Shown here piece by piece: positions 1-64,000 of a stretch of 64,000 nt of DNA; position 1 is the stretch's first letter, and every line of letters begins with the position of its first letter. Source of the DNA: Micromonospora echinospora (lineage in GTDB: Bacteria; Actinomycetota; Actinomycetes; Mycobacteriales; Micromonosporaceae). A program made the position numbers and the translations under genes. The notes beneath the pieces were generated by a model. It saw only the letters and a list, made by a program, of their open reading frames with translations, made no database searches and was not told where the DNA came from. The DNA lies in contig NZ_JACHJC010000001.1 in NCBI RefSeq assembly GCF_014203425.1, positions 1,984,001 through 2,048,000 on the forward strand. Reading direction: 5' to 3'.

Positions 1-666
1 CTGCGTCCGTTCATGTTCGCCAGCGAGGTCTTCCTCGGTGTGCGCCCGGCCAACGAATACCTCTACTGCGTCATCGCCTCGCCCGCCGGGGCGTACTTCT
101 CCGGTGGGGTGAAGCCGGTGACGGTCTGGGTCTCGCCGGACTACACCCGGGCGGCGCCCGGCGGCACCGGCGCGGCGAAGTGCGGCGGCAACTACGCGGC
201 CTCGCTCGCGGCACAGGCCGAGGCGATCGAGGCCGGCTGCGACCAGGTGGTCTTCCTGGACGCGGTCGAGCGGCGCTACGTCGACGAGCTGGGCGGCATG
301 AACGTCTTCTTCGTCTACGACGACGGCAGCATCGTCACCCCGCCGCTGGGCGGCACGATCCTGCCCGGCATCACCCGCGACGCGATCCTCGCGCTGGCCG
401 CCGAGGCCGGGCACGAGGTGCGGGAGGCGCCGGTCAGCTTCGCCGACTGGCAGACGGACGCGGCCAGCGGGCGACTGCGCGAGGTGTTCGCCTGCGGCAC
501 GGCCGCTGTCGTCACCCCGATCGGCGGCGTGCGCTTCCCGGCGGGCGAGTTCCTCATCGGCGGTGGCGAACCGGGCCGGACCACCATGGCGCTGCGCCAG
601 AAGCTCGTCGACATCCAGCGCGGTCGCGCCGAGGACCCGCACGGCTGGGTCACCCGGGTCATCTGA
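1..666 (+). CDS. ilvE: Branched-chain amino acid aminotransferase, C-terminal part (cut by window edge)
   Basis: Reading frame 1 is open from the first base, so the gene begins before the window; 221 residues are visible. It is a PLP fold-type IV transaminase that interconverts Leu, Ile and Val with their 2-oxo acids in the cytoplasm. Visible hallmarks are the [11 protein letters not shown] segment, [10 protein letters not shown] and the [15 protein letters not shown] loop, all in the order expected of IlvE. The catalytic lysine should lie in the part before CGGNYAAS. It belongs with cimA and leuCD found further along. The family call is secure; only the N terminus is missing. Confidence 0.95.
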
Positions 667-723
667 CCGTCCCGCCCGCGTGGTGGTCGAGGAGTCCGCT
701 CCCCGACCACCACGCGGCGGGGG

Positions 724-1488
724 TCAGTCCAGCAGGTGGGTGCGCAGGGACTCCAACTGCGCCTCGGTGACGCCGGCGTGGGTCAGATAGCCCTCGACCG
801 AGCCGTAGCCGGCGCGCAGCTCGGCCAGGAACAGCTCCATCGTCTCGGCGGGCGAGTCCAGGAACGGCGGCGGCGGCTCCTCCGCGTCCGGCAGCGTGGC
901 CCGTACCCACTCGGCGAAGCGCTGCGACGCGGCGCTGCTGAGCGCGTAGTCGGCGACCACGTCCTCGTCGGGCACCCCGAGCACGGCCAGCGTGAGCGCG
1001 CAGACGATGCCGGTGCGGTCCTTGCCGGCGACGCAGTGCACCACCACCGGGGCGTTGGCGCTGTCGGCGATCAGTCCGACCGCCTCGGCGAGCCCGGCCG
1101 TGCCGGTGCGTGCCAGGTCGGCGTACCGGTCGGCCAGGTAGCGGGCCAGGCTGACGCCGGAGGCGTCGAACCGGTTCGCGCCCCAGTCGGCGTGCTCGGG
1201 GTGGATGTGCCGGTAGGTGAGCCCGTCGTAGGCGGGCACCCGCCCGTCGCGTTCCACCTCGGTGGGGCGGCGCAGGTCGATCACGGTACGGATGCCGAGC
1301 GCGGTGAACGCCGCCCGGTCGCTCTCGTCGATGCGGTGCAGCGAGTCGGAACGGTAGAGCCGGCCGCGCCGTACGCCGCGCCCGTCGCCGGCGGCGTACC
1401 CGCCGACCTCACGGAAGTTGAACAGGGTGGGGAAGGGGCTCTGCGGGGCGTCCACATCCGACACGGTAACGGCCGACGGGGCGTTCAC
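724..1488 (-). CDS. Tyrosine/serine protein phosphatase family protein
   Basis: A 254-residue protein of the Y_phosphatase3 (dual-specificity-like) family. The P-loop HCVAGKDRTG matches HCX5R, giving the catalytic Cys and Arg, and the N terminus carries the family's NFREVGGY and GRLYRSDSL segments. The frame is open well upstream, but family homology begins just after the GTG at 1488, so that start is used; GTG codons at 1464 and 1455 are alternatives. A GGCGGG stretch lies just before the 1488 start. It lies 26 bp downstream of the PRC-barrel gene on the same strand, a likely two-gene unit. The substrate cannot be told. Confidence 0.85.
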   Translation of the reverse strand: MNAPSAVTVSDVDAPQSPFPTLFNFREVGGYAAGDGRGVRRGRLYRSDSLHRIDESDRAAFTALGIRTVIDLRRPTEVERDGRVPAYDGLTYRHIHPEHADWGANRFDASGVSLARYLADRYADLARTGTAGLAEAVGLIADSANAPVVVHCVAGKDRTGIVCALTLAVLGVPDEDVVADYALSSAASQRFAEWVRATLPDAEEPPPPFLDSPAETMELFLAELRAGYGSVEGYLTHAGVTEAQLESLRTHLLD

Positions 1489-1514
1489 ACGTCCCGCCGG
1501 CCGTCGCCGAGGTG

Positions 1515-1979
1515 TCAGATGCGCGGCGGTACGTCCGGTGGCAGCGCCGAGTGGCTCTCGCCGTAGTAGCCGCCGAGCCGGTCCCGGTAGCCCGGGTCGG
1601 CGTGGCTGGCCTCGTCGAATTCCGGTGCGGCCTTGATCTGGTCCTTGTCCCGGTCGACGTGCACGGTACGGGCGTCGTGGTCGACGAGGTTCACGGTGCC
1701 GGCCGGGAGCATCACCTTCTTGCCGAAGATCCACGGCCCGGTGTCCACGACCAGGTAGCTGTCGTCCACCTCGTGGCTCGCCCGGTCGATCTTGCCGATG
1801 GCGCCGTCGGTGGCCTCGACCTTGTAGCCGGTCAGGTCGGCGCTCGCCACGCCCGCCTCGTCGCGGTAGCGCCACGGGTCGAAGGCGCCCGCCGGGGCTC
1901 CACCGGCGACCGCGCCCCGGCCGTCGTCGAGGATCGGCTCGGTGCCGCCGTGCGTGGCGCGCGGGTCCAGTCCGTCCAT
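1515..1979 (-). CDS. PRC-barrel domain protein
   Basis: A 154-residue soluble protein. Residues about 45-115 form a PRC-barrel: the segment LTGYKVEATDGAIGKID is the typical opening strand pair, followed by WIFGKKVMLPAGTV. The rest is charged and probably flexible, ending in a Pro-rich tail. No membrane segment or signal peptide is visible. Many actinobacterial proteins of this type are associated with stress or storage, but no function can be assigned from sequence. It is read in the same direction as the following phosphatase gene. Confidence 0.8.
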   Translation of the reverse strand: MDGLDPRATHGGTEPILDDGRGAVAGGAPAGAFDPWRYRDEAGVASADLTGYKVEATDGAIGKIDRASHEVDDSYLVVDTGPWIFGKKVMLPAGTVNLVDHDARTVHVDRDKDQIKAAPEFDEASHADPGYRDRLGGYYGESHSALPPDVPPRI

Positions 1980-2098
1980 GTGCCGCCTCCCGTCCCGAGG
2001 GCCGCGGCCGTCGCGGCGCCGTCATCAGTCGGGTGGGTTACCCACGCTGTCCGGGGGTCAACCGCCGAAGGGCAGGCTGCCGGCCCGCCGACGCCGAA

Positions 2099-2128
2099 GG
2101 GCCGGCGCCACGGTGGTGGCGCCGGCCC
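2099..2128 (-). terminator. Strong hairpin downstream of ahpD
   Basis: Thirteen-base perfect arms (2099-2111 and 2116-2128) around a GGTG loop, GC-rich and without a long T-run. It lies 52 bp past the ahpD stop and is best read as the terminator of the ahpCD operon, possibly also working from the opposite side. Confidence 0.75.
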
Positions 2129-2179
2129 CTCGGGACGTCGGCCCGCGCGGCGCCGCTCGGGCGCGTTCGGCCCGGTGGA

Positions 2180-2710
2180 TCAGGCCAGCGCGGCCTCCGC
2201 GTCCAGGGTCACCGCGGCGGCATGTACGACGGCGGCGATCCGCAGCCCCTCGTGCACCTGCTCACGGCTGAACCCGGCGGCGCGCAGCGTCTTCTCGTGC
2301 GACTCCAGGCAGACGCCGCAGCCGGTGATCGCCGAGACGGCGAGGCACCACAGCTCGAAGTCGGTCTTCTCCACGCCGGGGCGGGCGATGATCTGCATCC
2401 GCAGCCGGGCCGGCAGCGACGCGTACTGCTCGTCGCCGATCAGGTGCTTGGCCCGGTAGTAGACGTTGTTCATCGCCATGACCGCCGCCGCGCCCTTTGC
2501 CGCCTCGACCGCCTCGGGCGTGAGGTGACCTGCCGCCTCCGCGGCGATCTCCCGCAGCACCACCGGGTTGCGGGCCGCCACCGCGCAGGCCAGGGCGGTG
2601 CCCCAGGCCTGCTCCGGCTTCAGCGTCGAGGTGGTGATGGTGGAGCCGAGGTTGAGCCGGATGTCCTTGGCGTACTCCGGCAGGCCCGCCTTGATCGCGT
2701 CCAGACCCAT
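2180..2710 (-). CDS. ahpD: Alkyl hydroperoxidase AhpD
   Basis: A 176-residue AhpD of the carboxymuconolactone-decarboxylase-like fold. In mycobacteria AhpD recycles AhpC through a thiol relay linked to lipoamide (known biology). The active-site motif CGVCLESH (CxxC followed three residues later by His) is present, with the family's conserved Glu upstream. The ATG at 2710 (MGLDAIKAGL) is chosen because it matches family N termini and follows the ahpC stop by two bases; the frame opens further up but inside ahpC. Translational coupling with ahpC is likely. Confidence 0.95.
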   Translation of the reverse strand: MGLDAIKAGLPEYAKDIRLNLGSTITTSTLKPEQAWGTALACAVAARNPVVLREIAAEAAGHLTPEAVEAAKGAAAVMAMNNVYYRAKHLIGDEQYASLPARLRMQIIARPGVEKTDFELWCLAVSAITGCGVCLESHEKTLRAAGFSREQVHEGLRIAAVVHAAAVTLDAEAALA

Positions 2711-2712
2711 GG

Positions 2713-3273
2713 TCAGGCCCCGGCGCCGGCGAGGAGCGCGTTGGCGTCGAGCGTCGCGCCGCCGGAGTTCCAGTTGCACGGGCACAGCTCGTCGGTCTGG
2801 AGGGCGTCGAGCACCCGCAGCACCTCGGAGACGTTACGGCCGACCGAACCGGCGGTCACCATGACGAACTGGATCTCGTTGTTCGGGTCCACGATGAAGG
2901 TGGCCCGCTGGGCGACACCGTCTTCGCCGAGCACGCCGCAGGCGGAGGTCAGCTCACGCTTGATGTCGCTGAGCATCGGGAAGGGCAGCTCGCGCAGGTC
3001 CGGGTGGTCCTTGCGCCAGGCGTAGTGGACGAACTCGTTGTCGACGGAGACGCCGAGCACCTGGGCGTCGCGGTCGGCGAACTCGCCGTTGAGGCGACCG
3101 AACTCGGCGATCTCGGTGGGGCAGACGAAGGTGAAGTCCTTCGGCCAGAAGAACACGACGCGCCACTGGCCCTCGTGGGACTTGTGGTTGATCGTCTCGA
3201 ACGCCTTGTCGGCGTCGAGCGACACGCAGGCGGTGAGTTCGTACTCGGGGAAGTGGTCACCGACAGTGAGCAC
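2713..3273 (-). CDS. ahpC: Peroxiredoxin AhpC
   Basis: A 186-residue typical 2-Cys peroxiredoxin reducing peroxides and peroxynitrite. The peroxidatic cysteine is in FTFVCPTEIAEFG (about residue 60). The C terminus has ELCPCNW, a CxC resembling the three-cysteine mycobacterial AhpC. It starts at GTG 3273, preceded by an excellent AAGGAGG. It is first gene of the ahpC-ahpD operon. No oxyR gene is adjacent, unlike many mycobacteria, so its regulator is not visible here. Confidence 0.96.
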   Translation of the reverse strand: MLTVGDHFPEYELTACVSLDADKAFETINHKSHEGQWRVVFFWPKDFTFVCPTEIAEFGRLNGEFADRDAQVLGVSVDNEFVHYAWRKDHPDLRELPFPMLSDIKRELTSACGVLGEDGVAQRATFIVDPNNEIQFVMVTAGSVGRNVSEVLRVLDALQTDELCPCNWNSGGATLDANALLAGAGA

Positions 3274-3463
3274 GGGTCCTCCTTGAGCGTGGCCGGGCAG
3301 GGTGGCCGGGCCAGTAACTGGATCGGTTCAAGATTCTTCCGCAGTCCTGTTTGTGCTCCCAGGGGGCGGTGTCCGGGTGTGAAGGCGATCACCAGCCCCG
3401 CGATCGTCCCGGAATATGGGTTTCGCCTCCCAAAACCGAGTGCGAGGTGGCAGAGTACGGGTC

Positions 3464-3496
3464 GTGACCAGCTTCGTCCTGATCATTAGCAGCTAG
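3464..3496 (+). CDS. cimA leader peptide (VTSFVLIISS)
   Basis: A 10-codon reading frame GTG...TAG with a run of Val-Leu-Ile-Ile codons in its second half. It ends 29 bp before a strong intrinsic terminator that itself lies just upstream of cimA. The composition matches the end products that would be sensed (Ile, Val, Leu). No close ribosome-binding site is visible (a GAGG lies 16 bp away), so leaderless translation is likely. This is the classic layout of a ribosome-mediated attenuator. Confidence 0.75.
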   Translation: MTSFVLIISS

Positions 3497-3554
3497 CGCG
3501 CCGGCCCTCCCTCGCCGAGCGCGCAGACCTCCCGCATCCGCGGGGGGTCTTTTT
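3496..3554 (+). promoter_or_regulatory. Transcription attenuator in front of cimA
   Basis: Two consecutive hairpins follow the leader peptide. The first pairs 3496-3505 with 3514-3524 around one bulged A. The second is a 10-bp stem, 3526-3535 with 3540-3549, loop ATCC, followed by TTTTTGTTT, a textbook intrinsic terminator. The CCCTCC loop of hairpin one could compete for the G-run of the terminator, giving an antiterminator when a ribosome stalls on the Val/Leu/Ile codons. The pairings are seen directly; the switching is inferred. Confidence 0.75.
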
Positions 3555-3591
3555 GTTTGCCCCCCAGGACGGACACGAGAAGAGGACTCCG

Positions 3592-5190
3592 ATGACCTTC
3601 CAGGTGTACGACACGACGCTGCGCGACGGCGCCCAGCGCGAAGGACTCACGTACTCGGTGGTCGACAAGCTGGCGGTGGCCCGCCTGCTCGACGACCTCG
3701 GGGTCGGCTTCATCGAGGGGGGCTGGCCGGGCGCGGTGCCGAAGGACACCGAGTTCTTCCGCCGGGCCCGCACCGAGCTGGAACTGCGGCACGCGATCCT
3801 GGTCGCCTTCGGCGCCACCCGCAAGGCCGGCCTGGCGGTCGAGGACGACCCGCAGGTGCGCGGGCTGCTCGACGCGCAGACCCCGGCCGTCGCCCTGGTC
3901 GCCAAGGCGGACCTGCGGCACGTGGAACGCGCGCTGCGCACCACCGCCGAGGAGAACCTGGCGATGATCCGCGACACCGTGTCGTACCTGGTGGCGCAGG
4001 GCCGGCGGGTCTTCGTCGACGGGGAGCACTGCTACGACGGGTTCCGCTTCGACCCGGGCTACACCACCGCCGTGGCGGAGACCGCGCTGGCCGCCGGCGC
4101 CGAGCGCTTCGTGCTCTGCGACACCAACGGCGGCATGCTGCCCTCCCAGGTCACCGCCGTGATCGAAGGGCTGGTGGCGCGCACCGGGATCGCGCCGGAA
4201 CTGCTCGGCATGCACGCGCAGAACGACACCGCCTGCGCGGTCGCCAACACCATCGCCGCGGTCGAGGCCGGCGTCCGCCACGTGCAGGGCACCGCCAACG
4301 GGTACGGCGAGCGCCCCGGCAACGCCGACATCTTCGCGATCGTCGCCAATCTTCAGCTCAAACTGGGCATGCCCGTCCTACCGGAGGGCTGCCTGGAACA
4401 GATGGTGCGGGTCTCGCACGCCATCGCCGAGATCGCCAACATCGCCCCCGACACCCACCAGGCCTACGTCGGGGCCGCCGCCTTCGCTCACAAGGCGGGG
4501 CTGCACGCGAGCGCGATCAAGGTCGACCCGTTGCTCTACAACCACGTGGAACCCACCGTGGTGGGCAACGACATGCGGATCCTGGTGACCGAGATGGCCG
4601 GCCGGGCCAGCATCGAGCTCAAGAGCCGTGAGCTCGGTCTGGACCTGGCCGGCCATCCGGACACCCTGTCCCGGGTCACCGGGCGGGTCAAGGAGCTGGA
4701 GGCCGACGGGTGGTCGTTCGAGGCCGCCGACGCCTCGTTCGAACTGCTGGTCCGCTCGGAGCTGCCGGGCGCGGCGCCGGTCCGGCCGTTCACGCTGGAG
4801 TCGTACCGGGTGCTGGTCGAGCACCGCGAGGACGGCGCAGTGGTCTCCGAGGCCACCGTGAAGATCCGGGTACGCGGCGAACGGGTGATCGCCACCGCCG
4901 AGGGCAACGGCCCGGTCAACGCGCTGGACGAGGCGCTGCGGGTGGGCCTGGCGCGGCACTACCCGGAACTGCGCGAATTCGAGCTGGCCGACTACAAGGT
5001 CCGCATCCTGGAGGGAAGCCACGGCACCGGCGCGGTGACGCGGGTGCTCGTGGAGACCGCCGGGGCCGGTCGCGACTGGACCACTGTGGGCGTGCACCCG
5101 AACGTCGTCGAGGCCAGCTGGGTCGCGCTCGTCGACGCCCTCACCTACGGCCTGGACCGGGCCCGTGTGCCGGGCGGGAGCGCGGCCTGA
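3592..5190 (+). CDS. cimA: Citramalate synthase
   Basis: A 532-residue enzyme condensing pyruvate and acetyl-CoA to citramalate, the threonine-independent route to 2-oxobutyrate and isoleucine. Residues about 3-270 form the pyruvate-carboxyltransferase TIM barrel opening with YDTTLRDGAQREGL; HMHAQND-like metal ligands are visible as MHAQND. The C-terminal quarter is a LeuA-type dimerisation and feedback domain (from about residue 405). The length and the QREGL segment favour CimA over 2-isopropylmalate synthase. The ATG at 3592 has GAGAAGAGG before it. It is preceded by a leader-peptide attenuator and converges with an EEP gene one base after its stop. Confidence 0.9.
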   Translation: MTFQVYDTTLRDGAQREGLTYSVVDKLAVARLLDDLGVGFIEGGWPGAVPKDTEFFRRARTELELRHAILVAFGATRKAGLAVEDDPQVRGLLDAQTPAVALVAKADLRHVERALRTTAEENLAMIRDTVSYLVAQGRRVFVDGEHCYDGFRFDPGYTTAVAETALAAGAERFVLCDTNGGMLPSQVTAVIEGLVARTGIAPELLGMHAQNDTACAVANTIAAVEAGVRHVQGTANGYGERPGNADIFAIVANLQLKLGMPVLPEGCLEQMVRVSHAIAEIANIAPDTHQAYVGAAAFAHKAGLHASAIKVDPLLYNHVEPTVVGNDMRILVTEMAGRASIELKSRELGLDLAGHPDTLSRVTGRVKELEADGWSFEAADASFELLVRSELPGAAPVRPFTLESYRVLVEHREDGAVVSEATVKIRVRGERVIATAEGNGPVNALDEALRVGLARHYPELREFELADYKVRILEGSHGTGAVTRVLVETAGAGRDWTTVGVHPNVVEASWVALVDALTYGLDRARVPGGSAA

Positions 5191-5191
5191 C

Positions 5192-6184
5192 TCACCCGGC
5201 CGGCAGGCGCAGCTCGGCCAGCAGCGCGCGGTGATCGCTGCCCGGCACCGGGAAGGTGCCGGCGGCGCGCACCGCGATGCGCCGGTCCACCAGGACGTGG
5301 TCGATGGTGACCGGCGGGATCGGGTCGCCGTCGTACGGGCCCCAGGTGCCGCCGAACCCGGCCCCGGCCGCGTCCGCCGCGTCGGTGTAGCCGGTGGCGA
5401 TCAGGCCCCGCAGCGCCGCGTGGTCGAGCGTCGCGTTGAAGTCCCCGGCCAGCACGCTCAGCCCGCCGTCCGGGGTGGCCGGCGGCTGGGCGCGCTGGTC
5501 GGTCCACCAGTCCGGCACCACGTCGACCGCGTACGGCGCGGCCGGGTGCGCCGATTCCACCCGTAACGGCGGCGCCCCCGGCACCGTCACCGTCGCGTAC
5601 GCCTGGGTGAAGAAGAACCCCTTGTTGCGGCGGTGCCCGGTGTCGCGCAGCGGGTGGCGGGCGTACACGCCGGAGCCGGTGGAGCCGACCTCGGGGCTCA
5701 GCGACCGGTGCGGCAGCAGCGTGGCCAGGCCGAGCCGGTCCAGCTCGGTCGCGAGCGCCGGGGTGAGTTCCTGCACCGTGAGCACGTCCACCCGGCGCGT
5801 CCGGACCAGGCCGACCAGTCCCGCCGCGTCGGCCGAGCCGAGGCGCAGGTTGGCGGTGAGCAGCCGCAGCGTCGGCCCGTCGGCCGGGGGACCGGTGTCG
5901 GGAATCACCCGGGGCGCCACCGCGCCGATCAGCGACAGCGCGGCGAGGGCCGCGACCACCGCCGGGGCCCGGCGCCGCAGGGCCAGCGCCGACACCGCCA
6001 CGACCGGGGCCACCGCGGCGACGTACGGCGTGAAGGCGATCGCCAGCACCAGCGGACCGCGTTCCAGCCCGGCCAGGCGGACGAGCGCCCAGGCGGCGAC
6101 CGGCGCGACTGCCAGCCAGCACGCGGTGGTGGCCCAGAGTCCGCCCCGGGTGCCGCCCCGGGACAGGTCCGGTGCCGTGATCAT
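5192..6184 (-). CDS. Membrane-anchored endonuclease/exonuclease/phosphatase (EEP) family protein
   Basis: A 330-residue protein. About residues 12-95 hold three hydrophobic segments; the rest, from TLRLLTANLRLG, is an EEP (DNase I-like) domain. Catalytic landmarks are TANLR, VQEL, GDFNATLDH, TIDHVLV and the final GSDHRALL. The active domain probably faces outside the cell. The ATG at 6184 is chosen; the longer frame adds 43 residues of non-hydrophobic sequence absent from the family. Substrate (nucleic acid, phospholipid or phosphate ester) cannot be told. A second, larger EEP membrane protein lies at 21727-23658. Confidence 0.82.
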   Translation of the reverse strand: MITAPDLSRGGTRGGLWATTACWLAVAPVAAWALVRLAGLERGPLVLAIAFTPYVAAVAPVVAVSALALRRRAPAVVAALAALSLIGAVAPRVIPDTGPPADGPTLRLLTANLRLGSADAAGLVGLVRTRRVDVLTVQELTPALATELDRLGLATLLPHRSLSPEVGSTGSGVYARHPLRDTGHRRNKGFFFTQAYATVTVPGAPPLRVESAHPAAPYAVDVVPDWWTDQRAQPPATPDGGLSVLAGDFNATLDHAALRGLIATGYTDAADAAGAGFGGTWGPYDGDPIPPVTIDHVLVDRRIAVRAAGTFPVPGSDHRALLAELRLPAG

Positions 6185-6299
6185 GGTCGTCAGGCTACCC
6201 GGCGCCGCGCCGCCGCGATGCCCGGCGAAACAATTTCGGGAATGCTCGTCCGCAATTTCTGAGCAGCTTTTCGATCGACCGGACACGCAATATGAGCTA

Positions 6300-6329
6300 T
6301 TGACCGCCTGCATTTCCCGGTGCTACGTT
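6300..6329 (+). promoter_or_regulatory. Candidate promoter for the secreted protein at 6464
   Basis: TTGACC (6300-6305), an 18-bp spacer and TACGTT (6324-6329) resemble a vegetative sigma-factor promoter. It would leave a leader of about 130 bases before the ATG at 6464. The surrounding 6185-6463 interval is less GC-rich than average. Confidence 0.45.
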
Positions 6330-6463
6330 CCCCCTGGTTGAGACGTCGCGACTCTCTGTAGTAAGGCCAGCTCACGAGCGGTGCGCTCCCCGGCGGATAC
6401 CCGATGATCCGCAATTTGACGCGCGCAGTCGCCGTATCACCACGGTTTACCAAGGGAGAACTC

Positions 6464-6985
6464 ATGGCCACATTCTTCAAGCGAAAGGCGACGGTGGTGG
6501 CGCTCGCCGCGCTGTCCCTCACCCTGGCCGGTGGAGGGATTGCCGCGGCCGCCCAGTCGGAGGCGCGGCCCCAGCCCGGCGCCCGGCACAGCACCGCGCA
6601 GCCGCCGGTGACCGCCGCCGAGCGGCAGGCCGCCCGTGCCGCCATGCGCGCCACGCTGGCCCCGCCGGCCCCTGGCCAGGTCGCCTGGGCGGTCGTGTCG
6701 GCCAACGGGACGCTGCTGCAGCACTCCGGCAACGTGGTGTCCTCGCTCCGGTTCGCACCCGGGCCGGGCGTGTCCGCCGGGCAGTACCAGGTGCTGTTCG
6801 ACTACGACGTGAGGCAGAAGTCGTACCACGTGTCCATCGGCACGAACACTTCGGCCGACATCCCGCCGGGCGGCGAGGTGTCGGCCGCGCCGCGCACGCT
6901 GACCCCGAACGCGGTCTTCGTGCAGACCCGCAACTCCGCCGGTGGCTTCGCCGACCGGCCGTTCCACATCCTGGTCGCCAACTGA
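6464..6985 (+). CDS. Secreted protein of unknown function
   Basis: A 173-residue protein starting with a clear Sec signal peptide (basic MATFFKRKA, hydrophobic core, likely cleavage after AAAA around residue 29). The mature part has a Gln/Pro-rich linker and then a roughly 120-residue globular beta-rich region beginning VAWAVVSANGTLLQHSG, reminiscent of short exported actinobacterial proteins with tandem beta segments. No catalytic motif or cysteine is evident. The ATG has AAGGGAGAA upstream and is closely followed by a strong terminator, so it is monocistronic. I do not recognise the family. Confidence 0.8.
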   Translation: MATFFKRKATVVALAALSLTLAGGGIAAAAQSEARPQPGARHSTAQPPVTAAERQAARAAMRATLAPPAPGQVAWAVVSANGTLLQHSGNVVSSLRFAPGPGVSAGQYQVLFDYDVRQKSYHVSIGTNTSADIPPGGEVSAAPRTLTPNAVFVQTRNSAGGFADRPFHILVAN

Positions 6986-7001
6986 CCCGTCCGGCCGCGC
7001 G

Positions 7002-7027
7002 CCGGCCCTCGCTCCGGCGAGGGCCGG
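7002..7027 (+). terminator. Intrinsic hairpin after the secreted protein gene
   Basis: Perfect 11-bp arms (7002-7012 and 7017-7027) closed by a TCCG tetraloop, 17 bp after the stop codon. The T-run is absent, as is usual for actinobacterial hairpin terminators. Confidence 0.7.
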
Positions 7028-7177
7028 TGTCGTGTTCCGTCCCGGTCCGGCCCGCGCCGCGACGGTTCGCGCCGTTGCCGCCCGATCGGGGAGATGCTGC
7101 CCGTCCGGTTCGGCCACTGCCCCTCCGGCGCCGATAATCCGACGTTTGTCGCCGGTCCGGCACGGGAAGCAAGCACC

Positions 7178-8227
7178 GTGACGGACATCTCGGACACCCT
7201 GGCCAGCGTGCCCAGCCTGGTCGATGCCGACGCGAGCGGCGTCGAGCTGGAACAGACCCTCGTCGAGGTCAAACGCGTGATCGTCGGGCAGGATCGGCTC
7301 GTCGACCGCCTGCTCACCGCCCTCATCGCCAACGGTCACTGCCTGCTGGAGGGCGTACCGGGAGTGGCCAAGACGCTCGCGGCGCAGACGCTCGCCACAG
7401 TGGTCAGCGGCACGTTCTCCCGGATCCAGTTCACGCCCGACCTGGTGCCCTCCGACATCGTCGGCACCCGCATCTACCGCGCCTCGACCGAGCAGTTCGA
7501 CGTGGAGCTGGGCCCGATCATGGCGAACCTCGTGCTCGCCGACGAGATCAACCGGGCTCCGGCCAAGGTGCAGTCGGCGCTGCTGGAGGCGATGGCCGAA
7601 GGGCAGGTCTCGATCGGCGGGCGGAGCTGGCCGGTGCCGGAGCCGTTCCTGGTCCTGGCCACCCAGAACCCGATCGAGTCCGAGGGCGTCTACCAGCTCC
7701 CCGAGGCGCAGCGCGACCGCTTCCTCATGAAGGTCGTGGTCGACTATCCGAGCGACGCCGACGAGCTGGCCATCCTCTACCGGATGAGCACCGAGCGCCC
7801 CACCGCCAGCACGGTGCTCGACCCGACCCGGCTGCGTGACCTCCAGCGCCGCGCCACCGACGTCTTCGTCCACCACGCGCTCGCCGAGTACGTGGTCCGC
7901 CTCATCCTCGCCACCCGGGACCCGGAACGCTTCGGCATGCCCGACATCGCGCCCCTGCTGGCGTACGGGGCCAGCCCTCGGGCCACGCTCGGCCTGGTGG
8001 CGGCCGCCCGCGCGCAGGCGCTCATCCACGGCCGGGACTACGTGCTCCCCGAGGACATCCGGGACCTGGCGGTGGACGTGCTGGCGCACCGGCTCGTGCT
8101 CACCTTCGACGCGGTCGCCGACGGGATCTCCGGCGAGGACGTGGTGCGCCGGGTGATCGAGGCGGTGCCGCCGCCCCGGCTGGTGAACGGGCCCACCGAG
8201 GCGGCGCCGGACCTGGCGGCGGCATGA
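7178..8227 (+). CDS. MoxR-family AAA+ ATPase
   Basis: A 349-residue AAA+ ATPase, thought to act as a chaperone for VWA-domain partners. Walker A is GVPGVAKT (about residue 60), Walker B is LVLADEINRA, sensor 1 is ATQNP, and the lid domain follows. The GTG at 7178 gives the family's usual N terminus; the frame opens further upstream without homology. A GATAAT hexamer at 7133-7138 may be its -10 element. It is the first gene of a tightly coupled operon with DUF58 and VWA genes, the standard MoxR-DUF58-BatA arrangement. Confidence 0.93.
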   Translation: MTDISDTLASVPSLVDADASGVELEQTLVEVKRVIVGQDRLVDRLLTALIANGHCLLEGVPGVAKTLAAQTLATVVSGTFSRIQFTPDLVPSDIVGTRIYRASTEQFDVELGPIMANLVLADEINRAPAKVQSALLEAMAEGQVSIGGRSWPVPEPFLVLATQNPIESEGVYQLPEAQRDRFLMKVVVDYPSDADELAILYRMSTERPTASTVLDPTRLRDLQRRATDVFVHHALAEYVVRLILATRDPERFGMPDIAPLLAYGASPRATLGLVAAARAQALIHGRDYVLPEDIRDLAVDVLAHRLVLTFDAVADGISGEDVVRRVIEAVPPPRLVNGPTEAAPDLAAA

Positions 8228-9240
8228 CCGGCGCGGCCGAGCCCGGGCTGACCGACCTCGCGCCGGACCAGCGGCTGCGCCGGCTGGAGCTGACAGTGAC
8301 CCGGCGGCTCGACGGCCTGCTGCACGGCCGGTACCGGGGCCTGCTGCCCGGACCGGGCAGCGAGGCCGCCGGCAGCCGGGAGTACCGCCCCGGTGAGGAC
8401 GAGGTACGCCGGATGGACTGGGCGGTCACCGCCCGGACCACGGTGCCGCACGTCCGCCAGGTCGACGCGGACCGGGAACTGACCACCTGGCTGCTCGTCG
8501 ACGCCAGCCCCAGCATGGAGTACGGCACCTCCACACTGGACAAACGGGAGCTGGCGGTGGCCGCGGTGGCCGCGATCGGCTTCCTCACCGCCGGAGTCGG
8601 CAACCGGCTCGGCGCGCAGGTGCTCACGCCCGACGGGCTGCGCCGCTTTCCGGCCCGCAGCGGGCGTACCCATCTGCTCGGGCTGCTCCGTGCGCTGCTC
8701 CGCGCTCCGCGTACCGACGACGGGCGGGACCCGGGCGGCGCGGCCGCGGCCGGCGCACGCCCGCCGGCCGCGGGGCCGGGCCTGGCCGACGGGCTGGACG
8801 GTCTCCAGCGCGTCGCCACCCGGCGCGGGCTCGTGGTGATCGTCTCCGATTTCCTCGACGAGCTGCCCGACGACCCGGACGCCGCGCCACCGCCCTGGGC
8901 GGCCGCGCTGCGCCGCCTCGCGGTACGGCACCAGGTGCTCGCGGTCGAGGTGACCGACCCGCGTGAGCTGGAGCTGCCCGACGTCGGGCTGATCACGCTC
9001 GTCGACCCGGAGAGCGGTCGGCACCGCGAGGTGTGGACCGGCGACCCCGACCTGCGCGAGCGGTACGCGCGCGCCGCCGCCGAGCAGCGCGAGCAGGTAC
9101 GCGACACGCTGCGCCGGGCCGGCGCCACCCACATGGCGCTGCGCACCGACCGGGACTGGTGCGCGGACGTGGTCCGGCACGTGCACGAGCAGCGCCGGCT
9201 GGCCACAGTGCCGGCCGCCGCCCGCGGAGGTGTCGCATGA
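8224..9240 (+). CDS. DUF58 domain protein
   Basis: A 338-residue soluble DUF58 protein. The signature region is the GSREYRPGEDEVRRMDWAVT block near residue 55, followed by a VWA-like segment with LLVDASPSMEYG, a MIDAS-type DxSxS motif that could bind a metal. Its ATG overlaps the MoxR stop by four bases (ATGA), so it is translationally coupled. DUF58 proteins are probable adaptors or substrates of MoxR ATPases; their precise role is unknown. Confidence 0.9.
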   Translation: MTGAAEPGLTDLAPDQRLRRLELTVTRRLDGLLHGRYRGLLPGPGSEAAGSREYRPGEDEVRRMDWAVTARTTVPHVRQVDADRELTTWLLVDASPSMEYGTSTLDKRELAVAAVAAIGFLTAGVGNRLGAQVLTPDGLRRFPARSGRTHLLGLLRALLRAPRTDDGRDPGGAAAAGARPPAAGPGLADGLDGLQRVATRRGLVVIVSDFLDELPDDPDAAPPPWAAALRRLAVRHQVLAVEVTDPRELELPDVGLITLVDPESGRHREVWTGDPDLRERYARAAAEQREQVRDTLRRAGATHMALRTDRDWCADVVRHVHEQRRLATVPAAARGGVA

Positions 9241-10196
9241 CCTGGCAGTCACCCGCCCGCCTCTGGCTGCTGCTCGCCGTCGTCGCGCTCGTCGCCGGTT
9301 ATCTGGTGCTGCAACGGCGGCAGAGCCGGTACGCGGTGCGCTTCACCAACCTGCGCCTGCTGGACCGGGTCGCCCCGCGCCGCCCGGCCTGGCGGCGGCA
9401 CGTCCCGGCGGGCCTGTTCCTCGCCATGCTGGCGCTGCTCGTGGTCGGGTTCGCCCGCCCCGAGGCGGAGGTGCGGGTCCCCCGGGAGCGGGCCACTGTG
9501 ATGGTGGCGGTCGACGTCTCCACCTCCATGCTCGCCGGTGACGTGGACCCGGACCGGCTGACAGCGGCCAAGGACGCCGGCCGCCGGTTCGTCGACGGGC
9601 TGCCGGACGAGTTCAACGTCGGCCTCGTCGCGTTCGCCGGCAGCGCCGCGGTGCTGGTGCCGCCGAGCACCGACCGGGAGGCGCTGCACGACGGAATCGA
9701 GCGGCTGGCCGAGGGCATCACCGGCGTGCAGGGCACAGCGATCGGCGAGGCGATAAGCACCTCGCTCGGCGCGGTCAAGAGCCTTGACGCCACCGCCGCG
9801 AAGGACCCGCCGCCGGCCCGGATCATCATCCTCTCCGACGGCGCGAACACCTCCGGGATGGACCCGATCGAGGCCGCCGACCAGGCCGTCGCCGCCAAGG
9901 TGCCGGTGCACACGATCTCCTTCGGCACGCCCGGTGGTTCGGTCGACCGGGGCGGCCGGGCGATCCAGGTGCCGGTGGACGGGCAGACGCTGCGGGCGGT
10001 CGCCGAGCAGACCGGTGGCGGCTTCCACGAGGCGTCCACGACCGCCGAACTGAAGGACGTCTACGAGGACATCGGCACCTCCGTCGGCTACCGCACCGAA
10101 CGGCAGGACATCTCGGCCCGCTTCATCGGCCTCGGGCTGGTCCTGGCGATGGGCGCCGCCGCCGGCTCGCTGCGGTGGTTCTCCCGCCTGCCCTGA
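9237..10196 (+). CDS. VWA-domain membrane protein (BatA-like)
   Basis: A 319-residue protein with two N-terminal membrane helices (about residues 7-24 and 58-78), an extracytoplasmic or cytoplasmic VWA domain carrying the MIDAS motif DVSTSM, and a C-terminal helix near residue 295. The ATG at 9237 overlaps the DUF58 stop by four bases; the frame extends further upstream but only as antisense-like Arg-rich sequence. It completes the MoxR-DUF58-VWA operon, probably involved in assembling envelope complexes. A second VWA gene, common in such operons, is absent; a secreted-type protease follows instead. Confidence 0.9.
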   Translation: MTWQSPARLWLLLAVVALVAGYLVLQRRQSRYAVRFTNLRLLDRVAPRRPAWRRHVPAGLFLAMLALLVVGFARPEAEVRVPRERATVMVAVDVSTSMLAGDVDPDRLTAAKDAGRRFVDGLPDEFNVGLVAFAGSAAVLVPPSTDREALHDGIERLAEGITGVQGTAIGEAISTSLGAVKSLDATAAKDPPPARIIILSDGANTSGMDPIEAADQAVAAKVPVHTISFGTPGGSVDRGGRAIQVPVDGQTLRAVAEQTGGGFHEASTTAELKDVYEDIGTSVGYRTERQDISARFIGLGLVLAMGAAAGSLRWFSRLP

Positions 10197-10241
10197 CCCG
10201 CACCACCACCGGACGACGGCACGACACGTGAGGAGCCAGGC

Positions 10242-11102
10242 ATGGCAGTGCAGACCGGACTCGGCGAGCCACGCGGTCCGTGGTTCGTCTCGCCGGAGCT
10301 GGACCCGGACGGGCGCGGCTACCGGGACGTACCCGGAGGCGGGCCGGACGGGGGACGCCGGAGCCTACGGCACCGGCTGCTGAGCGTGGCGGCGGTGGTG
10401 GCGCTCTCCACCGTCTCCGGCGCGGCGGCCGGCACCTGGGCGGCCGATCACGGCTCGCCGGGACCGACAGCGGCGTCCGCCGCTCCGGTGCCGGCGGAAC
10501 TGGTCACCGCCGCCGGCAAGACGGTGCCCGGCGTGGTCTCGGTGATGGTCGGGGGCCGCTCCGGCGCGTCCGCGTCCGGCTCCGGCTTCGCCATCGACAA
10601 CGAGCAGCACATCGTCACCAACGACCACATCCTGGCCCGGGGCGGCTCGGGCACGGTGACCGTGGAGACCTCGGACGGGCGTCGCTTCCCCGCCGAGGTG
10701 GTGGGCCGGGAGCCGGGCAGCGACCTCGCCGTGCTCAAGGTGCCCGCGTCGGCCGGGCTGCCGCCGCTGCCGCTGGCCAAGGCGAACTCGACCCGGGTGG
10801 GCGAGCCGGTGCTCGCGGTCGGGTCGCCGCTCGGGCTGGCCGGCACGGTCACCGCCGGTATCGTCAGCGCGCTCAACCGGCAGGTCCGGATCGGCAACGG
10901 CCGGCACACGGCGGTGCAGACCGACGCCTCCATCAACCCGGGCAACTCCGGCGGGCCGCTGGTGAACGCGCGCGGCGAGGTGGTCGGCGTGAACACCGCC
11001 ATCGCCACCATCGACGGCAACGGGTCCATCGGCATCGGCTTCGCCATCCCGATCGACCAGGTCCAGCAGACCGCCGACACCATCATCGGGCGGGGCGGCT
11101 GA
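10242..11102 (+). CDS. Trypsin-like serine protease (S1C/HtrA type, no PDZ)
   Basis: A 286-residue protein with a cytoplasmic tail, one membrane helix (about 46-66) and an extracellular chymotrypsin-fold domain. The triad is visible: His in IVTNDHIL, Asp in GSDLAVLKV and Ser in GNSGGPL. Unlike HtrA/DegP it ends right after the protease domain, with no PDZ. A GAGG lies 10 bp before the ATG. It follows the VWA gene by 45 bp and may be co-transcribed with the MoxR operon. Role inferred: envelope protein quality control. Confidence 0.9.
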   Translation: MAVQTGLGEPRGPWFVSPELDPDGRGYRDVPGGGPDGGRRSLRHRLLSVAAVVALSTVSGAAAGTWAADHGSPGPTAASAAPVPAELVTAAGKTVPGVVSVMVGGRSGASASGSGFAIDNEQHIVTNDHILARGGSGTVTVETSDGRRFPAEVVGREPGSDLAVLKVPASAGLPPLPLAKANSTRVGEPVLAVGSPLGLAGTVTAGIVSALNRQVRIGNGRHTAVQTDASINPGNSGGPLVNARGEVVGVNTAIATIDGNGSIGIGFAIPIDQVQQTADTIIGRGG

Positions 11103-11107
11103 GCCGT

Positions 11108-11127
11108 CGCGCGGGCCGCCCCGCGCG
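11108..11127 (+). terminator. GC-rich hairpin after the S1C protease gene
   Basis: Eight-base perfect arms (11108-11115, 11120-11127) with a CCGC loop directly after the stop codon; no T-run. Probably ends the MoxR-to-protease transcript. Confidence 0.5.
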
Positions 11128-11254
11128 GGCCGACCTGACGCCCCGCGCGGCGCTGACCTGCACAAGCGCCGCAAGGTCAGTGCGAACTGTCGGATATCCG
11201 GCATGGGATCATTGGGGCATAGAAATATTACGCTGAGTATGAATACTGGCGGAG

Positions 11255-11551
11255 GTGGAGCAAGCTGTCATTGCGGCCCTCCTCCTGGTGGGCCTGATCA
11301 TCGGCGTCGGTGTCGGCGCGTCCTACGCGCGTGCGAAGCGTGGCTGGACGGACTACCAGACGATCCGGACCAGCGTGCCGGGCGCCCGGCGCAACGCCTG
11401 GCTCGCGATCCGCGGCGTGGTCGTCAAGCTCGCCGTGATCGCCCTGCTGCTGGTCGGCGCGGCGGCGTACGCGGCCTCCGGCGGCGGCGAGGAACGGGCC
11501 GGTCCCACACCGAGCGCGACCCCCACCCCGACTCACCGCCCCGGGCGCTAG
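11255..11551 (+). CDS. Small two-helix membrane protein
   Basis: A 98-residue protein with hydrophobic segments at about 4-22 and 51-72 separated by a basic loop, and a Ser/Thr/Pro tail. It starts at GTG 11255 with GGCGGAG just upstream. An AT-rich stretch (GTATGAAT region, 11237-11244) immediately before could hold a -10 element. The stop is nine bases before arfB, which suggests co-transcription. I do not recognise a family. Confidence 0.65.
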   Translation: MEQAVIAALLLVGLIIGVGVGASYARAKRGWTDYQTIRTSVPGARRNAWLAIRGVVVKLAVIALLLVGAAAYAASGGGEERAGPTPSATPTPTHRPGR

Positions 11552-11560
11552 CCTCGGGGA

Positions 11561-11986
11561 GTGGACGACGGACTGCGGGTGACCGACCGGCTCGTGGTGC
11601 CCGCCGCCGAGCTGCGGGAACGGTTCTCCCGGTCGTCCGGGCCCGGCGGGCAGGGAGTGAACACCACCGACTCGCGGGTGGAGCTGAGCTTCGACCTGGG
11701 CGGCTCGCCGAGCGTGCCGGAGGCGCTGCGGGAACGGGCGCTGGCCCGGCTCGCCGGACGCCTGGTCGACGGCGTGCTGACCGTGACCGCCAGTGAGCAC
11801 CGCGCGCAACTGGCCAACCGGGAGGCCGCCCGGGCACGGATGGCCGCGCTGCTGCGCGAGGCGGTCGCGCCGCCGCCGAAGCCACGTCGCCCGACCCGCC
11901 CGTCGCGCGGCGCCAAGGAACGCCGCCTGGCCGAGAAGAAGCGCCAGTCCCAGCGCAAACGCGACCGCCGGGTGGACGGCGACTGA
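11561..11986 (+). CDS. arfB: Alternative ribosome-rescue factor ArfB (peptidyl-tRNA hydrolase)
   Basis: A 141-residue class I release-factor-like protein. The catalytic GGQ motif is in SSGPGGQGVNTTDSRVEL, and the C terminus is the expected Lys/Arg-rich tail (residues about 105-141) that enters the empty mRNA channel of stalled ribosomes. There is no codon-recognition domain, which separates it from PrfA/PrfB. It starts at GTG 11561. It hydrolyses peptidyl-tRNA on non-stop ribosomes (known for the family). Confidence 0.93.
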   Translation: MDDGLRVTDRLVVPAAELRERFSRSSGPGGQGVNTTDSRVELSFDLGGSPSVPEALRERALARLAGRLVDGVLTVTASEHRAQLANREAARARMAALLREAVAPPPKPRRPTRPSRGAKERRLAEKKRQSQRKRDRRVDGD

Positions 11987-12035
11987 CCGAAAATATGTTG
12001 AGCCGCCACGCGCGCCGCCCGGAGAATTTCGCCAC

Positions 12036-12608
12036 GTGATCGACTTCTCCGTCAAGCCCACGCTCACCGGCGAGCGCGTGGTGCTGCGCCCGTTCCACGA
12101 CGACGACCTGCCTGCGCTCGCCGGGATCCTGGCCGACCCGGAGGTGGCCCGGCTGACCGGCAGCCCGGCCGGCGAGACGTTCGAACCGGCCCGGCTGCGG
12201 GCCTGGTACGGCACCCGCAACAGGCAGGCCGACCGGCTCGACCTCGCGGTGGTGGACCGGGCGAGCGGCGCCTGCGTCGGCGAGGTCGTCCTCAACGAGT
12301 GGGACCGCGTCAACGCCGGCTGCAACTTCCGCACCCTGATCGGCCCGGGCGGGCGCGACCGCGGGCTCGGCACCGAGGCGGTCCGGCTGATCGTCGGGTA
12401 CGGCTTCGAACGGCTCGGCCTGCACCGCGTCAGCCTGGAGGTGTTCGCGTTCAACCCGCGTGCGCGCCGGGCGTACGAGAAGGTGGGCTTCGTCGCCGAG
12501 GGGACGCTGCGGCAGGTGCTGCGCGACGGCGACGGCTGGGTGGACGCCACCGTCATGTCGATCCTCGCGCCGGAGTGGGACCGGCACCGGGGACACCCGG
12601 AGGGTTGA
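12036..12608 (+). CDS. GNAT-family N-acetyltransferase (RimJ-like)
   Basis: A 190-residue acetyltransferase. The opening LTGERVVLRPFHDDDLPAL is typical of the RimJ/RimL subgroup, and the acetyl-CoA loop is GPGGRDRGLGTEA with the conserved NPRARRAYEKVGF motif near the end. GTG 12036 is preceded by GGAG at 12021-12024 and gives the family N terminus; the frame opens earlier inside arfB. Substrate unknown: an aminoacyl N terminus or a small amine are both possible. Confidence 0.87.
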   Translation: MIDFSVKPTLTGERVVLRPFHDDDLPALAGILADPEVARLTGSPAGETFEPARLRAWYGTRNRQADRLDLAVVDRASGACVGEVVLNEWDRVNAGCNFRTLIGPGGRDRGLGTEAVRLIVGYGFERLGLHRVSLEVFAFNPRARRAYEKVGFVAEGTLRQVLRDGDGWVDATVMSILAPEWDRHRGHPEG

Positions 12609-12633
12609 ACACCAGGCGTCGAAGCGCTTCAAT
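12605..12633 (+). promoter_or_regulatory. Candidate promoter with LacI-type operator before the SGNH-CBM2 gene
   Basis: TTGAAC (12605-12610), 17-bp spacer and TTCAAT (12628-12633) form a plausible promoter. The perfect palindrome GAAGCGCTTC (12621-12630) overlaps the spacer and the -10. The AGCGCT core is the half-site centre of LacI-family sugar repressors such as CebR, which control cellulolytic genes in actinomycetes. Position 66 bp ahead of a cellulose-binding protein makes the link reasonable, but it is inferred. Confidence 0.5.
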
Positions 12634-12695
12634 GCGTACGGGAGCATCAGGGCCGTCACCGACCACCACGTCACAGTGACAGGAGTTCCCCTCGC

Positions 12696-13835
12696 ATGTC
12701 CCGAAACCCCGTGCGCGCCGTGCTGACCACGCTCGCCGCGCTGCTACCGGTCCTCGCTCTCGGCCTCGCCCTCACCGCCACCACGCCGCCGGCCGCGGCG
12801 GCCGCCACGCCGATCCGCGTCATGCCGCTCGGCGACTCCATCACCGGGTCGCCCGGCTGCTGGCGCGCCCTGCTCTGGAACCGCCTCCAGTCCACCGGCC
12901 ACACCGACGTCGACTTCGTCGGCACGCTCGGGCCGCAGGGCTGCGGCGTGCCCTACGACGGCGACAACGAGGGGCACGGCGGCTACCTCGCGACGAACGT
13001 GGCGAACCAGAACCTGCTGCCCGGCTGGCTCGCCGCCACCCGCCCGGACGTCGTGCTGATGCACTTCGGCACCAACGACGTGTGGAGCAACATCGCGCCC
13101 GCCACGATCCTCGCGGCGTACTCGAAGCTGGTGGACCAGATGCGCGCCGCCAACCCGGCGACGACAATACTGGTCGCGAAGATCATCCCGATGAACCCGG
13201 CGAGCTGCCCGGAGTGCGGCCAGCGGACCGTGGCGCTCAACGCGCTCATCGACGGCTGGGCGGCCGGGAAGACCACCGCCGCCTCCCCGATCGTGGTCGT
13301 CGACCAGTGGACCGGGTTCAGCACCGCCACCGACACCTACGACGGGGTGCACCCCAACGCGGCCGGGGACCAGAAGATGTCCGACAGGTGGTATCCGGCG
13401 CTGGTCGCCGCGCTGGACCGCGCCACGCCCGGCCCGACCACGTCCCCGACCGTCAGCCCCACGCCGTCGCCCACACTCAGCCCGTCACCGACGACCAGCC
13501 CGTCGCCCACCGCGAGCCCGACGCCCACGGCCGGCGGCTGCACCGCCACCTGGCGCGTCGCCGGCCAGTGGCCGGGCGGATTCCAGGGGGAGGTGACCGT
13601 CCGCAACGACGGCGCCGCGTCGATCGCCGGCTGGACGGTCCGCTTCCCGCTCGCCGGCGGCCAGCGGATCAGCCAGGCGTGGAGCGCCGACGTGACGCAG
13701 AGCGGAACCACAGCGACCGCCCGGAACGCGGGCTGGAACGGCGTACTGGCCCCGGCCGCCCAGGCCACGTTCGGCTTCCTGGCCGAGGGAACCGTGCCGA
13801 GCCCGGCGCCGGCCCTGACCTGCGCGGCGAGCTAG
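12696..13835 (+). CDS. Secreted SGNH hydrolase with cellulose-binding domain (CBM2)
   Basis: A 379-residue exported enzyme. Order: Sec signal peptide (about 1-36, ending PAAAAA), SGNH/GDSL esterase domain with GDSIT (Ser), GTND (Asn) and DGVHPN (Asp-His), a Pro/Thr/Ser linker (about 245-283), and a family 2 carbohydrate-binding module starting CTATWRVAGQWPGGF and closed by a disulfide to the last Cys. Probably a carbohydrate esterase (acetyl-xylan or rhamnogalacturonan type) docked on cellulose. Regulation by a LacI-type repressor is suggested by the operator upstream. Confidence 0.92.
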   Translation: MSRNPVRAVLTTLAALLPVLALGLALTATTPPAAAAATPIRVMPLGDSITGSPGCWRALLWNRLQSTGHTDVDFVGTLGPQGCGVPYDGDNEGHGGYLATNVANQNLLPGWLAATRPDVVLMHFGTNDVWSNIAPATILAAYSKLVDQMRAANPATTILVAKIIPMNPASCPECGQRTVALNALIDGWAAGKTTAASPIVVVDQWTGFSTATDTYDGVHPNAAGDQKMSDRWYPALVAALDRATPGPTTSPTVSPTPSPTLSPSPTTSPSPTASPTPTAGGCTATWRVAGQWPGGFQGEVTVRNDGAASIAGWTVRFPLAGGQRISQAWSADVTQSGTTATARNAGWNGVLAPAAQATFGFLAEGTVPSPAPALTCAAS

Positions 13836-13879
13836 AGCCGTCGCGCCCGCTCCCCGCGTCGCGTGCCGGCCGGCTCCGC

Positions 13880-14764
13880 TCAGCGGCTGCCGGCCGGCAC
13901 CGCCCGGTCCAGCGCGGCCAGCAGCCGGGACCGCAGCCCGGCGGCACGCTCGGCGAACCCGCGCTGCGCGGCGGCGTACTCGGCCCGGCCCTCCGGGGTC
14001 TCCACAGGCACCGGCGGATACCCCAGACCGGCCAGGTCGTACGGGCTGGCGCGCATGTCCAACGTCCGGATCTCCCGGGCCAGCTCGAAGCAGTCGGCCA
14101 CGAGTTCCGAGCAGACCAGCGGAGACAGCTTGTACGCCCACTTGTAGAGATCCATGTTGGCGTGCAGGCAGCCCGGCTGCTCCAGCGCGTGCTGGCTCTC
14201 CCGGGTCGGCTGGAGCACGTTCAACGGGCGGGCCGGCGCGGTGAAGAAGCGGAACGCGTCGAAGTGGCTGCACCGCACGCCGCGCTCCTCGACCACCGCC
14301 GCCGTCCGCGCCGGACTCAGCCGCAGCGGCCAGGAGTTGTGCCGTACCTGCTCCTGGGTCTGCCGGTAGACCATCGCCCACTCGTGCATGCCGAAGCAGC
14401 CGAACTGCGCCGGACGCCCGGCGGTCGCCGCCAGCAGCGTACGGATCCAGGCGATCGACTCCGCGCGCCGCGCGCGTACCCGATCGGTGTCGAGGGTGAG
14501 CCCGGCGGCGCTCGCCGTGTAGTCCGGGCCGAAACCGGCCGCGTCTGCGTCGCGCAGCGCCACGCCCGCGCCCGGGTGCCAGCGGCGCAGCTGGGCCGGG
14601 CGGTACGAGTAGTACGTGAAGAGGAAGTCCTCCACCGGGTGCTTCACGCCCGTCCGGCGGCGGCCCAGATGCGGCGTCAGCCACGCGTCCACCCGCTCCT
14701 CGTGGGCGTGCCGGCGCGCCTGCCAGTCGGCGACGTCGAGCGCGGGGGCGAGGGCGGCGGTCAC
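13880..14764 (-). CDS. Conserved actinobacterial protein (family often labelled 3-methyladenine DNA glycosylase)
   Basis: A 294-residue soluble protein. Characteristic stretches are KHPVEDFLFTYYSYRPAQL near residue 40, FGMHEWAMVYR near 125 and the SHFDAFRFFT segment near 165. To my knowledge close relatives are often labelled 3-methyladenine DNA glycosylase in databases, but no helix-hairpin-helix or AlkA/MPG motif is evident, so I treat the enzymatic name as unproven. Many conserved His, Glu and Asp residues hint at a metal site. It is a single gene convergent with the SGNH-CBM2 gene. Confidence 0.75.
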   Translation of the reverse strand: MTAALAPALDVADWQARRHAHEERVDAWLTPHLGRRRTGVKHPVEDFLFTYYSYRPAQLRRWHPGAGVALRDADAAGFGPDYTASAAGLTLDTDRVRARRAESIAWIRTLLAATAGRPAQFGCFGMHEWAMVYRQTQEQVRHNSWPLRLSPARTAAVVEERGVRCSHFDAFRFFTAPARPLNVLQPTRESQHALEQPGCLHANMDLYKWAYKLSPLVCSELVADCFELAREIRTLDMRASPYDLAGLGYPPVPVETPEGRAEYAAAQRGFAERAAGLRSRLLAALDRAVPAGSR

Positions 14765-14798
14765 GCACCCCAGGGTACGACCGCCGCCCGTCGCCGGG

Positions 14799-16304
14799 TC
14801 AGGGCACGTCCACCCGCACGCCCGCGGAGAAGACGCCGCTGCGCAGCTCCAGCCGCTTCGGCGGCTCGTCGCCGCGCATGGTGAACACCAGCGGCAGCAG
14901 CACCCGCCGCCCGGCGGCCACCGGCTGGGAGAAGACGTCCCGGCCCAGGTTCGCCACCCGGGTCGCGTCCTCGTCGGCGGCCACCCAGTTCCCGCTCGGC
15001 AGGTACGCGCGCTGCAACTGCCCGTGCCAGGTCTGGTCCTCGTTCGTGACGTTGCGCACCCCGACCGTGGCCAGGCAGGGGCGCCCGCCGCCGGGCGCCG
15101 ACGGCAGGACGTTCGCGCCGCAGCTCACCCGGTAGACGGTGAACTCGAACGCGGTCTCCCGCAACGGCTGGCCCAGCCCGCCGGTGACGCTGCTGCCCAC
15201 CCACGCGCCGCTCGTCGGCTGCTTGGTGGTGTCCATCGCCGCCACCCGCTGCGTGGCCGACCACGCCGCCGCGCCGACCACGCCGGCCAGCACCGCCGCC
15301 GCCACGCCCACCACCAGCCAGACCGGCGGCCGGCGACGGCGGCTCGCGGGCGCCGGCACCGCCGTACGCGGATAGACGGTGCCCCGTTCGGCCGGGCCGC
15401 CGGTCGCGCCCTGCCCCGGTACGCCGCTTCCCGGCGCGGACATCGCGCCACCTCCGGGCGGGCCGGTGGACGTCGCGCCGCCTCGCGGCGTTCCGGTGGG
15501 CCTCGTGCCGCCTCCGGGTGCGCCGGAGGTCATGGTGCCGCCTCCGGTCGCGCCGGTGCCCGCCGTCGCGGCCGTGCGCCGGCGGCGGCGCCACACCGCC
15601 CACCACAGCACGCCCGCGGTGACCACCAGCAGCGCGGTGAACGCGGCAAGCAGCACCGGTGGCCGCCGCCAGGCCGGGGCGGCAGTCACCTGCGCCGCCG
15701 GGGCCGTCGCGGCACCCACCCAGGTCGCCGTGGCGCAGTCGTACGGGCGCGTGCCGTCGGTGCCGTAGACGCAGGTCGGCGCGGTCAGCGACCGGCCAGG
15801 GCCGGGGAGCGACAGCGCGGTGTGCAACGTGGTGGTGCTCTTCGCCGGCAGGCGCAGCCGCCAGGTCACCTCCCCGGCGCTGGACCCGGCGGGCCGGGTG
15901 GTCCGCCCACCGCCGGTGACCGCGGTGGCCCGCGACCCGCTCGGCAGCTCCTGCCGCACCATCGTGTCGACGGGCGCCGTGCCGGCGTTGCGGACCTCGA
16001 TCCGGTAACCCGGCGCCGGAGTGCCCGCCGCGCCGACCGCCACGCTCACCGGCGGCATCGACGGGCGGACCGGAGCTGGGCCGGTGGTCGGCACCGCCGG
16101 GGGGACCGCCGGCACGCCGGTCGGGATCGGGGTCGCTCCCGCGCCGGGCAGGGCGACCGGGACGGCGGCCGGCGGTGGAGCCGGTTGAGCGGGGGTGGCG
16201 GCCGCGCGGGGCGTCGCCGGGGACAGCGCCGGTACGGCGGCGATGACGCCGAGGCAGTTCACGAACACTGCCAGGGCCCTGTGGTGTCGTCTCGATGCAG
16301 GCAT
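14799..16304 (-). CDS. Large envelope protein with two membrane helices and two extracytoplasmic domains
   Basis: A 501-residue protein. Order: signal-like segment (about 8-36), Pro/Ala-rich linker, a beta domain with YRIEVRNAGTAPVDTMVRQEL (DUF11/CARDB-like) and two Cys, a membrane helix (about 220-243), a Gly/Thr/Pro-rich low-complexity segment, a second helix (about 325-348), and a C-terminal beta domain with two Cys and TVGVRNVTNEDQTWHG resembling DUF4352. The second half alone looks like a stand-alone DUF4352 membrane protein, so this is probably a fusion of two envelope proteins. Function unknown. Confidence 0.7.
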   Translation of the reverse strand: MPASRRHHRALAVFVNCLGVIAAVPALSPATPRAAATPAQPAPPPAAVPVALPGAGATPIPTGVPAVPPAVPTTGPAPVRPSMPPVSVAVGAAGTPAPGYRIEVRNAGTAPVDTMVRQELPSGSRATAVTGGGRTTRPAGSSAGEVTWRLRLPAKSTTTLHTALSLPGPGRSLTAPTCVYGTDGTRPYDCATATWVGAATAPAAQVTAAPAWRRPPVLLAAFTALLVVTAGVLWWAVWRRRRRTAATAGTGATGGGTMTSGAPGGGTRPTGTPRGGATSTGPPGGGAMSAPGSGVPGQGATGGPAERGTVYPRTAVPAPASRRRRPPVWLVVGVAAAVLAGVVGAAAWSATQRVAAMDTTKQPTSGAWVGSSVTGGLGQPLRETAFEFTVYRVSCGANVLPSAPGGGRPCLATVGVRNVTNEDQTWHGQLQRAYLPSGNWVAADEDATRVANLGRDVFSQPVAAGRRVLLPLVFTMRGDEPPKRLELRSGVFSAGVRVDVP

Positions 16305-16515
16305 ACCAACGAACCTCCGGAACCGAAGCTATGGGCCGAGGGCTGCCGGGCGGGTACGAAGCCGCCATTCCCGCCCCGTCCGGCGCGATCCGGCGTACCC
16401 TGCCGCCCTCTCGCCGGTCCGGCGCCGACGCCCGGCGAGGGTGTGGCGCGGGCGGCCGGGCGCGCCACCTGCCGGTGTCCGCCGGGTGACACGCGGGCGG
16501 GGATAGATTGGCCGG

Positions 16516-17319
16516 GTGCGTATCGCTCGTTTCGCTCATGCCAAGGGAATGTCGTTCGGGGTCGTCGAGGGCGAGCCGGAGGCCGGGCCGCAGGGCCTGA
16601 CCATCGCCGAGATCGAAGGCCACCCGTTCGGGCAGATCCAGTTCTCCGGCGCCCGCTGGGCGCTCTCCGACGTCCGGCTGCTGTCGCCGATCCTGCCCAG
16701 CAAGGTGGTCTGCGTCGGCCGCAACTACGCCGAGCACGCTGCCGAACACGGCAGCGAGGTGCCGAAGGAGCCGCTGCTCTTCCTCAAACCGTCCACCTCG
16801 GTGATCGGCCCGCGCGACGCGATCCGGCTGCCGATCTTCTCCAAGCAGGTCGAGCACGAGGCCGAACTCGCCGTGGTGATCGGCGCACCGGGCGCCCGCC
16901 GGGCCGACCGGGCCGCCGCCGAGCGGGCCATCTTCGGCTACACCTGCGCCAACGACGTAACCGCGCGGGATCTGCAGCGCTCCGACGGGCAGTGGACCCG
17001 CGCCAAGGGCTTCGACTCGTTCTGCCCGATCGGGCCGTGGATCACCACCGGTCTCGACGTCAGTGACCTGGAGATCCGCTGCGAGGTGGGCCGCAACCCG
17101 GAGGAGATGGAGGTACGCCAGCTCGGCCGGACGAAGGACATGGTGTTCGACGTGCCGGGCCTGGTGTCGTACATCTCGCACGTGATGACGCTGCTGCCCG
17201 GCGACGTGGTCCTGACCGGCACGCCGGCGGGGGTTAGTCCGCTCACCGAGGGGGATACGGTCACCGTGCGGATCCAGGGGATCGGGGAGCTCAGCAACCC
17301 GGTGGTCCCTGTCGCCTGA
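16516..17319 (+). CDS. Fumarylacetoacetate hydrolase (FAH) family protein
   Basis: A 267-residue cytoplasmic enzyme of the FAH/HpcE fold. The metal site is visible as KQVEHEAELAVVIG (E-x-E) with the later YTCANDVTARDLQ Asp, and the lid region KGFDSFCPIGPW is typical. LTGTPAGVSPL is the conserved C-terminal strand. Relatives act on 2-oxo-hydratase, decarboxylase or acylpyruvate substrates; this subgroup commonly sits next to glutamyl-tRNA genes in mycobacteria as well. Starts at GTG 16516. Exact substrate unknown. Confidence 0.88.
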   Translation: MRIARFAHAKGMSFGVVEGEPEAGPQGLTIAEIEGHPFGQIQFSGARWALSDVRLLSPILPSKVVCVGRNYAEHAAEHGSEVPKEPLLFLKPSTSVIGPRDAIRLPIFSKQVEHEAELAVVIGAPGARRADRAAAERAIFGYTCANDVTARDLQRSDGQWTRAKGFDSFCPIGPWITTGLDVSDLEIRCEVGRNPEEMEVRQLGRTKDMVFDVPGLVSYISHVMTLLPGDVVLTGTPAGVSPLTEGDTVTVRIQGIGELSNPVVPVA

Positions 17320-17371
17320 TTCGTTCCGATGCCTCGTTTCCGCTGGTCAGGTGGGTTTCGAGGGGTTGGAT

Positions 17372-17400
17372 TTGGCCTGTCGGCACCGGGAGGGTAAAGT
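17372..17400 (+). promoter_or_regulatory. Candidate promoter of the tRNA-Gln gene
   Basis: TTGGCC (17372-17377), a 17-bp spacer and TAAAGT (17395-17400) lie 27 bp ahead of the mature tRNA end, a normal distance for a short 5' leader. Confidence 0.55.
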
Positions 17401-17427
17401 TCATTCCCGGCGCCGCAAGGGGCCAAT

Positions 17428-17499
17428 GGGGTATGGGGTAATTGGCAGCCCGACTGATTCTGGTTCAGTTAGTCTAGGTTCGAGTCCTGGTACCCCAGC
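17428..17499 (+). tRNA. tRNA-Gln (anticodon CTG)
   Basis: Acceptor arms 17428-17434 (TGGGGTA) and 17492-17498 (TACCCCA) pair fully. The anticodon stem ACTGA/TCAGT closes the loop TTCTGGT, giving anticodon CTG that reads CAG. The T arm GGTTCGAGTCC is standard, and the discriminator is G. No CCA is encoded. Confidence 0.95.
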
Positions 17500-17574
17500 G
17501 CAGCCGCGGGTTCGCAAGAGCCCACGGACGCTGGATTCCGGCAGCTCACGCTGGCGGAGTGCAATGAAGGTTCT

Positions 17575-17647
17575 GGCCCCGTCGTCTAGCGGCCCAGGAC
17601 GCCGCCCTCTCAAGGCGGTAGCGCCGGTTCGAATCCGGTCGGGGCTA
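17575..17647 (+). tRNA. tRNA-Glu (anticodon CTC), copy 1
   Basis: Acceptor GGCCCCG pairs with CGGGGCT (one G-T pair at the end). Anticodon stem CCGCC/GGCGG closes loop CTCTCAA, anticodon CTC reading GAG. The T loop GGTTCGAATCC is standard. Identical in sequence to the copy at 17810. Confidence 0.95.
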
Positions 17648-17657
17648 CAGCACCGAC

Positions 17658-17684
17658 AGCCCGTCCCGTTTTCCGGGGCGGGCT
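17658..17684 (+). terminator. Terminator after first tRNA-Glu
   Basis: Eleven-bp stem (17658-17668 with 17674-17684, one G-T pair), TTTTC loop region, followed by TTTC. It would end the tRNA-Gln/tRNA-Glu transcript. Confidence 0.75.
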
Positions 17685-17759
17685 TTCTGCCGTCCGGCCA
17701 CGTGCTTTCCGCGTGCGGTGGGGTGTACCCCCGCGGCGCGGTGCCGGACGCGATGCCGC

Positions 17760-17765
17760 TAGACT
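17760..17765 (+). promoter_or_regulatory. Possible -10 element of second tRNA-Glu
   Basis: TAGACT (17760-17765) lies 44 bp before the second tRNA-Glu and after the terminator of the first, so this copy probably has its own promoter. No convincing -35 is visible. Confidence 0.3.
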
Positions 17766-17809
17766 ACTGCCACGCCACCCGGCAGGGCGGCGAAGCAGGA
17801 AAAGTGCCT

Positions 17810-17882
17810 GGCCCCGTCGTCTAGCGGCCCAGGACGCCGCCCTCTCAAGGCGGTAGCGCCGGTTCGAATCCGGTCGGGGCTA
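17810..17882 (+). tRNA. tRNA-Glu (anticodon CTC), copy 2
   Basis: Base-for-base identical to the tRNA-Glu at 17575-17647, with its own downstream terminator. A recent local duplication or gene conversion keeps the two equal. The flanking leader differs except for the short CTGGCCCC junction. Confidence 0.95.
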
Positions 17883-17891
17883 CGTTCACCG

Positions 17892-17922
17892 ACGGCCCGT
17901 CTCGCTCCGCGAGGCGGGCCGT
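17892..17922 (+). terminator. Terminator after second tRNA-Glu
   Basis: Thirteen-bp stem (17892-17904 with 17910-17922, one G-T pair) around a CTCCG loop, ten bases after the tRNA end. Confidence 0.75.
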
Positions 17923-17955
17923 TCGCATTCCCCGCCCTCCCGCTTTGCCCTGCCC

Positions 17956-18018
17956 CGTTGATCATGAAGTTAGCGGCAGTCTGGGAGATCAAAAATGCCG
18001 CCAACTTCATGATCAACG
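17956..18018. repeat. REP-like extragenic palindrome, element A
   Basis: Arms 17956-17978 and 17996-18018 are 23 bp with a single mismatch, starting CGTTGATCATGAAGTT and separated by 17 bp that include GGGAGATCAAAAA. It lies between the tRNA-Glu terminator and the ndgR stop. It is far larger than a terminator needs to be, and relatively AT-rich for this genome. Shape (GATC near the outer end, GGC near the inner end) resembles element B at 47240-47310. Likely one copy of a dispersed repeat. Confidence 0.65.
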
Positions 18019-18045
18019 CGAGGGGTGGGGAGGGGGCAGCCGGGG

Positions 18046-18744
18046 TCAGAGGCCGGAGAGGCGCTGGCCGGCTCGGACGACGGCCATGGCGTGGCGTTCG
18101 CCGGGACGGCGGCCGAGGCGCTCGATCGGGCCGGAGATGCTGATCGCGGCGATCACCCGCCCGGTGCGGTCCCGGATCGGCGCCGAGACGCTCGCCACAC
18201 CCGCCTCCCGCTCCGCGACGCTCTGGGCCCAGCCGCGCCGCCGCACCTCGGCCAGCGTGCGGCCGGTGAACTTGGAGCGGGGGAGCAGCGGCATCACCGC
18301 CTCCGGCGGCTCCCAGGCGAGCAGGATCTGCGCCGCCGACCCGGCGGTCATCGGCAGCACCGAGCCGACCGGGACGGTGTCCCGCAGGCCGCTGGCGCGC
18401 TCGGCGGCGGCCACGCAGATCCGTTCGTCGGCGCGCCGCAGGTAGAGCTGGGCGCTTTCGCCGGTGGCGTCCCGTAGCGCGGCGAGCAGCGGCTCGGCGG
18501 CGGTCAGGAGCACGTCCGGGGCCGCGTTCGCCAGCTCGCCCAGGCGTGGCCCAGGGCGCCACCGGCCCTGGGTGTCCCGGACGAGCATCCGGTGGATCTC
18601 CAGCGCCTGTGCCAGCCGGTGCGCGGTGGCCCGGGGCAGCTTGGTGCGTTCAACGAGTTCGGCCAGGCTGGCGCCGTCGACACAGGCGGCCAGGATGACC
18701 ACCGCCTTGTCGAGAACGCCGACACCGCTCATACTGTGTCCCAC
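18046..18744 (-). CDS. ndgR: IclR-family regulator of leucine biosynthesis (NdgR/AreB type)
   Basis: A 232-residue IclR regulator: winged helix at about 8-70 (SGVGVLDKAVVILAAC then LPRATAHRLAQALE) and a C-terminal effector domain (SAQLYLRRADERICVAAAE, PVGSVLPMTAGSAAQI). It closely follows the Streptomyces NdgR/AreB pattern, known to act on leuCD. GTG 18744 has GGGAGGT 12 bp upstream; ATG 18732 is an alternative. It is divergent from leuC with only 37 bp between, so one operator can serve both. Confidence 0.9.
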   Translation of the reverse strand: MGHSMSGVGVLDKAVVILAACVDGASLAELVERTKLPRATAHRLAQALEIHRMLVRDTQGRWRPGPRLGELANAAPDVLLTAAEPLLAALRDATGESAQLYLRRADERICVAAAERASGLRDTVPVGSVLPMTAGSAAQILLAWEPPEAVMPLLPRSKFTGRTLAEVRRRGWAQSVAEREAGVASVSAPIRDRTGRVIAAISISGPIERLGRRPGERHAMAVVRAGQRLSGL

Positions 18745-18750
18745 AAGCCG

Positions 18751-18770
18751 AAATTTACCTCCCAGAATTT
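18751..18770. promoter_or_regulatory. Candidate NdgR operator between ndgR and leuC
   Basis: An inverted repeat AAATT-N10-AATTT (18751-18755, 18766-18770) sits in the 37-bp intergenic gap between divergent ndgR and leuC. IclR regulators usually bind short AT-rich palindromes near their own gene. Its AT content stands out in a very GC-rich region. Confidence 0.5.
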
Positions 18771-18781
18771 AGGATGTCCAG

Positions 18782-20224
18782 ATGGTGGGAGTCACTCAAC
18801 CGAGGACCCTGGCCGAGAAGGTCTGGGACGCACACGTGGTCCGCTCCGCCGACGGGGAGCCGGACCTGCTCTTCATCGACCTGCACCTGCTGCACGAGGT
18901 GACCAGCCCGCAGGCGTTCGACGGGCTGCGTCTGGCCGGGCGCGGGGTCCGCCGTACCGACCTGACGATCGCGACGGAGGACCACAACACCCCGACCGGG
19001 TACGACGACCCGGCGTTCCGCCTCCGGCGCGGCGACCTGCTCACGATCGCGGACCCCACCTCCCGCACCCAGATCGAGACGCTGCGTCGCAACTGTGCCG
19101 AGTTCGGCGTCCGCCTGCACGCGCTGGGCGACGAGAACCAGGGCATCGTGCACGTCATCGGCCCGCAGCTCGGCCTCACCCAGCCCGGCATGACGATCGT
19201 CTGTGGCGACTCGCACACCGCCACCCACGGCGCGTTCGGCGCGCTCGCGTTCGGCATCGGCACCAGTGAGGTCGAACACGTGCTGGCCACGCAGACGCTG
19301 CCGCAGGCACGGCCGAAGACCATGGCGGTGAACGTCGTCGGCGAGCTGGCGCCCGGCGTCACCGCCAAGGACCTGGTGCTCGCGCTGATCGCACAGGTGG
19401 GCACCGGCGGCGGTCGCGGCCACATCGTGGAGTACCGCGGCGAGGCGATCCAGGTCCTCTCCATGGAGGGGCGGATGACCATCGCCAACATGTCCATCGA
19501 GTGGGGCGCCAAGGCCGGCATGATCGCGCCGGACGAGACCACGTTCGCGTACCTGAAGGGGCGGCCGAACGCGCCCCAGGGCGACGACTGGGACGCGGCG
19601 CTGGAGTACTGGCGCACGCTGCCCACCGACGACGGCGCGACGTTCGACACCGAGGTCACGCTCGACGCGAGCCGGATCACGCCGTTCGTCACCTGGGGCA
19701 CCAACCCCGGGCAGGGCGTGCCGCTGGGCGCGACGGTGCCGGACCCGGAGGAGTTCGTCACCGAGCCGGAGCGGGTCGCCGCCCGGCGCGCGCTGGAGTA
19801 CATGGACCTCAACCCGGGCACGCCGATGCGTGACCTGGCCGTGGACGTGGTCTTCGTCGGCTCCTGCACCAACGGCCGCCTGGAGGACCTGCGGACCGCC
19901 GCCGACGTGCTGCGCGGCCACCAGGTCGCCGACGGCGTACGCATGCTGGTGGTGCCCGGCTCGGCCGCGGTCCGCGAGGCGGCCGAGGCGGAAGGGCTGG
20001 ACAAGGTGTTCACCGACGCCGGCGCCGAGTGGCGTTTCGCCGGCTGCTCCATGTGCCTGGGCATGAACCCGGACACGCTGAAGCCGGGTGAGCGGTCCGC
20101 CTCGACCTCCAACCGCAACTTCGAGGGCCGCCAGGGCCGGGGCGGGCGTACCCACCTGGTGTCCCCGCCGGTCGCCGCCGCCACCGCCGTGGTCGGCCGG
20201 CTGGCCGCCCCCGCCGACCTGTAG
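18782..20224 (+). CDS. leuC: 3-isopropylmalate dehydratase large subunit
   Basis: A 480-residue aconitase-family subunit that with LeuD isomerises 2- to 3-isopropylmalate in leucine synthesis. The [4Fe-4S] cysteines are visible in [15 protein letters not shown] and in [30 protein letters not shown] is the aconitase signature. ATG 18782 has AGGA eight bases ahead. It is followed 15 bp later by leuD and is divergent from ndgR, its probable regulator. Confidence 0.97.
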
Positions 20225-20239
20225 AAGGGCAGCCGAGAG

Positions 20240-20827
20240 ATGGACAAGTTCACCACCCACACCGGCACGGCCGTGCCGCTGCGCCGGTCCAACGTGGACA
20301 CCGACCAGATCATCCCCGCCGTGTACCTCAAGCGGGTGACCCGGACCGGATTCGCCGACGGTCTGTTCAACGCGTGGCGGGAGGACCCGTCATTCGTCCT
20401 CAACGATCCCGTCCATTCGGGTGCGTCGATTCTGATCGCCGGCCCCGAGTTCGGCACCGGATCCTCCCGGGAGCACGCCGTCTGGGCGCTGCGGGACTGG
20501 GGCTTCCGGGCCGTCATCTCGCCCCGCTTCGGCGACATCTTCCGCGGCAACGCGCTCAAGGAAGGTCTCCTTCCGGTCGAGCTGGAATTGAAAGCCGTGG
20601 AAGAACTGTGGGATCTCGTGGAATCCGAGCCGACCACGCCGATCACTGTCGACCTCGCCGCCCGCCAGGTCCACGCCGGTGACGCCACCTGGGCGTTCCC
20701 GCTGGACGACCACAGCCGTTGGCGGCTGATGGAGGGCTTGGACGACATTGGACTCACCCTCCGGCACGAGGCGGAGATCTCCTCGTACGAGGCGTCCCGG
20801 CCGTCGTTCCTGCCCTCGGTGGCCTGA
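20240..20827 (+). CDS. leuD: 3-isopropylmalate dehydratase small subunit
   Basis: A 195-residue swivelling-domain partner of LeuC. Signature regions are [18 protein letters not shown] at the start and [19 protein letters not shown] in the middle. A short leader with a weak RBS separates it from leuC; the two genes form one operon that ends at the strong hairpin just downstream. Confidence 0.97.
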
Positions 20828-20838
20828 CTCCGGCCCGA

Positions 20839-20873
20839 ATTCGCCCCCACCGGTGTGCCCGGTGGGGGCGAAT
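20839..20873 (+). terminator. Terminator of leuCD
   Basis: Fifteen-bp perfect arms (20839-20853 and 20859-20873) around a TGTGC loop, 12 bp after the leuD stop. It insulates leuCD from the hup gene. Confidence 0.8.
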
Positions 20874-20986
20874 CCGTTACGACACAAGGGCTTTTTTCCA
20901 CCGAATGTTTGTGTCCAGGCAGCACAGGGCATAACGTGCGCGCAGAATGGCTCGCGTCGAGTCAGTTGCACAATCGGGAGGAAGTC

Positions 20987-21592
20987 GTGAACAAGGCCGA
21001 GCTCATCGAGGCGCTCGCCGTTCGCCTGGGGGACCGGAAGACGGCGACGGCCGCGCTCGACGCGGTTCTCGCTGAGGTCCAGGCGGCGGTCACCAAGGGC
21101 GAGAAGGTGGCGATCACCGGTTTCGGAGCGTTCGAGAAGCGCGTCCGGGGAGCCCGAACAGCGCGCAACCCGCGGACCGGAGAGGCGGTGAAGGTCAAGA
21201 AGACCTCCGTCCCGACGTTCCGCGCCGGCGCGGGCTTCAAGGAGATGGTGGCCAGCGGCAAGGTGCCCAAGGACACCGCCGCCGCGAAGAAGACCACCGG
21301 CGCTGCCAAGAAGACCACGGCGGCGAAGACCACCGGCGCCGCGAAGAAGACCACGGCGGCGAAGGCCACCAAGACCACCGCGACCAAGAAGGCCGCCCCG
21401 GCGAAGAAGGCGGCCGCGACCAAGACCACGGCGGCGAAGAAGACGACCGCGGCGAAGTCCACCGCGGCGAAGAAGACCACCGCCGCCAAGAAGACGACCG
21501 CGGCGAAGTCCGCCACGGCCAAGAAGACGACCGCGGCCAAGAAGGCGCCCGCGAAGAAGGCACCGGCCAAGAAGGCCGCCAGCCGGCGCTGA
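20987..21592 (+). CDS. hup: HU-family nucleoid protein with Lys/Ala-rich tail
   Basis: A 201-residue HupB/HupS-type protein. Residues 1-90 are the HU fold ([10 protein letters not shown]..., with the DNA-arm region [16 protein letters not shown]). Residues about 95-201 are a low-complexity tail of AAKKTT and AAKKAP units resembling histone H1, as in mycobacterial HupB. GTG 20987 with GGGAGGAAG upstream is chosen; the longer frame is not HU-like. The tail's repeats may vary in number between strains. It is monocistronic and closed by a strong terminator. Confidence 0.95.
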
Positions 21593-21606
21593 CCGGACGG
21601 CCCACG

Positions 21607-21638
21607 AAGGGCGCCCACCGTTCGCGGTGGGCGCCCTT
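21607..21638 (+). terminator. Terminator of hup
   Basis: Fourteen-bp perfect arms (21607-21620 and 21625-21638) closed by a TTCG tetraloop, 14 bp after the stop. Confidence 0.85.
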
Positions 21639-21726
21639 TCGCATGGGTACGCGTTGACCACCCGCCGCCGCGCGCCGCAGAATCGCCGTGCCGAAAACCC
21701 CCGTCGGTCACGAGAAGAGGCGCCCC

Positions 21727-23658
21727 GTGCGGCACCGTCACCTCTCCACCCTGGCGCTCGCGCTGGGTATCGCGGTCCTGCTGGATGTGCTGCGGGTCTG
21801 GCTCCCGTCGGTCATCACCCTCTTCGGGCGGGCCGCCGAGACCCCCGCCGAGCTGCTCGGCGCGTTCGCGCTCGGCTGGTTCCTGCTCGCCCTCGCCGCG
21901 CCTGCGCTCGTACGCCGGATCGGCGCCCGCCCGGTCGGCCTCGTCGCGGCCGGTGTGCTGGCGGCGGCGCGGCTGGCGCTCACCGCGCAACCCGGTGGCC
22001 CGGCACAGCTCTGGCTGGCCTGCGCCGGGCTGCTAGCCGGGCTGGTCTGGCTGGCCGCCACCGCCGCGTCGGCGCCCCGGCCGGTCGCCGGGCTGGCGTT
22101 GGGCCTGGCCGGGAACGCGGTCGGGCACGCCCTGCTCGGCACCGAGGACCTGGTGTGGCGCGGCGGCGTCCCGGCCTGGACCCTGAGCGCCCTGCTGGTG
22201 CTGGCGTTCCTGGCCGCGTCCGTGAAGGAGCGGACCACGGCGTCCGGAGAGCCGTCCCCGACGGGCGTGGACGAGGGCGTGGCCGCCGCGGCCAGCTGGC
22301 GCACCCGTACGCCGGGACGCCGGGCCTGGCTGCTGTGCGGGCCGGCACTGGTGCTGGCCGGTCAGGTGGCGCTCGCCCCGGCGCTCTGGAGCGCCGCCGC
22401 CGGCACCGGATCGCCCGACTTTCCCGGGCTCGCCCGCCCCGCCGGCGCAGCCGTGCCGGGCGCGCTGGCGGTCCTGCTGTTCCTGGCGTCGGCGCTGTTC
22501 CGGGTGCCGGCGCGTCCGGCCCGGGTGCTGTGGCCGGCGGCGCTGCTCGCCGGATCGGTGCTGTTCGTGACCGGGCTTCTCGTACCGGCGTACCTGCTCA
22601 CCGCCGCCGGTCTCGGCGGCTGCCTGGCGTTGACCGACGCGGCAGCCGGCGACGGCCGGGCCGCCGGAACCGATGACGGCGGGCGGGCGGGTGCACGGCG
22701 CGGGCGGGCGGCCGCGCTCGGGATGCTCGTCTTCGCGGTGGCCACGGTGGCCTACTACGCCGCCTACGACGTGGGGTACCCCAACTGGTGGGCCCCGGTC
22801 GCCACGGCCCTCCTGGTCGCTGTGGTGGCGGCCGGCGCACCCCGCCAGGCTGACCCGGCGCTGCCCGCCCCGGTCCGGGTCACCGTCCTGGCCGGCCTGA
22901 CCGCGCTGGCCGGGCTGGGCGCCGCGCTGCACGTACCGCCCGCGCAGGCCCGGCCGACGACCGCGCCGGCGGCGGTACGGGTGGCCGCGTACAACATCCG
23001 GATGGGTTTCGGCCTGGACGGCCGGCTGGACCTCGACGCGCTGGCCCGGGAACTGCGCGGCGCGGACATCGTGCTGCTCAGCGAGGTCGACCGGGGCTGG
23101 TGGCTCAACGGCGGTCACGACACGCTGGGGTCGCTGGCCCGGCGGCTGGAGATGCCGTACGTCTTCGCGCCCGCCGCCGACCCGGTCTGGGGCGACGCGG
23201 TGCTCAGCCGGTTCCCGGCGCGCTCCGGTCAGACCCGGCGGCTGACCGCGCACGGCGCGCCGACCGGGGCGCAGGCCCTCGGCGTCACGCTCGACCTCGG
23301 CGGCCGCGAACTGGCAGTGGTGGCCACGCATCTGCAACCGCCACCCGGCCGGGATCCGGTCGAGCAGGCCCGCGAGGTGGCCGCGTTCGCCGGCCGGTAC
23401 GCCGCCGGCCGTCCGCTGGTGCTCGGTGGCGACCTCAACACCGAGCCGGCCGACCCGGCGTTCGCCGAGTTCACACGCGCCGGGCTGGTGGACGCGCTGG
23501 CCCCGGCCCGGCCGCTGCGGACCAGCCCGGCCGACGACCCGCGCACCCAGATCGACCACGTCTTCGTCTCGCCGGGCCTGACCGCCGGCGCGGTACGCGC
23601 ACCGCGCACCGAGGCCAGCGACCACCTCCCGGTGACGCTCACCGTCACGCTGCCCTGA
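21727..23658 (+). CDS. Polytopic membrane protein with C-terminal EEP domain
   Basis: A 643-residue protein. The first about 410 residues hold around ten hydrophobic helices; from VRVAAYNIRMGFGLDGRLDL on is an endonuclease/exonuclease/phosphatase domain with LLSEVDRGW, GGDLNTEPADP, QIDHVFVS and the final SDHLPVTL. The GTG at 21727 follows GAGAAGAGG by seven bases and is preferred to a GTG 39 bp upstream. Related proteins elsewhere are fused to membrane domains of GPI- or lipid-modifying type. It ends 21 bp before the converging mutT1 gene. Confidence 0.85.
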   Translation: MRHRHLSTLALALGIAVLLDVLRVWLPSVITLFGRAAETPAELLGAFALGWFLLALAAPALVRRIGARPVGLVAAGVLAAARLALTAQPGGPAQLWLACAGLLAGLVWLAATAASAPRPVAGLALGLAGNAVGHALLGTEDLVWRGGVPAWTLSALLVLAFLAASVKERTTASGEPSPTGVDEGVAAAASWRTRTPGRRAWLLCGPALVLAGQVALAPALWSAAAGTGSPDFPGLARPAGAAVPGALAVLLFLASALFRVPARPARVLWPAALLAGSVLFVTGLLVPAYLLTAAGLGGCLALTDAAAGDGRAAGTDDGGRAGARRGRAAALGMLVFAVATVAYYAAYDVGYPNWWAPVATALLVAVVAAGAPRQADPALPAPVRVTVLAGLTALAGLGAALHVPPAQARPTTAPAAVRVAAYNIRMGFGLDGRLDLDALARELRGADIVLLSEVDRGWWLNGGHDTLGSLARRLEMPYVFAPAADPVWGDAVLSRFPARSGQTRRLTAHGAPTGAQALGVTLDLGGRELAVVATHLQPPPGRDPVEQAREVAAFAGRYAAGRPLVLGGDLNTEPADPAFAEFTRAGLVDALAPARPLRTSPADDPRTQIDHVFVSPGLTAGAVRAPRTEASDHLPVTLTVTLP

Positions 23659-23679
23659 CCCGCCGGCCCGCGGCCTACC

Positions 23680-24561
23680 TCACAGCCGGTCGGCGAGGAC
23701 CAGACGGTCGCCGGCGAAGGGCAGCAGCCAGCCGCTTCCCTTGGCGGTGGCGAAGTCGTCCGCGCGGCCGGCGAGCCGTTCCAGCGCGCCCGGGATCACC
23801 TTGCCCTGGCTGCACACCGCCACCGCCCCGGCGGTGAGCGCCAGCGCGGTCAGCCGGGCCGCGGCGGCCAGCGCGCACTCCTCGACCTGCTGGCCCGGCG
23901 CCGGCTCGTCGAAGTCGCCACACACCTCGATCGGCAGGTCCAGCCGGGCCGCGGCCGGGCCCAGCGTCTGCACGCAGCGGCGCGCCGATGCGGAGAACAG
24001 GCGCTCCGGGCGGACCAGGGCCACGAGCGGGACCAGCGCCCGCGCCCGGGCCAGCCCGTCGTCGTCCAGTGGACGTCCGTGGTCCGGGCCGGTCCAGGTG
24101 CCGCGCTTGCCGGCGCTGGCGTGCCGCACCAGCAGCACGGTCGCGGTGACCTGCGGCAGCGCCGCGAACGCGGCGATCACCTCGGCGTCGTGCGGGTAGC
24201 TGACCCGGCGTACCGCCTCGTCGACCGGGAACCAGGCCACGTCGTCGACCTCGGTGCCGGGCTGGAAGCCGCCGGTGCCGGCCGCCCGCATCGACCAGTA
24301 GTCGACCGCCTTGGCGTGACCCTCGCTGCGGTAGCGGACAGTGGGCAGACGCACCTGCGGCACCGCCCGCACGTCGCTCTCCTCGGCCACCTCACGGACG
24401 GCGGCCACCAGCGGATGCTCGCCGCGATCCAGCTTGCCCTTCGGCAGCGACCAGTCGCCGTACCGGGGACGGTGCACCAGGCAGACCTCGACGCCGGCCG
24501 GGCCCGGGCGCCACACCACGCCACCCGCGGCCCGGATCCGCACCGGCTCGTCGTCGCTCAC
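23680..24561 (-). CDS. mutT1: Nudix hydrolase with histidine-phosphatase domain (MutT1-like)
   Basis: A 293-residue two-domain enzyme. Residues about 1-140 hold the Nudix box GKLDRGEHPLVAAVREVAEE; residues about 150-290 are a SixA-like phosphoglycerate-mutase-fold domain with the catalytic LVRHASAG. This arrangement is that of mycobacterial MutT1, which cleans 8-oxo-GTP/dGTP and dinucleoside polyphosphates. Beside ppk, as in Mycobacterium. Start GTG 24561 matches family length; a start 33 bp upstream is possible. Confidence 0.9.
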   Translation of the reverse strand: MSDDEPVRIRAAGGVVWRPGPAGVEVCLVHRPRYGDWSLPKGKLDRGEHPLVAAVREVAEESDVRAVPQVRLPTVRYRSEGHAKAVDYWSMRAAGTGGFQPGTEVDDVAWFPVDEAVRRVSYPHDAEVIAAFAALPQVTATVLLVRHASAGKRGTWTGPDHGRPLDDDGLARARALVPLVALVRPERLFSASARRCVQTLGPAAARLDLPIEVCGDFDEPAPGQQVEECALAAAARLTALALTAGAVAVCSQGKVIPGALERLAGRADDFATAKGSGWLLPFAGDRLVLADRL

Positions 24562-24601
24562 CCGCTCACCGTATGCCCGCCCGGCACGCGCCACGGCTCG
24601 C

Positions 24602-26902
<2,301 letters not shown>

Positions 26903-26917
26903 CTCATGATTCCCCGA

Positions 26918-26939
26918 TAAGGGTGAACGGAAAATGAAC
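26918..26939 (-). promoter_or_regulatory. PHO box (PhoP binding site) upstream of ppk
   Basis: On the minus strand two 11-nt direct repeat units follow each other exactly: GTTCATTTTCC (26939-26929) and GTTCACCCTTA (26928-26918). This matches the actinobacterial PhoP repeat unit that begins GTTCA. It starts 16 bp before the ppk start codon, overlapping the expected -35 region of a leaderless promoter. In Streptomyces ppk is a known PhoP target; here the site is read from sequence only. Confidence 0.65.
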
Positions 26940-26953
26940 TCCGGCCAGGTTGT

Positions 26954-27793
26954 TCACGCCATCGTCGGCAAGGTCACCCGGACCACCTCGCCGTCGGCGT
27001 CCCGCTCGATCCGGACACGCTGCCCCAATCGGAGCAGCCGCAGCCCGGAGGCGTCGAACGCGCGGGCCGGGAACGCCAGCTCGGTGCCGTCGTCGAGCAG
27101 CAGCACGCCGCTGCGGGTCGACGCGTCGTAGGTGGCCACCGTCCCCTGCATGCCAGCACCGTACCGGACTCCGCCGCCGGCCAGGAGCGCCGCCGTGCGC
27201 GGCCCCAGGCCCAGCCCGGCGGCGGTGGCCAGGTCCGCCGGGGTGTCCACGTCCCGGCGCAGGCTGGGCCAGTCACCGGCCAGCGGCAGCGCCCCGCTCG
27301 CCGCGTGGGCGGCCGCCGAGCCGGGCCCGAACTGCGGCGCCAGCGGCACCCCGGCCGGCGCGGCCAGCAGCACGGTGCCACCGCCGGGGGCGTCCGCGAC
27401 GAACCCGCGTACCCCCTCGGTGGCACGCAGCGCGGCGGCCAGCTCGGCCGGACGCAGCGCCGGCAGGTCGGCGGTCAGACCGGCCACGGCGGCGCGCGGC
27501 CCGGCGACGGCCGCACCGTGCCGGAACGCCGCGTTCAGCCCGGCCGCCGGGTCGGCGACGACCCGGGCGCCCGCCGCGTCCGCCGCCGCGCGCACCCGCG
27601 CGTCGTCGGTCACCACGAGCACCCCGGCGACCGCCGGGCACGCCCGCGCCGCGCGCAGGGTGTCGGCCGCCAGGGCCAGCGCCAGCTCCTCGTGGGGTAC
27701 GCCGGGCAGCGCGCCCCGCAGCCGGCTCTTCGCCGCTCCCAGGCGCTTCACCGGCATCACCACGGTCCAGCGGGCCTCAGACACGCCGACCAT
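26954..27793 (-). CDS. cofC: PEP/2-phospholactate guanylyltransferase fused to a cold-shock-like domain
   Basis: A 279-residue protein. Residues about 1-210 are CofC/FbiD, which makes the activated precursor of coenzyme F420 ([15 protein letters not shown] start, ADLPALRP and DVDTPADLA motifs). After GGGVRYGAG the frame continues without a stop into about 65 residues beginning [19 protein letters not shown] and ending [19 protein letters not shown], which has the strand pattern of a cold-shock/OB fold. The ATG inside could be a separate start. ATG 27793 is chosen; GTG 27784 is possible. Confidence 0.85.
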
Positions 27794-27888
27794 CCTGCCA
27801 GCGGCAGCGCCGGTACCCGCACTGGCCGCAGCGGGGGCGAACAGGCATGATTCTGTGCCGGGGCGCGTGGGCGGATCGAGGAGGCACT

Positions 27889-28614
27889 GTGGCACGGCGG
27901 AGGCTGGGGTTCTGGCGACGGCTCGCCGTGGTGCTGGTGAAGCCGCTGATGACCGTCTGGACCCGGCGCACCTGGCGGGGCATGGAGCACCTGCGCCAGG
28001 ACGGCGGCGTGATCCTCGTGCCCAACCACATCTCGCACGCCGACCCGCTCGTGGTCGCGCACTACATCTACGACGCCGGGCGCTGGCCGCGTTTCCTCGG
28101 CAAGGCCAGCGTGTTCCGGGTGCCGGTGGTCGGCTCGATCCTGCACCGCTGCCAGCAGATCCCGGTCGAGCGGGGCACGGTCGAGGCGGTCAAGTCGCTG
28201 GACAAGCTGATCGCCGCGCTGGCCGAGGACGGCGCCGTGGTGATCTACCCGGAGGGCACCACCACCCGGGACCCGGACCTGTGGCCGATGAAGGGCAAGA
28301 CCGGCGCGGCCCGGCTGGCGCTGGCCACCGGCGCCCCGGTGGTCCCGATCGCCATGGTCGGCCCGGAGCGGATGTTCGACCCCCGTACCGCGCGTTTCGG
28401 GCTGCGCCCGCGTACCCCGGTGACGGTGATCGCCGGCCCGCCGGTGGACCTGAGCCGCTGGGCCGGCGCCACGCCGACCCGGCCGATCCTGGAGGAGATG
28501 ACGGACACCATCATGCTGCGCATCCGGGATCTGGTCGCGGAGATCCGCGGCGGCACGCCACCGCCGCTCTGGCAGCGGCCCGCCCACACCGGCACGCGGG
28601 AGGTCACCGAATGA
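27889..28614 (+). CDS. 1-acylglycerol-3-phosphate acyltransferase (PlsC family)
   Basis: A 241-residue membrane-associated acyltransferase for phosphatidic acid synthesis. Motif I is NHISHAD (HX4D), followed by [15 protein letters not shown] and the motif III-like [13 protein letters not shown] 27889 has GAGGAGG upstream. Its stop overlaps the gpsA start by four bases, coupling acyl transfer to glycerol-3-phosphate supply. Divergent from cofC. Confidence 0.92.
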
Positions 28615-29618
28615 GCGGGCACGTGGCGGTGCTGGGCGCCGGTTCCTGGGGAACCGCGTTCGCGAAGATCCTCGCCGACGCCGGGCGGGACGTCACGGTG
28701 CTGGCCCGCCGGGCCGCCGTGGCCGAGGCGATCCGGACCGGCCGGCAGAACCCGGAGTACCTGCCGGGCGTGCGCCTGCCGGAGCGGGTCACCGCCACCG
28801 GCGACGCCGCCGAGGCGATCGAGGGCGCCGAGGTGGTGGTGCTGTCGGTGCCGTCGCAGACGCTGCGCGGCAACCTCGCCGACTGGACGCCGTACCTGGC
28901 GCCGGACGCCACGCTCGTGTCGCTGATGAAGGGCATCGAGCTGGGCACCACCAAGCGGATGAGCCAGGTCATCACGGAGACCGCCGGGGTGCCCGCCGAC
29001 CGGGTGGTGGTCGTCTCCGGGCCCAACCTCGCCCCGGAGATCGCCGCCGAGCAGCCGGCCGCGACGGTGGTCGCCGGCACCGACAGCCGGCGTACCGCGC
29101 TGGTGCAGGCGTCCATCCGCACGCCGTACTTCCGCCCGTACACGAATGACGACGTGATCGGCTGCGAGCTGGGCGGCGCGGTGAAGAACGTGATCGCGCT
29201 GGCGTACGGCATCGCCACCGCGATGGGCTTCGGCGACAACACCCGGGCCATGCTGATGACCCGAGGGCTGGCCGAGACCGCCCGGCTGGGCGTGGCGCTC
29301 GGCGCCGACCCGATCACGTTCGCCGGGCTGGCCGGCATGGGCGACCTGGTCGCGTCCTGCTCGTCCCCGATGGCCCGCAACCGCACCTTCGGCGAGCACC
29401 TGGGCCGGGGCGAGTCGCTGGAGCAGGCCCAGGCCGCCACCCGGCAGACCGCCGAGGGCGTCAAGAGCTGCCTGGCCATCCGCGACCTGGCCCGCGCGCA
29501 CGGCGTCGAGATGCCGATCACCGAGCAGATCGAGCGGATCTGCCACGAGGGGATGGACCCCCGCCTCGCGGTGGACGCGCTGATGAGCCGTACCGCCAAG
29601 CCGGAGTCGTACGAGTGA
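28611..29618 (+). CDS. gpsA: NAD(P)-dependent glycerol-3-phosphate dehydrogenase
   Basis: A 335-residue enzyme reducing DHAP to sn-glycerol-3-phosphate for phospholipids. Rossmann motif [10 protein letters not shown] at residue 8, the substrate-binding [14 protein letters not shown] with catalytic Lys, and the C-terminal [11 protein letters not shown] all match GpsA. ATGA overlaps link it to plsC before and the PLP enzyme after, giving a three-gene operon. Confidence 0.96.
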
Positions 29619-30748
29619 GCGCCGCCGGCGCGGCGGACGGGAACTGGGGCGACGGCACGCGCAGCGTGCACGCCGGCCTGCCGGACGCCGTACCCGGGCA
29701 GCCGTTCCTGCCCGGCCCGGTCTTCGCCGCGCCGTACCACCTCGACCCGGAGCGCGGCCCGTCGGCGGCGGCGGACGGGTACGGGCGACCCGACAACCCC
29801 ACCCGGCGGCTGCTGGAGACGGCGATCGGCGAGCTGGAGGGCGCCGACTGCCGCGTCTTCGCCAGCGGCCAGGCCGCCATCACCGGGCTGCTGCTGACCG
29901 TGCTGCGCCCCGGCGACACAGTGCTGCTGCCCGCCGACGGCTACTTCTCGGTGCGCTCGTTCGCCTCGGACACGCTGGAACAACTCGGCGTACGCGTGGT
30001 GCTGGTGCCGACCGCCGGGCCGTACCCGTCGTTCGACGGCGTCCGGCTGGTGCTGCTGGAGACCCCGGCGAACCCCGGCCTGGACGTGGCCGACGTGCGG
30101 GCGGTGGCCGCCGCCGCGCACGCCGCAGGCGCGCTGGTGGCGGTGGACAACACCACCGCGACGCCGCTCGGGCAGCGCCCGCTGGACCTCGGCGCGGACG
30201 TGGTGGTCGCCTCCGGCACCAAGGCGCTGACCGGCCACTCGGATCTGCTGCTGGGCTATCTGGCGACCCGGGACGCCGGGCTGCGGGACGCGGCGACCAC
30301 CTGGCGCAACGCCACCGGCGGGGTGCCCGGCGCGTTCGACTGCTGGCTGGCCCACCGCTCGCTGGCCACGCTCGACCTGCGGCTGGCCCGGCAGACCGCG
30401 AACGCGCGGGCGCTGGCCGATCTGCTCGTGGCCCGGCCGGACGTGACCGGGGTGCGCTGGCCCGGCCGGCCGGAGGACCCGGCGTACCCGGTCGCCTCGG
30501 CCCAGATGCGGCGCGTACCGGGCGTGCTCTCGTTCGACCTGGGCGACGAGCGCCGCGTGGCCCGGTTCCTCGGCGCCTCCCGGCTGGTGGCCGCCGCCAC
30601 CTCGTTCGGCGGGCTGCACACCACCGCCGACCGGCGCGCCCAGTGGGGCGACGACACGGCACCCGGTTTCGTCCGGTTCTCCTGCGGCATCGAGGACACC
30701 GCCGACCTGCTCGCCGACGTGGCGGCGGCGCTCGACGCGGCGGGCTGA
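29615..30748 (+). CDS. Cystathionine gamma-lyase/synthase family PLP enzyme
   Basis: A 377-residue Cys/Met-metabolism PLP enzyme (fold type I). The PLP lysine lies in [18 protein letters not shown] and the phosphate-binding [13 protein letters not shown] and [10 protein letters not shown] regions are present. Actinobacterial relatives in this position are annotated cystathionine gamma-lyase. GTG 29615 overlaps the gpsA stop, so it is co-translated with lipid genes, an odd metabolic pairing. Exact reaction (gamma-lyase, gamma-synthase or methionine lyase) is open. Confidence 0.85.
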
Positions 30749-30813
30749 CGGCGCAACGCCGGCTGGGCTATCGTGACGGGCAGCCACGGCCCGTGCGGCC
30801 CCGACCCGAGGAG

Positions 30814-30876
30814 GTGAGTCCGATCCCCCAGCAGAGGACCGGCGTTCCCTCCGAGTCCGCGTCGCCCAGGAGCTGA
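30814..30876 (+). CDS. Candidate 20-codon leader ORF upstream of the PrmC-like methyltransferase
   Basis: GTG 30814 follows a perfect GAGGAGG; the frame reads VSPIPQQRTGVPSESASPRS and stops at 30876. The GTG overlaps the RBS-like run, so spacing is tight and translation is uncertain. The codons run through nested inverted repeats and the stop falls at the end of the inner loop. No run of one amino acid is seen, so it does not look like a simple amino-acid attenuator. Confidence 0.35.
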   Translation: MSPIPQQRTGVPSESASPRS

Positions 30877-30894
30877 GGCGACGCCGGGAACGCC
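30841..30894 (+). promoter_or_regulatory. Nested stem-loop in the leader of the PrmC-like gene
   Basis: Outer arms GGCGTTCCC (30841-30849) and GGGAACGCC (30886-30894) enclose inner arms GCGTCGCC (30859-30866) and GGCGACGC (30877-30884), all perfect. It lies 27 bp before the ATG at 30921 and encloses the mini-ORF stop. The nested design looks like a structured RNA leader; no T-run follows, so it is not a plain intrinsic terminator. Confidence 0.5.
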
Positions 30895-30920
30895 GACGAG
30901 CGCTTCCCGAAAGGCCTGCC

Positions 30921-31712
30921 ATGGCATCCACCGTGTTCACTCCCGACCGTCCTGCCCTCGTCCGCCGGCTGCGCGCCGCCGGTTGCGTCTTCGCCGAGGA
31001 CGAGGCGGACCTGCTGATCGCCGCCGCCGACTCGGCGCAGTCACTGACCCGGCTGGTCGACCGTCGCGTCGCCGGCCTGCCGCTGGAACACCTGCTCGGC
31101 TGGGCCGAGTTCTGCGGCCGGCGGATCGTCGTCCACCCGGGGGTGTTCGTGCCGCGCGGGCGTACCGCGGTGCTCGTCGACGCCGCGGTGGCGGTCGCCG
31201 GGGCGGCGCCCGCGGTGCTCGACCTGTGCTGCGGCTCCGGCGCCGCCGCCGTGGTGCTGCACGAGCGGCTGGCGCCGCGCTGGCTGGCTGCCGCCGACAT
31301 CGACCCGGTGGCGGTGGCGTGCGCGCGGCGCAACCTCGACCCGCTCGGCGTCCCCGTCTATCAGGGCGACCTGTTCGACGCGGTGCCTGCCACCTGGCGC
31401 GGCCGGCTGGACCTGGTGGTGGCGAACGCGCCGTACGTGCCGACCGGCGCGGTGGCCTCGCTGCCGGCCGAGGCGCGGTTGCACGAGGCCCCGGTGGCGC
31501 TGGACGGCGGCGCGGACGGCCTCGCGGTGCTGCGCCGGGTCGCGTCCGGCGCGGCGCAGTGGCTGGCCCCGGGCGGGCATGTCGCTGTCGAGGTGAGCGC
31601 CGGGCAGGCCGCGGCGTTGTGCGCCGTGTTCGCCGCCGCCGGGCTGCACCCGTCGGTGGTCCGCGACGAGGAGCGCGAGGCGACAGCGGTGACCGCCCGC
31701 CGCCCCGGCTGA
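30921..31712 (+). CDS. PrmC-related protein N5-glutamine methyltransferase, unknown substrate
   Basis: A 263-residue SAM-dependent methyltransferase. The helical N-terminal PrmC-like part (about 10-70, GLPLEHLLGWAEFCGRRI) precedes the Rossmann domain with VLDLCCGSGAAAVVL. The catalytic motif is NAPYVP rather than NPPY, the variant seen in a PrmC-related actinobacterial subfamily whose target is unknown. ATG 30921. No release-factor gene is adjacent. Probably not the house-keeping PrmC itself. Confidence 0.85.
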   Translation: MASTVFTPDRPALVRRLRAAGCVFAEDEADLLIAAADSAQSLTRLVDRRVAGLPLEHLLGWAEFCGRRIVVHPGVFVPRGRTAVLVDAAVAVAGAAPAVLDLCCGSGAAAVVLHERLAPRWLAAADIDPVAVACARRNLDPLGVPVYQGDLFDAVPATWRGRLDLVVANAPYVPTGAVASLPAEARLHEAPVALDGGADGLAVLRRVASGAAQWLAPGGHVAVEVSAGQAAALCAVFAAAGLHPSVVRDEEREATAVTARRPG

Positions 31713-31799
31713 GAGCGGGCGGGGCAGTACCGCCGGCGGCATGGCGGGTAGGCCCGCCGAGAACTAGCCTCGGATCAGGCTCGGCGGGAGGCGGTGGCG

Positions 31800-32867
31800 G
31801 TGGGCAGCGCAGGGGTGCCGGTGGTGGTGGGGCTGGACAACGGGGGCACGAGCGACAACGCCACGGTGCTGACCGTCGACGGCCGGTTCCTGGTGGACGG
31901 GCTGCTGGAGATCCCGAGTGACGTCGGCGCGGGGCCGCAGGCGGCGGTGGAGGCGCTGGCGCGGGCGTTCGACGGCGTGCTCGCCCACACCGGCGTGCCC
32001 CGTGACCTGGTACGCGCGGTCGGGCTGGACACGCCCGGCCCGGCCAGCGCCACCGGTGTGATCTCCTCGCGCGGCTCCACCAACTTCTCCCAGCCGGCCT
32101 GGCGTGGCTTCGACGTGCGTACCGCGCTGGAGCGGCGGCTCGGCCTGCCGGTGGTGTACGCCAACGACGGCAACGCCGCCGCGCTCTACGCCCATCACGT
32201 GCACTTCGGCGCGGACGCGATGGCCCGGTCCTCGGTGTCCGCGATCGTGGGCACCGGGCTCGGCGGGGGAGTGGTGGAGTCCGGCCGGGTGGTCGGCGGC
32301 GCGGCCGGCATGGCCGGCGAGTTCGGCCACGTGCACATCCCGCTGGACGGCCTGGTCGAGCCGGACCAGCCGGCGCCGGTCTGTGCCTGCGGCTTCACCG
32401 GGGACGCGGAGAGCGTCGCCTCGCTGACCGCGATCCGGCGCAACCTGCTGCCGTACTGGCTGGCCCGGCATCCGGAGCATCCGCTGGCCGCGGAGGAGCC
32501 GGACCGGGCGGCGAAGCTGCTGCGCGGCTACGGCGAGCGGGGCGACCCGCTGGCCCGCCAGGTGTTCGGCCAGCAGGCGCGGGCGCTGGGGCGGTTGTTC
32601 ACCATCGCGGCCAACTTCACCGACCCGCACGCGTACTTCGTCGGCGGGGGCGTGGTGGAGGCGGCGCCGGAGTTCCGGGACTGGTTCCTCGCCGCCGTCG
32701 CCGAGCACACGGTGCTGCGCGAGGAGCAGCGCGCGGTGGCCACCTTCGCGCTGGTGCCGGACCGGGACATGGCCGGCGCACGGGGGGTGGCCATCGCGGC
32801 GCTGGAGGCGGTGCGCGCCGCCGCCGCCGTCACCGCACCGCTGCGGCCGGGCGGCGCGCTCGCCTGA
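31800..32867 (+). CDS. ROK-family sugar kinase or regulator-like protein
   Basis: A 355-residue ROK protein. ATP phosphate loop VGLDNGGTSD near the start, catalytic Asp in YANDGNAAAL, and ATP-binding AIVGTGLGGGVV. No N-terminal helix-turn-helix, so a kinase rather than a repressor. The zinc motif is CACGFTGDAES, where the canonical CxCGxxGCxE has Cys at the place of Asp, so zinc binding may be altered. GTG 31800 lies eight bases after GGGAGG; the GTG at 31794 is too close to it. Sugar unknown. Confidence 0.85.
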   Translation: MGSAGVPVVVGLDNGGTSDNATVLTVDGRFLVDGLLEIPSDVGAGPQAAVEALARAFDGVLAHTGVPRDLVRAVGLDTPGPASATGVISSRGSTNFSQPAWRGFDVRTALERRLGLPVVYANDGNAAALYAHHVHFGADAMARSSVSAIVGTGLGGGVVESGRVVGGAAGMAGEFGHVHIPLDGLVEPDQPAPVCACGFTGDAESVASLTAIRRNLLPYWLARHPEHPLAAEEPDRAAKLLRGYGERGDPLARQVFGQQARALGRLFTIAANFTDPHAYFVGGGVVEAAPEFRDWFLAAVAEHTVLREEQRAVATFALVPDRDMAGARGVAIAALEAVRAAAAVTAPLRPGGALA

Positions 32868-32877
32868 GGGCCCGCCG

Positions 32878-33078
32878 TCAGGCGCGTGGCGGCGCGGCGG
32901 TGAAGACGGCCCAGGCGTGCGGCGGGAACACCAGCACCGGCCCGGCCGGGTCCTTGGAGTCGCGGACCGCCACCGCGCCGGGCAGCGGCGCCATCTCCAC
33001 GCACGCGCCCTCGTCGCCGCTGTGGCTGCTCTTGCGCCAGCCGGCCGGTGTGGGGTGGGGGTGGTTCGTGCCGTTCAT
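32878..33078 (-). CDS. DUF397 domain protein
   Basis: A 66-residue DUF397 protein: WRKSSHSGDEGACVEMA at residue 14 and VAVRDSKDP in the middle are the family hallmarks. DUF397 genes in actinomycetes almost always sit next to an Scr1-type HTH gene, as here, four bases after it. Known members affect development or act as toxin-like partners controlled by the HTH protein; function here is inferred. Confidence 0.9.
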   Translation of the reverse strand: MNGTNHPHPTPAGWRKSSHSGDEGACVEMAPLPGAVAVRDSKDPAGPVLVFPPHAWAVFTAAPPRA

Positions 33079-33082
33079 CTGG

Positions 33083-33928
33083 TCACCTCTCGTTCAGCAG
33101 GCGGAGCAGCTGGTCCCGACTGGCCGCCGGACTCAGCGCCACGGTCCGCAGGTGCTCCATGATCTTGGTGCAGGTACGCAGGTCGCCCGGCCGGTCGAGG
33201 ATCATCTGCCCGGCGACGGTCTCCACCGAGGCGATGATCGGGTCCTCCGGGTCGGCGAACTCCAGCATGTGCAGCGAGCCCCGGGTGCCCCGGTGGTAAC
33301 CGGCGGCCAGAGGGATCACCTGCACCGTGATGTTCGGCAGTTCGGCCATCTTCACCAGGTGCTGGAGCTGGGCGGACATGACCGAGCGGCCACCGACCGG
33401 GCGCAGCAGCGCGCCCTCGTCGATGATGGCGTCGAGAATCGGCGGTCCGTCCCCGGAGAGCCGTTGCTGGCGGTCCAGCCGTAGCTGCACGCGCTGCTCC
33501 ACCTGCTCGTCGCTGAGGGTGTGCGGGCCGCCGCGCATCACTCCGCGGATGTAGTCGGCGGTCTGGAGCAGACCGGGCACCACCGACGGCTCGAAGTTCG
33601 CGATGCCGGTGGCCTCGGCCTCCAGCGCGATGAAGTCGATGGTGCGGCGGTCCAGCAGGTACGAGTAGGACACCCACCAGCCGGGCTTGCGGGCGTCCTT
33701 CGCGAGCTGCACCGCCGCGGCGATCTCGTCCGGGCCCACGCCGTAGCTGGTCAGCAGCGCGCGCACGGTGGCGGGACTGATCAGCGTCTGCGCGTTCTCG
33801 TAGCGGGACAGCGTGCTCCGGGTGCTGTTGATCTCGTCGGCCGCGGTCTCCAGGGTGAGGCCGGCGGCCTCCCGGTGGGCCCGCAGGGCGATGCCGAGCC
33901 GTCGGGCCCGGGCGGTCTTCGGCGCCAT
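33083..33928 (-). CDS. Scr1-type helix-turn-helix regulator (XRE with DUF5753)
   Basis: A 281-residue regulator. Residues about 8-65 form an XRE helix-turn-helix (LRAHREAAGLTLETAADEI then STLSRYENAQ). The rest is DUF5753, with FEPSVVPGLLQTADYIR as its usual opening. ATG 33928 gives the family N terminus; the frame extends upstream without homology. Upstream palindromes may be its own operator. Forms a pair with the DUF397 gene. Confidence 0.92.
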   Translation of the reverse strand: MAPKTARARRLGIALRAHREAAGLTLETAADEINSTRSTLSRYENAQTLISPATVRALLTSYGVGPDEIAAAVQLAKDARKPGWWVSYSYLLDRRTIDFIALEAEATGIANFEPSVVPGLLQTADYIRGVMRGGPHTLSDEQVEQRVQLRLDRQQRLSGDGPPILDAIIDEGALLRPVGGRSVMSAQLQHLVKMAELPNITVQVIPLAAGYHRGTRGSLHMLEFADPEDPIIASVETVAGQMILDRPGDLRTCTKIMEHLRTVALSPAASRDQLLRLLNER

Positions 33929-33939
33929 GCATCGATGAT

Positions 33940-34003
33940 CGCACATCTGGTGGGAAAATGTGCGTGAGAGAAAGTCGATGAGAGTTGCATTCACGCATGT
34001 GAA
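33940..34003. promoter_or_regulatory. Candidate operator(s) of the Scr1-type regulator
   Basis: CGCACAT-N11-ATGTGCG (33940-33946, 33958-33964) is a perfect inverted repeat 11 bp ahead of the regulator's start codon. A second one, TTCAC-GCAT-GTGAA, lies at 33990-34003. XRE regulators usually bind such repeats to control themselves. The region is also unusually AT-rich. Confidence 0.5.
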
Positions 34004-34163
34004 CCTGTCAACCTGTGACGGCGTCCTCACTGCCGGTTGTCGTGGCGACGGTGGCGGTGAGCGACCGGAGGGGATGGGGCGCGCGGTGGTCGGATTTCTA
34101 CTCCCCCCACGATCCGACCGCCGCGTGCCCCTGCCGTTCCACGAGACGGGAGGGGGTTCCGCG

Positions 34164-34211
34164 ATGACGGTGACGGCCTGCCACCTCCGGAGCGGAGGTG
34201 GCCGGGAATGA
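34164..34211 (+). CDS. 15-codon mini-ORF coupled to the next small gene
   Basis: ATG 34164 reads MTVTACHLRSGGGRE and stops in the sequence GAATGA, so the stop overlaps the ATG of the next gene. AGGGGG lies ahead at about 34151-34156. The frame can be extended upstream to 33978 or 33960, giving an up to 83-residue protein; no homology is recognised. Its last codons run through a hairpin that masks the next ribosome-binding site. Confidence 0.4.
   Translation: MTVTACHLRSGGGRE
34181..34201 (+). promoter_or_regulatory. Hairpin masking a ribosome-binding site
   Basis: CCACCTCCG (34181-34189) and CGGAGGTGG (34193-34201) pair perfectly around GAG. The 3' arm contains GGAGG, the ribosome-binding site of the ATG at 34208. 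A ribosome translating the mini-ORF at 34164 would open it, so translation of the next gene would depend on the mini-ORF. Confidence 0.55.
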
Positions 34212-34432
34212 CCCGGTTCCTCGTGGTCCTCACCGACGTACGCCCCCCGGCCGGCGGCGGGCGCGACGAGCGGACCAGCCCTGAGCGCCGGCGGCAGGTC
34301 GTCGGCGCGCACAGCCGGGAGGCGGCCGACCGGATCGCCGGCGCGTTCATGGCGCTGGGCATGGTGCGGGCCGGCCGGCAGCGCGTCAAGGTGATCGCGG
34401 TCGGCCGCCGGCCCCGGCACCCGGCCTTCTGA
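34208..34432 (+). CDS. Small hypothetical protein
   Basis: A 74-residue protein starting MTRFLVVLTDVRPPAGG, with a mixed hydrophobic start, basic middle (SPERRRQVVGAHSREAADR) and basic end. It resembles a small alpha/beta protein; no family recognised. Its RBS is in the hairpin at 34181-34201 and its ATG overlaps the mini-ORF stop (ATGA). It lies between the Scr1 regulator and ddl. Confidence 0.6.
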   Translation: MTRFLVVLTDVRPPAGGGRDERTSPERRRQVVGAHSREAADRIAGAFMALGMVRAGRQRVKVIAVGRRPRHPAF

Positions 34433-34621
34433 GCCACGCCCGCCCCACGCGCTCTCAGCGCCGCGTCTCGTTACTCCCTGTATATGTTGCCTTGACTGTT
34501 TGCCACGCGGCTCCGCGTCTCCCCGGGTATCGACCACCCCTGCCGACAACGCACAGTAAGGTCAATCGGGTGAGCGCCACCGGCGAGCACGGCCAGCCGT
34601 AGTCGCGACGATGAGGTGACC

Positions 34622-35725
34622 ATGACCACCCCAGGCAAGACCCGTGTGGCGATCGTCTTCGGTGGCCGCAGCCCCGAGCACGGCATCTCCTGCGTCAGCG
34701 CCGGCAGCGTGCTGGCCGCGCTCGACCCGGACGAGTTCGAGGTGGTGCCGGTCGGCATCACCCGGCAGGGCCAGTGGGTGCTCGCCGACGGCGAACCGAG
34801 CCGGCTCGCCATCACCGACCGGAAACTCCCGGAGATCACCGCCGGGTCCGGCGCTGAACTGGTGCTGCGCGCCGACCCCGCCGCGGGCGGCCTGATGGTG
34901 CTCGACCCGGCCCAGGGGCCGGTCGCGCTCGCCGACGTGGACGTGGTCTTCCCGGTGCTGCACGGCGCGTACGGCGAGGACGGCACGATCCAGGGGATGC
35001 TGGAGATGGCCGACATCCCCTACGTCGGCGCGAACGTGTTCGCCTCCGCCGCGGCCATGGACAAGGAGTTCACCAAGAAGCTCTGCGCCGCCGAGGGCAT
35101 CCCGGTCGGCCCGTACGCGGTGCTGCGCGCCGGGATGTCGCTGAGCGAGGAGGACAAGGAACGCCTCGGGCTGCCCGTCTTCGTCAAGCCGTCGCGGGCC
35201 GGCTCCTCGTTCGGCATCACCAAGGTCGACGACTGGGCGGACCTGGACGCCGCGCTCGTCACCGCCCGGGAGATCGACAGCAAGGTGCTCGTCGAGGGCG
35301 CCGTGGTCGGCCGCGAGATCGAGTGCGGCGTGCTGGAGGGCGAAGCCGGCGGCGCGCCGGAGGCCTCGGTGCTCGCCGAGGTGCGGATGATCGGCGACCG
35401 CGACTGGTACGACTTCGAGGCCAAGTACATCTTCGCCGACGAGGTCTGCGAGTACGACGTCCCGGCCGACCTGTCCGAGCCGGTGGCCCGGCAGGTGCGC
35501 GACTACGCCACCCGCGCCTTCACCGCGCTCGACTGCTCCGGCCTGGCCCGTGTCGACTTCTTCGTCACGCCGCAGATGGACGTCTACCTCAACGAGATCA
35601 ACACGATGCCGGGCTTCACCCCGACCTCGATGTTCCCGCGGATGTGGTCGGCCAGCGGGCTGGAGTACCCGAAGCTGGTCAACCGCCTGATCCGTACCGC
35701 CCTGCACCGCCGCGCCGGGCGCTGA
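34622..35725 (+). CDS. ddl: D-alanine--D-alanine ligase
   Basis: A 367-residue ATP-grasp enzyme making the D-Ala-D-Ala dipeptide for peptidoglycan. Visible: [15 protein letters not shown] (substrate loop), [16 protein letters not shown], the ATP-grasp [15 protein letters not shown], and the metal-binding [11 protein letters not shown]. This is the DdlA-like long form as in mycobacteria, in the same neighbourhood. ATG 34622 has GATGAGGTG upstream. Gene is followed by a converging DUF3515 gene. Confidence 0.97.
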
Positions 35726-35741
35726 CCCGGTCGGCCGGGCG

Positions 35742-36326
35742 TCAGGCGGAGCAGCCCGAGGGGGCCTGCTTCGCCGAGGGCACGGAGCTGACGATCGTGT
35801 CGGAGATCGAGGTCACCCACTGAAGCGGCGGCTCGTAGCTCTTCGGCACCCGTACCCGGATCGGGGTCTCCCGGTCGACGGTGGTCAGCACCGTGGCGTC
35901 GGACTCCTCGGCCGCGTGCCAGCAGACCTTGTTCACCGTCCACACCTCGTCGGTGGGCGGGAACTGCGCCGGGCTGCCGCCGCAGGCCACCGTCAGGGCC
36001 GGGTCGCCGTACGCGGCGTTCTGCTCCGGGCCCGCGGTGACCGGACGCTGCGCCAGGTCACGCACGCTGTCGGGGAGCTGCGACATCAGGGCGCGGCAGA
36101 GTACGGTCGGGCGCTCGGCCAGCGCCGGGGCGGCCATCTCGACCGGCGCGCTCGACTGCGCCCGGGGACTCGCCGACGCGCTCGCGCCGGCGTCCGGGGA
36201 CTCCGGGGCCAGCTTGGCGAACGTGAACCCGGCCACCGCCACCGTCACCGGCACCGCGACCAGAGTCGCCCAGAGCGCGGCGCGGCGGGTGGAGCGGTCC
36301 CGGCGCGGGGAGGTCTTCTCGTCCAC
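35742..36326 (-). CDS. DUF3515 membrane-anchored protein
   Basis: A 194-residue protein: basic N terminus, one helix (about 17-38), then a Ser/Ala linker and an extracytoplasmic DUF3515 domain starting RPTVLCRALMSQLPDSV with conserved Cys and VWTVNKVCWHAA. Occurs next to ddl and thiL in mycobacteria and other actinomycetes. It starts at GTG 36326, immediately after the TAA of the AsnC-domain gene, so the two are coupled. Function unknown. Confidence 0.85.
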   Translation of the reverse strand: MDEKTSPRRDRSTRRAALWATLVAVPVTVAVAGFTFAKLAPESPDAGASASASPRAQSSAPVEMAAPALAERPTVLCRALMSQLPDSVRDLAQRPVTAGPEQNAAYGDPALTVACGGSPAQFPPTDEVWTVNKVCWHAAEESDATVLTTVDRETPIRVRVPKSYEPPLQWVTSISDTIVSSVPSAKQAPSGCSA

Positions 36327-36560
36327 TTACAGCCGCACCACCGAACACGTGAGGGTGCGGGTGATGCCGGGCACCATCTGCACCTTGCTGACGATGAGTT
36401 TGCCGAGCTCGTCGACGGTGTTCGCCTCGGTGAGCACGACCACGTCGTACGGCCCGGTGACGGCGTCGACCCGTACCACGCCGGCCAGGTCCGCGATCAG
36501 ACCGGCCACGTCACGCGCCCGGCCGACCTCGGTCTGGATGAGGATGTACGCCTGTACCAC
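36327..36560 (-). CDS. Stand-alone Lrp/AsnC ligand-binding (RAM) domain protein
   Basis: A 77-residue protein consisting only of the alpha-beta RAM domain: VQAYILIQTEVGRARDV at the start and GPYDVVVLTEANTVDELGKLI. It lacks the DNA-binding domain of Lrp regulators. Such proteins dimerise and bind amino acids; conserved beside DUF3515/thiL in actinobacteria. It ends in TAA, directly joined to the DUF3515 start. Confidence 0.9.
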   Translation of the reverse strand: MVQAYILIQTEVGRARDVAGLIADLAGVVRVDAVTGPYDVVVLTEANTVDELGKLIVSKVQMVPGITRTLTCSVVRL

Positions 36561-36723
36561 GACTCGACCTCCGTCCGTCGCCTCCGGGCGACCCGAAGGG
36601 TGAAACTACCGTACTGAGCGGCAGTGATCCCTATCGGTTGCCGGTCGGACGCGGTGAGCGAGCACACGCCGGCGCGGACAGGGGTGGGATGTGCGGAACG
36701 ACGCAGCGGATCGAGGGGACGGC

Positions 36724-37674
36724 ATGACGGTCACGGATGTCGGCGAGTTCGGGCTGATCGACCGGGTGACCGCCCGGCTGGCACAGGGGGAGAGCTGCCT
36801 GCTCGGCCCCGGCGACGACGGCGCGGTGGTGGCGGCGCCGGACCGGCGGGTGGTCGCATCGACCGACGTGCTGGTGGAGGGCCGGCACTTCCGGCGCGAC
36901 TGGTCGGCGGCGCGGGACGTGGGACACCGCGCGGCGGCGGCCAACCTCGCCGACATCGCGGCCATGGGCGCCACCCCGACCGCGCTGCTCGTCGCGCTCT
37001 GCATGCCGGCCGAGCTGGATCCGGCCTGGGCCGAGGAACTGGCCGACGGGCTGGGCGCGGAAGCGGCGCTCGTCGGCGCGAGCGTGGTCGGCGGGGACAT
37101 GTCGGCCAGCCCGACGCTCACCATCGCGGTGACCGCGCTCGGCGACCTGGCCGGGCGGCCCCCGGTGGTCCGCTCCGGCGCCCGGCCCGGTGACGTTGTG
37201 GCGCTGGCCGGGCGCACCGGCTGGGCGGCGGCGGGCTACACCGTGCTGTCCCGGGGCTTCCGCACGCCCCGGCTGCTTGTCGAGGCGTTCCGCCGCCCGG
37301 AGGTGCCGTACGCGGCCGGTCCGGCCGCCGCCGCGGCGGGCGCCACCGCCATGATCGACGTGTCGGACGGGCTGCTGGCCGACCTGGGGCACGTGGCCAC
37401 CGCCAGCGGCGTGGCGATCGACCTGCGCCGTGAGGCGTTCGAGGTGCCCCGGCAGATGCGCGACGCGGCGCAGGCGCTCGGCGTCGACCCGTACACCTGG
37501 ATCCTGGCCGGCGGCGAGGACCACGCGCTGGCGGCGACGTTCCCGGGTGACGCCGCGCTGCCCGACGGCTGGCAGCCGGTCGGGCGGGTGGCGGCCGGCG
37601 CCGGGGTCACCGTCGACGGCGCCGGGTACGACGGCCCGCGCGGCTGGGACCACTTCCGCCGGACGGCGGAGTAG
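36724..37674 (+). CDS. thiL: Thiamine-phosphate kinase
   Basis: A 316-residue ATP-dependent kinase converting thiamine phosphate to thiamine diphosphate. Features: LLGPGDDGAVV (ATP/Mg site), STDVLVEGRHFRRDW, VGGDMSASPTLTI and IDVSDGLLADLGH. ATG 36724 with GGGGACGGC ahead. No TPP riboswitch is visible upstream. Divergent from the RAM-domain gene. Confidence 0.96.
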   Translation: MTVTDVGEFGLIDRVTARLAQGESCLLGPGDDGAVVAAPDRRVVASTDVLVEGRHFRRDWSAARDVGHRAAAANLADIAAMGATPTALLVALCMPAELDPAWAEELADGLGAEAALVGASVVGGDMSASPTLTIAVTALGDLAGRPPVVRSGARPGDVVALAGRTGWAAAGYTVLSRGFRTPRLLVEAFRRPEVPYAAGPAAAAAGATAMIDVSDGLLADLGHVATASGVAIDLRREAFEVPRQMRDAAQALGVDPYTWILAGGEDHALAATFPGDAALPDGWQPVGRVAAGAGVTVDGAGYDGPRGWDHFRRTAE

Positions 37675-37764
37675 CCGGGCCAGCCGCCGGACGGCGGAGT
37701 GATCTGCGTCCGACCCCCGGCCGCCGGGCCGGGCGGGGGTCGGAGGCGGTCGTAACCTGGCACG

Positions 37765-38232
37765 GTGAGCGAGATCGAGATCCGGGAGCGGCGCTTCGAC
37801 GCGCCCGAGTCGCAGGCGTTGATCAGGGCGGCGCTGACCGACCTCGGCGCCCGCTACGGCGGCAGCGGCGACGACACCCCTGTCGACGCGGCCGAGTTCA
37901 CCCCGCCGGACGGCGCGTTCCTCGTCGCCTACCTGGACGGGCGTCCGGTGGGCTGCGGCGGCTGGCGCAGCCACGGCGCGGACGGCGACACGGCCGAGCT
38001 GAAGCGGATGTACACCGATCCGGCGGTCCGGGGCCGGGGCGTCGCCCGCGCGGTGCTCGGGGCGGTCGAGCGCTCCGCCCGGGACCACGGCCGCAAGCGG
38101 ATCGTGCTGGAGTGCGGCGACAAGCAGCCCGAGGCGATCGCCATGTACACCTCGTCCGGCTACGACCGGATCCCGAACTTCGGCTTCTACAAGGACGCCC
38201 CGGGCTGCCTGTCGTACGGCCGTACCCTCTAG
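37765..38232 (+). CDS. GNAT-family N-acetyltransferase
   Basis: A 155-residue acetyltransferase. The acetyl-CoA loop is DPAVRGRGVARAVL and the C-terminal EAIAMYTSSGYDRI element is typical of the family. The stop overlaps the stop of the converging ATP-grasp gene by four bases. Substrate unknown; no strong context except the neighbouring ATP-grasp gene. Confidence 0.87.
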   Translation: MSEIEIRERRFDAPESQALIRAALTDLGARYGGSGDDTPVDAAEFTPPDGAFLVAYLDGRPVGCGGWRSHGADGDTAELKRMYTDPAVRGRGVARAVLGAVERSARDHGRKRIVLECGDKQPEAIAMYTSSGYDRIPNFGFYKDAPGCLSYGRTL

Positions 38233-39485
38233 GAGACCGTGATGCGGATCTCGTTCGCGGCGCGGCGCGCGGCGAGCGCCGCTTCGTCCGGCGTCGCGCC
38301 CCAGGCCATCAGGTGCCCGCTGCGGTGCGCCGAGGAGAGCAGCTCCGGCACGGTCTGCCCGACCTTCGTCTCCACCTGCACGTCGAGCACGCCCGGCACG
38401 CGCAGCGCGTCCCGCCTGCCGTCCACGGCTGTCACCCGGCCGGGCGGCGCGATCAGGAACTCGATGGCCGCCGCGCCGGTCGCCCGCGCCGGCAACGCCG
38501 GCCGTTCGCCGCGCAGCACCCGCAGGTACGCCTCGATGACGTCGCGCTCGTAGGCGATCGAGATGAGCGCGGTGATCATGTCACCGGGCATCCGGGCCGC
38601 GCACTCCACGAGCGTCGGCACGCCGTCGACGAGGATCCACTCGCTGTGCAGCATGCCGCTGCGGAAGCTGGCCGCCTCGGCGAGGCGTACCGCCGCGGCG
38701 CGCAGCGCGTCGTGCTCGGCGGCGGGCAGCGCGGACGGCACGGTGTGGCCGGTCTCGACCGGGTACCGGCCACCGGCGATCCGCTTGTCCGTCACGTTGG
38801 CGAAGATCACCTCACCGTCGGCCACCAGCAGCTCGACGCTGTGCTCGGAGCCGACCAGCAGCTCCTCCACCAGCACACCGGTGGGCAGGCCGCGCTCGGT
38901 GGCCTCGGCCGGGTCCGGCGGTGCGGCGCTCGCCGCCCAGCGGGCCGGCACCTCGGCCGGGTCGGTGATCAGCTGCACGCCCAGGCTGCCGGAGCGGCGA
39001 GTGGGCTTGAGCACGCACCGTCCGCCGTGCTCCTCGGCGAACTCCACCGCCCGCGCCGGGTCGTCGACCAGCTCGTAGACGGGGTTGGCCAGCCCGATCC
39101 GGTCGGCGAGCAGCCGCATCCGATGCTTGTCGGAGAAGACGTCCGCGGCCTCCGCACCGGCGCCGGGCAGCCCGAGCCGTTCGGCCAGCCGGGCGGCGGC
39201 GCCGACCGCGTACTCCAGGCCGGGCAGGACCAGCCGGGCGTCGGCCAGGACGGGCTCGCGGGCGAGCAGGGCGTCGGCGTCGAAGCCGGTCTGGTACTCG
39301 GCGGCGACGAGGCGCCCGACCATCGGCAGCCGCTCGGCGAACCGGGCCAGGTCACGGCGGCGGATCACGTCCGGCTCCTCGACGAGCACCACGGTGCCGG
39401 CCGGCAGCTGCTGGTCGAACCAGCTCAGTGAGCCGAACGACGCGCCCACGACCACCAGTTGCTCGCGACCCAGATCGAGGTCCAC
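38229..39485 (-). CDS. ATP-grasp domain protein of unknown substrate
   Basis: A 418-residue enzyme. An N-terminal pre-ATP-grasp domain (about 1-115) precedes the ATP-grasp fold: FSDKHRMRLLADRIGL, CVLKPTRRSGSLGVQLI and the metal-site VECAARMPGD. Relatives ligate amino acids or carboxylates to amines (BacD, carnosine-synthase-like). A C-terminal domain with VLDVQVETKVGQTVPELLSS is typical of this class. It converges with and overlaps the GNAT gene by four bases. Product unknown. Confidence 0.8.
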   Translation of the reverse strand: MDLDLGREQLVVVGASFGSLSWFDQQLPAGTVVLVEEPDVIRRRDLARFAERLPMVGRLVAAEYQTGFDADALLAREPVLADARLVLPGLEYAVGAAARLAERLGLPGAGAEAADVFSDKHRMRLLADRIGLANPVYELVDDPARAVEFAEEHGGRCVLKPTRRSGSLGVQLITDPAEVPARWAASAAPPDPAEATERGLPTGVLVEELLVGSEHSVELLVADGEVIFANVTDKRIAGGRYPVETGHTVPSALPAAEHDALRAAAVRLAEAASFRSGMLHSEWILVDGVPTLVECAARMPGDMITALISIAYERDVIEAYLRVLRGERPALPARATGAAAIEFLIAPPGRVTAVDGRRDALRVPGVLDVQVETKVGQTVPELLSSAHRSGHLMAWGATPDEAALAARRAANEIRITVS

Positions 39486-39612
39486 CGGTCACCCTCCCCA
39501 CGGCTCGCGCCGGTACCGGACGGCCGGCGCAGCAGCACCCTAACCGGCCCGTACCAGCCGGTCGCCGTACGGTCGGTCAGGTGTGCGGCGCGGGTCGGTG
39601 GATACGACAGAA

Positions 39613-39640
39613 GCCGGCGGACCCCGAGGGGTCCGCCGGC
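39613..39640 (-). terminator. Terminator of rpmB
   Basis: Thirteen-bp arms (39613-39625 and 39628-39640) meet at a two-base centre; the top pairs will open to give a real loop. It lies 30 bp after the rpmB stop. Confidence 0.75.
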
Positions 39641-39670
39641 GACCGACGATGTTCCGGTGGCGCTACCGCG

Positions 39671-39862
39671 TCAGGCGCGGGTGACCTTGCCGGCCTTGAT
39701 GCACGAGGTGCAGACCTTCAGCTTCTTGGTGTTGCCGCCACCGGCCGGGGTGCGCACCGACTGGATGTTCGGGTTCCAGCGGCGGTTGGTCCGCCGGTGC
39801 GAGTGGGACACGTTGTGGCCGAAGCCCGGCCCCTTGCCACAGACGTCGCACACGCTAGCCAC
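39671..39862 (-). CDS. rpmB: 50S ribosomal protein L28
   Basis: A 63-residue L28. Start [19 protein letters not shown] and the [16 protein letters not shown] end give four cysteines (CxxC twice), the zinc-binding form. Many actinomycetes also have a Cys-free paralogue under zinc control. Divergent from the DAK2 gene. No zur-box was recognised in the shared upstream region. Confidence 0.97.
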
Positions 39863-40072
39863 GGGATACTCCTGGGATTGAAACGTTCATGAGGTCGCCG
39901 CCAGGCGCTGCCCGGGCAACCTGGTCAGGTTACCCGATGACAGTCGGTACGCCCAACCGGCCCTTTCGCGAGCCCACCCAGCGTACCGGCGACCCGGCCG
40001 GGCCGGCGGGCGGGGCGGACACGCGGCGGACGACCCCGGCGTGTGTCGGTGTGCGCCAGTAGGCTTCCCGAC

Positions 40073-41686
40073 GTGCTGGAGACCCTCGACGCCGCCGCGG
40101 TGCGCCGCTGGTGCGCGAGCGGGCTGGCCGCCCTCCGGGCCCACCAGGGCGAGATCGACGACCTGAACGTCTACCCGGTGCCCGACGGCGACACCGGCAC
40201 CAACCTGGTCCTCACCCTGACCTCGGCCCAGCAGGCCCTGGCCATGGACCTCGGCACCCTCCCCGACGACGGGCACACCCCGCACGGGCACGCGCTGCGG
40301 CTGATGGCCCGGGGCGCGCTGCTCGGGGCGCGCGGCAACTCCGGGGTGATCCTCTCGCAGATCCTGCGCGGTCTCGCCGACACGCTCGCCGCTGCGCCCG
40401 CGGTGGGCGGGCGGCAGCTCGCCGACGCGCTGGCCGACGCCACCACCGCCGCCTACGCCGCGGTGGCCCGGCCGGTCGAGGGCACGCTGCTCAGCGTGGT
40501 CGCCGCCGCGGCACACGCGGCCCGCCGCTCGGACAGCGACGACCTGCGCACAGTGGCCCGGGCCGCGGCCGAGGCGGCGGCCCACGCGCTGGCGCGTACC
40601 CCCGAGCAGTTGCCGGAGCTGGCCCGCGCGGGCGTGGTCGACGCCGGCGGGCGTGGCCTGTGCCTGCTGCTCGACGCGCTGGTCGAGGTGGTCACGGGGG
40701 AGAGCCCGGCGCAGCCTGCGCCCGCGCCGCCCACCCGCCGCCCGCCGGCCACCGTCGTGCGGGAGAGCGGCTCCGACTTGTACGCCTACGAGGTGCAGTA
40801 CCTGCTCGACGCGGACGACGAGGCGGTGGCCCGGCTACGCGCCGAGCTGGCCGTGCTCGGCGACTCGCTGGCGATCGTCGGCGACGGCGCCGGCACCTGG
40901 AACGTGCACGTGCACGTCAACGACGTCGGGGCCGCGATCGAGGCGGGTGTGGTCGCCGGCCGGCCGCACCGGATCGGCGTGACCCGCTTCGCCGACCAGG
41001 CCGCCCCGGCGCCCGCGTCGCGGGTCGCGCGCCCGGACGGCCGGGCCGCCGTGGTGGTGGCCACCGGCGCGGGCATCGCCGAGCTGTTCGCCGCCGAGGG
41101 CGCAGTGGTGGTGCCGGCGAACCCGTCCACCGGCGAGCTGCTCGACGCGATCCGGGCCACTGACGCCGCCCGGGTGGTGGTGCTGCCGAACGACCCGAAC
41201 ACGCAGTCGGTGGCGAGCGCCGCGGCGAAGGAGGCGTACGGCCTCGGCATCAAGGTGAGCGTGGTGCCCACCCGTTCCCCGGTGCAGGCGCTCGCGGCGC
41301 TGGCCGTACGCGATCCGAAGCGGCGGTTCGAGGACGACGTGATCGCGATGGCCGAGGCGGCCGGCGCCTGCCGGTACGCCGAGGTCTGCCACGCCGCCCG
41401 GGAGGCGCTCACCGTCGCCGGCCCGGCCCGCCCGGGTGACGTGCTGGCCCTGGTCGAGGGCGAGGTGCACCTGATCGGGCAGGATCTGGTCGACACCTGC
41501 ATCGCCGTGGTGGACCGGATGCTCGGCGGTGGCGGTGAGCTGGTCACGCTGCTGTGCGGCGCTGACGCGCCGGCCGGGCTGGCCGACCGGGTCCGCGCAC
41601 ACGTCGAGGGGGCGTGGCCGTTCGTCGAGGTGCAGGCGTACGAGGGCGGGCAGCCGCACTATCCGCTCCTGGTGGGGGTCGAATGA
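40073..41686 (+). CDS. DAK2-domain kinase (YloV/FakA-like)
   Basis: A 537-residue protein. Residues about 8-190 are the DAK2 ATP-binding domain with DLNVYPVPDGDTGTNL (Asp cluster for Mg-ATP) and RGARGNSGVILSQILRG. The middle and C-terminal parts (DAK1-like) hold VVLPNDPNTQSVA. FakA relatives phosphorylate fatty acids with a FakB partner; none is seen here. GTG 40073 is probably leaderless. Followed by recG with a four-base overlap, as in mycobacteria. Confidence 0.88.
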   Translation: MLETLDAAAVRRWCASGLAALRAHQGEIDDLNVYPVPDGDTGTNLVLTLTSAQQALAMDLGTLPDDGHTPHGHALRLMARGALLGARGNSGVILSQILRGLADTLAAAPAVGGRQLADALADATTAAYAAVARPVEGTLLSVVAAAAHAARRSDSDDLRTVARAAAEAAAHALARTPEQLPELARAGVVDAGGRGLCLLLDALVEVVTGESPAQPAPAPPTRRPPATVVRESGSDLYAYEVQYLLDADDEAVARLRAELAVLGDSLAIVGDGAGTWNVHVHVNDVGAAIEAGVVAGRPHRIGVTRFADQAAPAPASRVARPDGRAAVVVATGAGIAELFAAEGAVVVPANPSTGELLDAIRATDAARVVVLPNDPNTQSVASAAAKEAYGLGIKVSVVPTRSPVQALAALAVRDPKRRFEDDVIAMAEAAGACRYAEVCHAAREALTVAGPARPGDVLALVEGEVHLIGQDLVDTCIAVVDRMLGGGGELVTLLCGADAPAGLADRVRAHVEGAWPFVEVQAYEGGQPHYPLLVGVE

Positions 41687-43884
41687 CTGGCGAGGCGGCC
41701 ACTGTGGACACGCCGCTGAAGAAGCTGGTCGGCGAGCGCACCGCGAAGGCGCTGGCCGGGCACCTCGACCTGCACACCGCGGGCGACCTGATCTACCACT
41801 TCCCGCGCCGCTACGACGAGCGTGGCGAGCACACCGACATCCGCTCGCTCGACGTGGGGGAGCAGGTTACGGTGCTCGCCCAGGTGCAGCGCACCGCTGT
41901 GCGCCCGATGCGCCAGCGGCGCGGCAACCTGCTGGAGGTGACCGTCGGCGACGGTTCCGGCGGCGTGCTCACCTGCACGTTCTTCGGCAACCAGGCGTGG
42001 CGGGAGCGGGAGCTGCGCCCGGGCCGGTGGGGGCTGTTCGCCGGCAAGGTGACCGAGTTCCGGGGCAAGCGGCAGCTCAACGGCCCGGAGTACGTCCTGC
42101 TCGGCGAGGGCGGCGAGGGCGAGGCGGCCGCGAACGAGGAGGTCGAGGAGTTCGCCGGGGCGCTGATCCCGGTCTACCCGGCCGCGGCGGCGGTGCCGAC
42201 CTGGGTGATCGCCCGCTGCGTACGCGTCGTGCTCGACACGTTCACCCCGCCGGACGACCCGCTGCCGGCCACCGTGCGGGCCACCCGCAACCTGGCCGAC
42301 ATCGGCACCGCGCTGCGCGAGATCCACCGTCCGACCAGCAAGGAGGCGCTCTACCGGGCCCGCCGCCGGCTCAAGTGGGACGAGGCGTTCGCCGTGCAGC
42401 TCACGCTGGTGCAGCGCAAGCACCGGGCGGCGGCGTGGCCGGCGCGGGCCCGGCCGGCGAAGGCGGGCGGCCTGCTGGACGCGTTCGATGCCCGGCTGCC
42501 GTACGAGCTGACCTCCGGCCAGCAGGTCGTCGGGCGGGAGATCGCCGCCGACCTGGCCGCCGCGCACCCGATGCACCGGCTGCTGCAGGGCGAGGTGGGT
42601 TCCGGCAAGACCGTGGTGGCGCTGCGCGCCATGCTCCAGGTGGTCGACGCCGGGGGCCAGGCCGCGTTGCTCGCGCCGACCGAGGTGCTCGCCGCCCAGC
42701 ACTACCGGGGCATCCTCGACCTGCTCGGCCCGCTCGCCCGGGCCGGCGAGCTGGGCGCCGCCGAGGACGCCACCCGGGTCGAGCTGATCACCGGCTCGCT
42801 CGGCGCGGCGGCCCGGCGCCGGGCGCTGGCCGAGGTGGCCGAGGGCCGGGCCGGCATCGTGCTCGGCACGCACGCGCTGCTCTACGAGGGCGTCGACTTC
42901 CACGACCTCGGCCTGGTGGTGGTGGACGAGCAGCACCGCTTCGGCGTGGAGCAGCGCGACGCGCTGCGCGCCAAGGCCGACCAGCCGCCGCACGTGCTGG
43001 TGATGACCGCCACCCCGATCCCGCGCACTGTCGCCATGACCGTCTACGGCGACCTGGAGACGTCCACGCTGTCCCAGCTTCCGCAGGGCCGCTCACCGAT
43101 CGCCTCGCACGTCGTACCGGCCGCCGAGAAGCCCGCGTTCCTCGACCGGGCCTGGCGCCGACTGCGTGAGGAGGTCGCCAAGGGCCACCAGGCGTACGTG
43201 GTCTGCCCGCGCATCGGCGAAGGCCCGGTGTCGGACGAGGAGGCGCCGCGGGAGGACGACAACGGCCGACGCCCGCCGCTGGCGGTGACCGAGGTGGCGC
43301 CGCTGCTGGCCGAGGGGCCCTTGCACGGGCTGCGGATCGGGGTGCTGCACGGTCGGCTGCCCGCCGACGAGAAGGACGCGGTGATGCGCGCGTTCGCCGA
43401 CGGCGAGCTGGACGTGCTGGTCGCGACCACAGTGGTCGAGGTCGGCGTGAACGTGCCGAACGCGACGGTGATGATCGTGCTGGACGCCGACCGGTTCGGC
43501 GTGTCCCAGCTGCACCAGTTGCGCGGCCGGGTCGGCCGGGGCTCCGCAGCCGGTCTGTGCCTGCTGGTGTCCGAGGCGGCCGAGGGTTCGTCGGCGCGGG
43601 AGCGGCTGGACGCGGTGGCCTCCACCACCGACGGGTTCAAGCTGGCCGAACTCGACCTGGAACAGCGCCGGGAGGGTGACGTGCTCGGCGCGACCCAGTC
43701 CGGCCGGCGCTCGCACCTGCGGCTGCTGTCGCTGAGACGCGACGCCGAGCTGATCCGCGACGCGCGGGCCGAGGCGATCGAACTGGTCGAGGAGGACCCG
43801 GACCTGGCCCGGCACCCGGCGCTCGCGGCGTCGGTGGCCGCGCTCGTCGACGAGGAACGCGCCGAATACCTGGAGAAGGGCTGA
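41683..43884 (+). CDS. recG: ATP-dependent DNA helicase RecG
   Basis: A 733-residue replication-fork helicase. An N-terminal wedge/OB domain (DLIYHFPRRYDERGEHTDI) precedes the SF2 core: Walker A GEVGSGKTVVALRA, DEQHRFGVEQRD (DEQH), TATPIPRTVAMT, and the RVGRGSAAG motif VI. The C-terminal TRG-like DLEQRREGDVLGATQSG is present. ATG 41683 overlaps the DAK2 stop by four bases, giving coupled translation. Confidence 0.97.
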   Translation: MTGEAATVDTPLKKLVGERTAKALAGHLDLHTAGDLIYHFPRRYDERGEHTDIRSLDVGEQVTVLAQVQRTAVRPMRQRRGNLLEVTVGDGSGGVLTCTFFGNQAWRERELRPGRWGLFAGKVTEFRGKRQLNGPEYVLLGEGGEGEAAANEEVEEFAGALIPVYPAAAAVPTWVIARCVRVVLDTFTPPDDPLPATVRATRNLADIGTALREIHRPTSKEALYRARRRLKWDEAFAVQLTLVQRKHRAAAWPARARPAKAGGLLDAFDARLPYELTSGQQVVGREIAADLAAAHPMHRLLQGEVGSGKTVVALRAMLQVVDAGGQAALLAPTEVLAAQHYRGILDLLGPLARAGELGAAEDATRVELITGSLGAAARRRALAEVAEGRAGIVLGTHALLYEGVDFHDLGLVVVDEQHRFGVEQRDALRAKADQPPHVLVMTATPIPRTVAMTVYGDLETSTLSQLPQGRSPIASHVVPAAEKPAFLDRAWRRLREEVAKGHQAYVVCPRIGEGPVSDEEAPREDDNGRRPPLAVTEVAPLLAEGPLHGLRIGVLHGRLPADEKDAVMRAFADGELDVLVATTVVEVGVNVPNATVMIVLDADRFGVSQLHQLRGRVGRGSAAGLCLLVSEAAEGSSARERLDAVASTTDGFKLAELDLEQRREGDVLGATQSGRRSHLRLLSLRRDAELIRDARAEAIELVEEDPDLARHPALAASVAALVDEERAEYLEKG

Positions 43885-43944
43885 CGGCGGGCCGGTGCGG
43901 TCGCGGGGCAGCGGCACGCGCGTCGCGTGCCTAGGCTCGCGCAG

Positions 43945-44880
43945 ATGTCGACACCATCACTCGAACGCGGCGTGCTGCTTCTGGCCCGAGGTGACGAGCT
44001 TCTGGTGGACCGGGTCGCCGGAGTCGCCGACGAGACGTCCGGCCGACGCTGCACCCCGGCGACGGGATTCCAGATCGCCTCGATCAGCAAGCAGATGGCG
44101 GCCGTGGCGGTGCTGCTGCTCGCCGAGCGGGGAGCGTTGAGCCTGTCCGACCCGGTCGTGCGCCGGCTGCCCGGCACGCCGCCGCCGCAGTGGTCCGGCA
44201 TCACGCTGCACCACCTGCTCACCCACACGTCCGGCCTCGGCCACTGGGAGGACTACCCGGCGATCGACCTGCACGGGCCGGCCGAGCCGGACGACCTGCT
44301 CGACCGGTTCGCGGCGCTGCCGCCGCTGTTCCGGCCCGGGGTGGGATGGCACTACAGCAGCCCCGGTTACGTGCTGCTGGCCCGGACCGTCGAGCGGGCG
44401 GCCGACCGGCAGTACGCCGAGTTCCTCGCCGAGGAGGTCTTCGCGCCGCTGGGCATGACGGGCAGCTTCGCCGGTTCCGGCGACGGGCGGCCGGACGTGG
44501 CGACCGGGCACGAGGGCGGCCGGCCGGTGCCGTCCTGGGACCTGGCGACGGTGAGCATGGGCGCGGGTGACGTCTGGTGCACCGGGGCGGACCTGCTCAC
44601 CTGGCTGGACGTACCGCGTCGGGGCCGGCTGCTCGCCCCGGCCTCGGTGGCGGCGATGACCGCGCCGCACGCGCCCACCGGCCGCCCCGACGAGGCGTAC
44701 GGCTACGGGTTCTTCGTGGGCCCGCTGGCCGGCCGGCGGGCGCTGCACCACTCCGGGGACAACGGTGGCTACAAGGCGTTCGCCGCCTGGCTGCCCGACT
44801 CCGACGAGCGGCTCGTCCTGCTGACCAACCAGGCCGAGGTCGACCCGGTCGCGGTCACGTCGGTGCTCGACACGGTCTGA
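43945..44880 (+). CDS. Serine hydrolase, class C beta-lactamase fold
   Basis: A 311-residue beta-lactamase-related hydrolase. The nucleophile motif SxxK is in ASISKQMAAVAVLLLAE; the second motif is YSSPGY instead of YxN; a HSGDNGGYK segment near the end serves as the third motif. No signal peptide is seen, so it is probably cytoplasmic. ATG 43945 lies just after CTAGGCT, so a leaderless transcript is likely. Esterase or D-amino-peptidase activity is possible. Confidence 0.85.
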   Translation: MSTPSLERGVLLLARGDELLVDRVAGVADETSGRRCTPATGFQIASISKQMAAVAVLLLAERGALSLSDPVVRRLPGTPPPQWSGITLHHLLTHTSGLGHWEDYPAIDLHGPAEPDDLLDRFAALPPLFRPGVGWHYSSPGYVLLARTVERAADRQYAEFLAEEVFAPLGMTGSFAGSGDGRPDVATGHEGGRPVPSWDLATVSMGAGDVWCTGADLLTWLDVPRRGRLLAPASVAAMTAPHAPTGRPDEAYGYGFFVGPLAGRRALHHSGDNGGYKAFAAWLPDSDERLVLLTNQAEVDPVAVTSVLDTV

Positions 44881-44927
44881 CCGGCGCCGCGCCCGTACGC
44901 CGTGTACCCGGCCTGCGACACACACGG

Positions 44928-44963
44928 CGAGGGCGCGCCGACCGGGTGGTCGACGCGCCCTCG
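44928..44963. terminator. Bidirectional terminator between convergent genes
   Basis: Ten-bp perfect arms (44928-44937 and 44954-44963) with a 16-base loop lie between the stops of the serine hydrolase and the LPVTG protein, so it can serve both directions. Confidence 0.6.
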
Positions 44964-44971
44964 GGTGCGGA

Positions 44972-45913
44972 TCAGGCGGTGAAGCGGATCCGGCGGCGAC
45001 GAGCCGTCACGAACAGCACCGCGCCGGCGGTGAGCAGCAGCGCGGCGCCGCCCGCGATGGCGCCCGCGGCGGGGCCGGTGACCGGCAGGCCGCCACCCTG
45101 GCCGGAGCAGTCGTCCGGCTGGGCGTACGGGATGGTCTCGGCGTCCTCGACCACGTCGTACTTCACGGTGACCTTGAGGCCCGGGTAGGCGTCGAACTCG
45201 ACCGAGCTGGTCTTGCCGGGCTCGGACGCGAGCGTCCTGGTGACGCCCTTCTCGGTGGTCAGCGTGGCGGTGAACGGCGCGCCCGCCGCCGGGTTCTCCA
45301 CCACGAAGGTCATCGAGTCGCAGTCCTGGTCGAGCTTGAAGATGGGCTCCGCCGGCGCGGCCGGAGAGCTGGGCGGGGTGGACGGGCTCGGCGGGACGGA
45401 CGCCGACGGCGTCGGGGTGGTGGTCCGCGGCGGCGTGCTCGGCGAGGGGGTGACGCTCGGCGGCGTGCTGGGCGACGGCGACGGGCTCGGCGTCGCGCAG
45501 TCGCGGGCCGGGCGGGCCGTCACGGTCCGCTCGCCCTCGTGCGACTTGCGGCCCCGGTCCCAGTGCGCCCCGACGGTGAGCTTCAGCTCCGGAACCGGGC
45601 CGGAGAACGTGTGGGTCTGGGTGCCGGTGAGCGTGCCCTTTCCGGCCGGCTTCAGCTCGGCGCCGACCGCCAGGTCCCCGCTGACCGGTCCGGGCACAGT
45701 GGACACAAGCTTGGTGATGCGGCCGGAGATGTCGGTCTCGCTGCTGGTCACGGACCAGGTGACGGTGACCGCGCCGTTCGGGGTGGCGCAGTAGCTGCCG
45801 GACGGCTCGGGGTGGTGGGCGGCGGCCGGGCCGGCGACGGTGGCGACGCCCGCGAGGCCGAGCAGCGTGCCGGCGGTGAGGACGGCGGCACGCCGGAGGT
45901 GGAGACGATTCAC
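44972..45913 (-). CDS. Sortase-anchored surface protein (LPVTG)
   Basis: A 313-residue exported protein: signal peptide (about 1-32), a first beta domain (HHPEPSGSYCATPNGAVTV..., cysteine-containing), a Ser/Thr/Pro linker (about 140-185), a second Cys-bearing domain, and a C-terminal sorting signal LPVTG, hydrophobic helix and basic tail RRRRIRF. Sortase would attach it to the wall. No sortase gene is near. Binding partner or function not known. Confidence 0.88.
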   Translation of the reverse strand: MNRLHLRRAAVLTAGTLLGLAGVATVAGPAAAHHPEPSGSYCATPNGAVTVTWSVTSSETDISGRITKLVSTVPGPVSGDLAVGAELKPAGKGTLTGTQTHTFSGPVPELKLTVGAHWDRGRKSHEGERTVTARPARDCATPSPSPSPSTPPSVTPSPSTPPRTTTPTPSASVPPSPSTPPSSPAAPAEPIFKLDQDCDSMTFVVENPAAGAPFTATLTTEKGVTRTLASEPGKTSSVEFDAYPGLKVTVKYDVVEDAETIPYAQPDDCSGQGGGLPVTGPAAGAIAGGAALLLTAGAVLFVTARRRRIRFTA

Positions 45914-46163
45914 GCCTGCTCCTGACGAGGGGGAGGATGGGAGAGGCCGGGCGGAGGGACCGAAGCCACGCGTCCGCTCGGCAATCGGGCCAGACCCTAG
46001 CGAGATCGACAGTGCGGGCGTTACCGAGATCGACGGGTCGTAAAGGGTCCGTTATGAATTCGAGATCATTGATGTACGTCGAGTCACCCGGCGTCGCCTC
46101 CGGGTGCTCGATCCACCCCTGCACGCCCGTCGCGTAGCGTCGTGGCATGCGCAGGGAGCGACG

Positions 46164-46727
46164 GTGACCCGGATCGTGGCCGGCACGCTCGGCGGACGGC
46201 GGATCGCCGCGCCGCCCGGCGCGGGCACCCGGCCCACCTCGGACCGGGTCCGGGAAGCGTTGTTCAGCGCCGTCCAGGCCGATCTCGACCTGGACGGGGC
46301 CCGCTTCGCCGACCTGTACGCCGGTTCCGGCGCGGTCGGCCTGGAGGCGCTGTCCCGGGGCGCCGCGCACGTGCTGCTGGTCGAGTCCGACGCGCGGGCC
46401 GCCCGGGTCGTCCGGGAGAACATCGCCGCGCTCCGGGCCGCCCCCGCCGCGCGCCTGGTCACCGGCAAGGTCGCCACCGTGCTGGCCGCCGGTCCGGCCG
46501 ACGGGCCGTATGACGTGGTCTTCGCCGATCCGCCTTACGCGGTGCCGGACACCGAGATCACCGCGATGCTGGCGGCGCTGGTCGACGGCGGCTGGCTCGC
46601 CCCGGACGCCCTGGTGATCGTCGAGCGGTCCAGCCGATCCGGACCGGTCACGTGGGTGGAAGGTGTCACTCCGGAGCGCAGCAGACGTTACGGCGAGACC
46701 ACTCTTTGGTACGGTCGCCGATCATGA
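46164..46727 (+). CDS. rsmD: 16S rRNA (guanine966-N2)-methyltransferase
   Basis: A 187-residue SAM-dependent methyltransferase. Features: RIVAGTLGGRRIAAPPG start, TRPTSDRVREALF, FADLYAGSGAVGLEA and the catalytic FADPPY. GTG 46164 has GGGAG five bases ahead; a longer start is not supported. It modifies G966 in 30S assembly. Overlaps coaD by four bases (ATGA). Confidence 0.95.
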   Translation: MTRIVAGTLGGRRIAAPPGAGTRPTSDRVREALFSAVQADLDLDGARFADLYAGSGAVGLEALSRGAAHVLLVESDARAARVVRENIAALRAAPAARLVTGKVATVLAAGPADGPYDVVFADPPYAVPDTEITAMLAALVDGGWLAPDALVIVERSSRSGPVTWVEGVTPERSRRYGETTLWYGRRS

Positions 46728-47200
46728 GACGTGCGGTCTGCCCGGGCTCGTTCGACCCGGTCACCAACGGTCACCTCGACATCATCGGCCGGGCCAGCCG
46801 GCTGTTCGACGAGGTGATCGTCGGGGTGCTGATCAACCAGTCGAAGCAGGGCCTGTTCACTGTCGAGGAGCGGATCGACATGCTCCACGAGGTCACCGCC
46901 TCGTACGACAACGTCCGGGTGGAGTCGTTCCGCGGCCTGCTCGTCGACTTCTGCCGCGCCCAGCAGGCGAGTGTGCTGATCAAGGGCCTGCGCGCGGTGA
47001 GCGACTTCGACTACGAGCTGCAGATGGCCCAGATGAACATCGGCCTGGCCGGCGTGGAGACGCTGTTCATGCCGACCAACCCGCTCTACTCGTTCATCTC
47101 GTCCAGCCTGATCAAGGACGTGGCGAAGTGGGGCGGCGACATCTCCGCCCACGTCCCCGACCTGGTCCGAGAGCAGCTGACCACCCGCCTCCGCCCCTGA
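46724..47200 (+). CDS. coaD: Phosphopantetheine adenylyltransferase
   Basis: A 158-residue nucleotidyltransferase making dephospho-CoA from 4'-phosphopantetheine and ATP. Motifs: CPGSFDPVTNGHLDII (TxGH) and SFISSSLIKDVAKWGGD. ATG 46724 overlaps the rsmD stop, and the pair is conserved across bacteria. A very C-rich run begins at the base after its stop. Confidence 0.97.
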   Translation: MRRAVCPGSFDPVTNGHLDIIGRASRLFDEVIVGVLINQSKQGLFTVEERIDMLHEVTASYDNVRVESFRGLLVDFCRAQQASVLIKGLRAVSDFDYELQMAQMNIGLAGVETLFMPTNPLYSFISSSLIKDVAKWGGDISAHVPDLVREQLTTRLRP

Positions 47201-47225
47201 CCCCCCACCCCCACCCCCACCCCCC
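47201..47225 (-). other. G-quadruplex-forming run (minus strand) after coaD
   Basis: The plus strand has four C-runs of 6, 5, 5 and 6 separated by single A's, starting one base after the coaD stop. The minus strand therefore has four G-runs with one-base loops, the most stable class of G-quadruplex motif. The plus strand could form an i-motif or act as a C-rich Rho-type site. Confidence 0.7.
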
Positions 47226-47239
47226 GGCTCCCCACTTCC

Positions 47240-47310
47240 GCGATCTTGCACTTTCGGCCCGGACATTCCTCCCGCAAGGGACGAGCGCCGGGCCGCAAGT
47301 GCAAGATCGC
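47240..47310. repeat. REP-like extragenic palindrome, element B
   Basis: Arms 47240-47262 and 47288-47310 are 23 bp with one mismatch, beginning GCGATCTTGCACTT. The 25-bp centre holds a small TCCC-GCAA-GGGA hairpin. It lies between coaD and sepIVA. Architecture (GATC outer end, long arms with one mismatch) resembles element A at 17956-18018 though the sequences differ. Confidence 0.65.
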
Positions 47311-47467
47311 CCGGGTGGGCGGGGCGGCGACGGGCGACCGGGGGCGACGCGCCGGGTGGGGCGGGTGGGGCGTCGGTGGCTCGGGCGAGACATGATGTGT
47401 GCAGCGCCGAAGCCGGGCGCAGGCCGCATCATGGAGGGCGGCCGACGAAGACAGGAGTGAGGTACCG

Positions 47468-47965
47468 GTGGACCCGCTCGATCGCATCGACGAACTGATC
47501 GCCATGGTGGAGCAGGCCCGCTCCGTCCCGATGTCGCGCAACAACTGCATGGTCGACCGGGGCGAGATGATCGCCGCGCTCGACGAGTTGCGCGTGGAGC
47601 TTCCCGCCGACCTGCGCCGGGCCGCCGCGCTGCTGGAGGAGCGGGACAAGATCATGGAGGCCGGCAAGCGCGAGGCCGACCGAATCATCAGCGAGGGTGA
47701 GGCGGAACACGCCCGGCTGGTCTCGGTCAACGAGATCACCGTCTCGGCCGAGCACGAGGGCGCGCGGATCATCAGCGAGGCACGGGCCGAGGCGCAGCGC
47801 CTCCGCGAGGAGGTGGACGACTACGTCGACACCGCGCTGGCGAACTTCGAGCAGTTCCTCACCCGGGCGCTCGCCTCGATAGAGCGCGGCCGGGACAAGA
47901 TGCACGCGCTGCGCGAGATCGGCACCTTCGCCGGGGACGAGGCGGACCGCCCGTTACCCTTCTGA
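47468..47965 (+). CDS. sepIVA: DivIVA-like coiled-coil cell-division protein (SepIVA-like)
   Basis: A 165-residue cytoplasmic protein. An N-terminal DPLDRIDELIAMVEQARSVPMS motif is followed by a long coiled coil (about 50-145) and a short tail. The composition and its place between coaD and DUF177 match SepIVA (Rv2927c) of mycobacteria, a septum/elongation factor. GTG 47468; a good AGGAGTGAGG lies ahead. Confidence 0.85.
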   Translation: MDPLDRIDELIAMVEQARSVPMSRNNCMVDRGEMIAALDELRVELPADLRRAAALLEERDKIMEAGKREADRIISEGEAEHARLVSVNEITVSAEHEGARIISEARAEAQRLREEVDDYVDTALANFEQFLTRALASIERGRDKMHALREIGTFAGDEADRPLPF

Positions 47966-48088
47966 GCGGCGCACGGGCCGGTCGCCGACAGCCGGCTGCC
48001 GCCGAGCCGGAGGTGCGCCCCCGGTTCGACGGTCCGCCGCCTGGCAGGTAACCTTCTTTGTCGGCCTCTCATCGGCCGGAGTCTGACT

Positions 48089-48652
48089 ATGCCCAAACAC
48101 TCGCCAAGCACACTCGACCCCAGGTCGCCGCTGGTCCTCGACACGAGGGAACTGCCGCGCCGACCTGGCGCGTTGCGTACGCACAAGCGGGTCGTGCCGG
48201 CACCGGCGGACCTCGGCGGGGAGTTGATCGGCGTGCCGGAGGGCGCGGACCTCGACCTCGACCTGAGGTTGGAGTCGGTGTCCGAGGGCGTGCTCGTCTC
48301 CGGGACCGTCACCGGTCCCGTCAAGGGCGAGTGCGGGCGCTGCCTGCGCGAGATCGACGACTCGTTGGCCGTGACGATCCAGGAGCTGTACGCGTACGAG
48401 AACAGCACCACGGACGACACGGCCGATGAGGACGAGGTGGGCCGGATGCAGGGCGATCTGATCGACCTGGAGCCGGCGTTGCGGGACGCGGTGGTGCTGG
48501 CGCTGCCGACCAACCCGCTCTGCCGGGAGGACTGCCCAGGGCTGTGCCCCGACTGCGGGGTGCACTGGGACGATCTGCCGGCCGATCACAGCCATCAGCA
48601 GGTCGACCCGCGTTGGGCGAGCCTGACGCAACTGACCCGTACAGAGGAGTAA
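48089..48652 (+). CDS. DUF177 (YceD) protein
   Basis: A 187-residue protein linked to ribosomal RNA metabolism. The core holds the CGRCLREIDDSL motif and the C-terminal zinc-ligand-like CREDCPGLCPDCG. In most bacteria DUF177 precedes rpmF, as here (5-bp gap). Start ATG 48089. Probably co-transcribed with rpmF. Confidence 0.93.
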   Translation: MPKHSPSTLDPRSPLVLDTRELPRRPGALRTHKRVVPAPADLGGELIGVPEGADLDLDLRLESVSEGVLVSGTVTGPVKGECGRCLREIDDSLAVTIQELYAYENSTTDDTADEDEVGRMQGDLIDLEPALRDAVVLALPTNPLCREDCPGLCPDCGVHWDDLPADHSHQQVDPRWASLTQLTRTEE

Positions 48653-48657
48653 GAACC

Positions 48658-48831
48658 GTGGCCGTCCCCAAGCGCAAGATGTCGCGCAGCAACACCCGCG
48701 CCCGCCGGGCGAACTGGAAGGCCTCGGTGGTGGCGACCGTGGCCTGCCCGCAGTGCAAGTCGGCCAAGCTGCCGCACGCCGCCTGCTCCGTCTGCGGCAC
48801 CTACAACGGCCGTCAGGTCCTCGAGGTCTGA
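48658..48831 (+). CDS. rpmF: 50S ribosomal protein L32
   Basis: A 57-residue L32: start AVPKRKMSRSNTRARRANWK, with CPQC and CSVC zinc-binding pairs later. GTG 48658, GGAG ahead. Between DUF177 and plsX, the standard bacterial order. Confidence 0.97.
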   Translation: MAVPKRKMSRSNTRARRANWKASVVATVACPQCKSAKLPHAACSVCGTYNGRQVLEV

Positions 48832-48843
48832 CGCGGCCGCCAA

Positions 48844-49923
48844 GTGACGTCCCCGACCACCGGTCGGGTGACGCGCGCACCAAGGCTCTCGCCCGGTGCC
48901 CCGGCTCCCTTCACCGCCGACCGGCCCCCGGCCGGCGGACCGGCGGAGCCGGGCACCGCGCGGATCGCCGTCGACCTCCTCGGCGGGGACGATGCTCCCG
49001 CCGTCGTGGTTGACGGCGCTCTGCGAGCGGTACGCACTGATCCCGCCCTGCACCTGATGCTCGTCGGCCCGATCGAGGTGGCCGACGAGCTGATCGGTGC
49101 GCTCGACCCGGCGCAGCGAACCCGGGTCACTGTCCGCCCGGTGCGGGCCGCCGTCGGCATGGCCGACCATCCCACCGCCGCGCGCGGCGAGAGCACGGTA
49201 CGCACGGCCGTGCAGGCCGTCCGCGACGGTCTCGCCGACGCCGTGGTCTCCGCCGGCTCGACCGGCGCCACCGTCACCGCCGCCGCGCTCGGCCTCGGGC
49301 GCTGGACCGGGATACGCCGGCCCGCGCTCGTCGCCACGCTGCCCGCCGTCGAAGGTCCGGTGGTGCTGCTGGACGTGGGCGGCACGCTCGAATCCGGTCC
49401 CGCCACGCTGGCCCGGCACGCCGTCCTGGGCGCCGCCTACGCGGCCGTGGCGCACTTCGTCACCGCGCCCCGCGTCGGGCTGCTCTCCGTCGGCCACGAG
49501 ACCGGCAAGGGCGACCGGCTGCGCCGGCACGCCGACCCCGCGCTCGCCGCCCTCGCGCTGCCCTGTGACGCACGCTACGTCGGCCTGGTCGAGGGGTACG
49601 ACATCTCCCTCGGCGCCCGTGCCGACGTGGTGGTGACCGACGGCTTCACCGGCAACGTCCTGTTGAAGGCCATCGAGGGCGCGTACGCGATGGCCGGTGG
49701 CCCTCCGCCGAAAGGCGGCGCGCCCCGCGCCGCCGCCCTGCTCGGGGTGGGCGGCACCGTGGTCGTCTGCCACGGCGCGGCCGGCTCCGAGGACGTCGCC
49801 TCGGGTATCGCCCTGGCCGCTCATCTCTGGCGCCGTGACGCCGCCGGGACGGTCCGCGCCCTGCTCGCCGATGTTCCGCACGAATCCGCACCTGACCGAC
49901 ACGACACCGAGGTAGCACCATGA
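48844..49923 (+). CDS. plsX: Phosphate acyltransferase PlsX
   Basis: A 359-residue enzyme that converts acyl-ACP to acyl phosphate for phospholipid synthesis. A 35-residue N-terminal extension precedes the family start, where [11 protein letters not shown] replaces the usual AVDAMGGD(Y/N)[14 protein letters not shown] and the [14 protein letters not shown] region are typical. GTG 48844. Stop overlaps the rnc start. No acpP gene separates plsX and rnc, unlike many bacteria. Confidence 0.9.
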
Positions 49924-50723
49924 CCAACGACAAGCGGCGGCGTGCTCCCGTCGGCCACCTGGAGGCGGCCTTCGGGGTGTCGCTCGACCCGGAGCTGCTG
50001 GAACGCGCGCTGACCCACCGCTCGTACGCGTACGAGAACGGCGGCCTGCCCACGAACGAGCGGCTGGAGTTCCTGGGCGACTCGGTTCTCGGCGTGGTGA
50101 TCACCACCGCGCTGTTCCACAACCACCCCGACCTGGCCGAGGGGCAGTTGGCGAAGCTGCGCGCGAGCGTGGTCAACATGCGCGCGCTGGCCGACGTGGC
50201 GCGTGGCCTGGGCCCGGACGGGCTGGGCGCGTACCTGCTGCTGGGCAAGGGCGAGGAGGCCACCGGGGGGCGGGACAAGGCGAGCATCCTGGCCGACACG
50301 CTGGAGGCGCTGCTGGGCGCGATCTACCTCCAGTACGGCCTGGACACCGCGGCCATCGTGATCCACCGGCTCTTCGACCCGCTGATGGCCGAGTCGGCGG
50401 GCCGGGGCGCGGCGCTGGACTGGAAGACCAGCCTCCAGGAGCTGACCGCCGCGCTGGGGCTCGGCGTGCCCGAGTACCGGATCGAGGGCACCGGGCCGGA
50501 CCACCTGAAGACGTTCACCGCCTGGGTGGTGGTCGCCGGCAACCGCTACGGCGGCGCGGAGGGGCGCAGCAAGAAGGAGGCCGAGCAGCGCGCCGCCGAG
50601 TCGGCCTGGCGGACGATCACCGAGCGGGCCGAGGCCGAGGCCGAGGCGGCGGCCGGAGCGCGGGACGAGGCGGCGGGGCAGGACGAGGCGGCCGACGTCG
50701 AGGCGGGCGCCGGCCGTGCCTGA
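49920..50723 (+). CDS. rnc: Ribonuclease III
   Basis: A 267-residue dsRNA endonuclease. The signature [12 protein letters not shown] and the second acidic site in [15 protein letters not shown] give the metal-binding residues. A dsRNA-binding domain follows (about 158-235, [13 protein letters not shown]). Then an acidic low-complexity tail of Ala/Glu/Asp. It is coupled to plsX (ATGA) and to mutM, whose start overlaps its end by eight bases. Confidence 0.97.
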
Positions 50724-51573
50724 GCTGCCCGAGGTCGAGACCGTCCGGCAGGGGCTGGCCCAGTGGGTGATCGGGCGGCGGATCGCCGCCGTCGAGGTGC
50801 GACACCCCCGGGCGGTACGCCGGCACGCGCCGGGCGGCGCGCACTTCGCCGACGTGCTCGCCGGCCGGACGATCACCGGCGTATGCCGCCGCGGCAAGTA
50901 CCTCTGGCTGCCGCTGGACAGCGGCGACGCGGTGATCGGCCACCTCGGCATGTCCGGCCAGCTGCTGTTGCAGCCGGTCGGCGCGGCCGACGAGCTGCAC
51001 CTGCGGGTCCGGTTCCGGTTCGCCGACGACGGGCCGGAGCTGCGCTTCGTCGACCAGCGCACGTTCGGCGGGCTGTCCGTCTCCGAAGGCGGGGCGGAGC
51101 TGCCCGCCGAGATCGCGCACATCGCCCGCGACCCGATGGACCCGGAGTTCTCCGACGAGGCGTTCGTGACGGCGCTGCGCCGCAAGCGTACGGAGATCAA
51201 ACGCGCGCTGCTCGACCAGACGCTGATCTCCGGGGTGGGCAACATCTACGCCGACGAGGCACTGTGGCGGGCGAAGCTGCACGGCGCCCGTCCGACCGAC
51301 GCGCTGACCCGCCCGGCCGCGCTGCGGCTGCTCGGGCACGTGCGGGACGTGCTCGCCGAGGCGATCAAGCAGGGCGGCACCAGCTTCGACGAGCTGTACG
51401 TGAACGTCAACGGCGAGAGCGGCTACTTCGACAGGTCGCTGAACGCGTACGGCCGGGAGGGGGAGCCCTGCCCGCGCTGCGGCGCGCCGATCCGGCGTGA
51501 GGCGTTCATGAACCGGTCCTCCTACAGTTGCCCGCGGTGTCAGCCGCGGCCCCGGGGCACCCTCCGGGGATGA
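50716..51573 (+). CDS. mutM: Formamidopyrimidine-DNA glycosylase (MutM/Fpg)
   Basis: A 285-residue repair enzyme removing 8-oxoguanine. The N terminus [13 protein letters not shown] has the catalytic Pro and Glu; the H2TH region has [12 protein letters not shown]; the C-terminal zinc finger has CPRCG...CPRCQ. GTG 50716 overlaps rnc. The typical rnc-mutM-smc trio of actinobacteria is here interrupted by the MmpL-to-CAP block. Confidence 0.97.
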
Positions 51574-51591
51574 CCCCGAGCCGGTTCGGGG
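51574..51591 (+). terminator. Hairpin at the end of mutM
   Basis: CCCCGA and TCGGGG pair around GCCGGT directly after the stop. Small but clean; ends the rpmF-plsX-rnc-mutM operon probably. Confidence 0.5.
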
Positions 51592-51812
51592 TTGCGCCGG
51601 TGTGCATCGCCGGGCGGTCCCCGGAGACGCGCCGGAGCGTACCCGGAGATGTCCTTTTGCGCCCGGTCGGCGCGGCCGGTTCCGGCCGCGTCGACCGCGT
51701 TCGCGGGATCGGGGACGAGCGGGGGCCGTTCCCCGATGTCGGGGCCCCGCCTGCTGCCTAGCGTCATCTGGGGTCGGCACAGGGCCGGCACCAGGAGGGT
51801 GGAACCCGGGAC

Positions 51813-54026
51813 ATGGGCAGGCGACCGGTGACCGTGCGGTTGGCACGGTGGAGTGCGGAGCATCCGTGGCGCGCGATCGCGTTGTGGGTGGTCTTCGTGG
51901 CGGTGTGTTTCGTCGGCGGCAGCGCCGCCGGGCTGAACGAGGCGACCGACGAGGATCAGGCGATCGGCGAGTTCGGGCGGGCACAGCTGATCGTCGACAG
52001 TGGCGGGTTCGACCAGCCGGCGACCGAGAACGTGCTGATCACCGCCCGCTCGGGGATGCTCGACCAGTCGGCGGCGAAGGCCGCGGCCCAGGACGCGGCC
52101 GACCGGCTGCGGCAGGTCGACGGCGTGGCCTCGATCGGTACGCCGATGCCGTCGCGCGACGGCATCGCGCTGCTGCTGCCGATCACCATGTCCGGCGACC
52201 CGGGAACCGCCGGGGACCGGGTGCAGCCGCTGCGGGACACCACCGCGAAGGTGCAGGACGCGCACCCGCAGCTGCGGGTGGAGCAGGTCGGCGGCCCGTC
52301 GATCGACAAGGCGCTCGACGACACGCTCGGCAAGGACTTCAAGCGCGCCGAGCTGCTCAGCCTGCCGGTGACGCTGGCCATCCTGATCATCGCGTTCGGC
52401 GCGCTGATCGCCGCCGGGGTGCCGGTGCTGCTGGCGCTCTCCTCGGTGGCCGCCGCGATGGGACTCTCCACACTCGCCTCGCACCTGGTGCCGGCCACCG
52501 ACACCACCGCCAGCGTCATCCTGCTGATCGGCATGGCGGTCGGGGTGGACTACTCGCTGTTCTACGTGCGGCGCGAGCGTGAGGAACGAGCGAAGGGCCG
52601 TTCCGGCCTGGACGCGGTGGAGATCGCGGCGGAGACCTCCGGGCACGCCGTGGTGGTCTCCGGCACCGCCGTGATCATCTCGATGGGCGGTCTGCTGCTC
52701 GCCCAGGACGCGATCTTCTCGTCCCTGGCCGTCGGCTCGATCCTGGTGGTGGCGGTCGCCGTGATCGGCTCGCTGACCGTGCTGCCGGCGCTGCTGGCGA
52801 AGCTGGGCCGCTGGGTCGACCGGCCCCGGGTGCCGCTGCTCTGGCGTCTCACCGCGCCGCGCGACGGTCAGCCCGCCCGGCCCCGGTTCTGGCCGGCGGT
52901 GCTCAAGCCCGCGCTGCGCGCGCCGGTGGCCACGCTGCTGATCTCGGTGGCGCTGCTGCTCGCGCTGGCCGCGCCCGCGCTCGGCATGAAGCTGAAGTTC
53001 CCCGGCCCGGAGGACGTGCCGCGCAACACCGCGGCCATGCAGGCGTACGACCGGCTCACCGCCGCCTTCCCGAGCAACGGCACCAGCCACACCGTCGCCG
53101 TGCGGGCGCCCGCCGAGCAGGCCGACCGGGTGCGGGCCGCGCTCACCGACCTCGCCGGCCGTACCGCCGCGGACCCGCTCTTCGCGCCGGCCGAGGCGGA
53201 CGGCCCGGAGATCCAGGTGTCGGCGGACCGGCGGGTGTCGGTGCTGGAGGTGGCGACGCCGCACGCCAGCCGCTCCGACGAGGCGTCCCGGTCACTGCAC
53301 GAGCTGCGCGAGGACCTGGTCCCGGCCACGCTCGGCGCCATCCCGGGCCTGGAGTACGCGGTCGGCGGCGGCGTGGCCGCCAGCGAGGACTACGCCGCCC
53401 ACATCTGGGCGAAGCTGCCGATCGTCGCCGCGTTCGTGCTGGCGCTGACGTTCCTGGTGATGGCGTGGACGTTCCGGTCGGTGGTGGTGGCGCTGACCTC
53501 GATCGTGCTGAACCTGCTCTCCGCCGGGGCCGCGTACGGGCTGCTGGTGCTGGTCTTCCAGAGCACCTGGGCGGAAGGGCTGCTCGGCTTCACCTCGATG
53601 GACGCGATCGTCACCTGGCTGCCGCTGTTCCTGTTCGTGGTTCTCTTCGGACTGTCCATGGACTACCACGTCTTCGTGGTCAGCCGGATCCGTGAGGCGG
53701 TCGACCGGGGCATGCCCAACCGGGAGGCGGTGGCACACGGCATCACCTCCTCGGCCGGGGTGGTGACCAGCGCGGCGGTGGTGATGGTGGCGGTGTTCTC
53801 CATCTTCGCCACGCTCAGCATGATCGACTTCAAGCAGCTCGGCATCGGCCTGGCGGCGGCGATCCTGCTGGACGCCACGATCATCCGAGCGGTCGTGCTG
53901 CCCTCGGTGATGACGCTGCTGGGGGACGCGAACTGGTGGGCGCCGCGCTTCATGCGCCGCCGTACGGCCGCCGGGGCGGTCGAGCCGCCGCCCGCCCCGG
54001 CGCCGGAGTTGGTCGGCGTCCACTGA
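51813..54026 (+). CDS. MmpL-family RND transporter
   Basis: A 737-residue transporter with an N-terminal helix, a first extracytoplasmic loop (about 35-180), a block of about five helices with VGVDYSLFYVRREREE, a second loop and a second helix block with LSMDYHVFVVSRIREA. The repeated DY motif marks the proton relay of MmpL. ATG 51813 has CGGGA ahead. Probable export of lipids or drugs. No regulator gene sits beside it. Confidence 0.92.
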   Translation: MGRRPVTVRLARWSAEHPWRAIALWVVFVAVCFVGGSAAGLNEATDEDQAIGEFGRAQLIVDSGGFDQPATENVLITARSGMLDQSAAKAAAQDAADRLRQVDGVASIGTPMPSRDGIALLLPITMSGDPGTAGDRVQPLRDTTAKVQDAHPQLRVEQVGGPSIDKALDDTLGKDFKRAELLSLPVTLAILIIAFGALIAAGVPVLLALSSVAAAMGLSTLASHLVPATDTTASVILLIGMAVGVDYSLFYVRREREERAKGRSGLDAVEIAAETSGHAVVVSGTAVIISMGGLLLAQDAIFSSLAVGSILVVAVAVIGSLTVLPALLAKLGRWVDRPRVPLLWRLTAPRDGQPARPRFWPAVLKPALRAPVATLLISVALLLALAAPALGMKLKFPGPEDVPRNTAAMQAYDRLTAAFPSNGTSHTVAVRAPAEQADRVRAALTDLAGRTAADPLFAPAEADGPEIQVSADRRVSVLEVATPHASRSDEASRSLHELREDLVPATLGAIPGLEYAVGGGVAASEDYAAHIWAKLPIVAAFVLALTFLVMAWTFRSVVVALTSIVLNLLSAGAAYGLLVLVFQSTWAEGLLGFTSMDAIVTWLPLFLFVVLFGLSMDYHVFVVSRIREAVDRGMPNREAVAHGITSSAGVVTSAAVVMVAVFSIFATLSMIDFKQLGIGLAAAILLDATIIRAVVLPSVMTLLGDANWWAPRFMRRRTAAGAVEPPPAPAPELVGVH

Positions 54027-54056
54027 GCCCGATCGGACCCGCCCCGATCGGACCCG

Positions 54057-54078
54057 CCCCGGCCGGCTCCAGCCGGGG
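54057..54078 (+). terminator. Possible terminator of the MmpL gene
   Basis: CCCCGGC (54057-54063) pairs with GCCGGGG (54072-54078), 30 bp after the stop; alternative pairings are possible within the same stretch. A tandem 15-bp repeat (CCGATCGGACCCGCC twice) lies just before it. Confidence 0.45.
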
Positions 54079-54161
54079 CTCGGTCCGGCGGCAACCAGCG
54101 GCCCGAGCAGCTTGACATCCGTCCGGCTCGGTGCCGGCCGCCGAGAAGGCATCCGTGTTCG

Positions 54162-54207
54162 CGCGGTATACCTGAGAGTCATAATTATGACTCTCAGGTA
54201 TACCGCG
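54162..54207. repeat. Perfect 46-bp palindrome
   Basis: Each of 23 bases left of the centre (54184/54185) pairs exactly with the right side, with no loop and no mismatch. It is AT-rich in a GC-rich genome. It holds GGTATACC-like outer parts and ATAATTAT in the centre. It may be an operator for a dimer or tetramer regulator, or a site for cruciform extrusion. It lies 136 bp after the MmpL stop and 210 bp before an MFS remnant. Confidence 0.85.
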
Positions 54208-54416
54208 TTCTGTGCATCTCTTCGCCAGTGAGGTCACGGAGAGTATCGGCAGTTCTCGTGGCCGCCCTGACGGCGGATGGCCGGAGGTGCCGGCCTCGGA
54301 GCAGGGTCGAGGCGGTGGATTGACGCCCGACCTGCGGGGCGTCTGGGCGGCATGGACGAAGAGCTATTGCCGGCGGCCCGTCGCGCCCTGGCTCCCGCAT
54401 CCCCCCGGATCGCGTC
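54208..54416. other. Degenerate interval between palindrome and MFS remnant
   Basis: No convincing gene is seen. A 47-codon frame (54277-54420, ending [22 protein letters not shown]) overlaps the start of the MFS remnant by GTGA and could be a regulator tail. Another hairpin GACGCCC/GGGGCGTC lies near 54322-54343. The 54027-54603 gap is probably decayed sequence apart from the palindrome. Confidence 0.5.
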
Positions 54417-54594
54417 GTGAGCAGCGACGTCGCGGCCGGCACCGTACGGACCAACGTCCCGGCGCGCCTCGACCGGCTGCCGTGGTCCCGCTGGCACTGG
54501 ATGATCGTGATCGGCCTCGGCACGGTCTGCCGAAGGCAGGTCTCTGGAGGACCTCGAAACCACCATTCCGGCCCCCGGCGCGACCACCGGCTGA
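54417..54594 (+). pseudogene. MFS transporter gene with large internal deletion
   Basis: GTG 54417 starts a frame reading [19 protein letters not shown] then MIVIGLGTV, the typical start and first helix of an MFS permease. At about 54530 it jumps, out of frame by one, to [19 protein letters not shown] at 54532, a typical MFS C-terminal tail ending at TGA 54592. Everything between (about 11 helices) is gone. A 47-residue frame at 54277-54420 overlaps its start (GTGA) and may be a remnant of a preceding gene. Confidence 0.7.
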
Positions 54595-54603
54595 GCTGTG
54601 CCG

Positions 54604-55473
54604 TCACGGCAGCACGCAGGGTTCCCGCCAGGCGTCCAGTTGCCGATCCTTGCGGATCGAGGCGAAGCTGTAGCCGACCGAGGTGACGCAGAAGTCCGCC
54701 GGCTCACCCGTGTACTCGACGTGGAAGACCGGCTTGCCGGCGTCGACGAACGGCAGCAGTTTCGCGCACTCGCGGCGGCGTACGCACTCCTGGTTGACCG
54801 CGAAGTCGAAGTCGGGCGCCAGCGCGGCCACCTGCGCCACGTCGTCGACCAGTCCGGGGGAGAGGCCGAGCTTGCGGGCCAGCCCGGCCAGCCGACGGTT
54901 GAACAGCAACTGGTCGTCGAAGTCCAGCGGGAAGCCGGAGCGGTACCGGTAGCCGTCCGCGTCGGCCAGTGCCACCGCACCGAAGCCCTTGCCCCGGCAC
55001 AGCCGGAACCGGTCGGCCAGCACCGGCGCGAGCGCGTCCCAGCGCCGTACGTCCAGGAAGCGGCTCCCCGGTCGTCCGGGTACTGCCGAGCCGCGTACGG
55101 CGGCGGGGAAGCGGGTGGCGTCCGGATCGTCGGCGGCGTACGTGCCGACCCGGACGTGGCAGACCAGCCGGCGGCCCTGCTCGCGCAGCGCGGCGGTCTC
55201 GGTCGAGGTGGTCGCCACCGGGTCGAGAAGGAAGACGTCGGCGTCGACGGTGACGTCCACCGGGGTGGTGAGCTGCCACTGCCACCGCCACCTGTCGGCC
55301 TGCGCGACCGGCCAGGGCGTGGGCGCGCCGGGCGGGGTGATCGGCCGCCGGCAGGCCGGCGCCGGGGCGAGCAGCAGCGCGGTCAGTGCGAGCGCCACGC
55401 CCCGGCGCGGGCCACGTCGGCGGACGCGGGCCGGCCGGGCGCGCGGCACGGCCCACCCCGGCCGGATCCGCAT
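54604..55473 (-). CDS. GH114-like (endo-alpha-1,4-polygalactosaminidase family) secreted protein
   Basis: A 289-residue protein: a signal-like segment with a hydrophobic core ending APAC (possible lipobox) at about residue 41, then a TIM-barrel-like domain with [46 protein letters not shown], and [19 protein letters not shown]. These match the GH114/TM1410 group. Its target polysaccharide is unknown. It lies next to a CAP-domain gene on the same strand. Confidence 0.8.
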
Positions 55474-55551
55474 CGACGACTCCCCGGACGCGGGCGGCCC
55501 GACGCCGCCCCCGACCGGTCAACGAGCGCCGGGCGGGTCACGACGCGCGGG

Positions 55552-56673
55552 TCACGCCGGGGTGGCGAAGACCTGCGTCCAGTACGGCCCGTTGCTGCGC
55601 GCCAGACCCATCCCGATCTGGGTGTACCCGCAGTTGAGGATGTTCTTCCGGTGCCCCTCGGAGTTCATCCAGCCGTCCATCACCTCGGCCGCGGTCTGAT
55701 AGCCCCAGGCGACGTTCTCGCCCACCATGCTGTAGTTGTAGCCGGCGCGCTTCACCCGGTCCCAGGGCTTGCTGCCGTCGCTGCCGTTGTGGTCCATCTT
55801 CTTGTGGTCGGCCTGGTCCTGGCTGTGCCGCTGGGCGGCCAGGTTCAGCTTGGCGTTCACGGTCAGCGCCTTGCAGCCGGCCTTCGCCCGCTCCTCGTTC
55901 ACCAGCGTGACGACCTTCCGGAGTTCCGCACTCAGCGCGGTCGTGGCGGTGGCCTTGGTGGCCCCGGTGCCGCCGCCGCTCGGGGCGCTGCTGCGCTCCT
56001 GCTGCCGCGACGGCGCGGTGCTGCGGCTCGGCTTCGGAGTGGCCTTCTTCGACGGGCTCGGCTCGACGGTGGTCGGTACGGCCGACGGGCTGGCCGACCC
56101 GGGAGCGAGCGCGTCCGCGGGGCCGTCCCCGGCATCCTCGGGCGCCTGCGGCGCGGCGGCCACCGGCGCGTCGGCGGAGGTCCGCTTCGCGCCCTGGTCG
56201 TCGCCGGGCAGCAGGACCGCTCCCACGCCGAGACTCACCACGAGCGTCGCCGCGGCGGCGGCCCCGCCGATCACGAGCGGCCGGGACAGGCGCCGCTTGC
56301 GGCGTCGCGGCTCGTCGGCCGGGATGTCGCTCGCCGGCTGCCAGGTCGCGGCGGGCTGCTCCCAGCCGCCGGCCGGCTGCTCGTGGCCGTGCCACGCGGG
56401 CTCCTGGCCGTGCCAGGCGGCCGTGGGCTGCTCCTCGCCGTTCCACCGGTCGCGGGGCGGCGGGTAGGAGCCGGCCGGCTCGGCGTCGTAACCGGCGGGG
56501 CCGTAGCCAGCGGGCGCCTGCTGCTGCGCTCCGTCTCCGAAGAGGTACGACGACCGCGGCTCGGGCCGGTCGGTGAGCCACGCCGGACCCTCGTCGGTCG
56601 GCTGCTCGGGGCGCCGGGGGGTGCCCTCCGGGTCGATCGGGTCGTTCCAGCGGTACACGCCTGTCCCCTCCAC
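55552..56673 (-). CDS. Membrane-anchored CAP (SCP/PR-1) domain protein
   Basis: A 373-residue protein. A Pro/Trp-rich cytoplasmic segment (about 1-125), a membrane helix (about 132-154), a Ser/Thr/Pro linker, and a C-terminal CAP domain (about 250-373) with VTLVNEERAKAGCKAL, HSQDQADHKKMDH, GENVAWGY and GHRKNILN. His/Glu residues of the CAP tetrad are present. Start GTG 56673. Function of bacterial CAP proteins is not settled. Confidence 0.9.
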   Translation of the reverse strand: MEGTGVYRWNDPIDPEGTPRRPEQPTDEGPAWLTDRPEPRSSYLFGDGAQQQAPAGYGPAGYDAEPAGSYPPPRDRWNGEEQPTAAWHGQEPAWHGHEQPAGGWEQPAATWQPASDIPADEPRRRKRRLSRPLVIGGAAAAATLVVSLGVGAVLLPGDDQGAKRTSADAPVAAAPQAPEDAGDGPADALAPGSASPSAVPTTVEPSPSKKATPKPSRSTAPSRQQERSSAPSGGGTGATKATATTALSAELRKVVTLVNEERAKAGCKALTVNAKLNLAAQRHSQDQADHKKMDHNGSDGSKPWDRVKRAGYNYSMVGENVAWGYQTAAEVMDGWMNSEGHRKNILNCGYTQIGMGLARSNGPYWTQVFATPA

Positions 56674-57030
56674 GGGTTGGTTACGGGCCGGGGTGACGCT
56701 ACGGGCGCGCTCGGAGCTGCGGCAACGTGGCTAAGGAAGAGTTAAGGCCAAGCAGCCGCCGGGGGTGAGGCGTTCACACATTTCCGGCGTACAGTAAAGG
56801 TGTCCGGACAGAGCGTGTCCGCGCCTTGTGGCAGCCCCCCGGCGAGTGGCCCGGCCGACGTGGAGATGATCTACGGCCTTGGTCAACTTGACGAAGCAGG
56901 GGTTTCGGCTCAATATAGTGGTGTCGCCAGTCGCGCCCAGCCATGCCCCGATGCAGTGGGAATGGTAGCCGCGAACATCATGGGCGCGCGTTGGCCGGCC
57001 TTTCCGGCAGCGCACATCAAGGAGTTCAGC
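56674..57030. promoter_or_regulatory. Divergent intergenic region with promoter for the small coiled-coil gene
   Basis: No gene is seen in these 357 bp. TTGACG (56888-56893), a 17-bp spacer and CAATAT (56911-56916) form a fair promoter in the plus direction for the gene at 57031. Closer to the CAP gene, CAGTAAAGG and CGTTCACAC may hold its minus-strand promoter. The composition is noticeably less GC-rich than coding DNA. Confidence 0.45.
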
Positions 57031-57225
57031 ATGGCGAAGGCCCTCTACGGCCACGTAAGTGCAGCGCCCGACCGGCGCCTGCTCGACGAGGTCACCCGTC
57101 TGCGTGCCAGGGTTCAGGCACTGGAGTTCGAGATCACGCGTCTGCGTGCCGACAACGATCGGCTTGCGGCGGCAGCGGCGGAGGCAGACGACCTCCTCCG
57201 TCTGGCCGAGCCCGCGCTGACCTGA
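57031..57225 (+). CDS. Small conserved actinobacterial coiled-coil protein
   Basis: A 64-residue protein: MAKALYGHVSAAPDRRLLDE then a heptad coiled coil (EVTRLRARVQALEFEITRL) and an acidic end. Similar small proteins with MAKALYGHVG-type starts occur across actinomycetes, function unknown. ATG 57031 has AAGGAG ahead; own promoter at 56888. Likely monocistronic, ended by the hairpin at 57266. Confidence 0.8.
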   Translation: MAKALYGHVSAAPDRRLLDEVTRLRARVQALEFEITRLRADNDRLAAAAAEADDLLRLAEPALT

Positions 57226-57540
57226 TCTCCAGTCGCCGGAAAACTGAATCGCACCACACCGAAAAGCGCGCCGACACTCAAGTGCCGGCGCGCAGCCATG
57301 TGCGTACCCCTTTTGGTGGTTCCCGCCGTAATTCTCGATCTTGCGAAACCGCCCCGAATTGCGCCCGGTAATTGTGATCATGCATTTCCGTTCGCTCCGC
57401 GACGGCCGGGCGGAAAACGGACACCGCGGGCGTCGGGTGGGTCGCGTCGCGGCGGCGTCGCGGTCCCGGGTTAGTCTGCGGGTTCACCAGGTCCGCGCAG
57501 CCGGCGACGGTGCGGCGGCCACCGGACGAGGATCGAGAAG
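57226..57540. other. Intergenic region before smc
   Basis: No gene is seen in these 315 bp. A hairpin at 57266-57293 ends the small gene. The rest is relatively AT-rich with TTAGTCT near 57470, a possible -10 for smc, whose GTG follows at 57541. Confidence 0.4.
57266..57293 (+). terminator. Hairpin after the small coiled-coil gene
   Basis: GCGCGCCG (57266-57273) pairs with CGGCGCGC (57286-57293); CAC/GTG extends the stem across a bulge. Lies 40 bp after the stop. Confidence 0.6.
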
Positions 57541-60500
57541 GTGCATCTCAAGAGCCTGACGGTGAAGGGCTTCAAGTCCTTCGCCTCCGCCACGACGTTG
57601 AAGCTGGAGCCCGGGATCACCTGTGTGGTGGGCCCGAACGGCTCCGGCAAGTCCAACGTCGTCGACGCCATCGCCTGGGTACTCGGCGAGCAGGGCGCCA
57701 AGGCGCTGCGCGGCGGCAAGATGGAGGACGTCATCTTCGCCGGCACCGCCGGACGCGCGCCGCTGGGCCGGGCCGAGGTCACCCTCACCATCGACAACAC
57801 CGACGGCGCGCTGCCGATCGAGTACACCGAGGTCTCCATCACCCGCCGGATGTTCCGCTCCGGCGAGAGCGAGTACGAGATCAACGGCGACTCCTGCCGC
57901 CTGCTCGACATCCAGGAACTGCTCTCCGACTCGGGCATCGGCCGCGAGATGCACATCATCGTCGGGCAGGGCCGGCTCGACGGCATGCTGCACGCGAAGC
58001 CGGAGGACCGGCGGGCGTTCATCGAGGAGGCGGCCGGCGTCCTCAAGCACCGCAAGCGCAAGGAAAAGGCGCTGCGGAAGCTCGACGCGATGCAGACCAA
58101 CCTCAACCGCCTGACCGACCTCACCGCTGAGCTGCGCCGCCAGCTCAAGCCGCTGGGCCGGCAGGCCGAGGTGGCCCGCCGCGCCGCCGCCATCCAGGCC
58201 AACCTGCGCGACGCCCGGCTGCGGCTGCTCGCCGACGACCTGCACACGCTGCGGACCACACTGGACAAGGAGATCGCCGACGAGACGGCGCTGCGGGAGC
58301 GGCGTGAGCTGATCGAGGCCGAGCACGGCGAGGTGCAGGGCCGCCTCGGCGAGCTGGAGGCGGCGCTGGCCGAGGACGCGCCGCTGCTGGCGGCGGCGCA
58401 GGACACCTGGTACCGCCTCTCCGCCCTCCAGGAGCGGTTCCGCTCGATCGAGCAACTGGCCCGGGAGCGGCTGCGTCACCTCAGCGCCGCCGGCGACGAC
58501 GAGCGCCCCGGCCGCGACCCGGAGCAGCTGGAGGCGGAGTCGCGGCGGGTCCGCGAGCAGGAGGAGGAGCTGCGGGCCGCGCTCACCGAGGACCAGATCC
58601 GGCTGGCCGAGGCGGTCGAGCACCGGCAGGAGCTGGAACGGCAGCTCGCCGCCGCCGAGCGGGAACTGGTCGCCGCCGCCAAGGCGATCGCCGACCGGCG
58701 CGAAGGGCTGGCCCGCCTGACCGGACAGGTGAACTCCGCCCGGGCGCGGACCACCAGCGCCGGTGAGGAGATCGAACGGCTCGCCGCCGCGCACGCCGAC
58801 GCGATGGGCCGGGCCGAGAAGGCGCAGGCCGACCTGGACGCGGTCGCCGAGCAGTCGACCGAGGCCGACCGGGACAACGCCGACCTGGACGCCCGGCACG
58901 ACGAGGCGGTGGCCGTACACGAGCGGGCCCAGGCGGCGGTGCGCAGCCTGACCGACGGGGAGCGCACCGCGGAGAAGGACGCCGCCACCTGGAAGGCCCG
59001 CGAGGAGGCGCTCGCGATGGGCCTGCGCCGCAAGGACGGCGCCGGTGAGCTGCTGGCCCGCGCCGACCAGGTGCCCGGCCTGCTCGGCAGCCTCGCCGGG
59101 CTGCTCACCGTCGCCCCCGGCGACGAGGCGGCGCTCGCCGCCGCGCTGGGTGGGCTCGCCGACGCGGTGGCCGTCACCGGCGTGGACGAGGCGGTCGAGG
59201 CGATGCGGCTGCTCAAGATCTCCGACGCCGGCCGGGCCGGGCTGCTGGTCGGCAGCCCTGCCGGGCCGGGCATGGACGGCTCCGCGGACGCCCTGCGCCC
59301 GAAGCTGCCCGAGGGCGCGCGCTGGGCGCCCGACCTGGTGGAGTGCTCGGCCGCGATCCGGCCGGCCGTGCACCGGGCGCTGCGCGACGTCGCGCTCGTC
59401 GACGACCTGGCCGCCGCGTCCGCGCTCGTCGCCGCGAACCCGGAGCTGCGCGCGGTCACCCCCGACGGCGACGTGGTCGGTGCCTACGCGGCGGCGGGCG
59501 GGTCGGCCAAGGCCCCCAGCTTCATCGAGGTGCAGGCCGCCGTCGAGGAGGCGCGGGCGAACCGCGCCACCGCCGAGCGGACCGCCGCCGAGCTGCGGGA
59601 ACAGCTTGCCGAGGCGCGCGCCGAGGTGGCTGCCGCCAAGGAGGCCGTGCAGCACGCCGCCGCCGCCAAGCGGGAGGCGGAGAGCCACCGCAACGCCGCC
59701 GCGCGCCGCCTCGCCGAACTGGGCGCGGCCGCCCGGTCGGCGAAGGCGGAGACCGACCGGCTCGGCGAGTCCCGGGCACGCGCCGAGGCGGCCCGGGAAC
59801 GGGATCTCGCGGCGCTGGCCGAGCTGGAGGAACGGCTGCGGCTGGCCGAGGTCACCCCGCTCGACGCCGAACCGTCCACCGAGGAACGGGACCAGCTCGC
59901 CGCCATGGTGCCGCAGGCACGGCAGAACGAGATGGAGGTCCGGCTCGCGGTGCGTACCGCCGAGGAGCGGGTGGCCTCGATCGCCGGACGGGCCGACTCG
60001 CTGGCCCGGCAGGCCACCGCCGAACGCGCGGCGCGGGAGCGCGCCGCCGCCCGGCGCGCGGCCCGCGCCCGCGGCGCCCAGATCGCCCGCGCCGTGGTCG
60101 GCGGCGCCCGGGAGGCGCTCACCCGGCTCACCGACTCGATCGCCCGGGCCGAGGAGCACCGCGACGCCGTCGCCCGCGAGCGCGCCGCCCGCGAGGCCGA
60201 GTTGTCCGAGGTACGCGGCGCGGCCAAGCGCCTCGCCGCCGAGCTGGAACGGCTCACCAGCCAGGTGCACCGCGACGAGGTGGCCCGCGCGGAGCAGCGG
60301 ATGCGCATCGAGCAGCTGGAGGCCAAGGCCGCCGAGGACTTCGGCCTGGACGTGGCCACGCTCGTCGCCGAGTACGGCCCCGACCGGCTCGTCCCGCCCA
60401 CCGACGCGGACGTGGCGCTGGCCGAGAAGGACGGCCGTCCGGTGCCGGACCCGGTGCGCTACGAGCGGCCGGTGCAGGAGAAGCGGGCCGCCAAGGCGGA

Positions 60501-61140
60501 ACGGGAACTGGCCCTGCTGGGCAAGGTGAACCCGCTCGCGCTGGAGGAGTTCGCCGCGCTGGAGGAGCGCTTCAAGTTCCTCTCCGAGCAGCTGGAGGAT
60601 CTCAAGGCCACCCGGCGCGATCTGCTCACCGTGGTCAAGGACGTGGACGACCGGATCCTGGAGGTCTTCGCCAGCGCGTTCGAAGACACCGCCCGGGAGT
60701 TCGAGCAGGTCTTCACGGTGCTGTTCCCCGGCGGCGAGGGCCGGCTGATTCTCACCGACCCGGAGGACATGCTCACCACCGGTGTCGAGGTCGAGGCCCG
60801 GCCGCCGGGGAAGAAGATCAAGCGGCTCTCGCTGCTCTCCGGCGGGGAGCGGTCGCTGACCGCCGTGGCGATGCTCGTGGCGATCTTCCGCGCCCGGCCC
60901 AGCCCGTTCTACATCATGGACGAGGTGGAGGCGGCGCTCGACGACGTGAACCTGGGCCGCCTGATCACGCTGCTGGCACAGTTGCGGGAGAAGAGCCAGC
61001 TGATCGTGATCACGCACCAGAAGCGGACCATGGAGATCGCCGACGCGCTGTACGGGGTGACAATGCGGGCCGGCGTGACCCAGGTGATCAGCCAGCGGCT
61101 CAACCGGGCCGACGACGAGGAACAGGTGACGAGCGAGTGA
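57541..61140 (+). CDS. smc: Chromosome segregation protein SMC
   Basis: A 1199-residue SMC ATPase. N-terminal head with Walker A GPNGSGKSN (about residue 32); first coiled coil; hinge about 500-650 (LLGSLAGLLTVAPGDEAAL...); second coiled coil; C-terminal head with signature LLSGGERSLTAVAML and Walker B FYIMDEVEAALDD. Start GTG 57541. It organises the chromosome with ScpA/ScpB (not in window). Followed by a HAD gene overlapping by four bases (GTGA). Confidence 0.98.
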   Translation: MHLKSLTVKGFKSFASATTLKLEPGITCVVGPNGSGKSNVVDAIAWVLGEQGAKALRGGKMEDVIFAGTAGRAPLGRAEVTLTIDNTDGALPIEYTEVSITRRMFRSGESEYEINGDSCRLLDIQELLSDSGIGREMHIIVGQGRLDGMLHAKPEDRRAFIEEAAGVLKHRKRKEKALRKLDAMQTNLNRLTDLTAELRRQLKPLGRQAEVARRAAAIQANLRDARLRLLADDLHTLRTTLDKEIADETALRERRELIEAEHGEVQGRLGELEAALAEDAPLLAAAQDTWYRLSALQERFRSIEQLARERLRHLSAAGDDERPGRDPEQLEAESRRVREQEEELRAALTEDQIRLAEAVEHRQELERQLAAAERELVAAAKAIADRREGLARLTGQVNSARARTTSAGEEIERLAAAHADAMGRAEKAQADLDAVAEQSTEADRDNADLDARHDEAVAVHERAQAAVRSLTDGERTAEKDAATWKAREEALAMGLRRKDGAGELLARADQVPGLLGSLAGLLTVAPGDEAALAAALGGLADAVAVTGVDEAVEAMRLLKISDAGRAGLLVGSPAGPGMDGSADALRPKLPEGARWAPDLVECSAAIRPAVHRALRDVALVDDLAAASALVAANPELRAVTPDGDVVGAYAAAGGSAKAPSFIEVQAAVEEARANRATAERTAAELREQLAEARAEVAAAKEAVQHAAAAKREAESHRNAAARRLAELGAAARSAKAETDRLGESRARAEAARERDLAALAELEERLRLAEVTPLDAEPSTEERDQLAAMVPQARQNEMEVRLAVRTAEERVASIAGRADSLARQATAERAARERAAARRAARARGAQIARAVVGGAREALTRLTDSIARAEEHRDAVARERAAREAELSEVRGAAKRLAAELERLTSQVHRDEVARAEQRMRIEQLEAKAAEDFGLDVATLVAEYGPDRLVPPTDADVALAEKDGRPVPDPVRYERPVQEKRAAKAERELALLGKVNPLALEEFAALEERFKFLSEQLEDLKATRRDLLTVVKDVDDRILEVFASAFEDTAREFEQVFTVLFPGGEGRLILTDPEDMLTTGVEVEARPPGKKIKRLSLLSGGERSLTAVAMLVAIFRARPSPFYIMDEVEAALDDVNLGRLITLLAQLREKSQLIVITHQKRTMEIADALYGVTMRAGVTQVISQRLNRADDEEQVTSE

Positions 61141-61754
61141 GTCGGGAACGCGCCACGGCGCTCCTGGTGGACTTCGACGGCGTGCTGCGCCGCTGGGATC
61201 CGGCGGTGGCCGCCGGCGTCGAGCGGGAGTACGGGCTGACCGAGGGTGTCCTCGGTGAGATCGCGATGTCCTGGGGACTGCTCCAGCCGGTGCTGACCGG
61301 CCAGGTCAGCCACGCCCAGTGGATGGTGAGCGTGGCCGACGCGTTGACCCCCGCGGTCGGCGCGGACCGGGCCCGTGCTGCGGTTCAGGAGTGGCAGAGC
61401 TACCGCGGCGAGGTGGACCCGCACGTGCTGGCGTTCATCCGCGAGGTGCGGGCGGGCGGCATCCGGGTCGGGCTGGGCACGAACGCCACCGACCTGCTCG
61501 ACGCCGACCTGGCCGCGCTGGGCCTGACCGAGGAACTGGACGTGATCGTCAACTCCTCTGTCGTCGGAGTGCACAAGCCGGCGAAGGAGTACTTCCAGGC
61601 CGCCTGCGAGGCGCTGGGGACGCCCCCGGCCCGGGTGCTGTTCGTCGACGACGAGGACCGCGCGGTGGCCGGCGCCCGGGTGGCCGGGCTGTCCGCCCAC
61701 CGCTGGAGCGGCCCGGCCGACCTGCGCTACCTGCGGGCGGCGCTGGCGTACTGA
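61137..61754 (+). CDS. HAD-family hydrolase
   Basis: A 205-residue HAD phosphatase: motif I LLVDFDGVLRRWD, motif II LGTNAT, motif III Lys in GVHKPAKEYF, motif IV FVDDED. Cap domain of the small helical type between motifs I and II. GTG 61137 overlaps the smc stop, so coupled. Substrate unknown; haloacid- or sugar-phosphate-type possible. Confidence 0.9.
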   Translation: MSRERATALLVDFDGVLRRWDPAVAAGVEREYGLTEGVLGEIAMSWGLLQPVLTGQVSHAQWMVSVADALTPAVGADRARAAVQEWQSYRGEVDPHVLAFIREVRAGGIRVGLGTNATDLLDADLAALGLTEELDVIVNSSVVGVHKPAKEYFQAACEALGTPPARVLFVDDEDRAVAGARVAGLSAHRWSGPADLRYLRAALAY

Positions 61755-61760
61755 GCCGGC

Positions 61761-62288
61761 TCAGGTGCCGGTGACGCCGTCGATGCGTTCCCGGATCAGA
61801 TCGGCGTGGCCGTTGTGCCGGGCGTACTCCTCGATCATGTGGACGTACACCCAGCGGAGGCTGATCTCGTTCGTGGCCTCGCCCCGGCGGTGCACGAACG
61901 TGTGCTCCAGCGGCAGTTCGGCGACGGCCCGGTCGGCTGCCTCGATCTCGGCCCGCAGGGTGGCGAACGCCTCGGCCGGGTCGGCGTCGGCGATGCCGTT
62001 GAGGTCCGCGTCCGGGTCGGTGCTGTAGTCGTAGAGGTCGGGCAACTCCAGGGCGGCGGCGCGGTGGCGGAACCACCACCGCTCCACGTCGGCCATGTGC
62101 CGGACCAGGCCGAGCAGGGTCAGCCCGGAGGGCTCCACGCTGGGCGTGCGCAGCTGCTCGGCGGTCAGCCCGGCGCACTTGTGCACCAGGGTGTCGCGGT
62201 GCAGGTCGAGCCAGCCCTGCAACATGGTGCGCTCGTCGGCGACGAAAGGCTCGTGGCGGCGGTCGATCTCAGGTGCTCTCCAGGTCAT
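61761..62288 (-). CDS. DinB-family protein (DUF664)
   Basis: A 175-residue four-helix-bundle protein of the DinB/DUF664 superfamily. GLTLLGLVRHMADVERWWF carries a metal-ligand His, and the C-terminal VYVHMIEEYARHNGHADLIRE carries the other two. Actinobacterial members often act in thiol (mycothiol-dependent) detoxification; unproven here. ATG 62288, no RBS, probably leaderless. Converges with the HAD gene six bases away. Confidence 0.88.
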   Translation of the reverse strand: MTWRAPEIDRRHEPFVADERTMLQGWLDLHRDTLVHKCAGLTAEQLRTPSVEPSGLTLLGLVRHMADVERWWFRHRAAALELPDLYDYSTDPDADLNGIADADPAEAFATLRAEIEAADRAVAELPLEHTFVHRRGEATNEISLRWVYVHMIEEYARHNGHADLIRERIDGVTGT

Positions 62289-62353
62289 CCGGAGGATGTT
62301 AGGCGGGCGCCCCGCCATCTCGCGAGGCGTTAACCGGGGCCCCGCCTGACCGC

Positions 62354-62842
62354 TCAGGGCACCACGGCGACCGGCCACCGGCCGGTACGGACCAGCCGGG
62401 TGGCGACCGAGCCGACCAGCTTGTGCCCGGCCTGCTCGGAGGAGCCGACCACGACCATGTCGGCCCGGTGCTCGTCGGCGGCCCGGCACAGCTCGGTGTA
62501 GGCGTCGCCACGCCGGCACAGGAACGTCACCGGCAGGTCCAGTTCCTCGGCTCCACGCCGGCACTCGTCGCGCAGTTCGTCGGCCAGCTCGTCGTGGGTC
62601 TGCTGGACCGCGCCGGCCACCACGCCGGAGAGCATCGCGCTGTACGTGGCCGCCGCGCTGACGAACACGGCCACCAGCGCGGCGCCCTGGCGGCGGGCCA
62701 GCCCGGCGGCGTAGGCGGCGGCGCGCATCGAGGTGCGGCTGCCGTCCACGCCGACGAGCACCACCCGCGGCCCGTCCGTACCCCGCTCGTAGGGCGACGG
62801 CCGGGTCCGCGGGCCGTACCGCTCACGTTCCGGGGCGTTCAT
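62354..62842 (-). CDS. Universal stress protein
   Basis: A 162-residue single UspA domain. VVLVGVDGSRTSMRAAAYAA at the start and VVVGSSEQAGHKLVGSVATRLV near the end (ATP-binding GX2GX9G(S/T) pattern, with variation) are typical. Starts two bases after the MFS exporter stop, so it is co-transcribed with that exporter. Confidence 0.9.
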   Translation of the reverse strand: MNAPERERYGPRTRPSPYERGTDGPRVVLVGVDGSRTSMRAAAYAAGLARRQGAALVAVFVSAAATYSAMLSGVVAGAVQQTHDELADELRDECRRGAEELDLPVTFLCRRGDAYTELCRAADEHRADMVVVGSSEQAGHKLVGSVATRLVRTGRWPVAVVP

Positions 62843-62844
62843 CG

Positions 62845-64000
62845 TCAGCCCCGCCCTGCGGTGTGGACCACGGCTGTCGTCTCCGGCCCGGTCGGGTCGG
62901 GGACCGGCTCGGCGTTGGAGCGGCGCAGCGGCACCTCCCGGATGAGGACCACAGCGACCAGGGCGAGCAGCCCGAACGGGGCGGCGGCCAGGAAGATGTC
63001 GCCGGCGGCGTGTCCGTACGCGGACTCGACGACGGTCCGGATCGGGCCGGGCAGCGTGTGCACGTCCGGCAGTCCACCGCCGCCGGAGCCGGTGGCGGGA
63101 ATGCCCAGCCGGCTCAGGCCGTCGGCCATGTAGCCGGTGACCCGGTGACCGAGCACCGCGCCGAGCGCGCTGACGCCGATCGCGCCGCCGAGGCTGCGGA
63201 AGAAGGACACCACCGAGCTTGCCGCGCCGAGTTCGTCCGGGCGGACCGTGTTCTGCACGGCGAGCACCAGGTTCTGCATGGACATGCCGACGCCGAGACC
63301 GATGAGCGCCATGAAGACGGCGAGGTGCCAGTACGGCGTGTCCGCCCGCATGGTGCCCATCAGCGCGAAGCCGGCGGTGAGCAGCACCGAGCCGATGACC
63401 AGCCAGCTCTTCCAGCGGCCGGTGGCGGTGATGATCCGGCCGACCACCGTCGAGGAGACCAGCAGGCCGCCGATCATGGGAAGCGTCATCAGGCCGGACA
63501 TGGTGGGGCTGGCGCCGCGGCTGATCTGGAAGTACTGCCCGAGGAACACCGAGGCGCCGAACATGCCGACGCCGACCGCGATGCTGGCGATGACGGCGAG
63601 CGTGATGGTGCGGTTGCGGAAGAGGTGCGGCGGGATCATCGGGTCGGCGGCACGCTTCTCGACCCGGACGGCGAGCGCGCCGAGCAGCGCGGCGCCGGTC
63701 ACCATCGCACCGCTGGTCCAGGAGATCCAGTCGTACTTGTCACCGGCCAGGGTGATCCAGACCAGCAGCAGCGACACGGCGGCGGTGATGAGCGTGGCGC
63801 CCCACCAGTCGATCTTCACGTCGCGCTTGACCACCGGCAGCCGAAGCGTCCGCTGGAGCACGATCAGGGCGAGCACGGCGAACGGCACGCCGACGTAGAA
63901 GCACCAGCGCCAGCCGAGCCAGGAGGTGTCCACGATCACGCCGCCGATCAGCGGGCCGCCGATCGTGCCGACGGCCATCACGGCGCCGAGGTAGCCGCTG
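62845..64000 (-). CDS. DHA2-type MFS multidrug exporter, N terminus beyond window
   Basis: The frame stays open to the window edge, showing about 384 residues of a 14-helix DHA2-family permease. Motif C-like GTIGGPLIGGVIVD lies near the visible start, followed by GWRWCFYVGVPFAVLAL, both typical. It ends in a short charged tail. Operon with the universal stress protein downstream. Substrate unknown, drug or metabolite export likely. Confidence 0.92.
   Translation of the reverse strand, partial: SGYLGAVMAVGTIGGPLIGGVIVDTSWLGWRWCFYVGVPFAVLALIVLQRTLRLPVVKRDVKIDWWGATLITAAVSLLLVWITLAGDKYDWISWTSGAMVTGAALLGALAVRVEKRAADPMIPPHLFRNRTITLAVIASIAVGVGMFGASVFLGQYFQISRGASPTMSGLMTLPMIGGLLVSSTVVGRIITATGRWKSWLVIGSVLLTAGFALMGTMRADTPYWHLAVFMALIGLGVGMSMQNLVLAVQNTVRPDELGAASSVVSFFRSLGGAIGVSALGAVLGHRVTGYMADGLSRLGIPATGSGGGGLPDVHTLPGPIRTVVESAYGHAAGDIFLAAAPFGLLALVAVVLIREVPLRRSNAEPVPDPTGPETTAVVHTAGRG

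Follow-up and report, generated by a model that had tools for sequence, protein, structure and literature searches.

The 64,000-nucleotide stretch of Micromonospora echinospora DNA analyzed here (the window) carries, upstream of the citramalate synthase gene cimA, a predicted ribosome-mediated transcription attenuator. We hold with great confidence that attenuation at this site would respond to isoleucine, and we consider it highly probable that the whole explanation applies, namely a ribosome-mediated attenuator that makes cimA responsive to charged isoleucine tRNA. Strong support comes from conservation of the leader reading frame, the use of the rare AUU codon and the exchange of control codons before other genes. 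A preliminary description had proposed ribosome-mediated attenuation with isoleucine-branch control at this site, and the reading frame, the Ile codons and the codon exchange support that proposal.

Layout of the cimA Upstream Region

The features of the locus are as follows.

3448–3456, + strand: extended –10-like element TGGCAGAGT, 7 nt 5' of the leader start codon (pattern TGN[CTG]ANNNT)
3464–3496, + strand: leader open reading frame (ORF), GTG start, 10 codons encoding VTSFVLIISS, TAG stop at 3494–3496; read directly from the sequence, frame kept in relatives
3482–3487, + strand: control codons ATC ATT (Ile-Ile), matching the in-frame Ile of relatives at most 21 nt 5' of P1
3496–3524, + strand: hairpin P1, 10 bp with one bulged A at 3518, the proposed antiterminator; from folding and covariation
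3525–3550, + strand: intrinsic terminator stem-loop, 11 bp, loop ATCC, abutting P1 without a gap; from folding and covariation
3551–3558, + strand: T-run of the terminator; from the sequence
3592–5190, + strand: cimA, citramalate synthase, the putative controlled gene (TIGR00977; coding 3592–5187 plus stop)

The leader reads GTG ACC AGC TTC GTC CTG ATC ATT AGC AGC TAG (3464–3496), and P1 begins at the G of the stop codon, which is its first paired base. The terminator stem-loop is directly followed by TTTTGTTTG. Direct reading and folding confirmed the leader peptide VTSFVLIISS, the hairpin, the terminator with its T-run and the downstream cimA gene, all given in the preliminary description. 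Its "perfect 10-bp terminator" was not quite right, since this stem has 11 bp, one of which is G-U. Compared with dinucleotide shuffles, the two hairpins gave a z score of –6.1 (0 of 200 shuffles equally stable), and the leader together with the hairpins gave –4.2.

The cimA product scored 593.8 bits against TIGR00977 (citramalate synthase, cut-off 450). Divergent genes 5' of the element encode an AhpD-family protein (above cut-off) and an AhpC-like peroxiredoxin (under the cut-off of every model listed). An Rfam scan of window positions 1–12000 at E up to 1 returned no family match in the element region (riboswitch, T-box, ilvB-OMG or others), and the element in 10 relatives gave zero Rfam matches at E up to 0.1.

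Distribution across Micromonosporaceae and the Class

The preliminary description had called for an alignment of cimA upstream regions in Micromonosporaceae. A family sample of 170 upstream regions was chosen by cimA alone, comprising 80 loci, 30 regions from a family search that found cimA in 147 of 150 genomes, and 60 stretches taken from 59 of 117 further cimA genomes spread over genera; some of these genomes probably belong to the same species. We used 27 of the 170 regions to build a covariance model, R1; it matched 169 of the 170, with the window standing for L081. The element also reaches far beyond this family. The sole region without the element lies upstream of a second cimA-like gene of G009 (L170). 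Within the M. echinospora genome itself, R1 matched at cimA only.

At E up to 0.001, R1 matched 182 of 296 class genomes, in 83 of 114 genera, including at least one false match (G214, loci L300 and L306, a bidirectional terminator without a leader). cimA itself was present (E up to 1e-90) in 236 of the 296. Element and cimA occurred together in 178 genomes, a count that also includes G214; 58 had cimA alone, 4 the element alone and 56 neither (Fisher p = 1.9e-23, with relatedness ignored). Co-occurrence does not equal adjacency, as the match in the 11 such genomes of family f19 precedes an ilvA-like gene wherever this was checked (8 of the 11). In the four element-only genomes, it precedes ilvB. 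The 58 of 236 cimA-bearing genomes without an element match count against our reading.

Reading of class loci placed the element before cimA in 79 of 86 cases. These were 27 of 27 at L175–L201 and 52 of 59 further loci hand-picked for diversity (L202, L204–L261). In the other seven, the downstream gene was ilvA-like in 3, ilvB in 2 and a gene for a small unassigned protein in 2. We also read 20 cimA upstream regions from genomes with no match or a match elsewhere; 3 held a weak, diverged element and 17 held none. As R1 contains the Ile codon columns, class-wide matches are biased toward Ile, and the family set is free of this bias. Short antisense matches to the terminator palindrome were removed, fifteen from alignment A2 and one from alignment A6. 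By these comparisons, the element is a class-wide, though not universal, putative isoleucine-reading attenuator.

Leader Reading Frame and Control Codons

Leader starts were assigned by a rule blind to Ile codons, namely TGN[CTG]ANNNT followed by the first start codon 4–13 nt downstream. This fixed pattern found no –10 box and start in 18 of 255 aligned elements and found both in 237, which gave 212 distinct elements after removal of 25 duplicates. In 198 of the 212, the –10-like box lies 6–8 nt from the start codon. This is the spacing that a leaderless transcript would show, and the leader is therefore probably translated leaderless, with transcription starting at or beside the GTG.

An Ile codon at most 21 nt before P1 was found in the leader frame in 210 of the 212 elements; the two alternative frames gave 1 and 7. 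Among 27 clusters below 75% identity, the corresponding counts were 26, 0 and 2. The preliminary description had made its proposal depend on conservation of the frame and its Ile, Val or Leu codons in relatives, and this conservation is clear. A conserved short in-frame leader ORF, as expected of an attenuator, thus lies upstream of cimA. L152 was scored as an Ile miss because an earlier start codon was picked, and Ile-Ile is present there when read by eye; L207 is a true non-Ile element and lies before ilvB.

In 208 of 212 elements, the leader has between 8 and 18 codons. The end of the last Ile codon lies 5, 6 or 8 nt from P1 in 199 of 210. The position of the stop codon varies by lineage; it is at the foot of P1 in most elements and inside the P1 hairpin in 30 of 212. 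At L077, L079 and L146 and in genera g4 and g11 (L159–L167, L169), the stop has been lost or moved and the frame continues into the P1 hairpin; the same loci keep P1, the terminator and the Ile codon or codons. Genus g11 has Met-Ile where others have Ile-Ile.

An in-frame Ile at the fixed place is present in 134 of 135 distinct family leaders, with two or three Ile codons in 126; the single leader without Ile is the start-picking error at L152. In 105 of the 134, Leu stands two codons ahead of the last Ile, and in 60 Val stands three codons ahead of it. Only Ile is fixed. Of the Val-Leu-Ile-Ile run stressed in the preliminary description, the Ile codons are conserved in relatives, while Val and Leu ahead of the Ile pair are common but not fixed.

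Codon choice in the leaders is also unusual. AUU accounts for 122 of 132 leader Ile codons at L001–L080 (leaders passing the start rule), compared with 17 of 1207 (1.4%) in the cimA genes of the same loci. Across all 212 elements, AUU makes up 337 of 423 leader Ile codons. This excess over the cimA genes suggests that AUU is under selection, perhaps for slow decoding or for an unstructured region.

Control Codons before Other Genes

To the class loci, we added a rescan with R1 of 11 genomes (with several matches or no cimA), 35 genomes of family f19 and 3 of genus g58. Control codons before P1, read by rule, were Ile at cimA in 66 of 66 leaders and Ile at threonine ammonia-lyase-like (ilvA) genes in 20 of 20. 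At ilvB, Val was found in 10 of 10 leaders, all with GTA, and Leu as well in 8. Leu was found at leuA (2 of 2) and at leuS (2 of 2). The control codons therefore match the pathway end product at cimA, ilvA-like genes, ilvB, leuA and leuS, as looked for in an attenuator. Because the codons track the downstream gene, the ribosome appears to be the reader, and the device seems to be re-addressed by its codons.

Other BCAA codons also occur, and these were counted against the pattern. Of the 66 cimA leaders, 19 contain Leu and 15 contain Val; of the 20 ilvA leaders, 11 contain Leu and 5 contain Val. Ile codons appear elsewhere in 4 of 10 ilvB, 1 of 2 leuA and 1 of 2 leuS leaders. Independence of the swap is limited, as the ilvA cases come from one family and the leuA and leuS cases from one genus; the ilvB cases span six families. 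Where scanned, ilvB, leuA and leuS scored above curated cut-offs. For the ilvA-like proteins, threonine ammonia-lyase models were the best matches, with scores under the cut-offs of these models. The ilvA downstream gene was checked in 15 of 20 cases, and L321, L324, L327, L328 and L329 were assigned by family and similar leader. By the rule, no start was picked at L176, no –10 box was found at L313, L314 and L316, and very short starts were picked at L321 and L326.

Read by eye, the same layout recurs in the M. echinospora genome upstream of ilvB, some 11 kb 5' of the window start (L333, 1171–1268). Its 11-codon leader ORF ends in Arg-Val-Leu-Thr, with codons GTA CTT ACC and a stop. A hairpin starts in the stop codon and a terminator abuts it; the cimA model R1 misses this locus. 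GTA is a rare valine codon in GC-rich genomes, and its presence in all 10 ilvB leaders parallels AUU at cimA.

Family f19 (L268–L270, L313–L332) has the element before an ilvA-like gene, the other route to 2-oxobutyrate, and the element was not found in the f19 cimA upstream regions that were read. Those regions (L272–L279, L287–L290) hold a distinct conserved GC-rich block, which at L272 reads GGCGGCGAACCCGTC...GTCGCGCG...ACCGGGCGCGTG, with variants elsewhere. It gave zero Rfam matches at E up to 0.1 in nine loci and is possibly another regulatory RNA. L264 and L265 (G250, G331) carry a second copy of the element, with codons Ile-Ile-Ile or Leu-Val-Ile-Ile, before a protein of about 105 residues that has no Pfam or NCBIfam match and looks ACT-like by eye.

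Covariation and Abutment of the Hairpins

Alignment A5, comprising 67 class-wide cimA elements fitted to the model, contains 98.3% standard pairs. Two-sided changes were found in 90 cells, compared with 21 in shuffles (sd 5; reached in 0 of 500), and shifting the pairing partners abolished pairing. Weaker measures were closer to shuffles, with 9 pairs showing two-sided change against 6.8 (reached by 31 of 500) and 22 further pair types against 20.3 (91 of 500). In P1, two of six modeled pairs show two-sided change (7 and 19 cells) and three are invariant. In the terminator, seven of eleven pairs do. The MAFFT alignment A1 gave 97.2% pairs, with 8 pairs showing two-sided change and 0 of 500 shuffles reaching this. 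An intrinsic terminator that covaries in relatives is thus present between leader and gene (3525–3558), as expected of an attenuator.

By model placement, the linker between P1 and the terminator is 0 nt in 250 of 253 elements, a count that omits L209 and L223 (gaps at anchor columns). A helix of at least 6 bp abuts the terminator in 91% of elements. The same is seen in 23% of shuffled GC-rich sequences, and abutment by itself therefore carries little weight. In 14 of 66 class elements the terminator lacks its outer A-U pair, which makes the linker effectively longer there.

P1 and the terminator can fold together without conflict. We scored six candidate pairings (leader or P1 strands with the terminator arms, and leader with P1; pseudoknots and overlaps of 2–3 nt lay outside the score) in 27 diverse representatives, and their mean strength was not above shuffles. 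The shared arm and mutually exclusive stems of a classical trp-type attenuator were thus not found among these six pairings. The strong first hairpin of the preliminary description is present and stable, but a classical antiterminator role for it gained no support from the tested terminator pairings. Several single folds paired the bases 5' of the stop with GUUGCC 3' of the T-run. An extension of P1 into the terminator foot was also considered and, by eye, was not general.

Proposed Mechanism and Alternatives

The leader, its frame and Ile codons, the geometry, the covarying stems, the terminator and the downstream cimA are seen in the sequence itself. From these we infer a leaderless start, stalling, the direction of the switch and the effect of abutment. 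Transcription would begin at or near the GTG, and a ribosome would load on the leaderless end. With enough isoleucine, the ribosome would reach the stop codon with its leading edge over about 11 nt of the P1 5' arm; P1 would be blocked and the terminator would end transcription. With isoleucine short, the ribosome would wait at the Ile codons, leaving P1 free or largely free, and the formed P1 would favor read-through into cimA.

Ribosome geometry was computed with a footprint reaching 15 nt past the first base of the codon in the P site. A ribosome whose A site holds the first Ile codon overlaps P1 by at most 2 nt in 206 of 210 elements, and in 145 of them not at all. When the last Ile codon occupies the A site, the overlap is 2 nt in 138 of 210 elements and 4–5 nt in 61, which was counted against the mechanism. 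When the stop codon occupies it, the overlap is at least 8 nt in all 210.

The required sign, with cimA on when isoleucine is short, together with this geometry makes P1 the likely antiterminating structure, a role that we consider reasonably probable. How P1 would counter the terminator is the weakest step of the mechanism. Because the stems abut without shared sequence, steric abutment is proposed, in which the P1 helix joined to the terminator foot would hinder closure of the basal pairs inside the RNA exit channel. Abutment as the means of antitermination is credible, though somewhat more open to doubt than to trust. More speculatively, cimA, ilvA, ilvB, leuA and leuS of Actinomycetes might share one BCAA attenuator design that has no overlapping antiterminator, acts by steric abutment of a ribosome-gated hairpin and is re-addressed by two or three codons.

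The main rival to abutment is a hidden short overlap. The element would then be a classical trp-type attenuator whose short or pseudoknotted shared-arm antiterminator was missed, comparable to the GCC trinucleotide of C. glutamicum ilvBNC. Such designs have been modeled in related bacteria: passages of PMC11857589 place the C. glutamicum antiterminator hairpin just before the terminator with a 3-nt overlap, and passages of PMC13236596 describe mutually exclusive hairpins at M. tuberculosis ilvB1, where a ribosome positioned at the stop masks the antiterminator. The C-rich P1 loop of Micromonospora could, by eye, pair with the terminator G-run. This attractive pairing is however weaker than shuffles, and the C-rich loop is lost in other genera (by eye). 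The scored pairings and the missing overlap between stems in nearly all elements also argue against a shared arm, and we regard it as unlikely, though deserving of weight.

Alternatively, P1 could be only a pausing or spacing hairpin, acting in ribosome-polymerase coupling or in shielding the terminator, which would itself be autonomous or set by ribosome distance. The conflict-free folding of P1 with the terminator fits this, as does the reported repression of termination at lambda tR2 when it lies close behind a translated gene (parts of PMC4824070). Yet the distance from the last Ile codon to P1 stays nearly fixed while leader length varies, which points to P1 itself as the likely target. 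Control by ribosome proximity would also mean read-through at plentiful isoleucine, the wrong sign for a biosynthetic gene. We consider a mere spacing role rather improbable. A constitutive terminator or a protein- or metabolite-binding RNA with an incidental reading frame would agree with the covariation of both stems and recalls the LEU elements upstream of leuA, once attributed to a binding protein (parts of PMC1262725), but frame conservation, AUU against its 1.4% background and the codon swap across five genes make it very improbable.

Comparison with Known Systems

If the attenuator operates as proposed, the entry step of the citramalate route would be under isoleucine-specific control in much of a bacterial class. 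The natural codon swap across five genes argues strongly, on comparative grounds, that the ribosome is the sensor. The element is absent from Rfam and can be annotated by a covariance model. Possible uses may lie in isoleucine and polyketide-precursor engineering.

The preliminary description had called such control at cimA little described, and a search of open-licence PMC papers in which no cimA attenuator was recognised agrees with this. PMC4833913 does not mention cimA or citramalate. Seliverstov et al. (2005) cover ilvB, leuA, leuS, trp and cys leaders and ileS T-boxes, and the portions of that article at hand name no cimA or ilvA element, with 0 occurrences of "citramalate synthase" or "cimA" (PMC1262725). 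The S. lividans reannotation gives eight leader peptides, and cimA is not among these in the sections available (PMC8079986). Narunsky et al. describe ilvB-II and re-read the ilvB-OMG and ilvB motifs, in the passages concerned (PMC10272879). The cimA attenuator would thus be a variant on known actinobacterial BCAA attenuators, apparently new at cimA.

In the E. coli trp, his and ilvGMEDA attenuators, as proposed at cimA, leader codons specify the end product and ribosome position sets termination. There, antiterminator and terminator share an arm and an untranslated leader leads to termination. At cimA, in contrast, a shared arm was not found, and an untranslated leader should, if the steric-abutment design is true, lead to read-through, contrary to the trp attenuator.

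The closest relatives are the actinobacterial ilvB and ilvBNC attenuators (Corynebacterium ilvB-II motif, M. tuberculosis ilvB1, Streptomyces ilvL), which, as far as described in the source passages, have in common with the cimA element a short BCAA-rich leader ORF, a hairpin near the stop and a terminator; cimA is not named in those passages. Their leaders are leaderless in several cases, as proposed at cimA. The cimA element differs in the gene controlled, in its Ile codons and in that a shared antiterminator arm was not found. The M. tuberculosis ilvB1 model, as given in part of PMC13236596, follows a ribosome logic like that proposed at cimA. In the C. glutamicum ilvBNC model, adjacent hairpins share three bases (excerpts of PMC11857589), whereas no sharing was seen between the cimA stems.

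The LEU element of leuA and the trp and leuS attenuators resemble the cimA element in a leader peptide with codons for the pathway product, according to portions of PMC1262725. Unlike the cimA element, LEU is a pseudoknot with a base stem to the Shine-Dalgarno box, and trp and leuS are described there with antiterminator and terminator hairpins. Changes of candidate control codons in the S. coelicolor ilvB leader were reported in the same text to be without effect, which we count against our reading. An old puzzle, that of actinobacterial BCAA leaders and terminators without a clear antiterminator and of codon mutations that appeared ineffective, now becomes directly testable with short constructs through the natural codon swap.
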